Virus record (IMG/VR): IMGVR_UViG_3300036945_000541
Span: 1-45,393 of that record
DNA length: 45,393 bases
Direction: 5' to 3' (one strand)
From: a virus
Shown here: in pieces, positions 1-45,393 of the stretch
Position numbering within the stretch: position 1 is the first letter of the stretch
Layout of the letters: every line of letters begins with the position of its first letter
Notes under the pieces: generated by a model
The model's database searches: none
Seen by the model: the letters and a program-made list of their open reading frames with translations, nothing else
Told to the model about the DNA's origin: nothing
Translations under genes and position numbers: made by a program

Positions 1-27
1 GGGGGGGGGGGGGGGGGGGGGGGGGGG
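1..27. other. Poly-G run, probable assembly artefact
   Basis: Twenty-seven consecutive G precede the point where the sequence becomes identical to the end of the window. The other copy of this position (about 45253-45281) reads as interrupted G/C codons for a poly-Gly linker. The pure G run is most simply a sequencing or assembly artefact at a low-complexity linker. Confidence 0.75.
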
Positions 28-139
28 CTTCCGAATGGGAAAACCTTGAACGGTCCCTTCAAGAGCAAGAAACCTTGATTGCGGATAGTTATGACCGCCG
101 CCTTGCGCTCATTGAAAACAACACCCGCAACGGTTCCTT
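24..139. repeat. Terminal overlap, left copy
   Basis: Bases 24-139 are identical to 45278-45393 in the same orientation. The tape-measure reading frame is preserved across the join (position p equals p+45254). This is the signature of a circular assembly or of a circularly permuted, terminally redundant phage genome. Confidence 0.95.
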
Positions 140-1019
140 GTATCAAGCGGAACTTGAAATTTCATTGACGGAAAAGTTTCAAGAGGAAACCAACAAGCGG
201 ATTGACCTTTTGAAAAAGGAACCGGAAACCATGTTGCAAGGTTTCGCTCTTGAAGAAAAGACAATTGAAGATTCTTACGCCCGCCGGAAAAAAATCATTC
301 TTGAAGCAACGGAAGCAACCGAAGCGGAAAAGCTGAAAATGTTGGGTGAAGCGGAACTTCAACACACGGCGCAAATGCGCAAGCATGAAGAGGAACGGAA
401 CAAGGTCACGTTTGGCTTGGCTTCGGATTTCTTCGGCAACATTTCAGAAATGGCCGGGGCTTTCGGGAAGAAAGGGACGAAGATTGCGAAAGCCGCCGCC
501 ATTGCCCAAACAACGATCAAGACGTATGAAAGCGCAACGTCCGCTTACGCCGCCCTTGCCGGGATTCCCTACGTTGGCCCCGCCTTGGGCGCGGCGGCGG
601 CGGGGGCGGCAATTGCGGCGGGTTTCGCCAACGTCCAAGCAATCAAGGCGCAAGACGATTCTGGCGGGTATTCCGGGGCGTATGCAACCGGCGGTTTCAT
701 CCCGGCGGGGAAATACGGAATTGCGGGTGAATCCGGCCCGGAATTCGTCCAAGGTCCGGCAATGATTACTTCGGCGGCTTCCACGGCGGACCGCTTGGCT
801 AACCCAACCGGGGGCGGCGGCAACGTTGAAGTCAACATTGTGAACATGAGCGGGGAACCCGTGACGGAAAAGCGTTCCCAACAAGGTGAAAAGCAAATGA
901 TTGAATTCATTATTGGCCAAGCCAAAAACGGCGTTGCCGAAGATATATCAAAAGGCGGAACCGCCGTTGCAAAAGCTCTTGAAAAGACTTACAACATGGG
1001 ACGGGGGGGACGCCGCTAA
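28..1019 (+). CDS. Tail tape measure protein, C-terminal part
   Basis: This is the 3' part of the gene that begins at 43766 and crosses the contig join. The joined product is 835 residues, giving a tail of roughly 125 nm if the usual scaling holds. This part has a charged coiled-coil region (Glu/Lys/Arg-rich, about bases 30-400), then a hydrophobic Ala/Gly-rich helical segment (about 480-650), then a Gly-rich C-terminal region with the pattern GGFIPAGKYGIAGESGPEFV, which is common at the C-terminus of siphophage tape measures. The stop codon overlaps the next start as TAATG. Frame continuity across the join was checked arithmetically. Confidence 0.85.
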
Positions 1020-2518
1020 TGATTACTTACCCCGCCAACTTCCCGCAACCGTCAACAAGCCTTTCCGGGGAAGCGTCAACGCCAACAATTCGGACCGATA
1101 TTGAAAACGGATTGATTGCGCAAGAGGGACGCTTTGCAACTTCGCTTGAAACTTTCTTTGCGCAATGGGTCCTTTCCAAAGATGAACTTGTAATTTTTGA
1201 GGAATGGTTTGCGGAAACTTTGGCCGGGGGCGTTCTTGTCTTCGGGTTGCTTTTGCCGGATGACGGCGCGTATTCCGCGCAACCGGTCCGCTTTGTGGGG
1301 GGCGGATATGAGATTTCCCACAAGGGGGGTCTTTGGTGGAACGTCAACGCCACGCTTGAACGCTTGACCCTTCGGAACGCCCCAAGCAACCGGACGCCTT
1401 CAATTCCCCAATGGTTGCGCCTTGCGGTTGACGAAGCAACAAGCCAAGTCTTGACCGTTTCCCACCGCAACGCCGTTTTGACGGTCCGGCCAACGGTGGG
1501 GAATACAACAACCTTGCGAATTTTCCCCCCAACCAGTGACGCCGCTTTGCTTTACTTCGGAATTCAAAATTTGGGGGCCGGGGAGACTTTAATCACTTCC
1601 CAAGACGTTGACCCGTTGCTTCCCGAAGCAATCCCGGCTTTCCCGCTTGACCTTCCCGCCGTCAATCAAGCGTTTTCCGGTAAGGCAACGCGGCGGGTCC
1701 TTCGGGCGGAAATGGATAGCGGACATCCGCGCCAATTTTCCGCGTCAAAGTCCACCCGCAAGACGTATCAAGTTGAATGGGAATTTTCGCTTGATGAACT
1801 CCAAACCTTTCAAGATTTCTTTTTCGTCACTTTGAAAAGCGGCGCGGGTCCGTTCACCTTGACCCTTCCCATTGATGGGTTGTTTGCGGCGGCAACGGTC
1901 CGCTTTGTGGGGGGCAAGTATTCGGAAGGATACGTTCCAGCGGACCGCTTCAAGGTTTCGGCAACGGTTGAAGCTATTGTTTCCCAAACGGTCACGCCGT
2001 CAACGGAACGCCCCTTTCCGGTTTTTTACGCGCCAACCGTTTATGTCACGGCAAACCGCAAGAGCTTGGACGCGCAAGGAAAGTTCTTTGTTGTGAATCC
2101 CGCCGCCGGGCAAACAATATCAATCCATATTTACGCCACAACGCCGGAATTCGGTTTACTTGTCACTGGTCTTGGCAATGTCTTAATCACGCGGGGACCT
2201 TATATCTTGGATATTGGGACCCTTGAAGGGCAAACCGGTTCCGGGACATTCGGCAAACCTTTGCTTGAATTAACGGAACCGATTAAAAATCTTGGGACCC
2301 TTGACGTTCAAACCGGTTCCGGGACATTCGGCAAGCCCGCGTTTGTTTTGGCTTCGGTTGTTGAAGACCTTGGGACCCTTGAAATTCAAAACGGTTCCGG
2401 GACATTCGGGCAACCGACTCTTGAAGCGTTGGACGTTTTGGTTGACATTGGGACCCTTGAAGGGCAAACCGGTTCCGGGACATTCGGCAAACCTTTACTT
2501 GAATTAGTAATACCATGA
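1019..2518 (+). CDS. Tail protein with duplicated domain and C-terminal 26-residue repeats
   Basis: The product has 499 residues, lies directly downstream of the tape measure and is joined to it by TAATG, so it is probably a distal-tail or minor tail component. Two homologous domains are visible, about residues 1-115 and 215-325. Both pair a Trp/Phe-rich strand segment with an Asp/Glu-Leu helix and end in a V-R-F-V-G-G motif (for example PVRFVGGGYE and ATVRFVGGKY). The C-terminal 100 residues are four tandem 26-residue repeats with the core TGSGTFGKP. I do not recognise a named family. The position suggests a hub protein, and the repeats suggest an exposed, possibly receptor-facing tail. The stop overlaps the next ATG (ATGA). 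Confidence 0.65.
   Translation: MITYPANFPQPSTSLSGEASTPTIRTDIENGLIAQEGRFATSLETFFAQWVLSKDELVIFEEWFAETLAGGVLVFGLLLPDDGAYSAQPVRFVGGGYEISHKGGLWWNVNATLERLTLRNAPSNRTPSIPQWLRLAVDEATSQVLTVSHRNAVLTVRPTVGNTTTLRIFPPTSDAALLYFGIQNLGAGETLITSQDVDPLLPEAIPAFPLDLPAVNQAFSGKATRRVLRAEMDSGHPRQFSASKSTRKTYQVEWEFSLDELQTFQDFFFVTLKSGAGPFTLTLPIDGLFAAATVRFVGGKYSEGYVPADRFKVSATVEAIVSQTVTPSTERPFPVFYAPTVYVTANRKSLDAQGKFFVVNPAAGQTISIHIYATTPEFGLLVTGLGNVLITRGPYILDIGTLEGQTGSGTFGKPLLELTEPIKNLGTLDVQTGSGTFGKPAFVLASVVEDLGTLEIQNGSGTFGQPTLEALDVLVDIGTLEGQTGSGTFGKPLLELVIP
2216..2506 (+). repeat. Four tandem 78-bp repeats inside a tail gene
   Basis: Repeat units start with GGGACCCTT at 2216, 2294, 2372 and 2450, an exact 78-bp (26-codon) period. 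Each contains GGTTCCGGGACATTCGG or a one-base variant and encodes the core GSGTFG. The repeats are in frame, so copy number could change without breaking the gene. Confidence 0.95.
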
Positions 2519-4083
2519 ACGTGAACATCAAAAGCAAGGCTTCGGGAAAAATTGATTGGCTTCGGGTTTATGACAAACGCGGAAACTTGAAACATGAGTT
2601 GCGGGACATTCCGAACATTATTTTGAACGCTGGTATGATAAACGCCACGCTTGCCATTTCGGCGGGTTCCGCGTTTCTCATGACTTCAACGGCGGAAAGC
2701 TTTGAAGATTTGGGCGGGACATGGAACCAAACGGGAAACACCGTCACACGCGCAACGGGTTCCGCAACCTTCCCCCTAACGCCTTCCCAACTTGGGCAAG
2801 AACTTCGTTGGAATACGGGTGAACGTTGCCACGTCACGGCAAGGGCTTCGGATATGTCAATCACGGTTTCCGGCCCGGCCCGGACAATCACGGGCGGAAC
2901 AATCCGCCGCTTTGACGTGAACGGAGGCGGTCCGGCTTCGTCTTCGTCCGCTTCAATACAGACTTCCGCAAGTTCCACGGAACTTGCAAAAGTTTGGGAT
3001 GACACGGCGGGGACCTTCGTTGCAAGCCGTCAATACAACTTCAATTCCGCCGTTTCGGCTTATAGTTTGGGAAGCGTCATCATGCCTTCGGCCCGGATTA
3101 AACTTCCGGCCCCAATTTCCATTGATATTGAAGACCAAGTTCAATTCGTCTATACGTTGACCGAAACCGTTTTTGGACGTTCGCAAACCTATGAAATGGG
3201 GGCGGAAACCTTGGGTCTTCCGCAAAAATACCCCGTATCTTCAATTGTGGGGAACGGAACAAATGTTGACGTGACCTTTTCCGGCGCAACGCATTTCTTG
3301 GCCGGGGACAAGTTGGACCTTCGGGGCGTTGTCCCCAAGCGTTTCGCCATTTCTTCAGCGTCTTCCACGTCAACAACCTTCACAATCAACACAACGGCGG
3401 CGCATGGTCTTTCAGTTTCGGATTCCGTTGTGATTGAAGGCGCGTCCCTTGCCGGATACAACGGAACGCATACCGTTGCAACCGTTGTTGACAGTGACAC
3501 AATCACAATCACAAACGCCGCCAACCCCGGCGCGTTGGGGGCTTCCGGGACAATCCGCCTTGCAACGCCCGGAACTTACTTTGATGACCTTGGGCTTGCC
3601 ACAATCGCAAGCATGGTTTCAACCAGCGTTGCCCGTATCACTTCGGCAATCACCGGCCCGGCGGCGGATTCTTTCAACATTGGCGGGGACCCCGGCGTTG
3701 ACGTTCGCATTCGGCGCAATTCCTCTCTTGCCCCCTTTATCCTTGCAACGACAAGCGCGCAATATCTTCAAATTGAAGCCAACGCCCAAGCTTTGCTTGA
3801 CGTGACAACAACGGGGTCCGCGACCGGCGGAACGTCCCCCGTTTCGGGGACGGTTGTTGCTACCGTGGCGGGTTTTGCTAATGATTGGACCGCTTCCCAA
3901 GTGACAACTTGGAACGCGGGAACGGGAACGGGGCGCGTAAGGGTCAAGCAATTTCTTGGGCGGCAAACATTTTCCGGGGACGGGACGGATGTTCAAATCA
4001 CCTTGAAGACCCCCTTCACGAAAGCGGAAGCGCAACGCCTTCGTTTGACGACAACAAAACAACTTGTCCGGGACCTTCCTTGA
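2515..4083 (+). CDS. Probable tail/adhesin structural protein, function unknown
   Basis: The product has 522 residues. The ATG overlaps the previous stop (ATGA), and the gene sits between the repeat-bearing tail protein and the lysis genes. The sequence is beta-rich, with many Thr/Ser/Gly/Val and no membrane segment or signal peptide. Around residues 290-345 there is a small beta domain with the pattern GLSVSDSVVIEGASLAGYNG followed by an alternating Val/Thr stretch, a type often seen in phage tail and adhesin proteins. I do not assign a family. A baseplate, fibre or tail-decoration role is inferred from position and composition only. Confidence 0.55.
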   Translation: MNVNIKSKASGKIDWLRVYDKRGNLKHELRDIPNIILNAGMINATLAISAGSAFLMTSTAESFEDLGGTWNQTGNTVTRATGSATFPLTPSQLGQELRWNTGERCHVTARASDMSITVSGPARTITGGTIRRFDVNGGGPASSSSASIQTSASSTELAKVWDDTAGTFVASRQYNFNSAVSAYSLGSVIMPSARIKLPAPISIDIEDQVQFVYTLTETVFGRSQTYEMGAETLGLPQKYPVSSIVGNGTNVDVTFSGATHFLAGDKLDLRGVVPKRFAISSASSTSTTFTINTTAAHGLSVSDSVVIEGASLAGYNGTHTVATVVDSDTITITNAANPGALGASGTIRLATPGTYFDDLGLATIASMVSTSVARITSAITGPAADSFNIGGDPGVDVRIRRNSSLAPFILATTSAQYLQIEANAQALLDVTTTGSATGGTSPVSGTVVATVAGFANDWTASQVTTWNAGTGTGRVRVKQFLGRQTFSGDGTDVQITLKTPFTKAEAQRLRLTTTKQLVRDLP

Positions 4084-4110
4084 CGCAACGCAAAACATAT
4101 ATCAACCAAC

Positions 4111-4767
4111 ATGAAACAAGAAACAATCACCTTGACCGTTGACGCCAAGGAAGCCGCAAAAGACCTTTCCGCCGTTCTTTCAACAACCCCGCCTTGGCGC
4201 GTCCAAATGGTCCGCGTTCTTCAACTGGTTGGAATCTTCGGGGGCTTCCTTGGGGGCGCGGACTTCCTTCAACTTGTGGCAATCATGCCCCCGGATGTTG
4301 CGGCTTGGCTTTTGATTGCCGGTCCCGCCTTTGCCGCCGGGTCAAAACCCCTTGTCATGTTGGTTGGGGACATTTTGGACGATGGAATAAGGAACGATTC
4401 CTTCAAGCTTCCGCTGGTCTTTTTCTTGGCCGGGCTTGTTGTCTTGATGGGGTCCGCCGGGCTTCAATCATGCGCCGCAACGGGCTTGTCCTTTGGTATC
4501 ACGGCGGACGGTTGCGCCCTTGCCACTTACACGGACCCGAAGACCGGCCAAACGTTCAAGTCCGGGGTTTGCGCCGGGCCGGACGGGAAGGTTTCCCACT
4601 ATGTCACGGAATGGATGACGCCCGAAGGCAACACCGCCCGCGCAATCCGGCCAACGTCCGGCGGGCCAACGGTCCTTGTCATCAAAGACCCCGCCGGGGG
4701 TTGGGTCCGTTGGGACGCCAAAGCCGGGCTTTCCTTGGGTCCAATTCCAACCGCTTCCCTTGAATGA
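4111..4767 (+). CDS. Holin-like membrane protein with internal lipobox
   Basis: The product has 218 residues and lies immediately before the endolysin, which it overlaps by ATGA. Residues 31-60 and 63-88 are hydrophobic and look like two membrane helices. A third hydrophobic segment (about 101-120) ends in GLQSC, which resembles a lipoprotein signal with the cysteine at residue 121. A soluble C-terminal domain of about 95 residues follows. Context and the first two helices suggest a holin. The third part could instead be a spanin-like lipoprotein made from an internal start, or a fused function. Upstream, TATCAA lies 5 nt before the ATG (4100-4105) and there is no Shine-Dalgarno sequence. A lysis role is likely; the exact class is inferred. 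Confidence 0.55.
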   Translation: MKQETITLTVDAKEAAKDLSAVLSTTPPWRVQMVRVLQLVGIFGGFLGGADFLQLVAIMPPDVAAWLLIAGPAFAAGSKPLVMLVGDILDDGIRNDSFKLPLVFFLAGLVVLMGSAGLQSCAATGLSFGITADGCALATYTDPKTGQTFKSGVCAGPDGKVSHYVTEWMTPEGNTARAIRPTSGGPTVLVIKDPAGGWVRWDAKAGLSLGPIPTASLE

Positions 4768-5402
4768 ACTTTGACCCGAAGACGTATCTTGCCCAAATTG
4801 GGGCGGTTGAAATGGGATTCAACCCCGGCAAGCTTGACGGCTTGGACGGTCCCGCCACAAGGGCGGCAATTGCGGCGTTTGCCGCGTCCCCCTTGGGCTT
4901 GGAAGCCGCCGGGAAGGTAAAGCCCCCCACGGACCCCGCCACGCGCCAAATCAACGCCGCCGGGCTTGAACTGGTCCAACATTTTGAAGGGTTGTTTTTG
5001 ACCGCTTACAAGGACCCCGTGGGAATCTTGACGATTGGATGGGGTCACACGGGCTTGACCCACAAAGACGGGACCGTTTACGCCGGGCGGACAATCACAC
5101 GCGCCAAGGCGGAAGAATTGCTTGCAATGGACCTTGCCAACTTCGGCAAGCGTGTTTCCGCCGGGGTCAAGGTCCCGTTGAATGACAACCAGTTTGCCGC
5201 CCTTGTTTCCTTTGACTTCAACACGGGGGGATTGTTGAAATCAACCCTTTTGAAGATGTTGAACGCTGGCAACTATTCGGGCGCGGCGGACCAATTCCTT
5301 CGTTGGGACAAAGCGGGCGGGAAGACCCTTGCCGGGCTTACACGCCGCCGGAAATCGGAACGCAACCTTTTTCTTGGGATTCATCCGGCAATCATTCGTT
5401 GA
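4764..5402 (+). CDS. Endolysin, T4-type lysozyme (GH24)
   Basis: The product has 212 residues and should cleave the beta-1,4 glycosidic bond of peptidoglycan at the end of infection. The catalytic module starts near residue 66, with E75 in HFEGL, D84 in YKDPVG and T90 in LTIGWGH. The spacing of 9 and 6 matches the E11-D20-T26 triad of T4 lysozyme. The N-terminal 45 residues (GKLDGLDGPATRAAIAAF) resemble a peptidoglycan-binding domain of the PG_binding_1 type. No signal peptide is present, so it would need the adjacent holin. It overlaps the holin-like gene by ATGA. Confidence 0.92.
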   Translation: MNFDPKTYLAQIGAVEMGFNPGKLDGLDGPATRAAIAAFAASPLGLEAAGKVKPPTDPATRQINAAGLELVQHFEGLFLTAYKDPVGILTIGWGHTGLTHKDGTVYAGRTITRAKAEELLAMDLANFGKRVSAGVKVPLNDNQFAALVSFDFNTGGLLKSTLLKMLNAGNYSGAADQFLRWDKAGGKTLAGLTRRRKSERNLFLGIHPAIIR

Positions 5403-5429
5403 ATCGGGCTTGAAGGGGGTCAAAGGGCA

Positions 5430-5891
5430 ATGCTAGGTTCCCGTCAACACCCCATGAAAGACTTCCTTTTTCCCGCCGCCGCTTTCACGTCCCTTGCCGT
5501 CCTTCAACAAGAAACCGCTTCCTTTTGGGAACGTGTTGCGGAAAAGTGGGGGATTGGTTTTGTTGGCATGGCGTTGCTTTTCTTCCTTGCGAAATGGACC
5601 GCCAAGCGGGAAGCCGCCGCGTTGCTTGAAAGGGACCATAGGGAAGACGCAATCAACAAGGAACGTTTGGACCTTTTGAAGCGCAACAATGAGTTGCAAG
5701 AACAACACCTTGCCGCTTCGCAAAAGCATTCAACCGAATTGAAAAACATCATCAAAGACGGGAACAAATATCAAGCGGACGTTGGGGTTGAATTGAAGAA
5801 CCTTGCCCGGCGCGTGAATTGCCCGCCGCCTTGCCTTACACACGCCCCCCTTTCCCAACAAACGACGGCAACACCCGAAGCGTCCGCATGA
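5430..5891 (+). CDS. Small membrane/coiled-coil protein, probable spanin or second holin
   Basis: The product has 153 residues from the ATG at 5430; an equally plausible start is the in-frame ATG at 5454 (MKDFLFP). It has one clear transmembrane helix (about residues 41-56, GIGFVGMALLFFLAKW), then a long charged coiled coil (about 60-130), then a Pro/Thr-rich tail. That arrangement is like an inner-membrane spanin of the Rz type. It follows the endolysin and ends in an ATGA overlap with the DUF1833-like gene. The assignment rests on topology and position, not on a recognised family. Confidence 0.55.
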   Translation: MLGSRQHPMKDFLFPAAAFTSLAVLQQETASFWERVAEKWGIGFVGMALLFFLAKWTAKREAAALLERDHREDAINKERLDLLKRNNELQEQHLAASQKHSTELKNIIKDGNKYQADVGVELKNLARRVNCPPPCLTHAPLSQQTTATPEASA

Positions 5892-6388
5892 ACCCCAACC
5901 TTCACCCCGCCCTTGTGGAAGCTTACGCCATTTGTCCGGCGGCGGTTTCCCATATTCACACGCTTGAACTTCGTCACGCGTCAATGAGTGAACCCCTTTA
6001 TCTTGTCCAAGGGTTCTTCAACAAGGAAATGAAAACCGAAGTTGGCGGACCTTTCCACAAGTTCCGGGCTTGCGCCTTCACGTTCACCTTGCCCGCAACG
6101 GATGACGGCGGGCTTCAAGAGCTAACGTTGACCATGGACAACGCCAACAACCGGGTTTCCGATTTTTGCGAAAGCGCAATGAATTTCCCGGCCCCGGTTG
6201 AAATTTATTACCGCCCTTATTTGTCAACGGACCTTGCAACGCCCTTGATGGACCCGCCGCTTCGGTTGTTCCTTCAATCGGTCACGGTTTCGGAAACGCA
6301 AGTTTCCGGGCGGGCGGTCCCGGTTGATTTCATCAACTTGAAGTTTCCGACGGAAATTTACGATTCGGAACGTTTCCCGCCGCTATGA
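5888..6388 (+). CDS. DUF1833-like tail tip assembly protein
   Basis: The start at 5888 (MNPNLHPALVEAYAICP) is chosen because it overlaps the previous stop as ATGA; a longer frame exists but would overlap the preceding gene. The product has 166 residues. Sequence character (HTLELRH, PATDDGGLQELTLTMDN, a C-terminal PVDFINLKFP) and its position before an NlpC/P60 protein and a gpJ-type tip protein match the DUF1833 family. That family occupies the gpL/gpM position in lambda-like tail tip clusters. It is probably a hub or tail-tip adaptor. Confidence 0.75.
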   Translation: MNPNLHPALVEAYAICPAAVSHIHTLELRHASMSEPLYLVQGFFNKEMKTEVGGPFHKFRACAFTFTLPATDDGGLQELTLTMDNANNRVSDFCESAMNFPAPVEIYYRPYLSTDLATPLMDPPLRLFLQSVTVSETQVSGRAVPVDFINLKFPTEIYDSERFPPL

Positions 6389-6798
6389 CCGCCGAAGATA
6401 TAAGTTTTTGCGCCGCATTGATTGGCAAGCCTTGGGTTTCCGGCGCGTCCGGCCCGGAAGCCTTTGATTGTTGGGGCTTGCTTCGGTTTGTCTTTGCCGC
6501 CCGGCGCGGTTTTGAGCTTCCCGCCTTTGAAGGCGTCAAAACGTTGGGCTTGGCCGGGGTTGTCAAAGCCGCCCGGACCGAAGCCGCAACTTGGGCAGAA
6601 ATATCAACCCCCGTTCACTTCGCTTGCGTTGGCATGTCTGAAAACCGCGCAATTCATCACGTTGGGCTTTGGCTTGACGAAGCGGGCGGCGGCATTCTTC
6701 ACGCCTTCAACGGCGGCGGCGTTGTCTTCCAAACGCAAGCGGCAATCCGGGGCCAAGGATTGCAAAACTTCACTTTCTACCAACACCGCAAGCCATGA
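6385..6798 (+). CDS. NlpC/P60-type tail assembly protein (gpK-like)
   Basis: The product has 137 residues with ATGA overlaps at both ends. The catalytic Cys is C29 in FDCWGLLRFVF and the catalytic His lies in IHHVGLWLDE (H91/H92), the arrangement of NlpC/P60 cysteine peptidases. In lambda-like phages the protein at this position (gpK) is a tail tip component thought to open peptidoglycan during entry. It should work with the DUF1833-like and TipJ-like neighbours. Confidence 0.85.
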   Translation: MTAEDISFCAALIGKPWVSGASGPEAFDCWGLLRFVFAARRGFELPAFEGVKTLGLAGVVKAARTEAATWAEISTPVHFACVGMSENRAIHHVGLWLDEAGGGILHAFNGGGVVFQTQAAIRGQGLQNFTFYQHRKP

Positions 6799-9700
6799 CC
6801 CAAGTCTTCATTATTTCAAACCCGTTTGAACCGTTCAAAGACATGAAACGGGAAACTTCAATTGACGGGGTAAGCGTCCGCGAATTCTTGCGCGAATACT
6901 TCGGACCAGACTTCAACGAATTTGACCGCCCAACCGTTTGCCAATACAACGGGGAAATGATAATGCGGGCGGAATGGGAAACGCGCCGCTTCAAAGACGG
7001 GGACGTTGTGGCATTCGTCACGGTCCCCCAAGGAATCGAATTGTTGATTGTGGCAATTGTGGCAATCATTGTTGCAATCGCGGTTGTCCTTTTAATGCCG
7101 GACCCGGCAATTCCGGGGGATACAACCCAAGGCGCAAATTCCGTTTATACATTGCGGGGGCAATCCAACCGTTTCCGCCCCAATGAACCCGTTGAAGTTG
7201 TTTACGGGAAAGTCCGGCATTGGCCAACCTTTGCAAGCCGCCCGTATTCAAGATATATTGGGAATCAACAATACCAGTTTTCCCTTTTTTGCCTTGGGCA
7301 AGGAACCTTTGACATTCACGCAACGCAACTTGATGACACGCCAACGGGGGACTTTGAAGAAATTCAACTTGAAATTGTTCCGCCGGGTTCAACCGTGAAC
7401 TTGATTGACAGTAACGTTTTCACGGCGTTGGAAGTTTCCAACATTGAACTTTTGGCCCCCAATGAAGCGGAATACTTGGGCTTTTCTGGTCCGTTCACGG
7501 TCAACCCCTTTGAAACGCCAATTCACCGCTTGGAAGTTGATGTTTCTTTTCCGCAAGGTCTTTATAGGCTTTCCGACAAGGGCAAGCTTGAAGCGGAAAC
7601 CGTGACATTGCTTTTTGAATACCGGTTGATTGACGCGGGCGGTTCCGCGTTGGGTTCTTGGACAACGCTTTCAAACCCTAACGTCACACGTTCCGACAAC
7701 ACGCCGCAACGTATCACTTTTCAAACGGCGGTTGCCGCCGGGCGGTATGAAGTCCGGGGGCGGCGGACAACCAACAAGCCGGAGTCAACCCGGAAAATCA
7801 CACAAGCCCGGTGGGAATCCGCCAAGGGATACGCGCAAGACGTGGGAAGCTTCGGCAACGTCACAATGATTGCAATGAAGGCGTTGGCAACGAATTCGTT
7901 GAATGACCAGACTTCAAAGGCGTTCAATGTTTACGCAACGCGCAAGCTTCCAACATGGACCGTTGGCGCGGGTTGGGGGGCGGCGGTTGCAACAAGAAAC
8001 CCCATTTGGGCTTTTTGCGATTTGTTCCGGTCAAGCTATGGCGCGAAGCTTGAAACATCATTCCTTGACATGCCAACCTTGAAGGCTTTGGCGGATACTT
8101 ACGAAGCCCGCAATGATTGGTTTGATTGGGTCTTTGATGGTCCAATGGGAATTTGGGAAGCGGCGCAAATGATTTTGCGGGTTGGCCGGGCAATCCCGAT
8201 TCCGCAAGGGTCCTTGATTACCGCCGTTAGGGACGCGCCCCAAAGTTTGCCTTCGGGCGTCTTCAATCAACACAACATAATCAAAGGAAGCCTAAGCAAG
8301 AAACTTGCAATGTTCACCTTCCAACCGTTTGACGGCTTGATTGTGGAATACACGGACCCCGTGACGTGGAAGACGAAGGAAGTGAAAGCCATTTTGCCGG
8401 GACGGTCCGGCTTGAACCTTGACCGCTTGAAGCTTCCCGGTTGCACGGACCGCAACCGGGCTTATCAGGAAGGAATGTATTTGCAAAGCCGCCGCGAATA
8501 CCAGCGGAAGACCGTCACTTTTCAAACCGGGCTTGAAGGTCATATTCCGGCAATCTTTGACATGGTTTCAATCACTCATGACACGGTAAGGGTTGGGCAA
8601 GGGGGAATGATTGTTGCCTATGATTGGGCAACAAACGAAATGACCCTTTCCGAGCAAGTGATTTTTGCCACGGAAAACGTTGTTCACAAAATCGCAATTC
8701 GGGGGGATGACGGGGCCATTTTGGGAACCCCAATCAATTGCGTTCCGGGGTCCGCGCCCAACAAGGTGATTCTTGCCAGTGACCCGGCGGAAGCTTTGGA
8801 TTTTTCGGAAAACCGGGTTCCGCCGCTTTACGCTTTCGGCGTGGCGGACGTTTGGGCATTCTTGGGGAAAGTTCAATCAATCCGCCCGCTTGATGAAACA
8901 ACCGTTGAAATTGTTTGCGTGAATTACCTTCCGCAATCATACGAATATCAAGACGCAACAACCATTGCCGCCATTGAAAAAAGCGTGATTCGGAACGGGT
9001 CCAACCCCACCGTTGCAAACGTCACGCTTTCACCGGTCCCGGACAAGGCGGACCGTGTTTTTGTTGATTGGCCCCCGGTCCCCGGCGCGGTTTCTTATAT
9101 CTTGCAGACATCATACGATGACGGCGCAACGTGGAACCCTTCGGGGAACTTTGCCGCCCCGCCGGTTGAACTTGGGGCCAACCCCGGAACCTTGAAAGCC
9201 CGCGTTGCGCCCTTCGCTTTGACGGGCAACGTGATTTATACCGTTTCCAACGCTTACATTGTGGGAAGCAACATCACGCCGCCGGGTCCGCCCGCGTATC
9301 TTGGGACGCAACCAGATTTCACCGGCTTGACGGCGGCGGTTCAATGGTCCGCCGTCACGGGGGCTTTGGGTTATTCCGTGGGGGTTTATTCTTCCCCCGG
9401 CGCGGTGTTGTTGCGGACCATTGAAGCCGGTTCCGCCCTTGTTGCCTCTTACACGTTCACGGACGCCACGGCGGACGGCGCAACAACGCGGGCGTTCACG
9501 TTCAAGGTTTCCGCTTACAACGAAGGCGGCAACGGAAATGAAACATCAATCACCCGGTCAAACCCGGTCCCCGAAATTCCCACGGCGTTGACAGTTGGAA
9601 GCCCCGCCGGTTCCGATTATCCCGGAAGTTGGACCCACGCCCCGGAAGCGGACTTGTTGGAATATCGGGTTTACGCTTCCACAACGTCCGGCTTCACGGC

Positions 9701-9842
9701 GGACGGGTCAACGCTCATTGCAACGCGGACCGTGACCAACGCCACAATTCCCGCGCCGGTCCGCCCCTTGTATTGGCGTGTTGGCGTGTTGGACGTTTGG
9801 GGGCTTGAAATGGGTCTTTCGGCGGAAGCGGTCATTCCGTGA
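6795..9842 (+). CDS. Tail tip attachment / host specificity protein (TipJ, gpJ-like)
   Basis: The product has 1015 residues, the largest protein in the window and the last gene of the structural block. The N-terminal 75 residues look like a tail-assembly leader. A strongly hydrophobic segment follows (about residues 76-100, Ile/Val/Ala-rich), as often seen in gpI/gpJ fusions. The middle section (GKVRHWPTFASRPYSRYIGN onward) is the TipJ core. From about residue 745 there are three fibronectin-III-like units with W-P-P-V-P-G, W-S-A-V-T-G and W-T-H-A-P-E signatures. The protein should form the central tip that contacts the receptor. It overlaps the NlpC/P60 gene by ATGA and runs convergent to the minus-strand block. 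Confidence 0.9.
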   Translation: MTQVFIISNPFEPFKDMKRETSIDGVSVREFLREYFGPDFNEFDRPTVCQYNGEMIMRAEWETRRFKDGDVVAFVTVPQGIELLIVAIVAIIVAIAVVLLMPDPAIPGDTTQGANSVYTLRGQSNRFRPNEPVEVVYGKVRHWPTFASRPYSRYIGNQQYQFSLFCLGQGTFDIHATQLDDTPTGDFEEIQLEIVPPGSTVNLIDSNVFTALEVSNIELLAPNEAEYLGFSGPFTVNPFETPIHRLEVDVSFPQGLYRLSDKGKLEAETVTLLFEYRLIDAGGSALGSWTTLSNPNVTRSDNTPQRITFQTAVAAGRYEVRGRRTTNKPESTRKITQARWESAKGYAQDVGSFGNVTMIAMKALATNSLNDQTSKAFNVYATRKLPTWTVGAGWGAAVATRNPIWAFCDLFRSSYGAKLETSFLDMPTLKALADTYEARNDWFDWVFDGPMGIWEAAQMILRVGRAIPIPQGSLITAVRDAPQSLPSGVFNQHNIIKGSLSKKLAMFTFQPFDGLIVEYTDPVTWKTKEVKAILPGRSGLNLDRLKLPGCTDRNRAYQEGMYLQSRREYQRKTVTFQTGLEGHIPAIFDMVSITHDTVRVGQGGMIVAYDWATNEMTLSEQVIFATENVVHKIAIRGDDGAILGTPINCVPGSAPNKVILASDPAEALDFSENRVPPLYAFGVADVWAFLGKVQSIRPLDETTVEIVCVNYLPQSYEYQDATTIAAIEKSVIRNGSNPTVANVTLSPVPDKADRVFVDWPPVPGAVSYILQTSYDDGATWNPSGNFAAPPVELGANPGTLKARVAPFALTGNVIYTVSNAYIVGSNITPPGPPAYLGTQPDFTGLTAAVQWSAVTGALGYSVGVYSSPGAVLLRTIEAGSALVASYTFTDATADGATTRAFTFKVSAYNEGGNGNETSITRSNPVPEIPTALTVGSPAGSDYPGSWTHAPEADLLEYRVYASTTSGFTADGSTLIATRTVTNATIPAPVRPLYWRVGVLDVWGLEMGLSAEAVIP

Positions 9843-10146
9843 CGCAAAACGGGCTTGCCCCGTTCCCCCCCGGAAACAAAGGCAAGCCCGCCAACATGAA
9901 GCGCAAACTTCCACCGGGGCGGCGTTCACAAACTACGCGGGGAACCTTGCCGGACCCCCCGGCGGGCGTCAATACCCGAATTCCGGCCCCGGACGCCGGG
10001 AAGGCGGCATTCCGGCGCAAATCCGCCCCTTCGGCGGGGGGACCAAAGGGGCGGACGGGGGCCGGGGGGATGTTTGGGGGGAAACTAGGAACCCAACGCC
10101 CCGGCGGTCCATCCAAGGACAAACGCCCGGACTTCGGCGGGGGCAA
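9832..10146 (-). CDS. Possible Pro/Gly-rich small protein at convergent junction
   Basis: An open frame of 104 residues on the minus strand overlaps the 3' end of the 85-residue gene by 62 bases and the end of the tip gene by 11. Codon choice in its distal half resembles the rest of the genome (TTG CGC, GAA CGC). However, it reads through the hairpin at 9850-9890, is very rich in Pro and Gly, and matches nothing I know. A plus-strand frame (GTG at 9839) is comparably open. Reported with low confidence because the region otherwise lacks a gene. Confidence 0.25.
   Translation of the reverse strand: MPPPKSGRLSLDGPPGRWVPSFPPNIPPAPVRPFGPPAEGADLRRNAAFPASGAGIRVLTPAGGSGKVPRVVCERRPGGSLRFMLAGLPLFPGGNGASPFCVTE
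9846..9890 (-). terminator. Hairpin ending the minus-strand block
   Basis: A perfect 10-bp inverted repeat, CGGGCTTGCC (9850-9859) and GGCAAGCCCG (9881-9890), with a 21-nt loop. On the minus strand the stem is followed by TTTT, so it can end minus-strand transcription just before the convergent tip gene. It may also act on the plus strand, though there is no T-tract on that side. Confidence 0.55.
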
Positions 10147-10342
10147 CTGGTTGGGTGGGGGAAATCTTCACGCCCCGGCGGCAATCCCGGACAACGCGGA
10201 CCGGATACCCGGCGGCAATCAAGGCGGCTTCAAGCTTCCATTCATCACACGCGGGCGGAAGGAAATGAAATATGTTCAAGGGCTTGGGCATTGGGTGGGA
10301 AGGTTGGCCGGGGGATTGAACCCCGGCGGGTTGTTGGTTCAA
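10085..10342 (-). CDS. Small protein of unknown function (85 aa)
   Basis: The ATG at 10342 overlaps the stop of the 182-residue gene (ATGA), showing translational coupling. The product has 85 residues. The first third is Pro/Gln-rich; a compact part follows with the pattern DEWKLEAALIAAGYPVRVVRD and then VAPAEVRAFVLGWTAGALGS. No signal peptide, metal motif or family was recognised. It is the second-last or last gene of the minus-strand replication block. The stop is a rare TAG within AACTAGGAA, a 9-mer that recurs around the DUF669-like gene. Confidence 0.6.
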   Translation of the reverse strand: MNQQPAGVQSPGQPSHPMPKPLNIFHFLPPACDEWKLEAALIAAGYPVRVVRDCRRGVKISPTQPVAPAEVRAFVLGWTAGALGS

Positions 10343-10887
10343 GCTTCGGGGCGGAATTCAAATTGCGCTTGCGGGTCAACTTGGACCTTGCGGCAACGTT
10401 TCCATTCCCCATCAACCAGTTTTTCAACGCGGACAAGGCGGACGCTTGTTGTGTCCGGGATATGGGTTCCAAGGTCCCGCGCCCAAAAGGTCCGGGAAAG
10501 GGGGCGTTCATGCGTTGCAAACCAACCGTTGCGGTCCCAAAGGGTATGAATCCCGTCCGGCTTGGAATACACGGCGGAAGCGTCCGCAATTTGACCGTGA
10601 CCGGGGAAAAGGCAAAGGGTCAAGGCGTCATCAATCATCATTTCAGACTTGAAAGAAAAGGTTGGGGATTCAAAACCGTTGGGGATATAAGTTCCCCGGA
10701 CCGCCATCAAGTCAATGTTGACGTTGAAGTAAAGGCGGACGGTATCATTTGAAACTTGAAGAATCTTGCGCCCGGCTTCGGGTTGCGGATAACTTGGGAA
10801 GTTGCAAACGGACCCATGCCGCAAGGTCATGACAAGAGGCTTGCGGGTTGGCTTGGCGGCTTCGGCGGTGTTGTTGTTGTTGGACAT
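10339..10887 (-). CDS. Protein of unknown function (182 aa) after the DNA polymerase
   Basis: The start at 10887 is ATGTCCAAC, the same start block used by many small genes of this phage. The product begins with an Asn/Ala/Lys-rich tail and continues as a globular domain with many aromatic residues and a TLWDRNGWFATHERP segment; two cysteines are far apart. No family recognised. It follows the DNA polymerase after a 74-bp gap holding a promoter-like sequence. It may therefore have its own promoter, and it is coupled by ATGA to the 85-residue gene. Confidence 0.6.
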   Translation of the reverse strand: MSNNNNTAEAAKPTRKPLVMTLRHGSVCNFPSYPQPEAGRKILQVSNDTVRLYFNVNIDLMAVRGTYIPNGFESPTFSFKSEMMIDDALTLCLFPGHGQIADASAVYSKPDGIHTLWDRNGWFATHERPLSRTFWARDLGTHIPDTTSVRLVRVEKLVDGEWKRCRKVQVDPQAQFEFRPEA

Positions 10888-10961
10888 GCCGGGACCCTAC
10901 TTCACCGGGCCGAGGGTTGGCAAGAGAAAACTTGTATCTTTTTCAAAATAATTTTTTGGGG
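10888..10961 (-). promoter_or_regulatory. Candidate promoter region, minus strand
   Basis: The gap between the polymerase stop and the ATGTCC start reads (minus strand) an A/T-rich run with TTTTGAAAAAGATACAAG, then a GC-rich leader of about 45 nt. The AAAGATACAA core resembles the AAAGATATATC and TTGATACAA elements found before other separately placed genes. Inferred from recurrence only. Confidence 0.4.
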
Positions 10962-12998
10962 TCAAAAAACAACGTCCGAAACATGCCCCCAATCCGGCCC
11001 GGCTTCGGCGTCCGCAATGACCGGAATCAAAAGCTTCATGCAATTTTCCATGATTCGTTTGATTTCCCGAAAGCCCGCTTCCGCTTCACGCCCGCCGGGG
11101 TCCGAAAAATCAAGTTCATCATGAACCGTTAGGCGTGGGACGCCGGTCACGGCAAAGACGCCGGACTTCCAACATTCCAACATTGCCAGTTTCATCATAT
11201 CGGCGGCGGACCCTTGAAGTTTCCGATTCAAAGCCTTATGCAACATTGCCCGCCGAATGTCCCCGCCGTAAGCTTGGGACGCTTGCCAGTAAGGCAAAGC
11301 CGGTGAACGTTCCCCATCGTTCCAAGCGTCCGGTTCCCACAAATCAAACCGGGACCGCCGCCCCAAGATTGTGGAAATCGTCCCATAGTTCCGCGCCTCT
11401 TCCGTGCAACTTTCCATTGTTGCTTTGGCGTAAGGCGCGGCGGAATGATACGCTTCAAAGAATTCTTCCCCTTCCGTTTCGGATAGGTTCAAGGAAGATA
11501 AAAGTTTGGGAATCCCCATCCCGTAAATCAACCCGAAGTTGATGGTCTTGATTGGCTTCCGCGAAATTTCCCGGCGCAAGATACGTTGAACCATGTCTTG
11601 CGTGTGAACATGGTAATCCGTCCGGGGGTCCCGGTTGTATTGCGCCCGCAAGTCATCCGCGCCGGGGCCGGTTGCGAAATGCGCAAGAAAGCGGTATTCA
11701 ATTTGTGAATAGTCAAACTTGACCCAACGCCTATGACCGGCGTCCGGGATGAACATTCCCCGCATTTGCGGCGCAAGTTCTTCGTCCCGGCTTGGGATGT
11801 TTTGAAGATTGGGGGTTGACGATGAAAACCGCCCGGAACGCGTCCCGCCTTCGTCCGCCCGCATTGGGTGGAACTGGCAAAAAATCTTGCCGTTGACATG
11901 GCTTCCCAAAATATAAGATTCCAGAAAGGTCCCGCGAAGTTTTGAAATCTTGCGGATTTCCCCCACCCGGTCCGCAATTTCAATTCCGGCCAATGATTCA
12001 AGAAAGGGCTTTGTGATTGACGGCTTGCGGGTCTTTTCCGTTAGGGGGTAACGTATCCCCAAACGGTCCAACGCCGGGGCCAAGCTTTCGGCGGCGTTCA
12101 CGTTCACTTGATACCCGCAAAGATGATTCAACGCGGCTTGTTCTTCGTATTCGCGGCGTTGAAGGACTTCCCGCAAGGCTTCCGCTTTCGGAAGGTCAAC
12201 GGACACGCCCGCAAAACGCATTTCAAGCAACAAGGGCAAAAGGGCGCATTCCATGTTGAACAAATCAAGCAACCCTTCCGCCCGCAAAAGGCTTTCTTGT
12301 TTTTCCCAAACCCGAAGGGGAAGGTCAACGTCACTTTCCGCGTATGGTCCCACAAGGCGGGCCGGGGTCTTGTAAAGGAATTTTCGGGCTTCACCCGTTG
12401 CCGGTCCGCCGTAAGCCGCCGCAATCCATTCGTAAAGCCTTGCTGAATCTTTCCCTTCCTTCAAGTATTTCACGCCCAAAACTTCAAGGGCGGTCCGCGC
12501 CGTTTCGTCAAGCAAGGCTTCGGCAAATTGAACGTCAATCAACCGCCCGGCAACGTTGATTCCCTCTTGCCGAAGCCAACCCAAATCATAAAGCAAATTT
12601 GCCCCAACCTTGGGTTGATGGGACCGGGAAAATTCATGTCTTGCCCAAGCAAAAACGGCGGACGGATTGCAATTCCATTCCGGTTCCATTTCATGCCGCA
12701 AGGGGAAATACCAACGCCCGCCGTCTTCGGTTCCAACGGCAAGCCCTATGACGTGACCCTTGCCACGCGCCCAACCCGGACCCTTGCCGGAAATCGTTTC
12801 CCCGAAGGGGTCCTTGAAGTCCGCAAGTTCCGGGTCCCATGTTTCAAGGTCAAATGAAAGGGTCCTTGCCGGGGCAAGGTTGGGGAAGGCAACCGGCGGC
12901 TTCCAACCAGTTGCGGGAATCGGCGGGATTTCCCGGACCCTTTCAATTTGGGGGCGTTTCGTTTCTTCCCATAGCAAGCCCAAGGCGTCTTTTCTCAT
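10962..12998 (-). CDS. DNA polymerase, family A, with 3'-5' exonuclease
   Basis: The product has 678 residues and replicates the phage genome. The exonuclease domain is intact: Exo I D50/E52 in FDLETW, Exo II in ANLLYDLG (about 133-140), Exo III in YAESDVDLPLRVW (about 219-231). Polymerase motif A is FDYSQIEYR with D429; motif B is KTINFGLIYGMG (about 484-495) with Phe at the dNTP-discriminating position; motif C is VHDELD (625-630). No 5'-3' exonuclease domain is present, as in other phage Pol A enzymes. The stop of the upstream clamp gene lies in the same TTTTTGATATATC that immediately precedes this ATG. Clamp and polymerase are therefore adjacent and presumably co-expressed. Confidence 0.95.
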   Translation of the reverse strand: MRKDALGLLWEETKRPQIERVREIPPIPATGWKPPVAFPNLAPARTLSFDLETWDPELADFKDPFGETISGKGPGWARGKGHVIGLAVGTEDGGRWYFPLRHEMEPEWNCNPSAVFAWARHEFSRSHQPKVGANLLYDLGWLRQEGINVAGRLIDVQFAEALLDETARTALEVLGVKYLKEGKDSARLYEWIAAAYGGPATGEARKFLYKTPARLVGPYAESDVDLPLRVWEKQESLLRAEGLLDLFNMECALLPLLLEMRFAGVSVDLPKAEALREVLQRREYEEQAALNHLCGYQVNVNAAESLAPALDRLGIRYPLTEKTRKPSITKPFLESLAGIEIADRVGEIRKISKLRGTFLESYILGSHVNGKIFCQFHPMRADEGGTRSGRFSSSTPNLQNIPSRDEELAPQMRGMFIPDAGHRRWVKFDYSQIEYRFLAHFATGPGADDLRAQYNRDPRTDYHVHTQDMVQRILRREISRKPIKTINFGLIYGMGIPKLLSSLNLSETEGEEFFEAYHSAAPYAKATMESCTEEARNYGTISTILGRRSRFDLWEPDAWNDGERSPALPYWQASQAYGGDIRRAMLHKALNRKLQGSAADMMKLAMLECWKSGVFAVTGVPRLTVHDELDFSDPGGREAEAGFREIKRIMENCMKLLIPVIADAEAGPDWGHVSDVVF

Positions 12999-13010
12999 GA
13001 TATATCAAAA
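12999..13010 (-). promoter_or_regulatory. GATATATC element abutting the polymerase start codon
   Basis: On the minus strand TTTTTGATATATC is followed directly by ATG; the TGA inside it is the clamp stop codon. The same TATATC-ATG junction precedes the clamp, MazG-like and DUF669-like genes. There is no Shine-Dalgarno sequence. Role unknown: translation-start element or operator. Confidence 0.4.
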
Positions 13011-14078
13011 AGGAATTTCACCGGATGCAACCAATTCATCCCAAGTTCTTTGTTCTTCGGGGGTCTTCGGGGGAAGGGGTGGGGGTGGAACGTAAGGGGC
13101 AACCGGGCCGGGGTCAATCATTCCGCCAATCACGCCCCGGACGCCTTCCCCGTAGAAAGGGACCGGGCGCGGATAGTTGGCAAAACCCACCTTGGAAGCA
13201 ACGCCACGCAAGCCCAAGATTTGCCCGGCTTGGAAGACGCCCGCGCCGGGGGACGCTGGCAAGGCAAGGGACGTTCCCGGCGCGTCCGGGCGGCTTGTGG
13301 ATACTTCCCCCGGATGAAAGCGGACCCGGTTCATTTCGTCCGTGAAGGGGGCCAACTTTTCAACGTCATTCAAAAGGGCTTCAAGGTCCGCGCCTTGGGT
13401 CCAAGGTCCCTTGAACGTTTCCGCTTCCGTGAAGATTCTTTGAAGGTCCGGCCATTTGTGAACCGTTGTTTGGCAAGCAATCCAAGCCCCGCCGGGAAGG
13501 TGGAAGGTCACTTGATGGGATTCAACTTGGACGGAATGGGGTTCAATCTTCAACCGTATCAATTCCTTGATTGCGTCCGTTGGTAAATGCGCAATGACCG
13601 GGAAGGCAACCGGCAACCAATGTTCAATGATTGATATATTGTTGGTTGCAAAGGCGGAATTGTTGACGAAAAGGACCCCACAAGCCCAAGGGCGCAATTC
13701 GTCCGTTGATACGAAGGGCAAAAGCCTTTTCAACACGGGGACGATGGGGGCGGAAAGGGGGAAGGTTTGGCCGGTGGGTTGGTTGACCGGGAAGCGGTCC
13801 GCGTCCGCGCAATCAACCGTTGACTTGAACCGCCCGGACCGGACCAGCAAACGCCCCTTGTCCAAGGTCAACGCAATGGTCCCTTCACACGCGGCAATTG
13901 CCTTGAAGAATTGCATTGCTTGGGGGGCGCAATCCAAATCAACCGGCAAGGGGGCTTGAATAGTCAATTGCCCGTTGGTTGCCGTGACCGTCCGGTTGAC
14001 AATTCGGAAATGTTGAAGCGTGGGTTGAAGGTCATTCCGACAAACCGCCGCCCGGACAAATTTCAAGGTTTCAAGCAT
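13005..14078 (-). CDS. Sliding clamp, DNA polymerase III beta-subunit homologue
   Basis: The product has 357 residues, close to the usual beta-clamp length. The N-terminus (MLETLKFVRAAVCRND, then FRIVNRTVTATNGQLTIQAP) is typical of phage-encoded beta clamps, in which a pair of strands carries a TNGxL turn. It should ring the DNA and give processivity to the adjacent family A polymerase. The C-terminal 40 residues are Pro-rich (PYVPPPPLPPKTPEEQ) and end in ASGEIPF; these could be a partner-binding tail. The start ATG follows TTATATC with no spacer, itself preceded by a strong terminator. I rate the family assignment likely, not certain. Confidence 0.75.
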   Translation of the reverse strand: MLETLKFVRAAVCRNDLQPTLQHFRIVNRTVTATNGQLTIQAPLPVDLDCAPQAMQFFKAIAACEGTIALTLDKGRLLVRSGRFKSTVDCADADRFPVNQPTGQTFPLSAPIVPVLKRLLPFVSTDELRPWACGVLFVNNSAFATNNISIIEHWLPVAFPVIAHLPTDAIKELIRLKIEPHSVQVESHQVTFHLPGGAWIACQTTVHKWPDLQRIFTEAETFKGPWTQGADLEALLNDVEKLAPFTDEMNRVRFHPGEVSTSRPDAPGTSLALPASPGAGVFQAGQILGLRGVASKVGFANYPRPVPFYGEGVRGVIGGMIDPGPVAPYVPPPPLPPKTPEEQRTWDELVASGEIPF

Positions 14079-14172
14079 GATATAAGAAAGAAAAAGCCCT
14101 TCGGGGTTCCCGGTTCCCTTCCCTTACATGTCCCGATTTGACGCAATGGGTGAAGGTGGAACCCCGAAGGGC
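14079..14172 (-). terminator. Terminator between histone-like and clamp genes
   Basis: A perfect 15-bp stem (GCCCTTCGGGGTTCC at 14096-14110, complement at 14158-14172) with a 47-nt loop. On the minus strand it is followed by TTTTTCTTTCTTATATC and then the clamp ATG. It should end the histone-like transcript. The pyrimidine tract then runs into the start-codon element, an unusual arrangement shared with the MazG-like gene. Confidence 0.75.
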
Positions 14173-14197
14173 GGATTGTTCCGGCGGACCGGAAAAG

Positions 14198-14881
14198 TTA
14201 TTTCTTGGCGGCTTTCTTGGCGGCTTTCTTCGCTGGTTTCACCGGTTCCGGCGTGTTGGCTTCAAAGGTGTTGCGCTTCGGGTAAATGCCGATTGAACGC
14301 CCCTTGACCCCATAGAACTTGCGCCAAGCGAAGTATTGGAAGGAAGCGGAATCCGGGTTGATGGGGGAAACGCCGTCCGTTCCCTTGAAGGCTTGGATTG
14401 CTTCGCGGAATTCAAAGCGGGCCGGGGGGCGTCCAAGCTTTTTCTTCAAGCCGTCGCAAAGTTCCCAAAGCTTGCGGGCTTGGGTCCCTTCGCGGGGCTT
14501 CAAGACGCCGTTTGCGGTTTCATCCCCCGGAAGGGTCCCCGCCTTGTGACCCGTGACAACCTTCAAGCCGGGCTTGATGGACCGGGCGGCGGTCTTTGTG
14601 GCAACCTTGGCCGGGACCTTCGTTGCCGCTTTTTTGGCGGTCTTTGCCGCCTTCACGGGCTTTGCCGCTTTCTTCGCGGCTTTCTTGGCCGGGGCGGGCT
14701 TGGAAGCCTTGGCGGGGGGCTTGCCGATTGCGGCGGTTGCAAGGCGTTCATGCCTTTTCACGTCCGCCGCCGTTGTCTTGACCGGGGCGGCTTTTTTTGC
14801 CTTGGCGGCTTCGCGGCGGGCTTTGTCACGGGCGGCGCGGGCTTTCTTTGAAGCTTCGCTTTCGTTTTTCTTTTCGTTCAC
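14198..14881 (-). CDS. Histone H1/Hc1-like Lys-Ala-rich DNA-binding protein
   Basis: The product has 227 residues, apparently starting at a GTG (14881). Residues 1-105 are almost entirely Lys, Ala, Pro and Thr, with repeated KKAAKKAAKP-type blocks; the last 13 residues repeat KKAAKK. Between them is a compact region of about 90 residues (TQARKLWELCDGLKKKLGRP ... FQYFAWRKFYGVKG). The tails resemble the C-terminal tail of eukaryotic H1 and bacterial Hc1/AlgP proteins, so DNA or RNA binding is very likely. The central region is conserved-looking but not recognised. It lies among replication genes, before a terminator, and may compact DNA or alter the host nucleoid. The role is inference. Confidence 0.7.
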   Translation of the reverse strand: MNEKKNESEASKKARAARDKARREAAKAKKAAPVKTTAADVKRHERLATAAIGKPPAKASKPAPAKKAAKKAAKPVKAAKTAKKAATKVPAKVATKTAARSIKPGLKVVTGHKAGTLPGDETANGVLKPREGTQARKLWELCDGLKKKLGRPPARFEFREAIQAFKGTDGVSPINPDSASFQYFAWRKFYGVKGRSIGIYPKRNTFEANTPEPVKPAKKAAKKAAKK

Positions 14882-14910
14882 TGGTTTGGTTCCTTGTTGG
14901 GGGTTGTTGT

Positions 14911-14921
14911 ATCAATAGAAA
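14911..14921 (-). promoter_or_regulatory. TTGATACAA element before the histone-like gene
   Basis: On the minus strand the leader of the histone-like gene reads TATTGATACAACAAC about 25-30 nt before the GTG start. TTGATACAA also occurs at the stop codons 25528 and 37605, each time ahead of a separately placed gene. It is a candidate variant of the TTGATATATCAA element. Confidence 0.3.
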
Positions 14922-14928
14922 GGGGGCT

Positions 14929-15069
14929 TCACTTCCAAAGGGCTTGCGCCTCTTCAATGGCGGCGTTGCGGCTTTGGTTGGCTTCGTCCTTCAAGGACGT
15001 TCCGGGTTTGACGGTTGCCACAAAGTAAAGGGCGGCAACGGCGGCAAGGATGACAAGGGCGGTTTTCAT
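14929..15069 (-). CDS. Small single-pass membrane protein (46 aa)
   Basis: A 46-residue frame from ATG at 15069 to TGA at 14929. It begins MKTALVILAAVAALYFVATV, a near-perfect membrane helix or uncleaved signal anchor, followed by a hydrophilic tail (LKDEANQSRNAAIEEAQALW) of amphipathic helical character. Its leader starts with TTGACATATCAA (15113-15124) and shares the following CCCGGCGG with the leader of the next upstream gene. The function is unknown; small membrane peptides of this kind in phages can act on the host envelope. Confidence 0.6.
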   Translation of the reverse strand: MKTALVILAAVAALYFVATVKPGTSLKDEANQSRNAAIEEAQALWK

Positions 15070-15087
15070 GGGTGGGGTGAAGTGGGG

Positions 15088-15108
15088 GCGGGGGGATGGA
15101 ACCCCCGC
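15088..15108. repeat. Hairpin in leader of 46-aa gene
   Basis: GCGGGGG (15088-15094) pairs with CCCCCGC (15102-15108). The minus-strand reading GGCGGGGGTTCCATCC resembles the hairpin at 26789-26809, suggesting a reused leader structure. Confidence 0.5.
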
Positions 15109-15112
15109 CGGG

Positions 15113-15124
15113 TTGATATGTCAA
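15113..15124 (-). promoter_or_regulatory. Palindromic element TTGATATGTCAA (variant)
   Basis: One mismatch from the recurrent palindrome TTGATATATCAA. On the minus strand its TGA is the stop codon of the 132-residue gene, and it opens the leader of the 46-residue gene. Confidence 0.5.
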
Positions 15125-15519
15125 GAAACAATGAAGGGGGCAAGTCCAACCAATGCTTTGCGCATGGACTTGGGGAAGGTCAAGGACGTGTGAAACGTGA
15201 TTCTTTCTTTCGTGACAATGGCAAGCGTGAAGTCCGAATCGTCCAAGCAAGAAATGAAGGGGTCAAACGTATTCAAGACCCGCAAGCCGTCCGCGCAATC
15301 AACGATGAAACGAATTTCCCCGTCTTCGCAAAGCCAAGCTTCCTTGACGGCGGCAAAGTGGCGGTTGGGTTGTTCAAGTTCCTTTGCCTTTTGGCGGGCG
15401 GAAGCGGGGTTGTATTCAATGTCAATCCCGGAAGCTTCAAGGGCTTCAAGGACCGTTGGGAATGTTGCGGTGATTGCAATGATTTTCAAACTGGCGGCGG
15501 TTGGCGTTGTGTTGGACAT
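15121..15519 (-). CDS. Protein of unknown function (132 aa)
   Basis: The start at 15519 (ATGTCCAACACA) is preferred over the longer frame. It matches the start block of other small genes, and the palindrome TTGATATATCAA lies 23 nt upstream. The leader (ending TATTCCTTTTGC before ATGTCC) is nearly identical to that of the gene at 27181. The protein is an alpha/beta type with EIRFIVDCADGLRVL and FTLAIVTKERITFH segments; no motif or family recognised. It lies between the Cys-rich gene and the 46-residue membrane protein. Confidence 0.6.
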   Translation of the reverse strand: MSNTTPTAASLKIIAITATFPTVLEALEASGIDIEYNPASARQKAKELEQPNRHFAAVKEAWLCEDGEIRFIVDCADGLRVLNTFDPFISCLDDSDFTLAIVTKERITFHTSLTFPKSMRKALVGLAPFIVS

Positions 15520-15542
15520 GCAAAAGGAATACTTCCGCCGGG

Positions 15543-15554
15543 TTGATATATCAA
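15543..15554 (-). promoter_or_regulatory. Palindromic element TTGATATATCAA
   Basis: Exact copy of the recurrent 12-bp palindrome, 23 nt before the ATGTCC start of the 132-residue gene on the minus strand. It is followed by CCCGGCGG, as in the leader of the 46-residue gene. Confidence 0.55.
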
Positions 15555-15615
15555 GCGAATTCTTCAATCTTTTTGATATTTCTTTTCCGCCTTTGATTTT
15601 CAACGCTTTACGGGG

Positions 15616-15840
15616 TCAAAAAGGAACCGGGTCAAACGCCGGACACGCTTCAACAATAGTCCGGGCCGGGGGCCGGGCGTTCCACTTGCCGCAAATTTCG
15701 GTTTGCTCATTGAAAAAGTGACAATCAAGACACGTCTTGCCCCAACCTTGCTTTTCAATGACCAGTTGCCCAACGCGGGCAAACAAGGTTTCAAGGGAAG
15801 CGGTTTCTTGCGGGGTCAATTTGATTGCGGGGTTGTTCAT
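15616..15840 (-). CDS. Small Cys-rich, possibly zinc-binding protein (74 aa)
   Basis: The product has 74 residues; its ATG overlaps the helicase stop (ATGA). Four cysteines (C37, C40, C50, C66) in a CxxC-x9-C-x15-C pattern could bind zinc, with aromatic residues around them (CLDCHFFNEQTEIC). The N-terminal half is a predicted amphipathic helix. Coupling to the helicase suggests an accessory role in replication or recombination. No family recognised. Confidence 0.6.
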   Translation of the reverse strand: MNNPAIKLTPQETASLETLFARVGQLVIEKQGWGKTCLDCHFFNEQTEICGKWNARPPARTIVEACPAFDPVPF

Positions 15841-17564
15841 GCGGGGGAAGATTGAAGGTTGGCGGGCGTGTTGTCAAATTCGCGGAACATGATTTGCGGA
15901 TGCTGGCGGTTTATCCAAACGCGGACGCGTTGGGGTTCCGTCAATGAACCGGTCCGCGCAAGGGCTTCGTCAACGGTTTGGGGGATGGTCAAGCCCGGCC
16001 CCCCGGCTTCAAGCCAAAATTGACGCGCCGAAGCCTTTGCCGCCCCTTCATGTTCAAAGCAAACGTGTTCCGTGAAGCTTCGTATTCCGCAATCGTATGA
16101 AACCCGCATGTTGGGCTTGGCGGACTTGAAAATTGCGGACCGCTTCCCCATGAACGGGACGTGTTTTGAATAGGTCACGCCCGTGACGTGAAACCATTCC
16201 GTCACGGGTTCCTTGGGGGCTTCGTCAACCGGGTTCCCGGCAATCAAGGCGTCTTCCGAAGCTTCACGTTCAAGCTTCACCTTGAAAGGGAATTCCGCCC
16301 CGCATTCGCAACAATGGCGGGCGGAAACATGGTTGAAGGTCATGCAAGTTGCGCAAACCTTCGCGGGAACGTCCCCCTTGGGTCCCTTGCCTTTGGTCTT
16401 CGGTTTCTTCGGGTCATTGATGGGACCCAAGCGGCGCGTATTGCCCGCGAAGTCCAACACAAGACAATTGCGCTTTGGCCCGCTCATAATACAAGAAAGC
16501 CGCCCTTCAATTGTGGAAATGTCAAAGCCGGGAAGCCAAAGCGGGCGCGTTCCGCGTCCCAACATTTGAACCCACAAACCGGGGGACGCCGTGGGACGCA
16601 ATACGGCAATCATATCAATCCCCGGAAAGTCAAAACCAGTTGTGAAGACGCCGTTGTTGACAAGGGCGCGGATTTCCCCGGACTTGAACGCCGCAACCGC
16701 TTCGTCCCTTGCTTCGTCCCCGCTTTTGCTATGAATGGCAACGGCGGAAATCCCCATTTCGGAAAGGGTCAAAGCAACATGTTCCGCGTGTTGAATGCCG
16801 CTTGCGAATACAAGCCAAGATTTGCGGTCCGTTCCATACGCAACCATTTCTTCACACGCGGCGCGGGTGATTGCTTCCTTGTCAACGGCGGCGGCAAGGT
16901 CCTTTGCGTTGAAGTCCCCGGCGGTCATCTTGACGCCGGAAACGTCAAATTCCGCTTTCATCTTTTTGGGGACCAACGGGGCAAGATACCCTTCCGCAAT
17001 CAACTTGTTGAATTCGTCCCGTGAAGTTATATCAAAGCAAATGTCCGAAAAAAGCCCGCCGGGTTCAACAATCATTCCTTGCCCCAACCGGTAAGGCGTG
17101 GCGGTCAACCCGGCAATTTTCAAGAGCGGATTGGAACGCTTCAAGGCGTTGATAAATCTTTGGTATTGGGTTGTTTCCTTTGCGCTTACCGTGTGACATT
17201 CGTCAATCAAGACCAAATCAACCCGCCCGAATAGTTCCGGGCGTTTGGCAACGGAACCAATCCCGCAAAACGTGGCGGCGCGTCCAAGGTCCCGCCGCCG
17301 AAGACCAGCGGAAAAGATACCGGCGGGGGCGGTTGGCCATAGTTCAAGCAACTTTTCAAAGTTTTGCCCAACAAGCTCTTTGACGTGGGTCAATACAAGA
17401 ATCCGCGTCCCCGGATATTGCAACAACGCCCGGCGGATGAATTCGGCAATGACAAGGCTTTTGCCGGTCCCGGTTGGCATGGCAACAACGGGGTTGCCCG
17501 TGTTGTTCATCCAATAATCAAACAAGGCTTGGACCGCCGCCAATTGATACGGACGAAGCTTCAT
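15837..17564 (-). CDS. Superfamily 2 DNA/RNA helicase (DEAH/RAD3-like) with Cys cluster
   Basis: The start at 17564 (MKLRPYQLAAVQALF, a Q-motif-like beginning) is chosen because it makes an ATGA overlap with the nuclease stop; the product has 575 residues. Walker A is MPTGTGKS (29-36), motif II DECH (121-124), motif III TATP (154-157) and motif VI QMLGRGTR (333-340), so both RecA-like lobes are complete. After the helicase core, residues 404-421 hold CATC-x10-CCEC, a probable zinc ribbon, and then a unique domain of about 150 residues. It is coupled to a RecB/Cas4-like nuclease upstream and a Cys-rich protein downstream, suggesting a helicase-nuclease unit for replication or recombination. 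Confidence 0.92.
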   Translation of the reverse strand: MKLRPYQLAAVQALFDYWMNNTGNPVVAMPTGTGKSLVIAEFIRRALLQYPGTRILVLTHVKELVGQNFEKLLELWPTAPAGIFSAGLRRRDLGRAATFCGIGSVAKRPELFGRVDLVLIDECHTVSAKETTQYQRFINALKRSNPLLKIAGLTATPYRLGQGMIVEPGGLFSDICFDITSRDEFNKLIAEGYLAPLVPKKMKAEFDVSGVKMTAGDFNAKDLAAAVDKEAITRAACEEMVAYGTDRKSWLVFASGIQHAEHVALTLSEMGISAVAIHSKSGDEARDEAVAAFKSGEIRALVNNGVFTTGFDFPGIDMIAVLRPTASPGLWVQMLGRGTRPLWLPGFDISTIEGRLSCIMSGPKRNCLVLDFAGNTRRLGPINDPKKPKTKGKGPKGDVPAKVCATCMTFNHVSARHCCECGAEFPFKVKLEREASEDALIAGNPVDEAPKEPVTEWFHVTGVTYSKHVPFMGKRSAIFKSAKPNMRVSYDCGIRSFTEHVCFEHEGAAKASARQFWLEAGGPGLTIPQTVDEALARTGSLTEPQRVRVWINRQHPQIMFREFDNTPANLQSSPA

Positions 17565-18424
17565 GACTTGAACCCCGCTTTCAATCCGTAAGCTTGGCAA
17601 CCGGCTTGTTGGGCTTCCTTCGTCAATTCAACGTTGAACTTCCCACAACGCCACTTGCCGCCGTCTTCCATGCGGGAAAACTGGCAAGTCCGGCAATTCA
17701 TTTCCGGCATTGCGCCCGAATGGCAAACTTCCTTGAACGTGCAAAAGCGGCAAGCAAAGGCAATCATGCGGGGACTTGTGGCAATCCTTGGCGGCGGGGT
17801 TTCACTGGCAAGAATCATTCCGGCCCGGTCAAACAACCGTTGCCCTTCGGACGGGTTGGTTTGAATCAATTCCGGGAAAATGTCATCATCATTCTTGTTT
17901 ATCCCAAGATATATTGTCCAAGGGAAACCCATTCGCCAAGCGTATATTTGGCATTGCGCGAAATGTTCCGGCTTATGGGAACAAAGCCCTTCCTTGACCA
18001 GACTTGAAAAGCTCTTGTCATTGTGGGTTTTGAATTCGCAAAGAAAGGGCGTGTTGGGTGGAAGGTCCGGGGACCCCAACCCCACGCCGTCAAGGCTTCC
18101 GCCGAAGTGACCGCCCCAACCGGAAATGCGATATTGGGGAAATGTCCCGTCCGCTTGGCGGGGCTTGCTTTCGTCATTGGTCCAAACTTGAATCTTTGCC
18201 GCCCGCAACCATTCCGCGAAACGTTCCTCTTCCTTGTGTCCCCGGTCAAAAAGCCGCAACATGCGCCCTTCAAAAAGTTCCTTCATTGTCCACCGGAAGG
18301 AATACCAAATTTCACGGGCGCATTGCCGCCCAAGAATGGACGCGCCAAGGTGGGACCTATGTTCCCGGTCTTGCGCCAATTCAAGGGCGGCGTTGATTGC
18401 GTCAAGAGTCTTTTGGGCTTTCAT
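17561..18424 (-). CDS. PD-(D/E)XK exonuclease, RecB/Cas4-like
   Basis: The start at 18424 gives 287 residues; the longer frame is the antisense or frame-shifted shadow of a small gene. Active-site elements are D112 in GSLDGVG, E130 and K132 in CEFKTH, and the QxxxY helix AQCQIYAW (Q159/Y161 region), the order of the RecB-type nuclease fold. C35 near the N-terminus and a C-terminal set of cysteines (CRFCTFKEVC, NCRTCQF, WRCGKF) suggest a Cas4/AddB-like metal or Fe-S cluster plus a further zinc site. It is joined to the helicase by ATGA and probably resects DNA ends for recombination-dependent replication. Confidence 0.85.
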   Translation of the reverse strand: MKAQKTLDAINAALELAQDREHRSHLGASILGRQCAREIWYSFRWTMKELFEGRMLRLFDRGHKEEERFAEWLRAAKIQVWTNDESKPRQADGTFPQYRISGWGGHFGGSLDGVGLGSPDLPPNTPFLCEFKTHNDKSFSSLVKEGLCSHKPEHFAQCQIYAWRMGFPWTIYLGINKNDDDIFPELIQTNPSEGQRLFDRAGMILASETPPPRIATSPRMIAFACRFCTFKEVCHSGAMPEMNCRTCQFSRMEDGGKWRCGKFNVELTKEAQQAGCQAYGLKAGFKS

Positions 18425-18581
18425 TCGGTTGGTCCATGAAGGGGAGCAATTCTTGGGTGAAGGCGTCCAACTGGTCTTTGGCTTTGCCCAAGGCTTCGGT
18501 TGATACTTCAAGGGCGCGGGTTGCTATTGCTATGGTCAAACGCAAGCGGTCAAGCTTGCCGGTCAATTCTTTGTTGTTCAT
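18402..18581 (-). CDS. Small helical protein (59 aa)
   Basis: A 59-residue frame begins MNNKELTGKLDRLRLTIAIA. Its ATG overlaps the stop of the 87-residue gene (ATGA) and its end overlaps the nuclease start by 23 bases. The sequence is a single long amphipathic helix with heptad-like leucines (LDRLRLTIAIATRALEVSTE). It is probably a coiled-coil adaptor. A TATATC-containing sequence lies about 20 nt upstream of its start, inside the preceding gene. Confidence 0.55.
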   Translation of the reverse strand: MNNKELTGKLDRLRLTIAIATRALEVSTEALGKAKDQLDAFTQELLPFMDQPNESPKDS

Positions 18582-18841
18582 TGAAATCGTAATTGTTGAA
18601 TGATATATGTTTTTGCGTCAACCATTGCCCAACCGGGAAGTTCCGGTTGCGGCAAGGTGTTTTTATGGAATAGGTCCGGGAATGTCCATTCCCCTTGAAG
18701 GTCCCAAGGGCAAGTTTCTTTTGCCCGCTGGTAAACCCGGAAACGGACAACGGTCAAAGTCATGGTTTCCCCGTGGAATTTGAAACGAAATTCTTGCAAT
18801 TCGTTTTCATGATTCGGGGAACCCACAACTTCAAAGTTCAT
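18578..18841 (-). CDS. Protein of unknown function (87 aa)
   Basis: The start at 18841 (MNFEVVGSPNHENELQEF) makes an ATGA overlap with the 64-residue gene upstream; the end overlaps the next start in the same way. The product is beta-rich in the first half (FRFKFHGETMTLTVVRFRVY), with tryptophans later (WDLQGEWTFPDLF, PGWAMVDAKTY). No family recognised. Tight coupling in a run of four small genes between the MazG-like protein and the nuclease suggests co-translation. Confidence 0.6.
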   Translation of the reverse strand: MNFEVVGSPNHENELQEFRFKFHGETMTLTVVRFRVYQRAKETCPWDLQGEWTFPDLFHKNTLPQPELPGWAMVDAKTYIIQQLRFQ

Positions 18842-19032
18842 TTGCGGGCTTGTTGGGCTTTGCGATTGGTCCGGGCTTTCCGGCAATACTTGTTGAACGC
18901 CGCGAAGGCTTGCCGGATGTTGTCCGGCGTCAAGTTCCCCCCTTGCGGGTGGGTTGTTGAATAAACCTTTGCGAATTCGTCAACGGATAGGTCCGGGCGG
19001 CTTGTGGCAAGTTGGGAAATGATTGATTTCAT
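18838..19032 (-). CDS. Small basic protein (64 aa)
   Basis: The product has 64 residues with ATGA overlaps at both ends. It begins MKSIISQLATSRPDLSVDEF and has a helical pattern resembling a small HTH-type fold (DEFAKVYSTTHPQGGNLTPDNIRQAF), then a very basic C-terminus (RKARTNRKAQQARK). It may bind nucleic acid; no family is assigned. Confidence 0.55.
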   Translation of the reverse strand: MKSIISQLATSRPDLSVDEFAKVYSTTHPQGGNLTPDNIRQAFAAFNKYCRKARTNRKAQQARK

Positions 19033-19313
19033 TCTTCGGGGGGGTTGGTCATGGCTTCAACAACCGCTTGCGGAATCCCCGGCGTGTACGCGCAAAGGAC
19101 AACGGGCGGTTGGGTCACGCCGCCCGCCAACACGGCAAGGAATATCTTTCCCGTTGATTTCACGGTTTCCAATTCGTCCGGGTCAAGTTCCCAAACGGAA
19201 CCAGTGAAGACGCCGGGAACCCGGACAATGGGAAGGTTGCCGCAAGATTCCTCTTGCCCTTTTGGGGCGGTCAAAACCGTGTTGCATTCAACGAAGCCGG
19301 TGGGGGTTGCCAT
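19029..19313 (-). CDS. Protein of unknown function (94 aa)
   Basis: The product has 94 residues. It ends in an ATGA overlap with the 64-residue gene and starts 4 bases after the MazG-like stop. Two cysteines lie in the N-terminal third; a hydrophobic stretch GKIFLAVLAGGVTQPPVVLC is too polar and short to call a membrane helix. It lies within a tightly packed operon. No motif or family recognised. Confidence 0.55.
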   Translation of the reverse strand: MATPTGFVECNTVLTAPKGQEESCGNLPIVRVPGVFTGSVWELDPDELETVKSTGKIFLAVLAGGVTQPPVVLCAYTPGIPQAVVEAMTNPPEE

Positions 19314-19316
19314 AGG

Positions 19317-19991
19317 TCAAAATGCCTTTCCGTTAGTTGCCCGCCGGGCTTCCGGTTTATGGTCCGCCCGGTGTTGGTTGAAAACCAGTTTGTCAACCAT
19401 TGCCCCGCCAAGGTCCAAGCCCAACGCGCCGCCAAGGTCAAAAATCCGAATCACGGCGTCCACAAGTTCAACTTCCAACATGGACCGTTGCGGAAGTTTA
19501 TCGTCCGCCAAATTCTTGCGGAAGCCTTCGGTTGCTTCGGCAATTTCCGTGACAATCAACAAGAGCTTTTCCGGGACGTTCACCGGGGCGCGTTGGCCGG
19601 TCTTCAAGTCCGAATGCCAACCGGCGGCAACCGCCAAGCCATGACAAAGGAAGACCGCTTGATTGATGTTTTCCGCAACCGCTTCCCGGAAGTCCGGGTT
19701 GTCCAAGATTGAAACCGGCATTTCCGGCAAGTCTTCGGGTTCAAGTTCCGGGGCTTCGGTCCGGTAAGTGAAAGACTCATTGAAACGCGGGGAAAGGGCG
19801 CGTTGCCAACCGGCGGTTGCTTCGTTGAAAAGTTCCGGGCGCAACCGTTCTTTCAAGATTGTTGCAAGGTGGGTCTTTGCGCTTTCGGGGTCCGTCAAAA
19901 CGGCGGCTTCCTCATGAGTCAAAAGGCGGAAGCCTTCCGGCCCCCCGTATTCGTTGGGCGTGAAGGCTTGGGGATTGTGTTTGTTTTGCAT
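19317..19991 (-). CDS. MazG-like nucleotide pyrophosphohydrolase
   Basis: The product has 224 residues. The C-terminal 90 residues carry the MazG metal-binding pattern: ExxE at E149/E152 in TEIAEATEG, ExxD at E175/D178 in VELVDAVIRI, and a closing NQHRADHK (205-212). The N-terminal 130 residues are unrecognised and may be a phage-specific regulatory domain. Such enzymes hydrolyse (d)NTPs or signalling nucleotides such as (p)ppGpp and can keep host metabolism active or clean the dNTP pool. The start ATG directly follows CTTTTCTTATATC, downstream of a terminator. Confidence 0.8.
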   Translation of the reverse strand: MQNKHNPQAFTPNEYGGPEGFRLLTHEEAAVLTDPESAKTHLATILKERLRPELFNEATAGWQRALSPRFNESFTYRTEAPELEPEDLPEMPVSILDNPDFREAVAENINQAVFLCHGLAVAAGWHSDLKTGQRAPVNVPEKLLLIVTEIAEATEGFRKNLADDKLPQRSMLEVELVDAVIRIFDLGGALGLDLGGAMVDKLVFNQHRADHKPEARRATNGKAF

Positions 19992-20049
19992 GATATAAGA
20001 AAAGAAAGGGGCGGGCGTGTTTCAATATCCAAATGATTCACGCCTGCCC
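19992..20049 (-). terminator. Terminator before the MazG-like gene
   Basis: GGGCGGGCGTG (20009-20019) pairs with CACGCCTGCCC (20039-20049), 11 bp with one G-T wobble. On the minus strand it is followed by CTTTCTTTTCTTATATC and the MazG-like ATG. It should end the DUF669-like transcript. Confidence 0.65.
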
Positions 20050-20058
20050 GGTTTGTTG

Positions 20059-20074
20059 GTTTCCTAGTTGTGGG
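20059..20074. repeat. 16-bp inverted repeat, left copy
   Basis: GTTTCCTAGTTGTGGG here is exactly complementary to 21090-21105. The two copies flank the DUF669-like gene. CTAG is scarce in this genome, so the shared CTAG core is notable. Confidence 0.9.
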
Positions 20075-20076
20075 GA

Positions 20077-21036
20077 TTATTGACCGGCGGCTTGCGCCCA
20101 AGGTGGGGTTGGGACGCCCCCGGCTTCGGGGACGGCGGGGATTGCCGGGGCGGTTGGAATGGCCGGGGCGGCGGGAATGGCGGGCGCAACCGGGGCGGCG
20201 GGGACCGCCACGCTTGCCCGAAGGTCCGCTTCACTCATGACTTGACCGGTTGCCGTGTAAAAGAAACCGGGGCTTTGCGGGTGGGGCATCCAACCGGCGG
20301 GCGGGAAGACCGCCACGGGGGCGGCAACGGGGGCCGGTGGGACGCTTGGGGCGGCGGGGACAACCGGGGCCGGGGGCGCAACGGGGGGCGCAACGGGGAC
20401 CGGTGGGGCAACCGGAACAACCGGGGCAAACCGCGCCCGAAGGTCCGCTTCAAGCAACGCTTCAACGCCGTTGTGAAAATATCCGGGGCTTGTTGGGTGG
20501 GGCATCCAACCAGCGGGCGGAAAGTCAACAACCGGGGCCGGGGCGGCAACTGGTCCGGCGGCAAACGGGGCGGGACCAGCGGGGAACGCGGGACCAGCGG
20601 GCAAGCCCGGCGTTGCGCCTTCCATTGGCTTATATGCCTTCGGTTCATTGGCGGCGTCGTACCCGCCTTCCTTGTCTTCCGGTTTGACCTTCACCTTCAC
20701 TTGCAAAAGCTTGCCAATGAATTGTTTCGTGTCCGTAACATGGATGACGTTGACGGCGTGGCAAAGGGCGGACAATTCCTTTTGCCCGATTTCTTGGGCT
20801 TGGGCGTTGGCGTTCTTGTTGTTGATGGAACCGAAGAACTTGCGCCCTTTGAAGTCCCCGGAAATCACGGTGAATTCAACCTTCACGCGGGTTCCGCCAT
20901 TACGTCCCTTCACGGGGACAACTTCGCAATCCGTAATTTCGGACGGATACCAACCCGGCGGGATTGGGTCCGAAAGGGTTGCGGGGGCAACTTGGCTTGC
21001 GTCAAAGGCAAGACCGGTCATTTTTTCTTGTGACAT
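20077..21036 (-). CDS. DUF669-like recombination-associated protein with Pro/Ala repeats
   Basis: The start at 21036 (MSQEKMTGLAFDASQ) follows TTATATC directly; the product has 319 residues. Residues 20-140 (PIPPGWYPSEITDCEVV, then RVKVEFTVISGDFKGRKFF) match the pattern of DUF669 phage proteins. These lie next to Sak4/RecA-like ATPases and are thought to act with single-stranded DNA. The rest is Pro/Ala low complexity interrupted by two copies of a domain of about 30 residues, FPPAGWMPHP-x-SPG followed by EADLRA. The same PPxGWxxHPxxP motif occurs in the protein two genes upstream. Its ends lie beside a perfect 16-bp inverted repeat. Confidence 0.7.
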   Translation of the reverse strand: MSQEKMTGLAFDASQVAPATLSDPIPPGWYPSEITDCEVVPVKGRNGGTRVKVEFTVISGDFKGRKFFGSINNKNANAQAQEIGQKELSALCHAVNVIHVTDTKQFIGKLLQVKVKVKPEDKEGGYDAANEPKAYKPMEGATPGLPAGPAFPAGPAPFAAGPVAAPAPVVDFPPAGWMPHPTSPGYFHNGVEALLEADLRARFAPVVPVAPPVPVAPPVAPPAPVVPAAPSVPPAPVAAPVAVFPPAGWMPHPQSPGFFYTATGQVMSEADLRASVAVPAAPVAPAIPAAPAIPTAPAIPAVPEAGGVPTPPWAQAAGQ

Positions 21037-21089
21037 GATATAACTTTTTTGGTTTGTTTGTTTGTTTCGTTGTTGTTTGTTCAACCGTT

Positions 21090-21105
21090 CCCACAACTAG
21101 GAAAC
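21090..21105. repeat. 16-bp inverted repeat, right copy
   Basis: CCCACAACTAGGAAAC, the exact reverse complement of 20059-20074. On the minus strand it contains the TAG stop of the Sak4-like gene. Confidence 0.9.
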
Positions 21106-21819
21106 GGCGGAAATTTTGTTGAAGACGTGGGACCAGTTGGGGAATTCCCCGCGTGGGTCCAACGCGCCGCTTCGGTCTTTGGCGAAATTCTTATGGTCCG
21201 AAACGGTCCGAAAATAGCGGTTCACGCCGCCGGTTCCGTTGTCCGAAAGGACCATTTGAAAGATTTCATCAAATTCAAAGGGAAAGTGGAAGTCAAGCAA
21301 TTGGCCGGGGAAGCTTCCCGAATAAAGACCGCTTGCGGTTGATATGGCTTGCTTGGCGGTGAAGATTACGTTCACGCCGTCAAGCGTCATGAAAAGCCGG
21401 ATGCAATCAAGCACTTCGTCCGCCATTTGCCCGTAAGCTTTTTGACCGTTGGGGGTTTGGGTCATTTGATATTTCAATTCATATTCCGCAATTTGGGAAA
21501 GTGAATCAAGGGCAAGGGTTTTGAAGGCAAGGGTCCAAGGGTCCTTTCTGATAAACGCGGCATGAATGCCCCGAAGGTCCGCGCAAGATTCAATCTTGGC
21601 AACGGGAATGTCATAAGTGATTCCGGCAACCCCAACGCCAAACATCCTTTCAATGTTGCCCTTCGTAAGTGACAACAAGCCGGGTTCCGCCGCAATGATG
21701 AAAGGCGCGGGCGCGGTTGCAATGCTTGACGTTTTCCCGGTTGCGGAATTGCCATAAATGGCGGCTTTGATTCCTTGGGTTGCCGTTGTGGCGGCGGTTG
21801 TTGAATAAGTGATTGCCAT
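21097..21819 (-). CDS. Sak4-like RecA-fold ATPase (recombination)
   Basis: The start at 21819 (MAITYSTTAATTATQGIKAA) gives 240 residues, the usual size of the family. Walker A is GNSATGKT (23-30) and Walker B is TLALDS (about 101-106). A following KYQMTQTPNGQKAYGQMADE segment and a C-terminal DHKNFAKDRSGALD match phage AAA proteins related to Sak4. They promote strand annealing or recombination with a single-strand-binding partner, here probably the DUF669-like protein downstream. It follows the 183-residue gene with a 4-bp gap. Confidence 0.85.
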   Translation of the reverse strand: MAITYSTTAATTATQGIKAAIYGNSATGKTSSIATAPAPFIIAAEPGLLSLTKGNIERMFGVGVAGITYDIPVAKIESCADLRGIHAAFIRKDPWTLAFKTLALDSLSQIAEYELKYQMTQTPNGQKAYGQMADEVLDCIRLFMTLDGVNVIFTAKQAISTASGLYSGSFPGQLLDFHFPFEFDEIFQMVLSDNGTGGVNRYFRTVSDHKNFAKDRSGALDPRGEFPNWSHVFNKISAVS

Positions 21820-21823
21820 GGGT

Positions 21824-22375
21824 TCAATCTTCCGAAGGTTGGGGAACGATTTCAAAAACTGGTTTTTCGGGCTTTTCAATGATTGCCCCGGCAAAGGTTG
21901 TTTGCGCCTTTTCCGTTAGTTCCCGGAATTCCTTCAACTTCAAGGTTGCCTTCCAATCAACAACCTTGTCTTCCGTTCCCTTGGGGCATTTCAACAACAC
22001 GGCGGGCAAGGCGTCCATATCAACAACGCGTTTGATACCAGTTTTCAACATCACAACGAAGCCGTCCATCGTCTTGCGTTGGGTCCCTTCGGGCTTGGGC
22101 TTGGGGAAAAAGTATTTCGTCAAGACGCCTTCAATTTCCGCAAGGCGGGCATTCGCAAGAATGATATTTGAATCACGTTCCGGGCTTCCAAAAAGTTCTT
22201 CCCGCAATTTGTCCGCTTCAACAATGCGGACCAGAAAGGCGGGGTTTTGCGGGTGAACTTGCCAACCCTTCGGGGGCCAAACGGCGGGGTCCGGGGTTGG
22301 GTCAAGCCAAGCTTCAATTTGGGTCCGCTCTTGAAAAAGAGCTTTGACATGTTCAACGGTTGGTTTTGCGCTCAT
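21824..22375 (-). CDS. Protein of unknown function with GW-HP motif, first gene of recombination operon
   Basis: The product has 183 residues and is the first gene of the minus-strand block. Residues 33-65 read WPPKGWQVHPQNPAFLV and then EADKLREELF, the same motif as the repeats in the DUF669-like protein. This suggests a shared interaction module. The remainder (MDGFVVMLKTGIKRVVDMDA ... VDWKATLKLKEF) is reminiscent of an uncharacterised phage family that accompanies Sak4-type ATPases, but I cannot name it securely. It is divergent from the HTH gene at 22467. Confidence 0.6.
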   Translation of the reverse strand: MSAKPTVEHVKALFQERTQIEAWLDPTPDPAVWPPKGWQVHPQNPAFLVRIVEADKLREELFGSPERDSNIILANARLAEIEGVLTKYFFPKPKPEGTQRKTMDGFVVMLKTGIKRVVDMDALPAVLLKCPKGTEDKVVDWKATLKLKEFRELTEKAQTTFAGAIIEKPEKPVFEIVPQPSED

Positions 22376-22466
22376 TGCCGGGGGTTGGTTGATTTTTCAT
22401 TTGGGGCTTGCGTTGCCGGATTACGTCCCCCTTATTTTCCAGCGTAAGCCAACCCGCAAGCAAAAA
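22376..22466. promoter_or_regulatory. Divergent intergenic control region
   Basis: A 91-bp gap separates the leftward recombination/replication operon from the rightward HTH/primase operon. It contains TTGATTTTTCATTTGGGG (22390-22407) and an AT-rich TTATTTTCC (22431-22439). No exact TTGATATATCAA is present. Two early promoters must lie here or just inside the flanking genes. The adjacent HTH protein is the obvious candidate regulator. Confidence 0.45.
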
Positions 22467-22667
22467 GTGAAAAAAGAAATTCCACCCGGCAACCTTTACC
22501 CCCAAGCCCTTGAAATATCAAGGGCGTGGTCCCTTGAAGAACTTTACGAAAAAACGAAATTGCCGATTTCTTGGCTTCGTAAGTTCCGGCAAGGCGCAAT
22601 CCCAACCCCTTCCGTTCAACGCGTTGAATTGATTATTGTTTCCTTTACGCCCGAAGCCAAACCATGA
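22467..22667 (+). CDS. Small HTH DNA-binding protein (Cro-like), 66 aa
   Basis: The GTG at 22467 (VKKEIPPGNLYPQALEIS) is preferred because an earlier ATG (22344) would run antisense into the divergent gene. The core SLEELYEKTKLPISWLRKFR followed by GAIPTPSVQRVELI has the spacing of a Cro/CI or XRE-type helix-turn-helix (helix, sharp turn, recognition helix, then Gly and Pro-Ser-Val). At 66 residues it could be a transcription switch for the divergent promoters. It is joined to the primase-helicase by ATGA. Confidence 0.65.
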   Translation: MKKEIPPGNLYPQALEISRAWSLEELYEKTKLPISWLRKFRQGAIPTPSVQRVELIIVSFTPEAKP

Positions 22668-24955
22668 ACCCACTTTTTGAAAACATTCCGCCGGAACTTC
22701 GCGCCCTTCCACAATGGGTTTGCGCTGGTTCCGACAAGATACCAGTGAACCCCCGGACCGGCCAACGGGCGGACCCGGCCAACCCCGCAACCGGCGGAAC
22801 ATTCGCGGAAGCGGTTCAAGCGGGAATGAAACATGTTGGCTTCATTCTTGGGTTGAATGATCCTTTTGCAATCATTGACTTGGACAACCCTTTTGAACGG
22901 GTCCTTGCCGGGGTCAAATCGGATATTGTGGAAGGGGACGCGGACTTTCCCCAAGCCCTTGAAATTGCCGCCCGTCATCAAAAGATTTTGGAAGCGTTCC
23001 CAACTTACGCGGAACTTTCACAAAGCGGGAAGGGCGTTCATTTGGTCATGAAGGGGGTCTTGCCTTGCGGGGTCCGCCGGGACAAGGTGGAACTTTACGC
23101 AAATCAAAGATATATCATTTTCACGGGGAACGTCTTGCGCAATGCCGCCGTCAATGATTGCCAAGAAAACCTTGCCGAATTGTTCCGTCAAATCGGTTCC
23201 CTTGTTGATGATTCCGGGGAACTAATTGAAGAGGAAGAAACCCAACCGGACGCTTCAATTTGGGCAATGGCAACACGGGCAAGCAACGCGGAAAAGTTTG
23301 TTGCGTTGTGTCAAGGTGAGTGGTCCGGCTTGGGGTATCCGTCCCAAAGTGAAGCGGATTACGCCTTGCTTTCAATGTTGGCTTTCTATTCCCGAAGCAA
23401 TGAACAAATCCGGCGCATGTTCCGACAAACCCACCTTGCCAACCGGACGAAGGCAACGCGGAATGATGTTTACTTGAACCGGTCCTTGCGGCGTATCCGG
23501 GCGCGTGAAGCCCCCATTGTTGACGTGTCCGCCCTTGCCTTGATTCCAACCCCACCGGCCCCGGAAGCCGCCCCCAAGCCTTCGGAAATCGTTCTTGAAG
23601 CCTTGCCGGACCAAACGGGCAACCCCTTCGGAAATTACACGTTCCCGCCGGGTCTTGTGGGGGACGTTGCAAGATACGTCCTTTCAAGCGCAATCCGCCC
23701 GGTTCCCGAAGTTGCCCTTGCCGCCGCCCTTGCGCTTTGCGCTGGTATTTGCGCCCGGTCTTACAACATAAGCGGAACCGGCTTGAATCAATATATCATT
23801 GTTTTGGCAAAGACGGGCCGGGGCAAGGAAGGCGCGGCGTCCGGGATTGACCAATTGATTGCCGCCGTCCGGCAAGGGATACCAATGGCGGACCAGTTTC
23901 TAGGACCCGCCGCCTTCGCTTCGGGGCAAGCTCTTGTGAAGGTCCTTGACCGGGTTCCTTGCTTCGTTTCAATCCTTGGGGAATTCGGGTTGACCCTTCA
24001 ACAAATTTGTGACCCCCAAGCCAACCCCGCCCTTGTGATGTTGCGCCGGGTCTTGTTGGACATTTACGCCAAAAGCGGATTTTCAAAGGTGTTGCGTTCT
24101 TCGGTTTATTCGGATTCCGACAAAAACACAAAGGTCATTCAAGCCCCCAACGTTTCCTTGTTGGGTGAATCAACGCCGGAAACCTTTTTCAACGGGCTTG
24201 ATATATCCCATATTGCGGAAGGCTTGATTCCCCGCTTTTCAATTATTGAATACAAGGGACCCCGGCCCGCCACAAATCCAAACGCATTCCACCCGCCGGG
24301 GGAAACGCTGGTTGCCGCCCTTGGGCAATTCATCACGGTTGCCGTGACAACCCAACAAAATCACACGGTTTGCCCGGTCCGCATGGAACCCGAAGCCAAA
24401 ACGATTTTGGACGCATTGAACAATGAAGCGGACCGCCGAATAAATGAAGACGGGTCCGAAGTTGAAGCGGAACTTTGGAACCGGGCGCATTTGAAAGGAT
24501 TGAAGATTGCCGCCTTGATTGCCGCCGGTTGCAACCCCCACGCGCCCGCAATCACCGGGGAAATTGCCGCTTGGGCGGTTGCCTTCGTCCGGCGTGAAAT
24601 CGGCGGAATCATGGAACGTTTCCAAAGCGGGGAAGTTGGCAACGGGGAAGCGAAACAAGAGGCGGAATTGCGCCGGTTGTTCAAACATTTTCAAACCTTG
24701 TCCCCGGAACAACGCCTTCAATACCGTTGCCCGGACGGGTTGCTTGACCGGCAAGTTGTCCCGTTCCAATACTTCAACATTTACACGCGCCGCCTTGCTT
24801 GCTTCAAGAATGACAAACGCGGGGCCGGGCGGGCGTTGGCGGATACGCTGGCAACAATGGTGAAGACGGAAGCCTTTGAAATGATTCCGCTTCAACAATT
24901 GACGAGCGAATTCAAGACCCGTTCCCCCATTTATTACCCCGGCCCGGCATGGTAA
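22664..24955 (+). CDS. Primase-polymerase / DUF3987-type helicase fusion
   Basis: The product has 763 residues. The N-terminal module is PrimPol-like: acidic pair D72/D74 in AIIDLDN, the SGKGVHLV motif (121-128) and a RYIIFTG strand (149-155). Residues about 232-280 (LLSMLAFYSRSNEQIRRMF ... YLNRSLRRI) match the helical domain that follows the PrimPol core in NrS-1-type polymerases. From about residue 325 it resembles DUF3987 helicase-like proteins. The expected P-loop reads AKTGRGKEGA (382-391), with Glu instead of Ser/Thr after the Lys, so ATPase activity is uncertain. It should prime, and perhaps unwind, for the family A polymerase. Confidence 0.8.
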   Translation: MNPLFENIPPELRALPQWVCAGSDKIPVNPRTGQRADPANPATGGTFAEAVQAGMKHVGFILGLNDPFAIIDLDNPFERVLAGVKSDIVEGDADFPQALEIAARHQKILEAFPTYAELSQSGKGVHLVMKGVLPCGVRRDKVELYANQRYIIFTGNVLRNAAVNDCQENLAELFRQIGSLVDDSGELIEEEETQPDASIWAMATRASNAEKFVALCQGEWSGLGYPSQSEADYALLSMLAFYSRSNEQIRRMFRQTHLANRTKATRNDVYLNRSLRRIRAREAPIVDVSALALIPTPPAPEAAPKPSEIVLEALPDQTGNPFGNYTFPPGLVGDVARYVLSSAIRPVPEVALAAALALCAGICARSYNISGTGLNQYIIVLAKTGRGKEGAASGIDQLIAAVRQGIPMADQFLGPAAFASGQALVKVLDRVPCFVSILGEFGLTLQQICDPQANPALVMLRRVLLDIYAKSGFSKVLRSSVYSDSDKNTKVIQAPNVSLLGESTPETFFNGLDISHIAEGLIPRFSIIEYKGPRPATNPNAFHPPGETLVAALGQFITVAVTTQQNHTVCPVRMEPEAKTILDALNNEADRRINEDGSEVEAELWNRAHLKGLKIAALIAAGCNPHAPAITGEIAAWAVAFVRREIGGIMERFQSGEVGNGEAKQEAELRRLFKHFQTLSPEQRLQYRCPDGLLDRQVVPFQYFNIYTRRLACFKNDKRGAGRALADTLATMVKTEAFEMIPLQQLTSEFKTRSPIYYPGPAW

Positions 24956-24960
24956 AAACT

Positions 24961-24981
24961 TTTTTTGAAAACTTATATCTT
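24961..24981 (+). promoter_or_regulatory. Candidate promoter before the 167-aa gene
   Basis: A T-rich stretch with TTTTTTTGAAAACTTATATC leads to TATCTT (24976-24981) followed by CCGTTGAC. The same TATCTTTTTCGTTGAC arrangement occurs at 31835. Inferred -10-like element. Confidence 0.4.
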
Positions 24982-25024
24982 TTCCGTTGACGGGTCCCCG
25001 GTCCGCTGGTATTACTTCCCCGCC

Positions 25025-25528
25025 ATGAACGCAACCGCAACCAACACCGCCCAACTTGTCCTTCAAGATTCCCGCTCTTTGCTCTTTTACAACAAAGACC
25101 TTGGGGGATTTTCGGAACCCAACAAAGACAACGCAACACGCCTTGACGCCGGGACTTCCCAACCGGCTTTCATTCGGGCGCATTTCCAAAATCCGCAATT
25201 CATCGTTGAAGTTCCCCTTGTGGAAGCCCCAACCCCGGACAACGCGCATTTGAACCCCCATATCAACGGGACCATCAAACGCCGGGCAATCCCAAGCAAC
25301 CGTTGGGATTACAAAACTTATATTTTCGGGGATTGGTCAATCACTTGCTACCAATACAACCAAAACAAAGGGGCGCATTCGTATTTGCGTTCAACCCGCC
25401 CGGATTACGTCCCCTTGTGGAACGCTTACAACAAGGCAACGAAGGAAAGCTTTGAATGCAAGGACGGCGGAATCAAGCGGGCGCAAAAGATGATTGTCCG
25501 CCATGAAATGAAACGCCACGGGATTTGA
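25025..25528 (+). CDS. Tyr/Asn-rich protein of unknown function (167 aa)
   Basis: The start at 25025 (MNATATNTAQLVLQDSRSLL) is chosen over the upstream ATG at 24965, which lies within the promoter-like element. The product is rich in Asn, Tyr and Arg, with aromatic clusters (NRWDYKTYIFGDWSITCYQYNQN, cut here at 20 would lose the end) in its second half and a basic C-terminus (KRAQKMIVRHEMKRHG). It is the first of the separately promoted genes after the primase-helicase. No family recognised. Its stop codon sits in TTTGATACAAC, another repeated junction element. Confidence 0.55.
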   Translation: MNATATNTAQLVLQDSRSLLFYNKDLGGFSEPNKDNATRLDAGTSQPAFIRAHFQNPQFIVEVPLVEAPTPDNAHLNPHINGTIKRRAIPSNRWDYKTYIFGDWSITCYQYNQNKGAHSYLRSTRPDYVPLWNAYNKATKESFECKDGGIKRAQKMIVRHEMKRHGI

Positions 25529-25539
25529 TACAACTTTCC

Positions 25540-25560
25540 GGGCGGGTCCAACCCCCGCCC
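25540..25560. repeat. Intergenic hairpin GGGCGGG/CCCGCCC
   Basis: GGGCGGG (25540-25546) pairs with CCCGCCC (25554-25560) across a 7-nt loop, between the 167- and 232-residue genes. No T-tract follows on the plus strand. It resembles the hairpins at 26789 and 15088. Confidence 0.5.
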
Positions 25561-25595
25561 CCTTGAACAACAAAACAACAAACCAGAAAAGAAAC

Positions 25596-26294
25596 ATGAT
25601 TCCCAAATTGCTAGTTCTAATCAATCCCCATGAAAAAGGGGACTTGGCCCCAACGGTCCGCTTCACCCCGGACAACGGTTTTTCCGTCCTTCATGGCAAC
25701 ATCAAGGGGGCTTGGCGTGACAACATCACAAACGCCGTTGAAGATTACAACGGAAGCGTTGAACGCGCCTTGAAGCGGTTGCGGCTTGTGTCCTTCGTCC
25801 CCGAAACGTTTGACCTTGGCATTTGCTTCGGGGTCCACAAAGCATTTGAAGCCTTCCAACTTACAACCGCGCCCGCGCCGGTATGGCCGGAAGGCGCAAC
25901 GCCGGGTTGCGGTTGCGTCCGTTGTGAAGAACGGGAAGCCGCCGCCAAGGAAGAGGCAAGCCGCCTTCACCCGCCCAAGCGCAAGCCCGGCGCGGGGTTG
26001 TCCCCCTTGTTGGCTTTGCTGGCAATGTCCGGGGTCCTTGGGTCCTTCCTTGACGACGAAGACGACGAAGACGCCGGGGACTTCACGCGGGACGTTGCGG
26101 ACCTTGACCCGGCCATTGTGGACCATTTGGCAAAGATGGGGTTGCTTTTCATGACCGGCGGCGGACTTGGCCGGGCGGTTGTTGCAATCCCCCGGCGCAT
26201 GGGTGAAGCCTTCATTGTGGAACTTGAAGACGCCATTCGGAACAATGACCTTGAACGGGTCCAACGGTTGACGGCGGACAAGAAATTCGGTTGA
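25596..26294 (+). CDS. Protein of unknown function with CxCxxC and acidic segment (232 aa)
   Basis: The start at 25596 (MIPKLLVLINPHEKGDLAPT) follows an A-rich leader without Shine-Dalgarno. The N-terminal 100 residues form an alpha/beta domain. A CGCVRCEE cluster near residue 107 may bind metal. A hydrophobic Leu-rich stretch (LSPLLALLAMSGVLGSFL) then leads directly into DDEDDEDAGD. The C-terminal 90 residues are helical (GRAVVAIPRRMGEAFIVELE). The hydrophobic segment followed by an acidic run suggests membrane association but this is uncertain. A clear terminator follows. Confidence 0.6.
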   Translation: MIPKLLVLINPHEKGDLAPTVRFTPDNGFSVLHGNIKGAWRDNITNAVEDYNGSVERALKRLRLVSFVPETFDLGICFGVHKAFEAFQLTTAPAPVWPEGATPGCGCVRCEEREAAAKEEASRLHPPKRKPGAGLSPLLALLAMSGVLGSFLDDEDDEDAGDFTRDVADLDPAIVDHLAKMGLLFMTGGGLGRAVVAIPRRMGEAFIVELEDAIRNNDLERVQRLTADKKFG

Positions 26295-26326
26295 ATCCCC
26301 CCGCTTGTGTTTCATAGTTGAAGGGT

Positions 26327-26371
26327 CCCCGTCCGGTGAAAGATTCCGGGCGGGGATTTTTTTTTACTTTT
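26327..26371 (+). terminator. Rho-independent terminator
   Basis: CCCCGTCCGG (26327-26336) pairs with CCGGGCGGGG (26346-26355) with one G-T wobble and a 9-nt loop, followed by nine T. It ends the transcript of the 232-residue gene and lies directly ahead of the next promoter. Confidence 0.88.
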
Positions 26372-26384
26372 TTCACTTTGGGGG

Positions 26385-26413
26385 TTGACGTGGGTCCGGG
26401 CGTGATATATCAA
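26385..26413 (+). promoter_or_regulatory. Candidate promoter giving a leaderless message
   Basis: TTGACG (26385-26390), 17-bp spacer, TATCAA (26408-26413), then 6 nt to the ATG at 26420. With usual spacing the transcript would begin at or next to the A of the start codon. TATCAA lies inside GTGATATATCAA, a variant of the recurrent palindrome. Confidence 0.5.
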
Positions 26414-26419
26414 TTGCGC

Positions 26420-26779
26420 ATGTCCGAAACAAACAACACCGCCGCCAAGGGTTCCGCCCGTGCTTACAACGCGCCAACCGTTGACCTTTACGAAGCCCTT
26501 GAAGACCCAAGGGGATTTTTTGAAGCCGTGCTTGGCTTTGACGAAATGGCCGGGCGTTGGTTCCGCTTGACCGCCGCCACGCAACGCCGGTTTTTCGGCA
26601 ATGTCCCCTTCGGACGCCGGGCAATCATGGTTGACGCGGAAGGCGTTGTTTCAATCTTCAAGACGCAAGCCTTCGGTCAAGATTTTGATATTTGGAAGCT
26701 TCGCTTTGACCATAGCGCAAAGGCTTGGGTTGGGGCTTCCGACAATCACCCATTGAACGCCCTTCCTTGCAACCTTTGA
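26420..26779 (+). CDS. Protein of unknown function (119 aa), ATGTCC cassette
   Basis: It starts ATGTCCGAA, 6 nt after a -10-like TATCAA, between a strong terminator and the next gene, so it is an independent transcription unit. The product begins MSETNNTAAKGSARAYNAPT and then forms a compact alpha/beta domain with FFEAVLGFDEMAGRWFRLTA and a basic FFGNVPFGRRAIMVD segment. No family recognised. Size, isolation and placement suggest a host-interaction gene; this is inference. Confidence 0.6.
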   Translation: MSETNNTAAKGSARAYNAPTVDLYEALEDPRGFFEAVLGFDEMAGRWFRLTAATQRRFFGNVPFGRRAIMVDAEGVVSIFKTQAFGQDFDIWKLRFDHSAKAWVGASDNHPLNALPCNL

Positions 26780-26788
26780 CCCCAACCC

Positions 26789-26809
26789 CGGCGGGTTCCA
26801 TCCCCGCCG
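26789..26809. repeat. Intergenic hairpin CGGCGGG/CCCGCCG
   Basis: CGGCGGG (26789-26795) pairs with CCCGCCG (26803-26809) with loop TTCCATC. Near-identical sequence occurs in the minus-strand leader at 15088-15108. Confidence 0.5.
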
Positions 26810-26827
26810 CAACCAACACCCGCCACA

Positions 26828-27148
26828 ATGAAACCGCCCGCCTTGACCTTCACCTTCCGAATCAACGGAACCCTTCACGTTGTCCTTGGGACGCTTGAAG
26901 ACGCCGCCGCCATGGAAGACCAGAAAGCCGCCTTGCGCCGCAAGGGACGCGCCGCCATGCTTGCCGGTGCGGAAGTGGAAGCGGACGGCGTGATTGAATG
27001 GATTGAAGACGTTGAACAATACCCCGCCCAATGGGACGAAAGCGGGAACCGTTGCCTTCATGCCCGGACCCACTTTGCAAAGGGTCCCGCCGGGCTTGTC
27101 AAAACCGTTGAAAAAATCTTTTTCAGAAAGCCGGAAGATTTTTCTTGA
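26828..27148 (+). CDS. Protein of unknown function (106 aa)
   Basis: The product has 106 residues beginning MKPPALTFTFRINGTLHVVL, with a beta-strand start and then an Ala/Glu-rich helix (EDAAAMEDQKAALRRKGRAA). Two closely placed aromatic segments (VIEWIEDVEQYPAQWDE) and HARTHF follow. It lies 48 bp after the 119-residue gene and probably shares its transcript. Its TGA stop is part of the TTGATATATCAA that opens the next cassette. No family recognised. Confidence 0.55.
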   Translation: MKPPALTFTFRINGTLHVVLGTLEDAAAMEDQKAALRRKGRAAMLAGAEVEADGVIEWIEDVEQYPAQWDESGNRCLHARTHFAKGPAGLVKTVEKIFFRKPEDFS

Positions 27149-27156
27149 TATATCAA
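27145..27156 (+). promoter_or_regulatory. Palindromic element TTGATATATCAA
   Basis: Exact copy of the 12-bp palindrome. It contains the stop codon of the 106-residue gene and lies 24 nt before the ATGTCC start at 27181. Confidence 0.55.
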
Positions 27157-27180
27157 TCCGCCCCAACTATTCCTTTTTGC

Positions 27181-27471
27181 ATGTCCAACACCGCCACGCT
27201 TCCCGCCCCTTGCCGCATTCAAATCGGCAAGACCGTTTACAACGCAACCGCCCAAGCTTGGGAAGGTTCCGCCGAATACCCCGCGCCCGGTCCTTACTTT
27301 TGGGAACTGGTTGCAACGAAGGGTTGCAAGCAACCGAAAAACCTCTTCCCGGATTTCCGGGGCAACTATGAAACCGGAACCTTCACCCTGTATTCCGCGC
27401 AAAACGGAAGCCGCCGGACCGGTCTTCCCAAACTTGTGAAAGCAACAATCTTCACCGGCCCCCAAGCATGA
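27181..27471 (+). CDS. Protein of unknown function (96 aa), ATGTCC cassette
   Basis: It starts ATGTCCAACACC; the leader (palindrome, then TATTCCTTTTTGC) is nearly the same as that of the minus-strand gene at 15519 although the proteins differ. The product has a beta-rich small domain (CRIQIGKTVYNATAQAWEGS, PGPYFWELVATKG) with Tyr/Trp residues that could form an OB- or SH3-like barrel; this is a guess. It is the first of a run of five genes coupled by ATGA overlaps up to the iteron region. Confidence 0.6.
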   Translation: MSNTATLPAPCRIQIGKTVYNATAQAWEGSAEYPAPGPYFWELVATKGCKQPKNLFPDFRGNYETGTFTLYSAQNGSRRTGLPKLVKATIFTGPQA

Positions 27472-27749
27472 ACAAAAGAACAATCAACCGCGCCTTGCGC
27501 CCCTTGGGTCTTGAAATCCAAAACAACCGGGGCGGGTATTCGTATTTCACAAGCCGCCGCTTCGGTCATCAAATCGGCGCGTCCGTTTACGTTTCTTATT
27601 TGTCTTCCTTGCCCCTTTCCCGGTGGGTTGACGAAGCCCGCGCCGCAATCCGGGAACATAGGGCAACCGGCGTTCCCTACGCGGACAACGCCCGCCGAAT
27701 GGCCAAACACGCTTTCAAATTTTCCCCAACCAGAAACCAACAACCATGA
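27468..27749 (+). CDS. Small basic protein of unknown function (93 aa)
   Basis: The product has 93 residues with ATGA overlaps on both sides. It begins MNKRTINRALRPLGLEIQNN and carries an aromatic segment (GGYSYFTSRRFGHQIGASVYV) and an Arg/Ala-rich C-terminus (EARAAIREHRATG). The charge pattern would suit nucleic-acid or protein binding. No family recognised. Neighbours are other orphans in the same transcription unit. Confidence 0.55.
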   Translation: MNKRTINRALRPLGLEIQNNRGGYSYFTSRRFGHQIGASVYVSYLSSLPLSRWVDEARAAIREHRATGVPYADNARRMAKHAFKFSPTRNQQP

Positions 27750-27934
27750 CAACAACACGCCGCCGCCGTCATCATTTTTATATGATGCAACCCAAGGGTT
27801 CCGAAAAATGGATTGAATGCAAAAAGGACGCCTTGCGCGTCTTGCGCGAATTCCACGGCAAGGAACGGGTCCTTGTGGACACGCGGGAAATGGACCGTTC
27901 CGTTTCCCATTTCATCACAATTGAACAATCATGA
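27746..27934 (+). CDS. Small basic protein of unknown function (62 aa)
   Basis: The product has 62 residues, joined by ATGA to both neighbours. It begins MTTTRRRRHHFYMMQPKGSE and contains KKDALRVLREFHGKERVLVD; mixed alpha/beta, very basic at the start. No motif or family recognised. Confidence 0.5.
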   Translation: MTTTRRRRHHFYMMQPKGSEKWIECKKDALRVLREFHGKERVLVDTREMDRSVSHFITIEQS

Positions 27935-28350
27935 AAACATATATCATTGACAACACGCTTCACGTTGAATTGACCCAAGCGGAAAATCACGCCGTCCATT
28001 GCGCCGGGTGGGTTCCGTTCAATAGCTATGACCCGGCGGAAGCAAGGCTTGGCCGGGTTTTGGTTCAACAAGTCAAGACGCTGGTCCGGGAACGCTTCCA
28101 AAGGACCGGCAAGGCAACGGCAATCAAAGTGACGGTGGAAGCCCCACCGGCCCGCCCGGACGGCTTGGAAGCCCAACGGGAAGCTTGGGCGCGTGAAGCC
28201 GCCTTTCTTACCGGATACGATTTGAAGACATGCCGCCACGTTGCAAACAATACCAACACGGAAGCGCAAGCAATGGGGGTTTTGGAAATGGCGGCAATGT
28301 CCCGCAAATCCCCGGAATCAATTATTGAACAAATCCTTTCCCACAAATGA
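27931..28350 (+). CDS. Protein of unknown function (139 aa)
   Basis: The product has 139 residues, ATGA-coupled on both sides. The N-terminal part (MKTYIIDNTLHVELTQAENH) is strand-rich. The C-terminal part (AREAAFLTGYDLKTCRHVAN ... MAAMSRKSPESIIEQILSHK) is helical and resembles a short DNA-binding or adaptor bundle, without a recognised family. It is the last sizeable gene before the iteron region. Confidence 0.55.
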   Translation: MKTYIIDNTLHVELTQAENHAVHCAGWVPFNSYDPAEARLGRVLVQQVKTLVRERFQRTGKATAIKVTVEAPPARPDGLEAQREAWAREAAFLTGYDLKTCRHVANNTNTEAQAMGVLEMAAMSRKSPESIIEQILSHK

Positions 28351-28502
28351 ACGCGCAACGTGAAAGGACCTTTGAAAAGATTTGCAACGCGCAAGCGGCA
28401 ATCACCCGGCAATTGCATTCACACGGGAAAGCGGATTTCCGCCGGGTCCGTAAATGGGTGAACATTCGCAACAAATGGTTGCGGGCATTCAAAAGAATAT
28501 GA
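28347..28502 (+). CDS. Small highly basic protein (51 aa) next to the iterons
   Basis: A 51-residue frame starts with an ATGA overlap at 28347 and ends TGA at 28502. It is a single basic helical protein (MNAQRERTFEKICNAQAAIT ... FRRVRKWVNIRNKWLRAFKR) with about a third Arg/Lys. It directly precedes the TGTTTACC repeat cluster. A nucleic-acid-binding role, perhaps at the iterons, is inferred from charge and position only. Confidence 0.5.
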   Translation: MNAQRERTFEKICNAQAAITRQLHSHGKADFRRVRKWVNIRNKWLRAFKRI

Positions 28503-28507
28503 AAACG

Positions 28508-28547
28508 CCCCGTGTTTACCTTTGTTTACCTCTTGTTTACCACGGGG
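28508..28547. repeat. Inverted repeat enclosing the first iterons
   Basis: CCCCGTG (28508-28514) and CACGGGG (28541-28547) are perfect complements and enclose the first three TGTTTACC units; this could form a cruciform or a stem at the edge of the repeat cluster. Confidence 0.6.
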
Positions 28548-28822
28548 TAAACAACGCAACTTGTTGGTTTTCAATGAGTTGCGCGGCTTGTTTACCTTGT
28601 TTACCAGTTTTCCCGGAAAAAGACATTTTCACCCATTCACACGCGGACCGGGGAATTCCCCGCGCGTTCATGAGCGGTTTTTTATTCCTGAAATACGGTA
28701 AACAAGGGTAAACAAGGTAAACAACAATAAATTGATAAATAGAAAGTAAATGAATTTCAATGACTTATGACTTTTTTCTAATTGTTTACCAAAAACGGCC
28801 AAAAGGTAAACAACGGTAAACG
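28513..28822. repeat. Iteron cluster (TGTTTACC), candidate replication origin
   Basis: Eleven exact copies of TGTTTACC or its complement GGTAAACA: forward at 28513, 28523, 28534, 28589, 28598, 28783; reverse at 28546, 28697, 28707, 28716, 28805; plus GGTAAACG at 28815. Neighbouring copies are 9-11 bp apart, about one helical turn. Between the two main groups lie a 14-bp palindrome (28649-28662, around GGGGAATTCCCC) and an AT-rich stretch (about 28723-28783) suitable for unwinding. The region has no credible gene from 28503 to 28851. The layout matches iteron-type origins, with an unknown initiator; the unit is not a DnaA box. A dense operator array is the alternative. Confidence 0.75.
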
Positions 28823-28851
28823 GACCTTTTTCAACAAAAACAACAAATAGA

Positions 28852-29142
28852 ATGAACAACATGATTGAAATGAACGATTCGGAAAAAATAGAATTCGCAA
28901 CGCTGGTCCTTGCTATTGTGGAAGCCCGGCATTCCATCTTGATTGAACGCGTTGGGTCTTTCGCTTGGAACCTTCCAAGGGAATTCTTTGAAGTTTCCGC
29001 AAATCCCGAATACCCCGGAATTTCCAAAATGTCCCGGCAAGGGCTTTTGCCCGCCGTCCGGTTTATTGTGGAAACTATCCGCAAGGAAGACGAAAAAGCC
29101 CTTGTCCAAAAGGTTGCCAACCTTGAAGTTCCTTGCGCATGA
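28852..29142 (+). CDS. Protein of unknown function (96 aa) downstream of the iterons
   Basis: The product has 96 residues beginning MNNMIEMNDSEKIEFATLVL. It is acidic and helical in the first half, with a segment AWNLPREFFEVSANPEYPGI and a C-terminal helix (AVRFIVETIRKEDEKALVQK). The ATG follows an A-rich leader with no Shine-Dalgarno, immediately after the last iteron. It is ATGA-coupled to the next gene. No family recognised; it could be the iteron-binding initiator by position, but no HTH is visible. Confidence 0.55.
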   Translation: MNNMIEMNDSEKIEFATLVLAIVEARHSILIERVGSFAWNLPREFFEVSANPEYPGISKMSRQGLLPAVRFIVETIRKEDEKALVQKVANLEVPCA

Positions 29143-29432
29143 CAACACGCCCCACCCATGAAGAAAATTGCGCCCTTGCGCGAAACATCAAACGTTCCCG
29201 CGTTGACGGGCCAACCCTTCGCATTGCTTGGCTTGCCAGCGGGGCGGACCAATCCCCACCGGGGACCCATTACAAGGCGGAAACGCTGGTTGGAACGGTC
29301 CGCCGGGTCTTCCATGTCTTTATCCCGGCCCCGGTCAACAACCGCGCAACGGTCAAGGTTGCGTTGATGAATCAACTTGAAGGCTTGACCCAAGCCAAGC
29401 CCGCAATCACGGTTGCGGAAATCACCCAATAA
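29139..29432 (+). CDS. Protein of unknown function (97 aa)
   Basis: The start at 29139 (MTTRPTHEENCALARNIKRS) makes an ATGA overlap with the previous stop; 97 residues. A basic N-terminal helix is followed by beta segments (TLVGTVRRVFHVFIPAPVNN, RATVKVALMNQLEGL) and TVAEITQ at the end. No family recognised. Confidence 0.55.
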   Translation: MTTRPTHEENCALARNIKRSRVDGPTLRIAWLASGADQSPPGTHYKAETLVGTVRRVFHVFIPAPVNNRATVKVALMNQLEGLTQAKPAITVAEITQ

Positions 29433-29440
29433 AAAACAAC

Positions 29441-29668
29441 ATGAAGCCCCAACCATTCCGCGCCCCCTATCCGGTCAAGACATATCAACCCCGCCCCCGG
29501 TTCATTTACCGGGCAAGGTTTCGGAAAGCCTCTTGTTGGGTCCTTGCCGGGGTCCTTGGCGTCCTTGCCGGGGTCTTCGGGGACCTTCACCCCGCCTTGA
29601 CCCTTGCGGCGTCACTTGGGGCGTTTGCGGCAATCGGCGTTGCGTTGGCCAACCTCTTCAAGATATGA
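29441..29668 (+). CDS. Small membrane protein with two helices (75 aa)
   Basis: The product has 75 residues. A basic Pro-rich N-terminus (MKPQPFRAPYPVKTYQPRPR) is followed by two hydrophobic segments, about residues 31-47 (SCWVLAGVLGVLAGVFG) and 51-72 (ALTLAASLGAFAAIGVALAN), separated by a short Asp/His turn. Its hairpin topology resembles small holins or inner-membrane effectors. It is far from the lysis genes, so a superinfection-exclusion or host-takeover role is equally possible. It is ATGA-coupled to the next gene. Confidence 0.6.
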   Translation: MKPQPFRAPYPVKTYQPRPRFIYRARFRKASCWVLAGVLGVLAGVFGDLHPALTLAASLGAFAAIGVALANLFKI

Positions 29669-29889
29669 CTTGGCAAGACGGCGCGGAATGGGGTTGCCCC
29701 CGGCTTTCCAAACACGGGGCCGGTTGGTTGATTGATTGGTTCACGCCGGACGGTATCAACACGGGTTCAAGCCGGGCGGACCGGGCAAGCGTTGAATGGC
29801 TTACAACCCACCCCGCCGAAGTTGCGAAAATGCAACAACAATGCCTTGATTGGTTCAACCGTGAACTTGACAAGGTGATTCCCTTTTGA
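29665..29889 (+). CDS. Protein of unknown function (74 aa), paralogue of next gene
   Basis: The start at 29665 (MTWQDGAEWGCPRLSKHGAG) makes an ATGA overlap with the membrane protein. The product has 74 residues, Trp-rich. Its C-terminal half (VEWLTTHPAEVAKMQQQCLD, then WFNREL) closely parallels that of the next gene (AWLVAYPAEFAKQDAAFHSW), so the two look like diverged tandem duplicates. Family unknown. Confidence 0.55.
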   Translation: MTWQDGAEWGCPRLSKHGAGWLIDWFTPDGINTGSSRADRASVEWLTTHPAEVAKMQQQCLDWFNRELDKVIPF

Positions 29890-29893
29890 CGCC

Positions 29894-30172
29894 GTGCAAA
29901 CTTTCATCATGCGCAAGATGGGGGACAAGTGGAACCCGGACCGGTTTTGCCCTTATACGGGCTTGACCATTCACCCCCACCCGTATTTTTCCCCGGTGGG
30001 TCCCAACAACGGCCCGGCAAGTTGGCGCATGATGTTTTGGCGCATTGATGGGGAAGCCATGCGTTGCCGGGATTGCACGGCGGAAGAAACCGCTTGGCTT
30101 GTTGCGTATCCGGCGGAATTCGCCAAGCAAGACGCCGCCTTTCATTCTTGGCTTGAAGGGTTCCGCAAATGA
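29894..30172 (+). CDS. Protein of unknown function (92 aa), paralogue of previous gene
   Basis: It starts at GTG 29894 or at the in-frame ATG 29909 (MRKMGDKWNPDRFC). C-x-Y-T-G and C-R-D-C cysteines lie either side of an aromatic segment (PASWRMMFWRIDGEAMRCRD) and may bind metal. The last 28 residues (ETAWLVAYPAEFAKQDAAFH) resemble the neighbouring 74-residue protein. It ends in an ATGA overlap with the 62-residue gene. Function unknown. Confidence 0.55.
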   Translation: MQTFIMRKMGDKWNPDRFCPYTGLTIHPHPYFSPVGPNNGPASWRMMFWRIDGEAMRCRDCTAEETAWLVAYPAEFAKQDAAFHSWLEGFRK

Positions 30173-30357
30173 AAACACGCTGGCAAAAGATTGATGTTTT
30201 GAAAGGCGTCCCCATATACCGGCGCAAGCCCCGTTGCCACGTTGCCGGACCCCGCTTCATGGCCGGGGCGGCGTGTTGGGCAACCCTTGAACGCGCCCGG
30301 CAATACGTTGACGAATTGGAAAAGGCGGGGCTTTTGGCGGTTCATCAAAAAGATTGA
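30169..30357 (+). CDS. Small basic protein of unknown function (62 aa)
   Basis: The product has 62 residues, ATGA-coupled to the previous gene. It begins MKTRWQKIDVLKGVPIYRRK, has an Ala/Gly/Cys middle (PRFMAGAACWATLERARQYV) and a C-terminal helix (DELEKAGLLAVHQKD). No family recognised. It is the last gene of this unit before a cassette boundary. Confidence 0.5.
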   Translation: MKTRWQKIDVLKGVPIYRRKPRCHVAGPRFMAGAACWATLERARQYVDELEKAGLLAVHQKD

Positions 30358-30366
30358 AGAAAAAGC

Positions 30367-30395
30367 TTGCCGGGTTGCCGGGGTTGATATATCAA
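30367..30395 (+). promoter_or_regulatory. Candidate promoter within palindrome TTGATATATCAA
   Basis: TTGCCG (30367-30372), 17-bp spacer, TATCAA (30390-30395), then 5 nt to the ATG at 30401. The exact palindrome TTGATATATCAA occupies 30384-30395. The arrangement predicts a leaderless or near-leaderless message. Confidence 0.5.
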
Positions 30396-30400
30396 GGGGC

Positions 30401-30631
30401 ATGTCCGAAGCAATCACCGCAACCGCCCGCGAAGCCGCCCTTGAAATTGTTTTCAGTATTGAAGGGGAAACCGAATCAAACCGTTTTGCCCAAACTATCG
30501 GCGGGCGCGAAGGCTTGACCGAAGCCGAAGCCAAGGCGGAAGTTTTCGCAATGGCAACGCGTTGGGTTGCGGACATGCGGACGCAAGGCTTTGCCATTGC
30601 CGCTTGGGACGCCGCCGGAAACCATTTTTGA
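30401..30631 (+). CDS. Small acidic protein (76 aa), ATGTCC cassette
   Basis: It starts ATGTCCGAA right after the palindromic promoter element. The product has 76 residues, Ala/Glu/Thr-rich and probably all-helical (MSEAITATAREAALEIVFSI, LTEAEAKAEVFAMATRWVAD). An acidic helical protein of this size could be a DNA mimic or adaptor, but no family is recognised. Another palindrome follows about 20 bp after its stop. Confidence 0.55.
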   Translation: MSEAITATAREAALEIVFSIEGETESNRFAQTIGGREGLTEAEAKAEVFAMATRWVADMRTQGFAIAAWDAAGNHF

Positions 30632-30649
30632 AATCTTTTTTCTTTTTTC

Positions 30650-30661
30650 TTGATATATCAA
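30650..30661 (+). promoter_or_regulatory. Palindromic element TTGATATATCAA
   Basis: Exact copy, following a T-rich stretch (ATCTTTTTTCTTTTTTC) and 22 nt before the ATGTCC start at 30684. Confidence 0.55.
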
Positions 30662-30683
30662 TTCAACCGTCCATATTCCCGCC

Positions 30684-30998
30684 ATGTCCAACGCAACAAC
30701 CGCCCGCAAGACCAGCAAAGCCGCCTTGAAATCCGCTTGTGATTCATTCTTTTGGTTCCTTTCCGATTTGACCGGCGGGACCCCAAGCGAAAACGCCCAA
30801 CGGTTTGACATGAACCTTCCCCGCCTTGAAGCCAAAGCCGCAACGGTCCTTGCCCTTGCCGCCAACCCCGCCAAGCTTACCCTTGCGGATTCATGGTTGA
30901 TGGAACGCGCCGCTTCCGTGACCGCCCGCGTTGCCACTTACCGGGGCCGGTATGAAGCCGCGTCCGAAGCCGCAAACGTTGTTCCTTTCCGCCGTTGA
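30684..30998 (+). CDS. Helical protein of unknown function (104 aa), ATGTCC cassette
   Basis: It starts ATGTCCAACGCA. The product is Ala-rich and helical, with a basic N-terminus (MSNATTARKTSKAALKSACD), an aromatic segment (SFFWFLSDLTGG) and a Pro-Phe-Arg-Arg C-terminus. No family recognised. It is flanked by the palindrome upstream and a terminator downstream, so it is a self-contained unit. Confidence 0.6.
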   Translation: MSNATTARKTSKAALKSACDSFFWFLSDLTGGTPSENAQRFDMNLPRLEAKAATVLALAANPAKLTLADSWLMERAASVTARVATYRGRYEAASEAANVVPFRR

Positions 30999-31036
30999 AA
31001 TAACTTCCCCCAACAACCCCCGCCCCCCATTGAAGA

Positions 31037-31068
31037 CCCCACCGGCCCCCGCCCGTGGGGTTTTCTCT
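31037..31068 (+). terminator. Rho-independent terminator
   Basis: CCCCAC (31037-31042) pairs with GTGGGG (31055-31060), followed by TTTTCTCTT. The GC-rich loop can form further pairs. It ends the 104-residue gene unit. Confidence 0.65.
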
Positions 31069-31106
31069 TGACCGGGGCCGGGTCCTTGTGGAAACGTCCC
31101 GCCCCT

Positions 31107-31391
31107 ATGGCAACGCCCCCCATTCCCGCATGTTCCCGCAAGCATTGTTCAAACTTCGCAACGGTTGTTCCGGTCCTTCGGATTCCGGCCCGTGGCGGTT
31201 CCAAAGAAAACGCCTTGACCCTTCCCCTTGGCTTCCCACTTTGCGCCGGTCACGCCCGGACCGTTGACGCCGGGGAATTCACAAGCCGCAAGTCAACCTT
31301 CCGCGCCAAGATAAACCGCTTTTGCTGGTCCCTTGGGGAAGCCCGCCCGGACTTTGCGAAGGCTTGGCTTGATTTTGAAACAAGGGCTTGA
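31107..31391 (+). CDS. Small Cys-containing protein (94 aa) before VRR-NUC gene
   Basis: The start at 31107 (MATPPIPACSRKHCSNFATV) gives 94 residues; an upstream ATG at 31068 lies in the terminator. The pairs C-x4-C near the N-terminus and C-x2-H in the middle (PLCAGHA) could bind zinc. The basic C-terminal half (SRKSTFRAKINRFCWSLGEA) suggests nucleic-acid contact. The stop TGA is followed by TATATG, so stop, TATATC-like element and the next ATG are fused. It is probably co-expressed with the nuclease. Confidence 0.5.
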   Translation: MATPPIPACSRKHCSNFATVVPVLRIPARGGSKENALTLPLGFPLCAGHARTVDAGEFTSRKSTFRAKINRFCWSLGEARPDFAKAWLDFETRA

Positions 31392-31394
31392 TAT

Positions 31395-31814
31395 ATGAAG
31401 CCGGAAGACCTTTGCCGAAGTGGGGCGGAACATGGGGAACAATCCGCCTTGTTTTGTTGGGTGAATACCAGCGAAACACGCGCCGACTTCCCCCACCTTT
31501 TCAACGCGGCGGGCCGGTCAAAGCTTTTTGCGGTCAACAACAACGCCGGGACCGGGGACGCCATACGCGGGGCGCGGGCCAAAATGGCCGGGGTTCAACC
31601 GGGCGTTGCGGATTGCTTCCTTCCCTTGGCCCGCCACGGGGTCAACGGGTTGTTTCTGGAAATGAAGCAACGGAAGTTCAAGGGCAAGAAACAAGGCGGG
31701 CTTCAAGACGTTCAAATTGAATTCAAGGCGCAATGCCACGCGGACGGCTTCGGGTATTGCGTGGCGTATGGGTGGGAAGAGGCAAGGGACATTTTGCGGC
31801 AATACTTGGCTTGA
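31395..31814 (+). CDS. VRR-NUC domain nuclease
   Basis: The product has 139 residues. The VRR-NUC pattern is clear: GVQPGVADCFL (D73), the GLFLEMKQ strand (E89, K91), then a Q/Lys segment (KKQGGLQDVQIEF) and the closing GYCVAYGWEEARDIL. These PD-(D/E)XK enzymes cut branched or structured DNA. In phages they often lie near packaging or recombination genes. An N-terminal SGAEHGEQ segment carries the usual extra Glu residues. It is the only recognisable enzyme in the small-gene region and lies 0.9 kb before the terminase. Confidence 0.85.
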   Translation: MKPEDLCRSGAEHGEQSALFCWVNTSETRADFPHLFNAAGRSKLFAVNNNAGTGDAIRGARAKMAGVQPGVADCFLPLARHGVNGLFLEMKQRKFKGKKQGGLQDVQIEFKAQCHADGFGYCVAYGWEEARDILRQYLA

Positions 31815-31840
31815 AATCTTTTTTGCAAAAGATATATCTT
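31811..31840 (+). promoter_or_regulatory. Candidate promoter before the 93-aa gene
   Basis: TTGAAA (31811-31816), 18-bp spacer, TATCTT (31835-31840) within AAAGATATATC. It overlaps the stop of the VRR-NUC gene. The ATGTCC start is 40 nt downstream. Confidence 0.5.
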
Positions 31841-31879
31841 TTTCGTTGACCGGTTGCCGGGTCCGTGCTTTCCTTCGGC

Positions 31880-32161
31880 ATGTCCAAAACATCACGCCCC
31901 GCCGCCGTCCTTCCCGCTTCCGCAATCGTCATTGAAGACAACCAGCGGACCCCGCTTGAAGGTGATTCAATTTTCATCCGTTGTTCAACTTCGCAAGTTT
32001 ACGCTTACGTCAACGGGCTTGCCGGACGCCCCGGTTTTTGGGAAGGAACGGAACCGGCCCCGGATTGGGCGGACAAGGCGCAAGGGTCCTTCACGAAATA
32101 CAACAACACCGGTTCCGCATGGGTTGGCGATTTTTCCGCCCGCTTTTGGGTGAAGGCGTAA
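31880..32161 (+). CDS. Protein of unknown function (93 aa), ATGTCC cassette
   Basis: It starts ATGTCCAAAACA at 31880. The product is beta-rich (AVLPASAIVIEDNQRTPLEG, FIRCSTSQVYAYVNGLAG) with a Trp-rich end (GFWEGTEPAPDWADKAQG, WVGDFSARFWVKA). It has its own promoter-like element and a strong terminator directly after, forming a monocistronic cassette. No family recognised. Confidence 0.6.
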   Translation: MSKTSRPAAVLPASAIVIEDNQRTPLEGDSIFIRCSTSQVYAYVNGLAGRPGFWEGTEPAPDWADKAQGSFTKYNNTGSAWVGDFSARFWVKA

Positions 32162-32171
32162 GCCCCCAACC

Positions 32172-32210
32172 CCCGGCCCGGTCCCTTCACGGGGGCCGGG
32201 TTTTTTTTTT
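32172..32210 (+). terminator. Rho-independent terminator
   Basis: CCCGGCCC (32172-32179) pairs with GGGCCGGG (32193-32200), followed by ten T (32201-32210). It is the strongest simple terminator in the window. Confidence 0.9.
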
Positions 32211-32222
32211 CATCAAATAACT

Positions 32223-32250
32223 TTGACACGCCCCGGAAAAGATATATCTT
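32223..32250 (+). promoter_or_regulatory. Candidate promoter giving a leaderless message
   Basis: TTGACA (32223-32228), 16-bp spacer, TATCTT (32245-32250), 6 nt to the ATG at 32257. It lies just after a terminator, with GATATATC at 32241-32248. It is the best -35/-10 match in the window. Confidence 0.6.
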
Positions 32251-32256
32251 CCGGGC

Positions 32257-32652
32257 ATGTCCAACGCATCAACAACCGCCCGCCCCGAAATTGCCCAAAC
32301 CATTCTTGCCCAACTTGGGGGAAACAAGTTCCGCGTCATGACCGGCGCAACCAACTTTCTTGACCTTGGGGAAGCCCAAGCCCAAGCCGCCCGCCCGGAA
32401 CATGATTGCCCCGCAATCCCCGCCCGCCTTGGCGGTCTTTCCTTCAAGCTTGGCCGGTTTGCTGGTTTGAAAGTGACCCACGTCCGGGTTGTCCTTACCC
32501 TTGCGGACCTTTACAACGTGGAATTTTTCAACATCCGGGGTTGCAACATGAAGACCCTTGCAACCGTTGAAGGCATTTACGCGGACCAGTTGCGCGAAGT
32601 CTTCACCCGCCAAACCGGGCTTGAAACATCCCTTGGAACAATGCGGGCTTGA
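32257..32652 (+). CDS. Conserved-looking phage protein of unknown function (131 aa)
   Basis: It starts ATGTCCAACGCA, 6 nt after TATCTT. The segments NKFRVMTGATNFLDLG, LSFKLGRF, LTLADLYNVEFFNIRG and VEGIYADQLREVFTRQTGLE resemble a widespread uncharacterised phage protein (pattern GGNKF-x-MTGA ... DLYxVEFxKIRG ... TGLxTSLG). I cannot give a family name and assign no function. It is the last gene before the terminase cluster and, with its own promoter and terminator-flanked unit, is probably highly expressed. Confidence 0.7.
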   Translation: MSNASTTARPEIAQTILAQLGGNKFRVMTGATNFLDLGEAQAQAARPEHDCPAIPARLGGLSFKLGRFAGLKVTHVRVVLTLADLYNVEFFNIRGCNMKTLATVEGIYADQLREVFTRQTGLETSLGTMRA

Positions 32653-32665
32653 TTGTGGGAACCGG

Positions 32666-32706
32666 CCCCACCCCGCGCAAACAAACGCCTTGCGCGGCGC
32701 GTGGGG
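32666..32706. other. Large hairpin upstream of the small terminase gene
   Basis: CCCCAC (32666-32671) with GTGGGG (32701-32706) encloses CCGCGCAA (32673-32680) with TTGCGCGG (32690-32697). No T-tract follows. Its position directly ahead of the terminase genes makes it a candidate packaging (pac) site, or simply a transcription boundary. Confidence 0.5.
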
Positions 32707-32725
32707 GGCGTGGTAGGGCTTCCGC

Positions 32726-33415
32726 ATGGCAACAACCGCAACGGCAAGAGCGGGGAAGGCAAAGGGACCGGCCAAAGCCAAGCAACCCCCCAAGCCGCCC
32801 CCAAAGAAAAAGAAAAAGCTTCCCCCCAAAAAGCGGGGACGCGCCCCCAACGGGCAAGGGAAAGCCCCGGCGGTTCAAGCTTCCTTTCTGGCAACGGTCA
32901 AGGCGGACAACCCGGCAATCACGGCGGACGCCTTCGCGGAACAATTCAACATTCCTTTTGAAGAGGTTTGCCGCCTTCGTCACTTCGTCCATGAATATAT
33001 CAAGGATTTCAACGAAGGGAACGCCGCCTTGCGCATGGGATACCCGGAACCGTCCGCCGGGACAACTGGCAAGGTCTTTCTTGGGAACGCCTTCACCCGA
33101 TTACGCGTTGGGGAAATCTTGGACAAGATGGAAGCGGAAAACGTTGTTTGCGGGGCGCGGATTGTTGCCGCCCTTTGGCGCGAAGCCAACGCCCCGGACG
33201 TTGCTTTTTCGTCCAATTCTTCAACCCGGATTTCCGCCTTGAAAGCTCTTGCCCGAATCAAAGGCTTGGACCGCCCGCAAGCGGAAGACCCCAACGCCCG
33301 GATTTTGACCGGCGGAATCATGATTGTTCCAATTGCCGTTTCCCCGGACCAGTGGGGGGATTACGCCGCCGCAAGTCAACGCAACTTGAAGGAATCAACC
33401 GCAATTGATATTTGA
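32726..33415 (+). CDS. Terminase small subunit
   Basis: The product has 229 residues. A Lys/Pro/Ala-rich N-terminal tail (about 45 residues, KPPPKKKKKLPPKKRGR) precedes the terminase small-subunit core (HFVHEYIKDFNEGNAALRMG, YPEPSAGTTGKVFLGNAF), an HTH-type DNA-recognition region. The C-terminal part (STRISALKALARIKGLDRP) is the usual helix before the large-subunit-binding tail. It selects viral DNA for packaging. The large subunit starts 4 bp after its stop. The basic tail is longer than usual for the family. Confidence 0.85.
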   Translation: MATTATARAGKAKGPAKAKQPPKPPPKKKKKLPPKKRGRAPNGQGKAPAVQASFLATVKADNPAITADAFAEQFNIPFEEVCRLRHFVHEYIKDFNEGNAALRMGYPEPSAGTTGKVFLGNAFTRLRVGEILDKMEAENVVCGARIVAALWREANAPDVAFSSNSSTRISALKALARIKGLDRPQAEDPNARILTGGIMIVPIAVSPDQWGDYAAASQRNLKESTAIDI

Positions 33416-33419
33416 TGAC

Positions 33420-34976
33420 ATGAGCGTTGCCCCGAAGGCGGCGGACGCCGCAAAGGTTGTTTGGCAACCGGTCCCCGGTTTCAACGGTCATCCGTCATCA
33501 CAAGCCCTTGCCGTGGGTTGCCCGGCAAACGTTGTCCTTTACGATGGAAGCCGGGGACCCGGCAAGACGGACGCCCAATTGATGCGTTTCCGGTCCATGG
33601 TTGGCAAGGGATACGGTCAACACCTTCGGGGAATCATCTTTGACCGGGAATACAAGAATCTTGATGATATGATTGCAAAGAGCGAAAAGCATTTCTTTGC
33701 ATTCAAGGACGGGGCGCGGTTCCTTCGGTCAAAAGGTGATTATTGTTGGATATGGCCAACGGGTGAAGTCTTGTATTTCCGAAGCTTGAAGCGTGAAAGT
33801 GATTATATGAAATTTCACGGTCAAGAATTCCCTTGGATTGGGTGGAACGAGTTGACCAAATACCCCAACCGGCGGCTTTTTGATTTGATGTTTTCTTGCA
33901 ACCGTTCCGGCTTCGTCCCGGAACTTCACACGCCCAAGAATAAGTTGGGGCAATACTTGACCATTGACGGGAAACCCCTTCCCGAAATGCCCCTTCAAGT
34001 CTTCGCAACAACAAACCCTTGGGGTCCGGGTCATGCTTGGGTGAAGAAACAATTCATTGACGGGGTTCAACCGGGGGAACTGGTCAAGCGGTCAACCAAC
34101 GTTTACAACCCCCGAATCGGTTGCCGGGTTGATGTTGTCACAACGCAAGTCCGCCTTTTTGGGACTTACAAGGAAAACATATATCTTGCGCCCGAATACG
34201 TTGCCAGTCTGGAAAACGAAACGGACCCCAACCGGCGCAAGGCTTGGCTTTTGGGTGATTGGAATATCCGGGCCGGGGGGATGTTCAATGACCTTTGGCG
34301 GGAAGACGTTCATGTTGTCCCAACGTTCAACGTCCCGAAGGGTTGGCACGTTGACCGGGCATTTGATTGGGGTTCAAGTCATCCGTTTTCCGTGGGTTGG
34401 TATTGCGAAGCCAACGGGGAAACCGTGACCCTTCACAACGGCAAGCAATGGACCCCGCGCCGGGGTTCAATCATTCGCTTTGCCGAATGGTATGGAACAA
34501 GCGGCGGGGTCAATGAAGGGCTTCAAATGGGGTCCCCGGACATTGCCGCCGGTATCATGGAAAGGGAAATGAAGCTTTTGAAAAACGGGGTCATTCAATC
34601 AATCCCGAAGGCGGGACCGGCGGACGGTCAAATTTATCAGACAAGGGAAAAGGACGTTGCAACCATTGGAAAAAAGATGGAAGCGGAAGGGGTGGGTTGG
34701 TTCCCGGCGGACAAATCGGCGGGGTCCCGCGTGAACGGTTGGCAATTGATTCGGGACTTGTTGGGGAACGCCTTGAAAGGGGAAGGTCCGGGAATTTACT
34801 TCACACGCTCTTGCAAACATGCAATTTCTTTCTTGCCGGACACGCCACGGGACGAAGAAAACCCGGATGACGTGGACACGGACGCCGAAGACCATTTACA
34901 AGACGAAATCCGATACCGTTGCCTTGATGCTTCCCGCAAGTGGGGCCGGGGCTTGAAAACAACACACGCAAATTGA
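33420..34976 (+). CDS. Terminase large subunit
   Basis: The start at ATG 33420 (MSVAPKAADAAKVVWQPVPG) is preferred over an in-frame TTG at 33405; 518 residues. ATPase: Walker A GSRGPGKT (43-50), Walker B plus catalytic Glu in WIGWNE (139-144, E144), coupling motif ATTNP (196-200). Nuclease: D316 in RAFDWGSSHPF, with further acidic residues near the C-terminus (DTDAEDHLQDEIRY). It drives ATP-powered DNA translocation into the capsid and cuts the concatemer. Circular permutation of the contig would fit headful packaging. Confidence 0.93.
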   Translation: MSVAPKAADAAKVVWQPVPGFNGHPSSQALAVGCPANVVLYDGSRGPGKTDAQLMRFRSMVGKGYGQHLRGIIFDREYKNLDDMIAKSEKHFFAFKDGARFLRSKGDYCWIWPTGEVLYFRSLKRESDYMKFHGQEFPWIGWNELTKYPNRRLFDLMFSCNRSGFVPELHTPKNKLGQYLTIDGKPLPEMPLQVFATTNPWGPGHAWVKKQFIDGVQPGELVKRSTNVYNPRIGCRVDVVTTQVRLFGTYKENIYLAPEYVASLENETDPNRRKAWLLGDWNIRAGGMFNDLWREDVHVVPTFNVPKGWHVDRAFDWGSSHPFSVGWYCEANGETVTLHNGKQWTPRRGSIIRFAEWYGTSGGVNEGLQMGSPDIAAGIMEREMKLLKNGVIQSIPKAGPADGQIYQTREKDVATIGKKMEAEGVGWFPADKSAGSRVNGWQLIRDLLGNALKGEGPGIYFTRSCKHAISFLPDTPRDEENPDDVDTDAEDHLQDEIRYRCLDASRKWGRGLKTTHAN

Positions 34977-34980
34977 CGCC

Positions 34981-36534
34981 ATGCCCGCCAAACCAACAAC
35001 CCGGAAGATTGAAGCCCAACACCCGAAGTTCAAAGACTTTGCCCCCTTGTGGGAACAAATCAAAGATTGCATCAAAGGGGAAAAAGCAATCAAGGACGCC
35101 TTGACCAAATACTTGCCCAAGCCCAACCCCGAAGATTCCAGCGGGGAAAACGCTTCCCGATACCGGGCTTATGTTCAACGGGCGGTTTTCCACAACGTCA
35201 CGGGCCGGACCGTTGAAAACATGGTTGGCCAATCATTCGCCATTGACCCCGTTTTTACCGGGCCGGATGAAATGAAGCCATTGATTGAAGATTTGGACGG
35301 GGCCGGGGTTTCCGCAATCCAACAATCCAAGAAAGCCTTGGGGTTGGTTGTTGCCTATTCCCGCGCCGGTTTACTGGTTGACTATCCGAAGACCGGCGGA
35401 ACCGTTTCAATCAAGGACGCGGAAGAAAACGGAATCCGCCCGAAGGTCCTATTGTTTGAACCTTGGCGCATTGTCAACTGGCGGACAACCCTTCAAGGCG
35501 CGAAGTCCAAGCTTTCCCTTGTTGTCCTTTCGGAAGAATATATCAAGGAAGACGACGGCTTTGAAGCAATCCTTGAAACGCAATACCGGGTTTTGCGTTT
35601 GGTTGAAGGCGTTTACACGGTGGAAATTTGGCGCAACGAAGGCGGGACCGGCTTTGCCCCGGTTCCGGCGGAAGGCGCAACCCCAACGGACGGCTTGGGC
35701 AAGACCCTTCAAGAAATCCCCTTTGTCTTCGTTGGCGCGGAAGCCAATGATTCGGAACTTGAAAAGCCTTTGCTTGAAGACATATCAAACTTGAATCTTG
35801 CGCACTATCGCAATTCGGCGGACTACGAAGAAAGCGTTTACATGGTAGGGCAACCAACGCCCTATCTTGCCGGGCTTTCCCAAGCGTGGGTTGATGACGT
35901 GTTGAAAGGCAAAATCATGCTTGGAAGCCGGGCTTGCATTCCGTTGCCGGAAGGCGGGACGGCGGGCTTGATACAAGCCGCCCCCAATATCTTGCCCAAG
36001 GAAGCAATGGACCAGAAAGAAAGCCAAATGGTTGCCCTTGGCGCAAAGCTTGTGGAAAAGCGGGAAGTTGCCCAAACCGCCACGGAAAAGGGAATCAACG
36101 AAAGTTCAACAACTTCAATCTTGGCCGGATGTTGCGGGAACGTGTCCGCCGCTTACGCCCGCGCCCTTCACTGGTCCGCCCAATTCCAAAACGTCCAAGC
36201 CGCCCCGGAAGACTTGCTTTTTGAATTGAACCGGGACTTTGCCGTTGCCCGTATGGCCCCGGATGAAATGGGGGGAATCTTGAATCTTTTCAACGGGCAA
36301 TTGATTACCTTTGAAGAGGCGCGGGACAAGCTGAAATCCGGCGGCGTGGCGTATCTTGACGACGAAGACGCCAAGGACCAAATGGACGCCCAAGCGGAAG
36401 CGGACTTTGAAAAAGCCCAACAAGAGCTTGACGCGCAAACCCAAGCCCAACAAAGCTTGATTGCCGCCAAGGGCGGGGTTCCACCCGAAAAGGGCGGCAA
36501 ACCCCCCGTTGCCCCCCAACCCCCCGCCAAGTAA
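34981..36534 (+). CDS. Portal protein, DUF4055 type
   Basis: The product has 517 residues, 4 bp after the terminase. The N-terminal pattern (WEQIKDCIKGEKAIKDALTK, YLPKPNPEDSSGENASRYRA, YVQRAVFHNVTGRTVENMVG) and the middle (EPWRIVNWRTTLQGAKSKLS) match phage proteins annotated DUF4055, which occupy the portal position. It should form the dodecameric ring through which DNA enters. The C-terminal 60 residues are Asp/Gln/Ala-rich and end in Gly/Pro repeats (GGVPPEKGGKPPVAPQPPAK), a flexible tail. Confidence 0.85.
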   Translation: MPAKPTTRKIEAQHPKFKDFAPLWEQIKDCIKGEKAIKDALTKYLPKPNPEDSSGENASRYRAYVQRAVFHNVTGRTVENMVGQSFAIDPVFTGPDEMKPLIEDLDGAGVSAIQQSKKALGLVVAYSRAGLLVDYPKTGGTVSIKDAEENGIRPKVLLFEPWRIVNWRTTLQGAKSKLSLVVLSEEYIKEDDGFEAILETQYRVLRLVEGVYTVEIWRNEGGTGFAPVPAEGATPTDGLGKTLQEIPFVFVGAEANDSELEKPLLEDISNLNLAHYRNSADYEESVYMVGQPTPYLAGLSQAWVDDVLKGKIMLGSRACIPLPEGGTAGLIQAAPNILPKEAMDQKESQMVALGAKLVEKREVAQTATEKGINESSTTSILAGCCGNVSAAYARALHWSAQFQNVQAAPEDLLFELNRDFAVARMAPDEMGGILNLFNGQLITFEEARDKLKSGGVAYLDDEDAKDQMDAQAEADFEKAQQELDAQTQAQQSLIAAKGGVPPEKGGKPPVAPQPPAK

Positions 36535-36537
36535 GCC

Positions 36538-37605
36538 ATGCCCGCCCCCATTGACCTTGCCACGCGTCAACAAGTTTACCTTGAACGGTTGAAGTCCGGG
36601 CTTGTCCGGGATTACGGGACGGCGCAAGAGTCTTTGCGGCGGCGGGTCCGTGAAGTCTTGACCGCCCTTGAAACGGACAACTTGGGGACCTTGACCAGAA
36701 AAGAAATATCAACCTTGATTCTTCAACTTCGGGAAGCGCAAACCGGCGTGACCTTCGCGGCAATGGACGCCTTCCTTGACCAGTTGCCCGGCTTCGCGCA
36801 ATACGCCGCCGGGTTGGAACTGGTCCAACTTGGCAAGATGATTTTCCCAACCCCACGCTTCAACGCGCCAACGGCGGAATTGGCGTATCAAGCCGCCCTT
36901 CGGAACCCGGTTCAAGCAACCGGGGAATTGCTTGAACCCTTCGTGAAGAATTGGGCAACCGGGGACGCCTTGCGCGTGGGAAACACGGTCCGCAACGGTT
37001 GGGCGCAAGGCAAGACCCTTTCCCAAATGGTCCGGGAAGTGATTGGAACGAAGGCGGGCGGATACAAGGACGGGATTCTTGAAACATCCCGCCGGGCGGC
37101 TTCAACGGTCATTCACACGGCAACCCAACACGTTGCCAACGCGGCGCGTCAATCGGTTTGGGAAGCCAACGGGGACATTGTGGAAAAATACCAATGGGTT
37201 TCAACGTTGGACCGCCGGACAACGCAACAATGCAAAAGCCTTGACGGGCGGCAATTTGAACCGGGCAAGGGACCAATGCCGCCGATTCACCCGAATTGCC
37301 GTTCAACAACAATTGCCGTTCTTGGGAAAGAATGGGATTGGTTGGACGAAGGCGGAACCCGCGCAAGTTCCGGGCCAAATCCCGGATATGTCCCGGCGGG
37401 TGAAAGTTATTATGACTGGTTGAAGAAACAACCGGAAGGCTTCCAGAAAGTTGCCCTTGGACCCACCCGCGCAAAGCTCTTTGCGGACGGGGGCTTGACG
37501 CCGGACCGCTTCGCGGAATTGAATCTTGGCCGGGACTTTGAACCCTTGACCCTTTCGGAAATGCGATTGATTGAACCCGAAGCCTTCAAACGCGCCGGTC
37601 TTTGA
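36538..37605 (+). CDS. Minor head / head morphogenesis protein, MuF-like
   Basis: The product has 355 residues, 3 bp after the portal gene. The C-terminal half carries the MuF signature: WVSTLDRRTTQQCKSLDG followed by PPIHPNCRSTT. The N-terminal half is helical. MuF/SPP1 gp7-type proteins bind the portal and are packaged in small numbers; some carry toxin domains, but none is visible here. The stop codon lies in TTTGATACAAG, a junction element seen ahead of other genes, and the following leader to 37657 is A-rich. Confidence 0.88.
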   Translation: MPAPIDLATRQQVYLERLKSGLVRDYGTAQESLRRRVREVLTALETDNLGTLTRKEISTLILQLREAQTGVTFAAMDAFLDQLPGFAQYAAGLELVQLGKMIFPTPRFNAPTAELAYQAALRNPVQATGELLEPFVKNWATGDALRVGNTVRNGWAQGKTLSQMVREVIGTKAGGYKDGILETSRRAASTVIHTATQHVANAARQSVWEANGDIVEKYQWVSTLDRRTTQQCKSLDGRQFEPGKGPMPPIHPNCRSTTIAVLGKEWDWLDEGGTRASSGPNPGYVPAGESYYDWLKKQPEGFQKVALGPTRAKLFADGGLTPDRFAELNLGRDFEPLTLSEMRLIEPEAFKRAGL

Positions 37606-37656
37606 TACAAGTTTCCCATATAAACAAAACAACAAAACAACGAAGGAACCAACAAA

Positions 37657-38364
37657 ATGAAAATCAACAAAGCAACGTTTGACTTGATGCCCGCCGCCTT
37701 TCAAGCCGCGTTCACCGTGAACCCCGCCAACGCGGACGAATACGACAACGGGGAAGAAAACGCCCCCGGTTTGAAAACCGCCCTTGAAGCTGAAAAAGCC
37801 GCCAAGGTCAAAGCCGCCCAAGAACGGGACGCCTTGCTTGCCGGGCGTGAAGGTGAACTTGCCAAAGCCCGCGCCGAAGCTTTGAAGGAAGCCCGCGAAA
37901 AGGGGGACTTTGCCGCCATTGAAAAGGATTACCAGAAACAACTTGCGGACGCCCGCAAGGAAGCCAAGGACGCCAAGGAAGCGGCGGACCGGACCGCCAT
38001 TGAATCCGCAACGGAAAGCGTTGTTTCATCATTGCTTCCGTCTTTCGTATCCGCCAAGGCGGGACGCGCAATCTTGGCCGGTATGGTCAAGGTTGAACTT
38101 GTGGACGGAAAGCCCGTGACGCGCTTCCTTGACGCCGCCGGAAGCCCAACCGCCCTTGACGCGGAAGGCTTCAAGAAAAATTTGCTTGCGGACCCGGATT
38201 TGAAAGGCATTCTCGTTGCATCCAAGGGAAGCGGCGGCGGTGCCACGCAACCAACCGGGGGCGGCGGTGCCACTTCGGGGGAACGTCCAAAGGACGCCGC
38301 CAACGCGCCCGCCGCCGATATGGTTGCTTTTCTTGAAAGCAAGGGAATCGGCGCGGAAGCATAA
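37657..38364 (+). CDS. Capsid scaffolding protein
   Basis: The product has 235 residues. The ATG follows a long A-rich leader with a weak GAAGGA, one of few Shine-Dalgarno-like sequences in the window. The middle (about residues 40-125) is an unbroken charged coiled coil rich in Ala, Lys and Glu (KTALEAEKAAKVKAAQERDA). The C-terminal part is Gly/Thr-rich and flexible, then MVAFLESKGIGAEA. Composition, length and position between MuF and the capsid protein are typical of scaffolds (DUF4355/GPO-like). No protease motif is seen. Confidence 0.8.
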   Translation: MKINKATFDLMPAAFQAAFTVNPANADEYDNGEENAPGLKTALEAEKAAKVKAAQERDALLAGREGELAKARAEALKEAREKGDFAAIEKDYQKQLADARKEAKDAKEAADRTAIESATESVVSSLLPSFVSAKAGRAILAGMVKVELVDGKPVTRFLDAAGSPTALDAEGFKKNLLADPDLKGILVASKGSGGGATQPTGGGGATSGERPKDAANAPAADMVAFLESKGIGAEA

Positions 38365-38429
38365 AGCGGGGTTGATTGGTCAATCCGTTTGTCACGTTTC
38401 AAATCTCCAAACCATAGAAAACAAATATC

Positions 38430-39404
38430 ATGCCACTATCCGCATTCAAAGTCTTTTCCGACTTTGCCCAAGGGACAATGACCGAAGTCCTTGCCCAACA
38501 AGTTGAACTTTTCAACGCCGCAACCCGTGGCGGAATCATTCTTTCCGCCAAACGCAACGCCGGGGACTTTTCCGACAAGACCAGTTGGCAAAAGATTGCC
38601 GGTCTTGTCCGCCGCCGTGACGCTTACGGTTCCGGCGCGGTTTCCGAAGTTGACCTTGCGCAACTTCAAGAAACGTCCGTGAAGGTTGCCGCCGGAACGC
38701 CGCCCGTCCGCATGGACCCCGGCCAATTTGAATGGATTTTGAAGAATCCCAAGGAAGGCGGGGTCGTCTTCGGGCAACAACTTGCCGTTGACCGCATGGC
38801 GGACATGTTGGACGTGTCCATTGCCGCCGTGAAAGCCGCCCTTTCCGGCCAAGCAACAAATTACCTTTCCGCCGTTGCGGGAACCGCCACGCTTGCCGGG
38901 ATGAATACCGCAAGCGCGAAAATGGGGGACATGGCTTCCCGTCTTGCCGTTTGGGTTGGCCATTCAAAGCCAATCTTTGACATTTGGGGGACCGCCATTG
39001 CCAACGGTGCAAACCTCTTCACCTTCGGGACAATCAACATTGGGAGTGACCCATTCGGACGCCCAATCATCATGACGGACGCGCCTTCACTGGTTGACGC
39101 CAACGGCGCGGGAACCGGCCCGGATATTGCTTCCTACGGCTTGCTTGGGCTTGTTCCCGGCGCGGTGTTGGTTGAAGACAACGGCGACTATACCGCCAAC
39201 ATGGAAACCAAGAACGGCAATGAAAACATCATCCGCACAATGCAAGCGGAATGGTCTTACAACGTTTCCGTCAAGGGCTTCGCATGGGACAAGACAAACG
39301 GCGGCAAGTCCCCCGGAACCGCCGCCCTTGGGACCGGTTCCAATTGGGACAAATACGCAACTTATCACAAGGACCTTGCGGGCGTTGTTTACGAAGTCCG
39401 CTAA
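38430..39404 (+). CDS. Major capsid protein
   Basis: The product has 324 residues and should form the HK97-fold shell. The N-terminus (MPLSAFKVFSDFAQGTMTEV, LAQQVELFNAATRGGIILSA), the central DPGQFEWILKNPKEGGVVFG and the later LAVWVGHSKPIFDIWGTAIA and DPFGRPIIMTDAPSL are typical of major capsid proteins in this gene order. Note ATATC directly abutting the ATG and the leader TAGAAAACAAA, shared with the tail tube gene. A strong terminator follows, so it can be expressed to a high level independently of the neck genes. Confidence 0.88.
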   Translation: MPLSAFKVFSDFAQGTMTEVLAQQVELFNAATRGGIILSAKRNAGDFSDKTSWQKIAGLVRRRDAYGSGAVSEVDLAQLQETSVKVAAGTPPVRMDPGQFEWILKNPKEGGVVFGQQLAVDRMADMLDVSIAAVKAALSGQATNYLSAVAGTATLAGMNTASAKMGDMASRLAVWVGHSKPIFDIWGTAIANGANLFTFGTINIGSDPFGRPIIMTDAPSLVDANGAGTGPDIASYGLLGLVPGAVLVEDNGDYTANMETKNGNENIIRTMQAEWSYNVSVKGFAWDKTNGGKSPGTAALGTGSNWDKYATYHKDLAGVVYEVR

Positions 39405-39438
39405 GTCCCGGCCCCCGTTGTTTCGTTGTTCATGACCC

Positions 39439-39480
39439 GGCGGGGCGTTTCCAATCCCGGAAGCGTCCCGCCTTTTTCTT
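39439..39480 (+). terminator. Rho-independent terminator after the major capsid gene
   Basis: GGCGGGGCGTTTCC (39439-39452) pairs with GGAAGCGTCCCGCC (39459-39472), 14 bp including two G-T pairs, a 6-nt loop, followed by TTTTTCTT. Confidence 0.9.
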
Positions 39481-39499
39481 AAAAATCAAATTCCAAACT

Positions 39500-39505
39500 T
39501 ATATC
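39500..39505 (+). promoter_or_regulatory. Candidate -10 element before the HeH-domain gene
   Basis: After the capsid terminator, AAACTTATATCAACTT precedes the ATG at 39511. TATCAA lies about 5-6 nt before the ATG, as in the leaderless cassette genes. No clear -35 was found. Confidence 0.4.
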
Positions 39506-39510
39506 AACTT

Positions 39511-39939
39511 ATGAAAGCAATCCTTTTTTTCGTTCCTTCGGGACGCGTGACCGATTCCCACAAGGAAGAGGGGACCGCCCTTGCCGCCGCAACTGGCAAA
39601 AAAGTTGTCTTCCGCAATTCAACCATTGCCATTTCAACCGGTGAAAAGCCGGAACCATGCGAAGGCGTTGCGGGAACCATTCCCCCGGCTTACGCCGCCC
39701 GCTTCCCTTCCTATGACGCCAAGGGCAACGCCACGGTCCCGGAAGGCGGCTTGCTAGCCCCGGAAGGGCGCATTGTGGAAATGAACGTCTTGGGACTTCC
39801 CAAGGGTTGCCCGGATGACCGCAACGCGTTGAAAGCCGCGTTGAAGGACGAAGGCGTTGAATTCCACCCCAACACAAAAACGGAAACGCTGGTTGACTTA
39901 TTCCGCGCAACCGTTCTTGCCAAAAAGTCCGAAGCGTAA
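39511..39939 (+). CDS. HeH/LEM-like domain head protein (142 aa)
   Basis: The product has 142 residues, beginning MKAILFFVPSGRVTDSHKEE. The C-terminal 40 residues (DRNALKAALKDEGVEFHPNT, KTETLVDLFRATVL) fit the short helix-extension-helix motif seen in many phage head and neck-region proteins. The N-terminal part is beta-rich and may decorate the capsid or act in head completion. It is the first gene after the capsid terminator, with its own TATATC element. Confidence 0.7.
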   Translation: MKAILFFVPSGRVTDSHKEEGTALAAATGKKVVFRNSTIAISTGEKPEPCEGVAGTIPPAYAARFPSYDAKGNATVPEGGLLAPEGRIVEMNVLGLPKGCPDDRNALKAALKDEGVEFHPNTKTETLVDLFRATVLAKKSEA

Positions 39940-39976
39940 GCTTCCACCCATTCAACCTTGACCCCAAAAAACGAAA

Positions 39977-40474
39977 ATGTCTCTTGTAATTGAAGACGGT
40001 TCCCTTCCGCTTGGGGCAAATTCGTTTGTCACGGTTGCGGAAGTCCGGGCGTTTGCCACGCTTCGGGCTTCCACCTTTTCCGCCACGGACCCCGAAATTG
40101 AAACGGCGGCAATCTTGGCAATGGATTTCATCAACGCCTTGCGCGGGCAATTCAAAGGGTCCAAGGCAACCGTTGGGCAATCTTTGTTGTTTCCCCGCGT
40201 TGGCTTGACCGTTGACGGCTTCGCGGTTGCGGAAACCGCCATTCCGCAAATCTTGAAAGACGCCCAAGCGCAACTTGCCTTTGACGTGTTGGCCGGGACG
40301 GAACTTCAACCGTCCGGGGACGGGCGCGAAGTCATCCGCGAAAAGGTTGACGTTTTGGAAACCGAATGGAAGCCGGGCGGCGGAAGCAACCCGCAACCAG
40401 CATTGACCAAAGCCCGCGCCTTGCTTTCCGAATTACTAAAAACCGGCGGGGGCTTGCTAGTTTCCCGCGCCTAA
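39977..40474 (+). CDS. Head-tail connector (DnaT-like/adaptor type)
   Basis: The product has 165 residues. The start MSLVIEDGSLPLGANSFVTV followed by a short helical bundle (PEIETAAILAMDFINALRGQ) is characteristic of phage adaptor proteins often annotated as DnaT-like ssDNA-binding proteins. By analogy to siphophage connectors it binds below the portal. The C-terminal half includes KVDVLETEWKPGGGSNPQPA. It is followed 3 bp later by the next neck gene. Confidence 0.75.
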   Translation: MSLVIEDGSLPLGANSFVTVAEVRAFATLRASTFSATDPEIETAAILAMDFINALRGQFKGSKATVGQSLLFPRVGLTVDGFAVAETAIPQILKDAQAQLAFDVLAGTELQPSGDGREVIREKVDVLETEWKPGGGSNPQPALTKARALLSELLKTGGGLLVSRA

Positions 40475-40477
40475 GCC

Positions 40478-40864
40478 ATGGACGCCGCAAAGACCGCCGC
40501 CGCCGCCTTGAAGACCATTGCCAAAAATGGCCGGGTCCTTACGGTCTTGCGCCCCGTTGCGCAATTTGATGACGTGACGGGGACAATCCCCGCGCCCAAC
40601 TTCCCGCTTGCCGGGTCAATCACCGGAATTGTTCTTCCCCGGTATAAGGGGACAATCTTCAATCAAATGGACGAAGCCCTTCGTTCCGCAATCATCACGG
40701 GACGGGCAAGAACGGTCCTTTGCGCCGCCGCCGGGGCAACCTTCCCGCCCAAACCGCTTGACGTGTTGGAATTTGACGGGGCCAACTGGCAAGTTGTTGG
40801 GGTAACGGAACTTTCCCCAACGGGAACCCCAATCATTTACAACGTGGGGGTCATCCAAAAATGA
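40478..40864 (+). CDS. Head closure / neck protein (128 aa)
   Basis: The product has 128 residues of mainly beta character (GRVLTVLRPVAQFDDVTGTI, SITGIVLPRYKGTI). Its location between the adaptor and the gp10-like protein, and its size, fit a head-closure (stopper) protein. Sequence similarity is not strong enough to name a family. It is ATGA-coupled to the next gene. Confidence 0.65.
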   Translation: MDAAKTAAAALKTIAKNGRVLTVLRPVAQFDDVTGTIPAPNFPLAGSITGIVLPRYKGTIFNQMDEALRSAIITGRARTVLCAAAGATFPPKPLDVLEFDGANWQVVGVTELSPTGTPIIYNVGVIQK

Positions 40865-41313
40865 ACGCTTTTGAAGGTGAATCATTCGCGGATTTTGTCC
40901 GCAAGACCCTTGAACGGGCGGACGTTTTGAAACGCGCCGTTGCAATCAAACTTTTTTCTTCGGTCATCCGGGATTCACCCGTTGGGGACCCGGACTTGTG
41001 GAAATCAAAGCCGCCCGCCGGATATGTTGGCGGACGCTTCCGCGCAAATTGGAATTGCACGGTTGGGACGGCGGACACGTCAACCAGTGAATCAACCAAT
41101 CAAGCGGCGGCAATCCCGGCAATGATTCAAGTTGTCCAACCAACAACCCGCCATGATATAAATTGGCTTTCAAATTCATTGCCTTACGCCGCCCGGCTTG
41201 AATATGAGGGATGGTCACGGCAAGCCCCCGCTGGTATGGTCCGCCGCAACACCGCCCGAATCAAACGCTTGATTTCCCAAGAACTAGCAAGAACGAAAGC
41301 GCAAGTCCCATGA
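40861..41313 (+). CDS. HK97 gp10-like neck protein
   Basis: The product has 150 residues with ATGA overlaps on both sides. The N-terminal helix (FVRKTLERADVLKRAVAIKL) is followed by SPVGDPDLWKSKPPAGYVGG and RFRANW. This S-P-V-G/D ... GY-GG-x-FRANW pattern is typical of neck proteins in siphophages. The C-terminal part (LPYAARLEYEGWSRQAPAGM) has the usual YAxxLEyG-S-x-QAPxGMV closing signature. It probably links the head closure protein to the tail terminator. Confidence 0.85.
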   Translation: MNAFEGESFADFVRKTLERADVLKRAVAIKLFSSVIRDSPVGDPDLWKSKPPAGYVGGRFRANWNCTVGTADTSTSESTNQAAAIPAMIQVVQPTTRHDINWLSNSLPYAARLEYEGWSRQAPAGMVRRNTARIKRLISQELARTKAQVP

Positions 41314-41726
41314 ATGCAACCGATATTGAAGAGGCTTTGCGCCAAACGTTCCTTGCCGCCGTCCCGGACGCCGTGGGGAAATGTTCCTTTGAAAACCAAC
41401 CCTTTGACCCGAAGGGCAAGGGGACATGGTTTGAATTCCATTTCATGCCCAACAAGCCGGACGTTGCAACCCTTGGGTTGGGCGGACAAGATGAACACAC
41501 GGGGATTGCGCAAGTTGACATTCACGTTTCCCAAGGGTCCGGGCGGGGGGCGTTCAAAACTTACGCCGAAGCCTTGCGTTCCGCCTTTACGCCGTCCCTT
41601 CCCCTTGTTTACAATTCCGGCGTTGTCACAATCCGAAGTTGCGGACAAGTTCCCGGCGGGATTGCTTCAAGCTCTTACCGTTTTTCCGTTTCAATAACTT
41701 GGGAAGCCCGGACTTCCCGCCCTTGA
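41310..41726 (+). CDS. Tail terminator, DUF4128-like
   Basis: The start at 41310 (MNATDIEEALRQTFLAAVPD) makes an ATGA overlap; 138 residues. Position before the tail tube gene and the pattern of an N-terminal helix, FENQPFDPKGKGTWFEFHFM, then beta strands match DUF4128-type tail terminator proteins, which cap the tube at the head-proximal end. The stop TGA is part of the TTGATATATCAA at 41723-41734. Confidence 0.75.
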   Translation: MNATDIEEALRQTFLAAVPDAVGKCSFENQPFDPKGKGTWFEFHFMPNKPDVATLGLGGQDEHTGIAQVDIHVSQGSGRGAFKTYAEALRSAFTPSLPLVYNSGVVTIRSCGQVPGGIASSSYRFSVSITWEARTSRP

Positions 41727-41734
41727 TATATCAA
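41723..41734 (+). promoter_or_regulatory. Palindromic element TTGATATATCAA
   Basis: Exact copy of the palindrome, overlapping the tail terminator stop codon and lying 28 nt before the tail tube ATG. It is the only exact intergenic copy in the structural block, in front of a gene expected to be highly expressed. Confidence 0.55.
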
Positions 41735-41762
41735 CCAAAACAACCAATAGAAAACAAAAACA

Positions 41763-42950
41763 ATGAGTGACGCCGCCCGACATGCCGCCTATTTCGTCAA
41801 AGAAACCGTCTTTGGAACAACCCCCGCAACGCCCGCCTTCAAGCGGTTGCGCCATACCGGCTTGACCCTTGGGGTTCAACGCGGGTCCCTTCAATCCGAA
41901 GAATTGCGCCCGGACCGGCAAATTCAAGATTTCCGCCTTGGGACCGTTGCCGTTGCCGGGGACGTGAACGCGGAACTTTCTTTTTCGTCCTATGACGATT
42001 TGCTTGAAGCCGTCCTTTGCGGAACTTGGACCGTCAAAGCGCAAGTTGCCGCAATCACGCTTTCCGCCGCCGCCGCCGATTCCAGCTTCAACGATTCCGG
42101 CAACGGTTTCATCACGGCGGGCTTTGAAGTGGGGGACGTAATCTTGACAACCTTTTTTGTTGCCGGGGCCAACAACGGACTTTTCAAAATCGCTTCCGTT
42201 GTTGCCGGGAAAATTACCGTGACGAGCGTTGCCGGATTGCCGGTTGTTCTTACCAACGGCGCGGCGGGTCCTTCAATTGTGATTGCCACAACGGAAACCA
42301 TTTTGAAGGCGGGGACGGAACGCCGTTCCTTTTCGGTCCTTCGTCACTTCACGGACATTGCCGCAACCGGTGAAGGGAAGCCATATCACCTTTTCAACGG
42401 GGTTGAATTCAACACGCTTGCCCTTGCAATCAACCCAACGGCAATTGTGACCGCAACCTTCGGCGTCATGGGACGGGAAGGCGCTGCGCCTAGCAATACC
42501 GCCCCGGTGGGTTCCACTTTTGCCGCCGCCGCCACGTCAACCCCGCTTGACGCCTTCACGGGCGCATTGAAGGAAGGCGCAAACGTCCTTGGAATTGTCA
42601 CGGAATTTTCCGCCAATCTTGACAACGGAATGGAAGCCCGGAACGTTGTTGGTTCCAAATATTCGCTTCGTCCGTCAATTGGCCGGTCCAATCTTACCGG
42701 GTCCGCAACCGTGTATTTTGAAGACGCCGCCTTTGTGTCCAAGTTCTTGAATGAAACGGAAGTTGCGCTTTCAATGGCGTTGCCGGACGCGTTGGGCAAT
42801 CAATACGTCTTTGTTTTCCCACGCGTGAAATTCACAAGCGGGCAACCGGACGTTTCCGGCCAAGGGTCAATTACCCTTTCCATGCCATTTCAAGGCTTGT
42901 TTGATTCCGTGTCCGCAAGCAACATCACGGTCCGCAAAATCCCCGCGTAA
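41763..42950 (+). CDS. Major tail tube protein
   Basis: The product has 395 residues. The start MSDAARHAAYFVKETVFGTT is typical of tube proteins of this type (early YxxE-x-FG-T-P), followed by RHTGLTLGVQRGSLQSEELR, FSSYDDLLEAVL and a C-terminal beta-rich domain with PRVKFTSGQPDVSGQGSITL. An inserted domain with VGDVILTTFFVAGANNGLFK is present in the middle. It should polymerise around the tape measure. The leader contains the palindrome and TAGAAAACAAAAACA with no Shine-Dalgarno. Confidence 0.88.
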   Translation: MSDAARHAAYFVKETVFGTTPATPAFKRLRHTGLTLGVQRGSLQSEELRPDRQIQDFRLGTVAVAGDVNAELSFSSYDDLLEAVLCGTWTVKAQVAAITLSAAAADSSFNDSGNGFITAGFEVGDVILTTFFVAGANNGLFKIASVVAGKITVTSVAGLPVVLTNGAAGPSIVIATTETILKAGTERRSFSVLRHFTDIAATGEGKPYHLFNGVEFNTLALAINPTAIVTATFGVMGREGAAPSNTAPVGSTFAAAATSTPLDAFTGALKEGANVLGIVTEFSANLDNGMEARNVVGSKYSLRPSIGRSNLTGSATVYFEDAAFVSKFLNETEVALSMALPDALGNQYVFVFPRVKFTSGQPDVSGQGSITLSMPFQGLFDSVSASNITVRKIPA

Positions 42951-42987
42951 GGCAAGACCGGGAAACTTTAATCAATAGGAACCAACC

Positions 42988-43485
42988 ATGAACAACAAGA
43001 CGCCAACAAAACGCAAGAAATCAACGCCCGCCACAACGCCCGCCCCTTTGGGAATGGACGCCTTCAAAACCCGTTCACGGGCCAACGAAGGGCAACGGGT
43101 TGAACTTCACACGCCGGAAGGGAACCTTTCCCCCCATTTCCTAATTGTCCGGGGGATTGATTCGGACGAATTCCAGAAAGCCAAAGCCAAACAAGCCCGC
43201 GTGATTGCGGAACTTGCGGCAATGCCGGAAGGGGAACGGGAAGAGAAAGCCCTTGATGCAACTTGCGATTTGCTGGCGGTCCTTGTGAAAGATTGGAGTT
43301 TTTCAAACCCGGACTTGATGCCCGCCGGGGAAGTTTACCCGTGCAACCTTGCCAACGTTGCGCAATTCCTTCGGGAAGCCCCGCAAATCCGCGAAAAGGT
43401 TGACGAAATGGTTTCACGGCGGACGGTTTTTTTTCGGATGCAATCGGGCGGCTTGAAGATTACGCCCGCCGATTCTTCGCACTAG
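42988..43485 (+). CDS. Tail assembly chaperone, short form (gpG-like)
   Basis: The product has 165 residues. It occupies the gpG position between tube and tape measure. A basic N-terminal tail (NNKTPTKRKKSTPATTPAPL) is followed by a small beta domain (RVELHTPEGNLSPHFLIVRG) and a helical segment (DATCDLLAVLVKDWSFSNPD) typical of tail assembly chaperones. Near the end lies a run of eight T at a codon boundary suited to -1 slippage. Reading on in the -1 frame gives an extended GT form of about 260 residues ending at 43769. Confidence 0.85.
   Translation: MNNKTPTKRKKSTPATTPAPLGMDAFKTRSRANEGQRVELHTPEGNLSPHFLIVRGIDSDEFQKAKAKQARVIAELAAMPEGEREEKALDATCDLLAVLVKDWSFSNPDLMPAGEVYPCNLANVAQFLREAPQIREKVDEMVSRRTVFFRMQSGGLKITPADSSH
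43427..43434 (+). promoter_or_regulatory. Programmed -1 frameshift slippery site
   Basis: Zero-frame codons read GTT TTT TTT CGG; T-TTT-TTT is a canonical X-XXY-YYZ heptamer. After slipping by -1 the next codon is TCG at 43434 and the frame stays open to the TGA at 43767-43769. Confidence 0.85.
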
Positions 43486-43769
43486 AAAGACCAGCGGCAA
43501 CCGGTTCAACAATCACAAAACGGGAAAGCCTTCAACAAGTTGAAAAAGCAACCAACAAGCCCCACCCGGACTTGCAACTTCCGCCAATCCCGGCGGCGGT
43601 TGCTTACTTGTGGGAATGGTTCCGCGAAGTTCAAAACGGGGACCGGTTGAAATGGCAAGAATTGTCCGCATGGTCCAAACTATCCGGCAAAGATATTTCA
43701 AGCATTGAAGCCCAAGCCATTCGTTCACTTTCATTTATTCAATTTCACGCCAACAATTCCACCCAATGA
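43434..43769 (+). CDS. Tail assembly chaperone, frameshift extension (gpT-like)
   Basis: This is the -1-frame continuation of the chaperone, with no start of its own that fits; 111 residues from the slip site. It begins SDAIGRLEDYARRFFALERP and contains DLQLPPIPAAVAYLWEWFRE and LKWQELSAWSKLSGKDISSI, a compact helical domain. The gpGT fusion (about 149 + 111 residues) should bind the tape measure and recruit tube protein. The stop overlaps the tape-measure start as ATGA. Confidence 0.85.
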   Translation, partial: SDAIGRLEDYARRFFALERPAATGSTITKRESLQQVEKATNKPHPDLQLPPIPAAVAYLWEWFREVQNGDRLKWQELSAWSKLSGKDISSIEAQAIRSLSFIQFHANNSTQ

Positions 43770-45393
43770 CCGAAGATATCACGTCCCTTCAAATTCGCAT
43801 TCTTTACGATTCGGTCACGGAAGCGGAACGCCGGTTGCGGGAATTGGAAAAGACCGGCGGGAAGACCGGGGCGGGAATGAAGGTGCAACAAAAATCCGCC
43901 GCGTCCTTGATGGGTGGGTTGCTTCGGTTGGCGGCGGCTTACGTCACGGTCCGGGGCGTCATTGCCGGGTTTCAAGCGGTCATCAAAAAGACGGCGGAAT
44001 TCCAACAATTGAACGCCCAACTTGTGACCGCCACGGGGTCCGCCGAAAAAGCCAAGATTGCATTTGCGGCAATCAAGGATTTTGCGGCGTCCACCCCTTA
44101 CGATTTGCAACAAGCAACCGGGGCTTTCATTTCGCTGGTCAACCGGGGGCTTGACCCTTCGGAACGCGCCTTGAAGTCATACGGGGACACGGCAAGTTCA
44201 ATGGGTTTTCAACTTTCCGAAATGGTCCTTGCCGTTAGTAATGCAACCGCCGGGGAATATGAAAACTTGAAGCGTTTCGGCATTCGCGCCGCCAAGGAAG
44301 GGGACAACGTGAAGTTTACCTTCCGGGGCGTCACGGAAACCGTGAAGAACAACATTGATTCAATTGAAGGGTATTTCATCAAATTGGGTGAAAAGAGCTT
44401 TTCCGGCGGAATGCAAAGGCAAATGGAAACCCTAACGGGCGCAATTTCCAACATGGGGGACGCTTACGAAATTCTTTTGAATTCCATTGGTGAAGCCGGG
44501 CTTGGGGAATTTGTGGAAGGGGGCATTCGCGGCGCAACATCCGCCCTTGCCGAATTGACCGCAATGTTTGAAAGCGGGCAAATCCAAGCGTCAATTGATT
44601 CGTGGGGGATTTCTTTTGCGGGATACGTTGGGGACGTTGCCGCCGGGGTCCAATACTTGAACGAAATTTTTGCCGGTCACGGCAAGCAAGGTGAAGAAAC
44701 CGGGATGACCCTTGCCGAAGGTTTGCTTGGCGGAATGCGGGCGGTTGTCATAGGATACCGGGCTTATGTTCAAACCGTGGGGACGATTCTTTTCGGAATT
44801 GTTGACTCGTCCGCGCAAGTCATCAAAGCGGTTTATCAAACCTTTGTTGCGGGATTCAACGCAATGCTTGATGCCGCTTGGAATGTTGGGCGGGGCATGG
44901 CAAACGCCTTGAACCCGTTTGCAACCCAAGCCCCCGGCCAATCCATTGCCGAAGGTTTTCTTGCGGCTTCGGGAAGCATGACCGCCGCCGGGGAAGCCGC
45001 CCGCAAGTCATGGGGGGATTCTTTCGCCAAAATTGGAATCAACGCGGACGTTGTGGCAATGAACGTTGCGGACGCATGGAAGGGGGCCGGGGATGACATA
45101 AACGCGGCAACTATGAAGATTGCCGAAGCGGACCAGAAACGCGCCGCCTATGACAAGGGCGCGGCGGCGCGGGCCAAGGATACGGCGGACCGGTTGGCGC
45201 AATTCGCAATCAAGCCCAAGGGCGGGGCTTCCGGGGCGTCCACAAAGCCCAAGGGCGGGGGCGGCGGGGGCGGCGGCGGGGCTTCCGAATGGGAAAACCT
45301 TGAACGGTCCCTTCAAGAGCAAGAAACCTTGATTGCGGATAGTTATGACCGCCGCCTTGCGCTCATTGAAAACAACACCCGCAACGGTTCCTT
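43766..45393 (+). CDS. Tail tape measure protein, N-terminal part
   Basis: The first 542 residues; the gene continues at 28-1019 across the join (total 835). It begins MTEDITSLQIRILYDSVTEA, a coiled-coil start, with a hydrophobic segment near residues 45-75 and the common tape-measure pattern AEKAKIAFAAIKDFAASTPY, then DLQQATGAFISLVNRGLDPS. Two more hydrophobic stretches (about residues 325-390) may insert in the host membrane during ejection. At the end is a Gly-rich linker (GGGGGGGGAS) where the assembly broke. It sets tail length and is ejected with DNA. Confidence 0.92.
   Translation, partial: MTEDITSLQIRILYDSVTEAERRLRELEKTGGKTGAGMKVQQKSAASLMGGLLRLAAAYVTVRGVIAGFQAVIKKTAEFQQLNAQLVTATGSAEKAKIAFAAIKDFAASTPYDLQQATGAFISLVNRGLDPSERALKSYGDTASSMGFQLSEMVLAVSNATAGEYENLKRFGIRAAKEGDNVKFTFRGVTETVKNNIDSIEGYFIKLGEKSFSGGMQRQMETLTGAISNMGDAYEILLNSIGEAGLGEFVEGGIRGATSALAELTAMFESGQIQASIDSWGISFAGYVGDVAAGVQYLNEIFAGHGKQGEETGMTLAEGLLGGMRAVVIGYRAYVQTVGTILFGIVDSSAQVIKAVYQTFVAGFNAMLDAAWNVGRGMANALNPFATQAPGQSIAEGFLAASGSMTAAGEAARKSWGDSFAKIGINADVVAMNVADAWKGAGDDINAATMKIAEADQKRAAYDKGAAARAKDTADRLAQFAIKPKGGASGASTKPKGGGGGGGGGASEWENLERSLQEQETLIADSYDRRLALIENNTRNGS
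45278..45393. repeat. Terminal overlap, right copy
   Basis: Identical to 24-139 in the same orientation; see the left copy. Removing one copy and the poly-G leaves a unit of about 45,254 bases. Confidence 0.95.

Follow-up and report, generated by a model that had tools for sequence, protein, structure and literature searches.

The array of short repeats at 28513-28822 in this viral genome raises the question of what such an array is for and which protein reads it. In the window (the whole 45,393-base stretch of DNA analysed), counted on both strands, the exact 8-mer TGTTTACC/GGTAAACA occurs eleven times, with every copy at 28513-28812; 100 shuffles gave a mean of 1.02 copies of TGTTTACC and a maximum of 5. 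A twelfth, variant copy lies at 28815 (CGTTTACC, or GGTAAACG as it stands in the minus-strand right outer block). The longer unit GGTAAACAA has ten exact copies, all of them inside the array. Dinucleotide shuffling of the array alone (2000 trials) gave at most six copies of any 8-mer, versus the eleven observed. The preliminary description of eleven exact copies and one variant in 310 bp, with no clusters elsewhere, was borne out by these counts. It had also set the unit apart from DnaA boxes, and a DnaA-type origin was rejected here: the array holds no cluster of the TTATCCACA type, its dominant repeated 8-mer being GGTAAACA.

Within runs, the units start 9-13 bp apart (Table 1). Written as GGTAAACAA, their strand order is - - - + - - in the left half and + + + - + + in the right half, with a 100-bp gap between the halves, which are largely mutually inverted (Fisher p 0.08, for the window genome alone). 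The 14-bp palindrome and the AT-rich stretch reported earlier were both found within the array, the palindrome by direct reading. Of all 58-bp segments in the window, the one starting at 28726 has the highest A+T content (83% versus 45% genome-wide), and the AT-rich tract sits off-centre, unlike those of A2 and T25. The array is a dense set of a short unit restricted to a single intergenic region, with inverted blocks and an AT-rich tract. A switch in GC skew, proposed as a check on an origin, is absent at the array; the cumulative skew across the window has its maximum at 22415, at a change in gene orientation. At its start (1-27) the record shows 27 consecutive G, probably a sequencing or assembly artefact.

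Table 1 Features of the repeat array, selected genes of the window and arrays in PrimPol-bearing relatives
Feature	Position	Strand	Details
Left outer block	28513..28541	+	three TGTTTACC at 28513, 28523, 28534; steps 10 and 11 bp
Left-half inverted unit	28546..28553	-	
Left inner block	28589..28605	+	two TGTTTACC, 9 bp apart
Central spacer between inverted inner blocks	28606..28696	.	52% A+T
14-bp palindrome CGGGGAATTCCCCG	28649..28662	.	near centre
Right inner block	28697..28723	-	three GGTAAACA at 28697, 28707, 28716
AT-rich tract	28724..28781	.	candidate unwinding element; 81% A+T
Right-half inverted unit	28783..28790	+	
Right outer block	28805..28822	-	GGTAAACA at 28805, variant GGTAAACG at 28815
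NrS-1-like PrimPol, 763 aa, likely initiator	22664..24955	+	primase-polymerase, HBD (PF22763), DUF3987, C-terminal winged helix
Putative HTH protein, 66 aa	22467..22667	+	directly upstream of PrimPol; possible regulator or helper
Family A polymerase	10962-12998		
Clamp (assumed)	13005-14078		from synteny with relatives, without Pfam match
phiAxp-1 array	begins 12 bp past PrimPol		unit ACCGAAAACA
ART array	5 bp past PrimPol		unit GGGGCAGA
VPv64 and two kin arrays	3-6 bp past PrimPol		unit CCCTATCC
Halfdan array	30363-30596, 28 bp past PrimPol		unit CCTTATA
Me-ZS1 array	about 1.4 kb past PrimPol		unit TGTTCATAA
slur01 array	L037 11484-11761		PrimPol 5' side
Ab_SZ3 array	L039 31287-31571		PrimPol 5' side

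The genome encodes an NrS-1-like PrimPol with HBD. Family searches matched the protein to phrog_3022, a family of phage primases (E 4e-196), as well as to DUF3987 and the helix-bundle domain of the NrS-1 polymerase; its N-terminus matches the NrS-1 N300 crystal structures. In the AlphaFold2 model (mean pLDDT 86) the N-terminal part again matches N300, and matches to MCM helicases come next (E about 5e-6, 11-14% identity). We read the latter as the DUF3987 half of the protein, predicted to be MCM-like AAA+ (residues about 330-763). The last 70 residues, with the order helix-helix-helix-strand-strand, are predicted to form a winged helix (residues about 691-763). DUF3987 has been predicted to be a helicase, and a role in origin recognition has been suggested for the winged helices of related primases (Kazlauskas et al., PMC5862659). 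Besides the family A polymerase and the putative clamp, the window codes for an SSB-like and a Sak4-like protein. The array begins 3.6 kb past the end of the PrimPol gene and hence is not located directly 3' of it.

Related PrimPol proteins are encoded in 408 phage records. Nucleotide search of phage records returned no close relatives of the window, nor did viral-contig searches seeded on single window proteins; the relatives compared here were whole phage genomes together with eighty viral contigs. In 83 loci PrimPol is followed by 350 bp or more; for each, the repeat content of the 350 bp 3' of the gene was ranked among that of the other parts of the locus. In 27 of them this segment fell within the top 5% of its own genome (4 expected; binomial 2e-15, an optimistic value since the 83 loci are partly dependent on one another); by this ranking, a clear array is seen in fewer than half of the PrimPol relatives. 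Within the 27 arrays, 52 of 57 spacings of at most 13 bp connect same-strand units (mode 9 bp) and the strand flips over the largest gap in 20 (median gap 88 bp, p 0.01), counts that describe the set and are no independent test of its existence, the arrays having been picked for repeats. Overall, the arrays of relatives are mostly inverted over a gap of 53-133 bp, with same-strand runs 8-12 bp apart. Their units, 7-10 bp long, are different in nearly every relative and include CCTATCCCC, ACCGAAAACA, GGGGCAGA, CCTTATAC, TGTTCATAA, ACTTACA and AAGGGTAAG.

T25, phi105 and B025 carry arrays at the same place directly 3' of PrimPol; in JCL1032 none was found at this position, and a whole-genome repeat scan revealed no clear array in, for example, Eidolon, VPv62 and PSTCR4. 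Arrays away from the direct 3' position also occur in Me-ZS1, slur01 and Ab_SZ3, the last two lying 5' of the gene, which means that the array has no fixed position. Further repeats were recorded in the contigs. Locus L071 has a second array-like feature at 15583-15679, 8 kb from PrimPol (ATGAACAT twelve times, both strands, 6-14 bp apart). L090 carries AATCGGA eight times at 15936-16079 in 13- and 26-bp steps, on the same contig as a PrimPol-adjacent TATAACA array. Thirteen copies of CAGAACCAG in L043 (38698-38851) lie inside a predicted open reading frame and are probably a coding repeat. Other viral contigs contain tandem pairs of TTGTTTACC, which were set aside: no PrimPol is present in those loci, and the pairs examined read as coding repeats with 9-base periods.

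The array is most probably the replication origin of the phage, with the phage's own PrimPol as initiator. An origin is the best reading given the position, the symmetry and the AT tract of the array, together with the cases of A2 and NrS-1. The earlier proposal of an iteron origin with a phage-encoded initiator is well supported by the relatives, the annotated origin of A2 and the NrS-1 array; the distance of 3.6 kb, the lack of a GC-skew switch and the off-centre AT tract count against the origin and PrimPol reading. Tandem operators, too, can have units of 7-10 bp, and the array, with its unit in this range, lies between co-directional genes, as might an array of operators bound by a transcriptional silencer or regulator. 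We consider such a function improbable, since equivalent arrays follow PrimPol despite different downstream genes, are bidirectional with an AT-rich tract and, in A2, are annotated as an origin. Partition sites can likewise contain bidirectional arrays of short repeats, and the array is followed at about 4.6 kb by a terminase gene. Nevertheless, a packaging (pac/cos) or partition site is very improbable here: the arrays of Escherichia phage Halfdan and of phiAxp-1 are near PrimPol with the terminase 8-11 kb away, and no partition gene was detected among the window proteins searched, a subset of its ORFs.

Which protein reads the unit is a separate matter. The preliminary description had favoured the flanking 51-aa (28347) and 96-aa (28852) proteins as initiators, a proposal that has their position in its favour and that we find scarcely credible. 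Neither protein has a family match, the 96-aa protein has no relative in the viral contigs, and homologues of the two are absent beside the arrays of relatives and from every PrimPol-bearing relative, while PrimPol is present in 105 loci. As judged from these sequence comparisons, PrimPol is likely the better candidate. It is unlikely, though less so, that another protein of the phage reads the unit of the origin and then recruits PrimPol; the most plausible such reader would be the 66-aa HTH protein. Small proteins similar to it precede PrimPol in many relatives, and in RSF1010 the iterons are read by a separate protein, RepC (discussed in PMC4234260). The arrays of NrS-1, A2, T25 and B025, however, adjoin PrimPol genes with no small HTH gene directly upstream; their neighbours code for a CII-like protein or SSB, and the common factor is PrimPol-HBD. 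Within PrimPol, the reading domain was not pinned down by covariation: in 19 genomes there was no signal for any domain, the similarity of the units not tracking the divergence of any of them. The least conserved folded part of the protein is the C-terminal winged helix.

For PrimPol as the initiator, the following steps are proposed. The protein, probably via its C-terminal winged helix, would bind the 8-9-bp units as duplex DNA, so that two PrimPol assemblies would form on the two largely inverted array halves. Their AAA+ rings would melt the adjacent AT-rich tract (28724-28781), and the primase and helix-bundle domains would prime on the exposed strands. The units may also be read as template signals, as the NrS-1 polymerase does in vitro; a winged helix reading the duplex and an HBD reading the template would be a reasonable division of labour. 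Forks would then exit both ways, with extension by PolA and the clamp of the phage.

A broader reading, which we put forward tentatively and regard as somewhat doubtful in its entirety, is that the PrimPol family of hundreds of phages shares an origin architecture (runs of same-strand units with a period of roughly one helical turn, largely inverted over 50-130 bp, with an AT-rich tract) in which the unit has turned over near-completely between genera and may serve both as duplex site for the MCM-like ring and as template signal for the fused primase. If one unit is indeed both binding site and priming signal, a single fused protein could recognise, open and prime the origin. For the window phage, the array represents a concrete, testable candidate origin, and the comparison provides a rule by which candidate origins can be sought in the 408 phage records that encode related PrimPols. 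The origin had been called one of an unusual type. This stands insofar as the open-licence literature searched yielded no report of such arrays from this PrimPol phage group, although a 2017 paper on the recognition site of the NrS-1 polymerase may already note the NrS-1 array; it does not stand insofar as similar arrays recur across the PrimPol family.

Among the closest known systems is Lactobacillus phage A2, in which a GenBank rep_origin (32208-32717, AJ251789.2; function taken from the annotation) lies directly 3' of PrimPol and contains ACGGGAG units in the strand order + + + + - - - around an AT tract. Like the window, A2 combines opposite-strand repeat blocks around an AT-rich tract with a PrimPol-HBD replication protein. 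Unlike the window array at its 3.6-kb distance, the A2 origin adjoins the 3' end of PrimPol; its unit, ACGGGAGGA, is different, and the A2 protein has D5_N/DUF5906/Pox_D5 where the window PrimPol has DUF3987.

Phage NrS-1 (AB746912.1) likewise pairs a homologous PrimPol-HBD with a dense array in which a 9-bp unit, AAGTGTAAC, occurs in both orientations, eleven times in all, at 17062-17371. This array begins 11 bp 3' of PrimPol, whereas that of the window is not adjacent to the gene, and the head, DUF5906 and tail domains of the NrS-1 enzyme differ from those of the window PrimPol. Priming by the NrS-1 polymerase has been shown biochemically to be directed by TTTGGTTA (PMC8718748). This sequence occurs once in the NrS-1 genome, at 17198 within the array and across two neighbouring units, and GTG, the other known site, is part of the array unit, which ties the known recognition sequence to an array beside the gene of its polymerase. 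Recognition of TTTGGTTA and GTG by the NrS-1 enzyme is known from biochemistry, in contrast to the putative recognition of its unit by the window PrimPol.

The archaeal plasmid pRN1 also has an origin-like element and a PrimPol-helicase with a C-terminal winged helix (ORF904). The element lies 3' of the gene and is required for replication, but consists of a long stem-loop and has no iterons (PMC4234260). SaPI and SCCmec elements (Rep and Cch2, respectively) resemble the window in having short iterons, located 3' of the initiator-helicase gene (rep in SaPI) and bound via the C-terminal domain of its product, and the SCCmec primase favours start sites at iterons (PMC7581432); in contrast to the window, their helicases belong to other families and their primase is a separate protein. 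Among the A2-type, NrS-1 and window proteins, the helicase and C-terminal domains differ while PrimPol-HBD is common to all. With respect to these systems, the window array has the composition of a PrimPol-associated iteron origin, but lies apart from the PrimPol gene.
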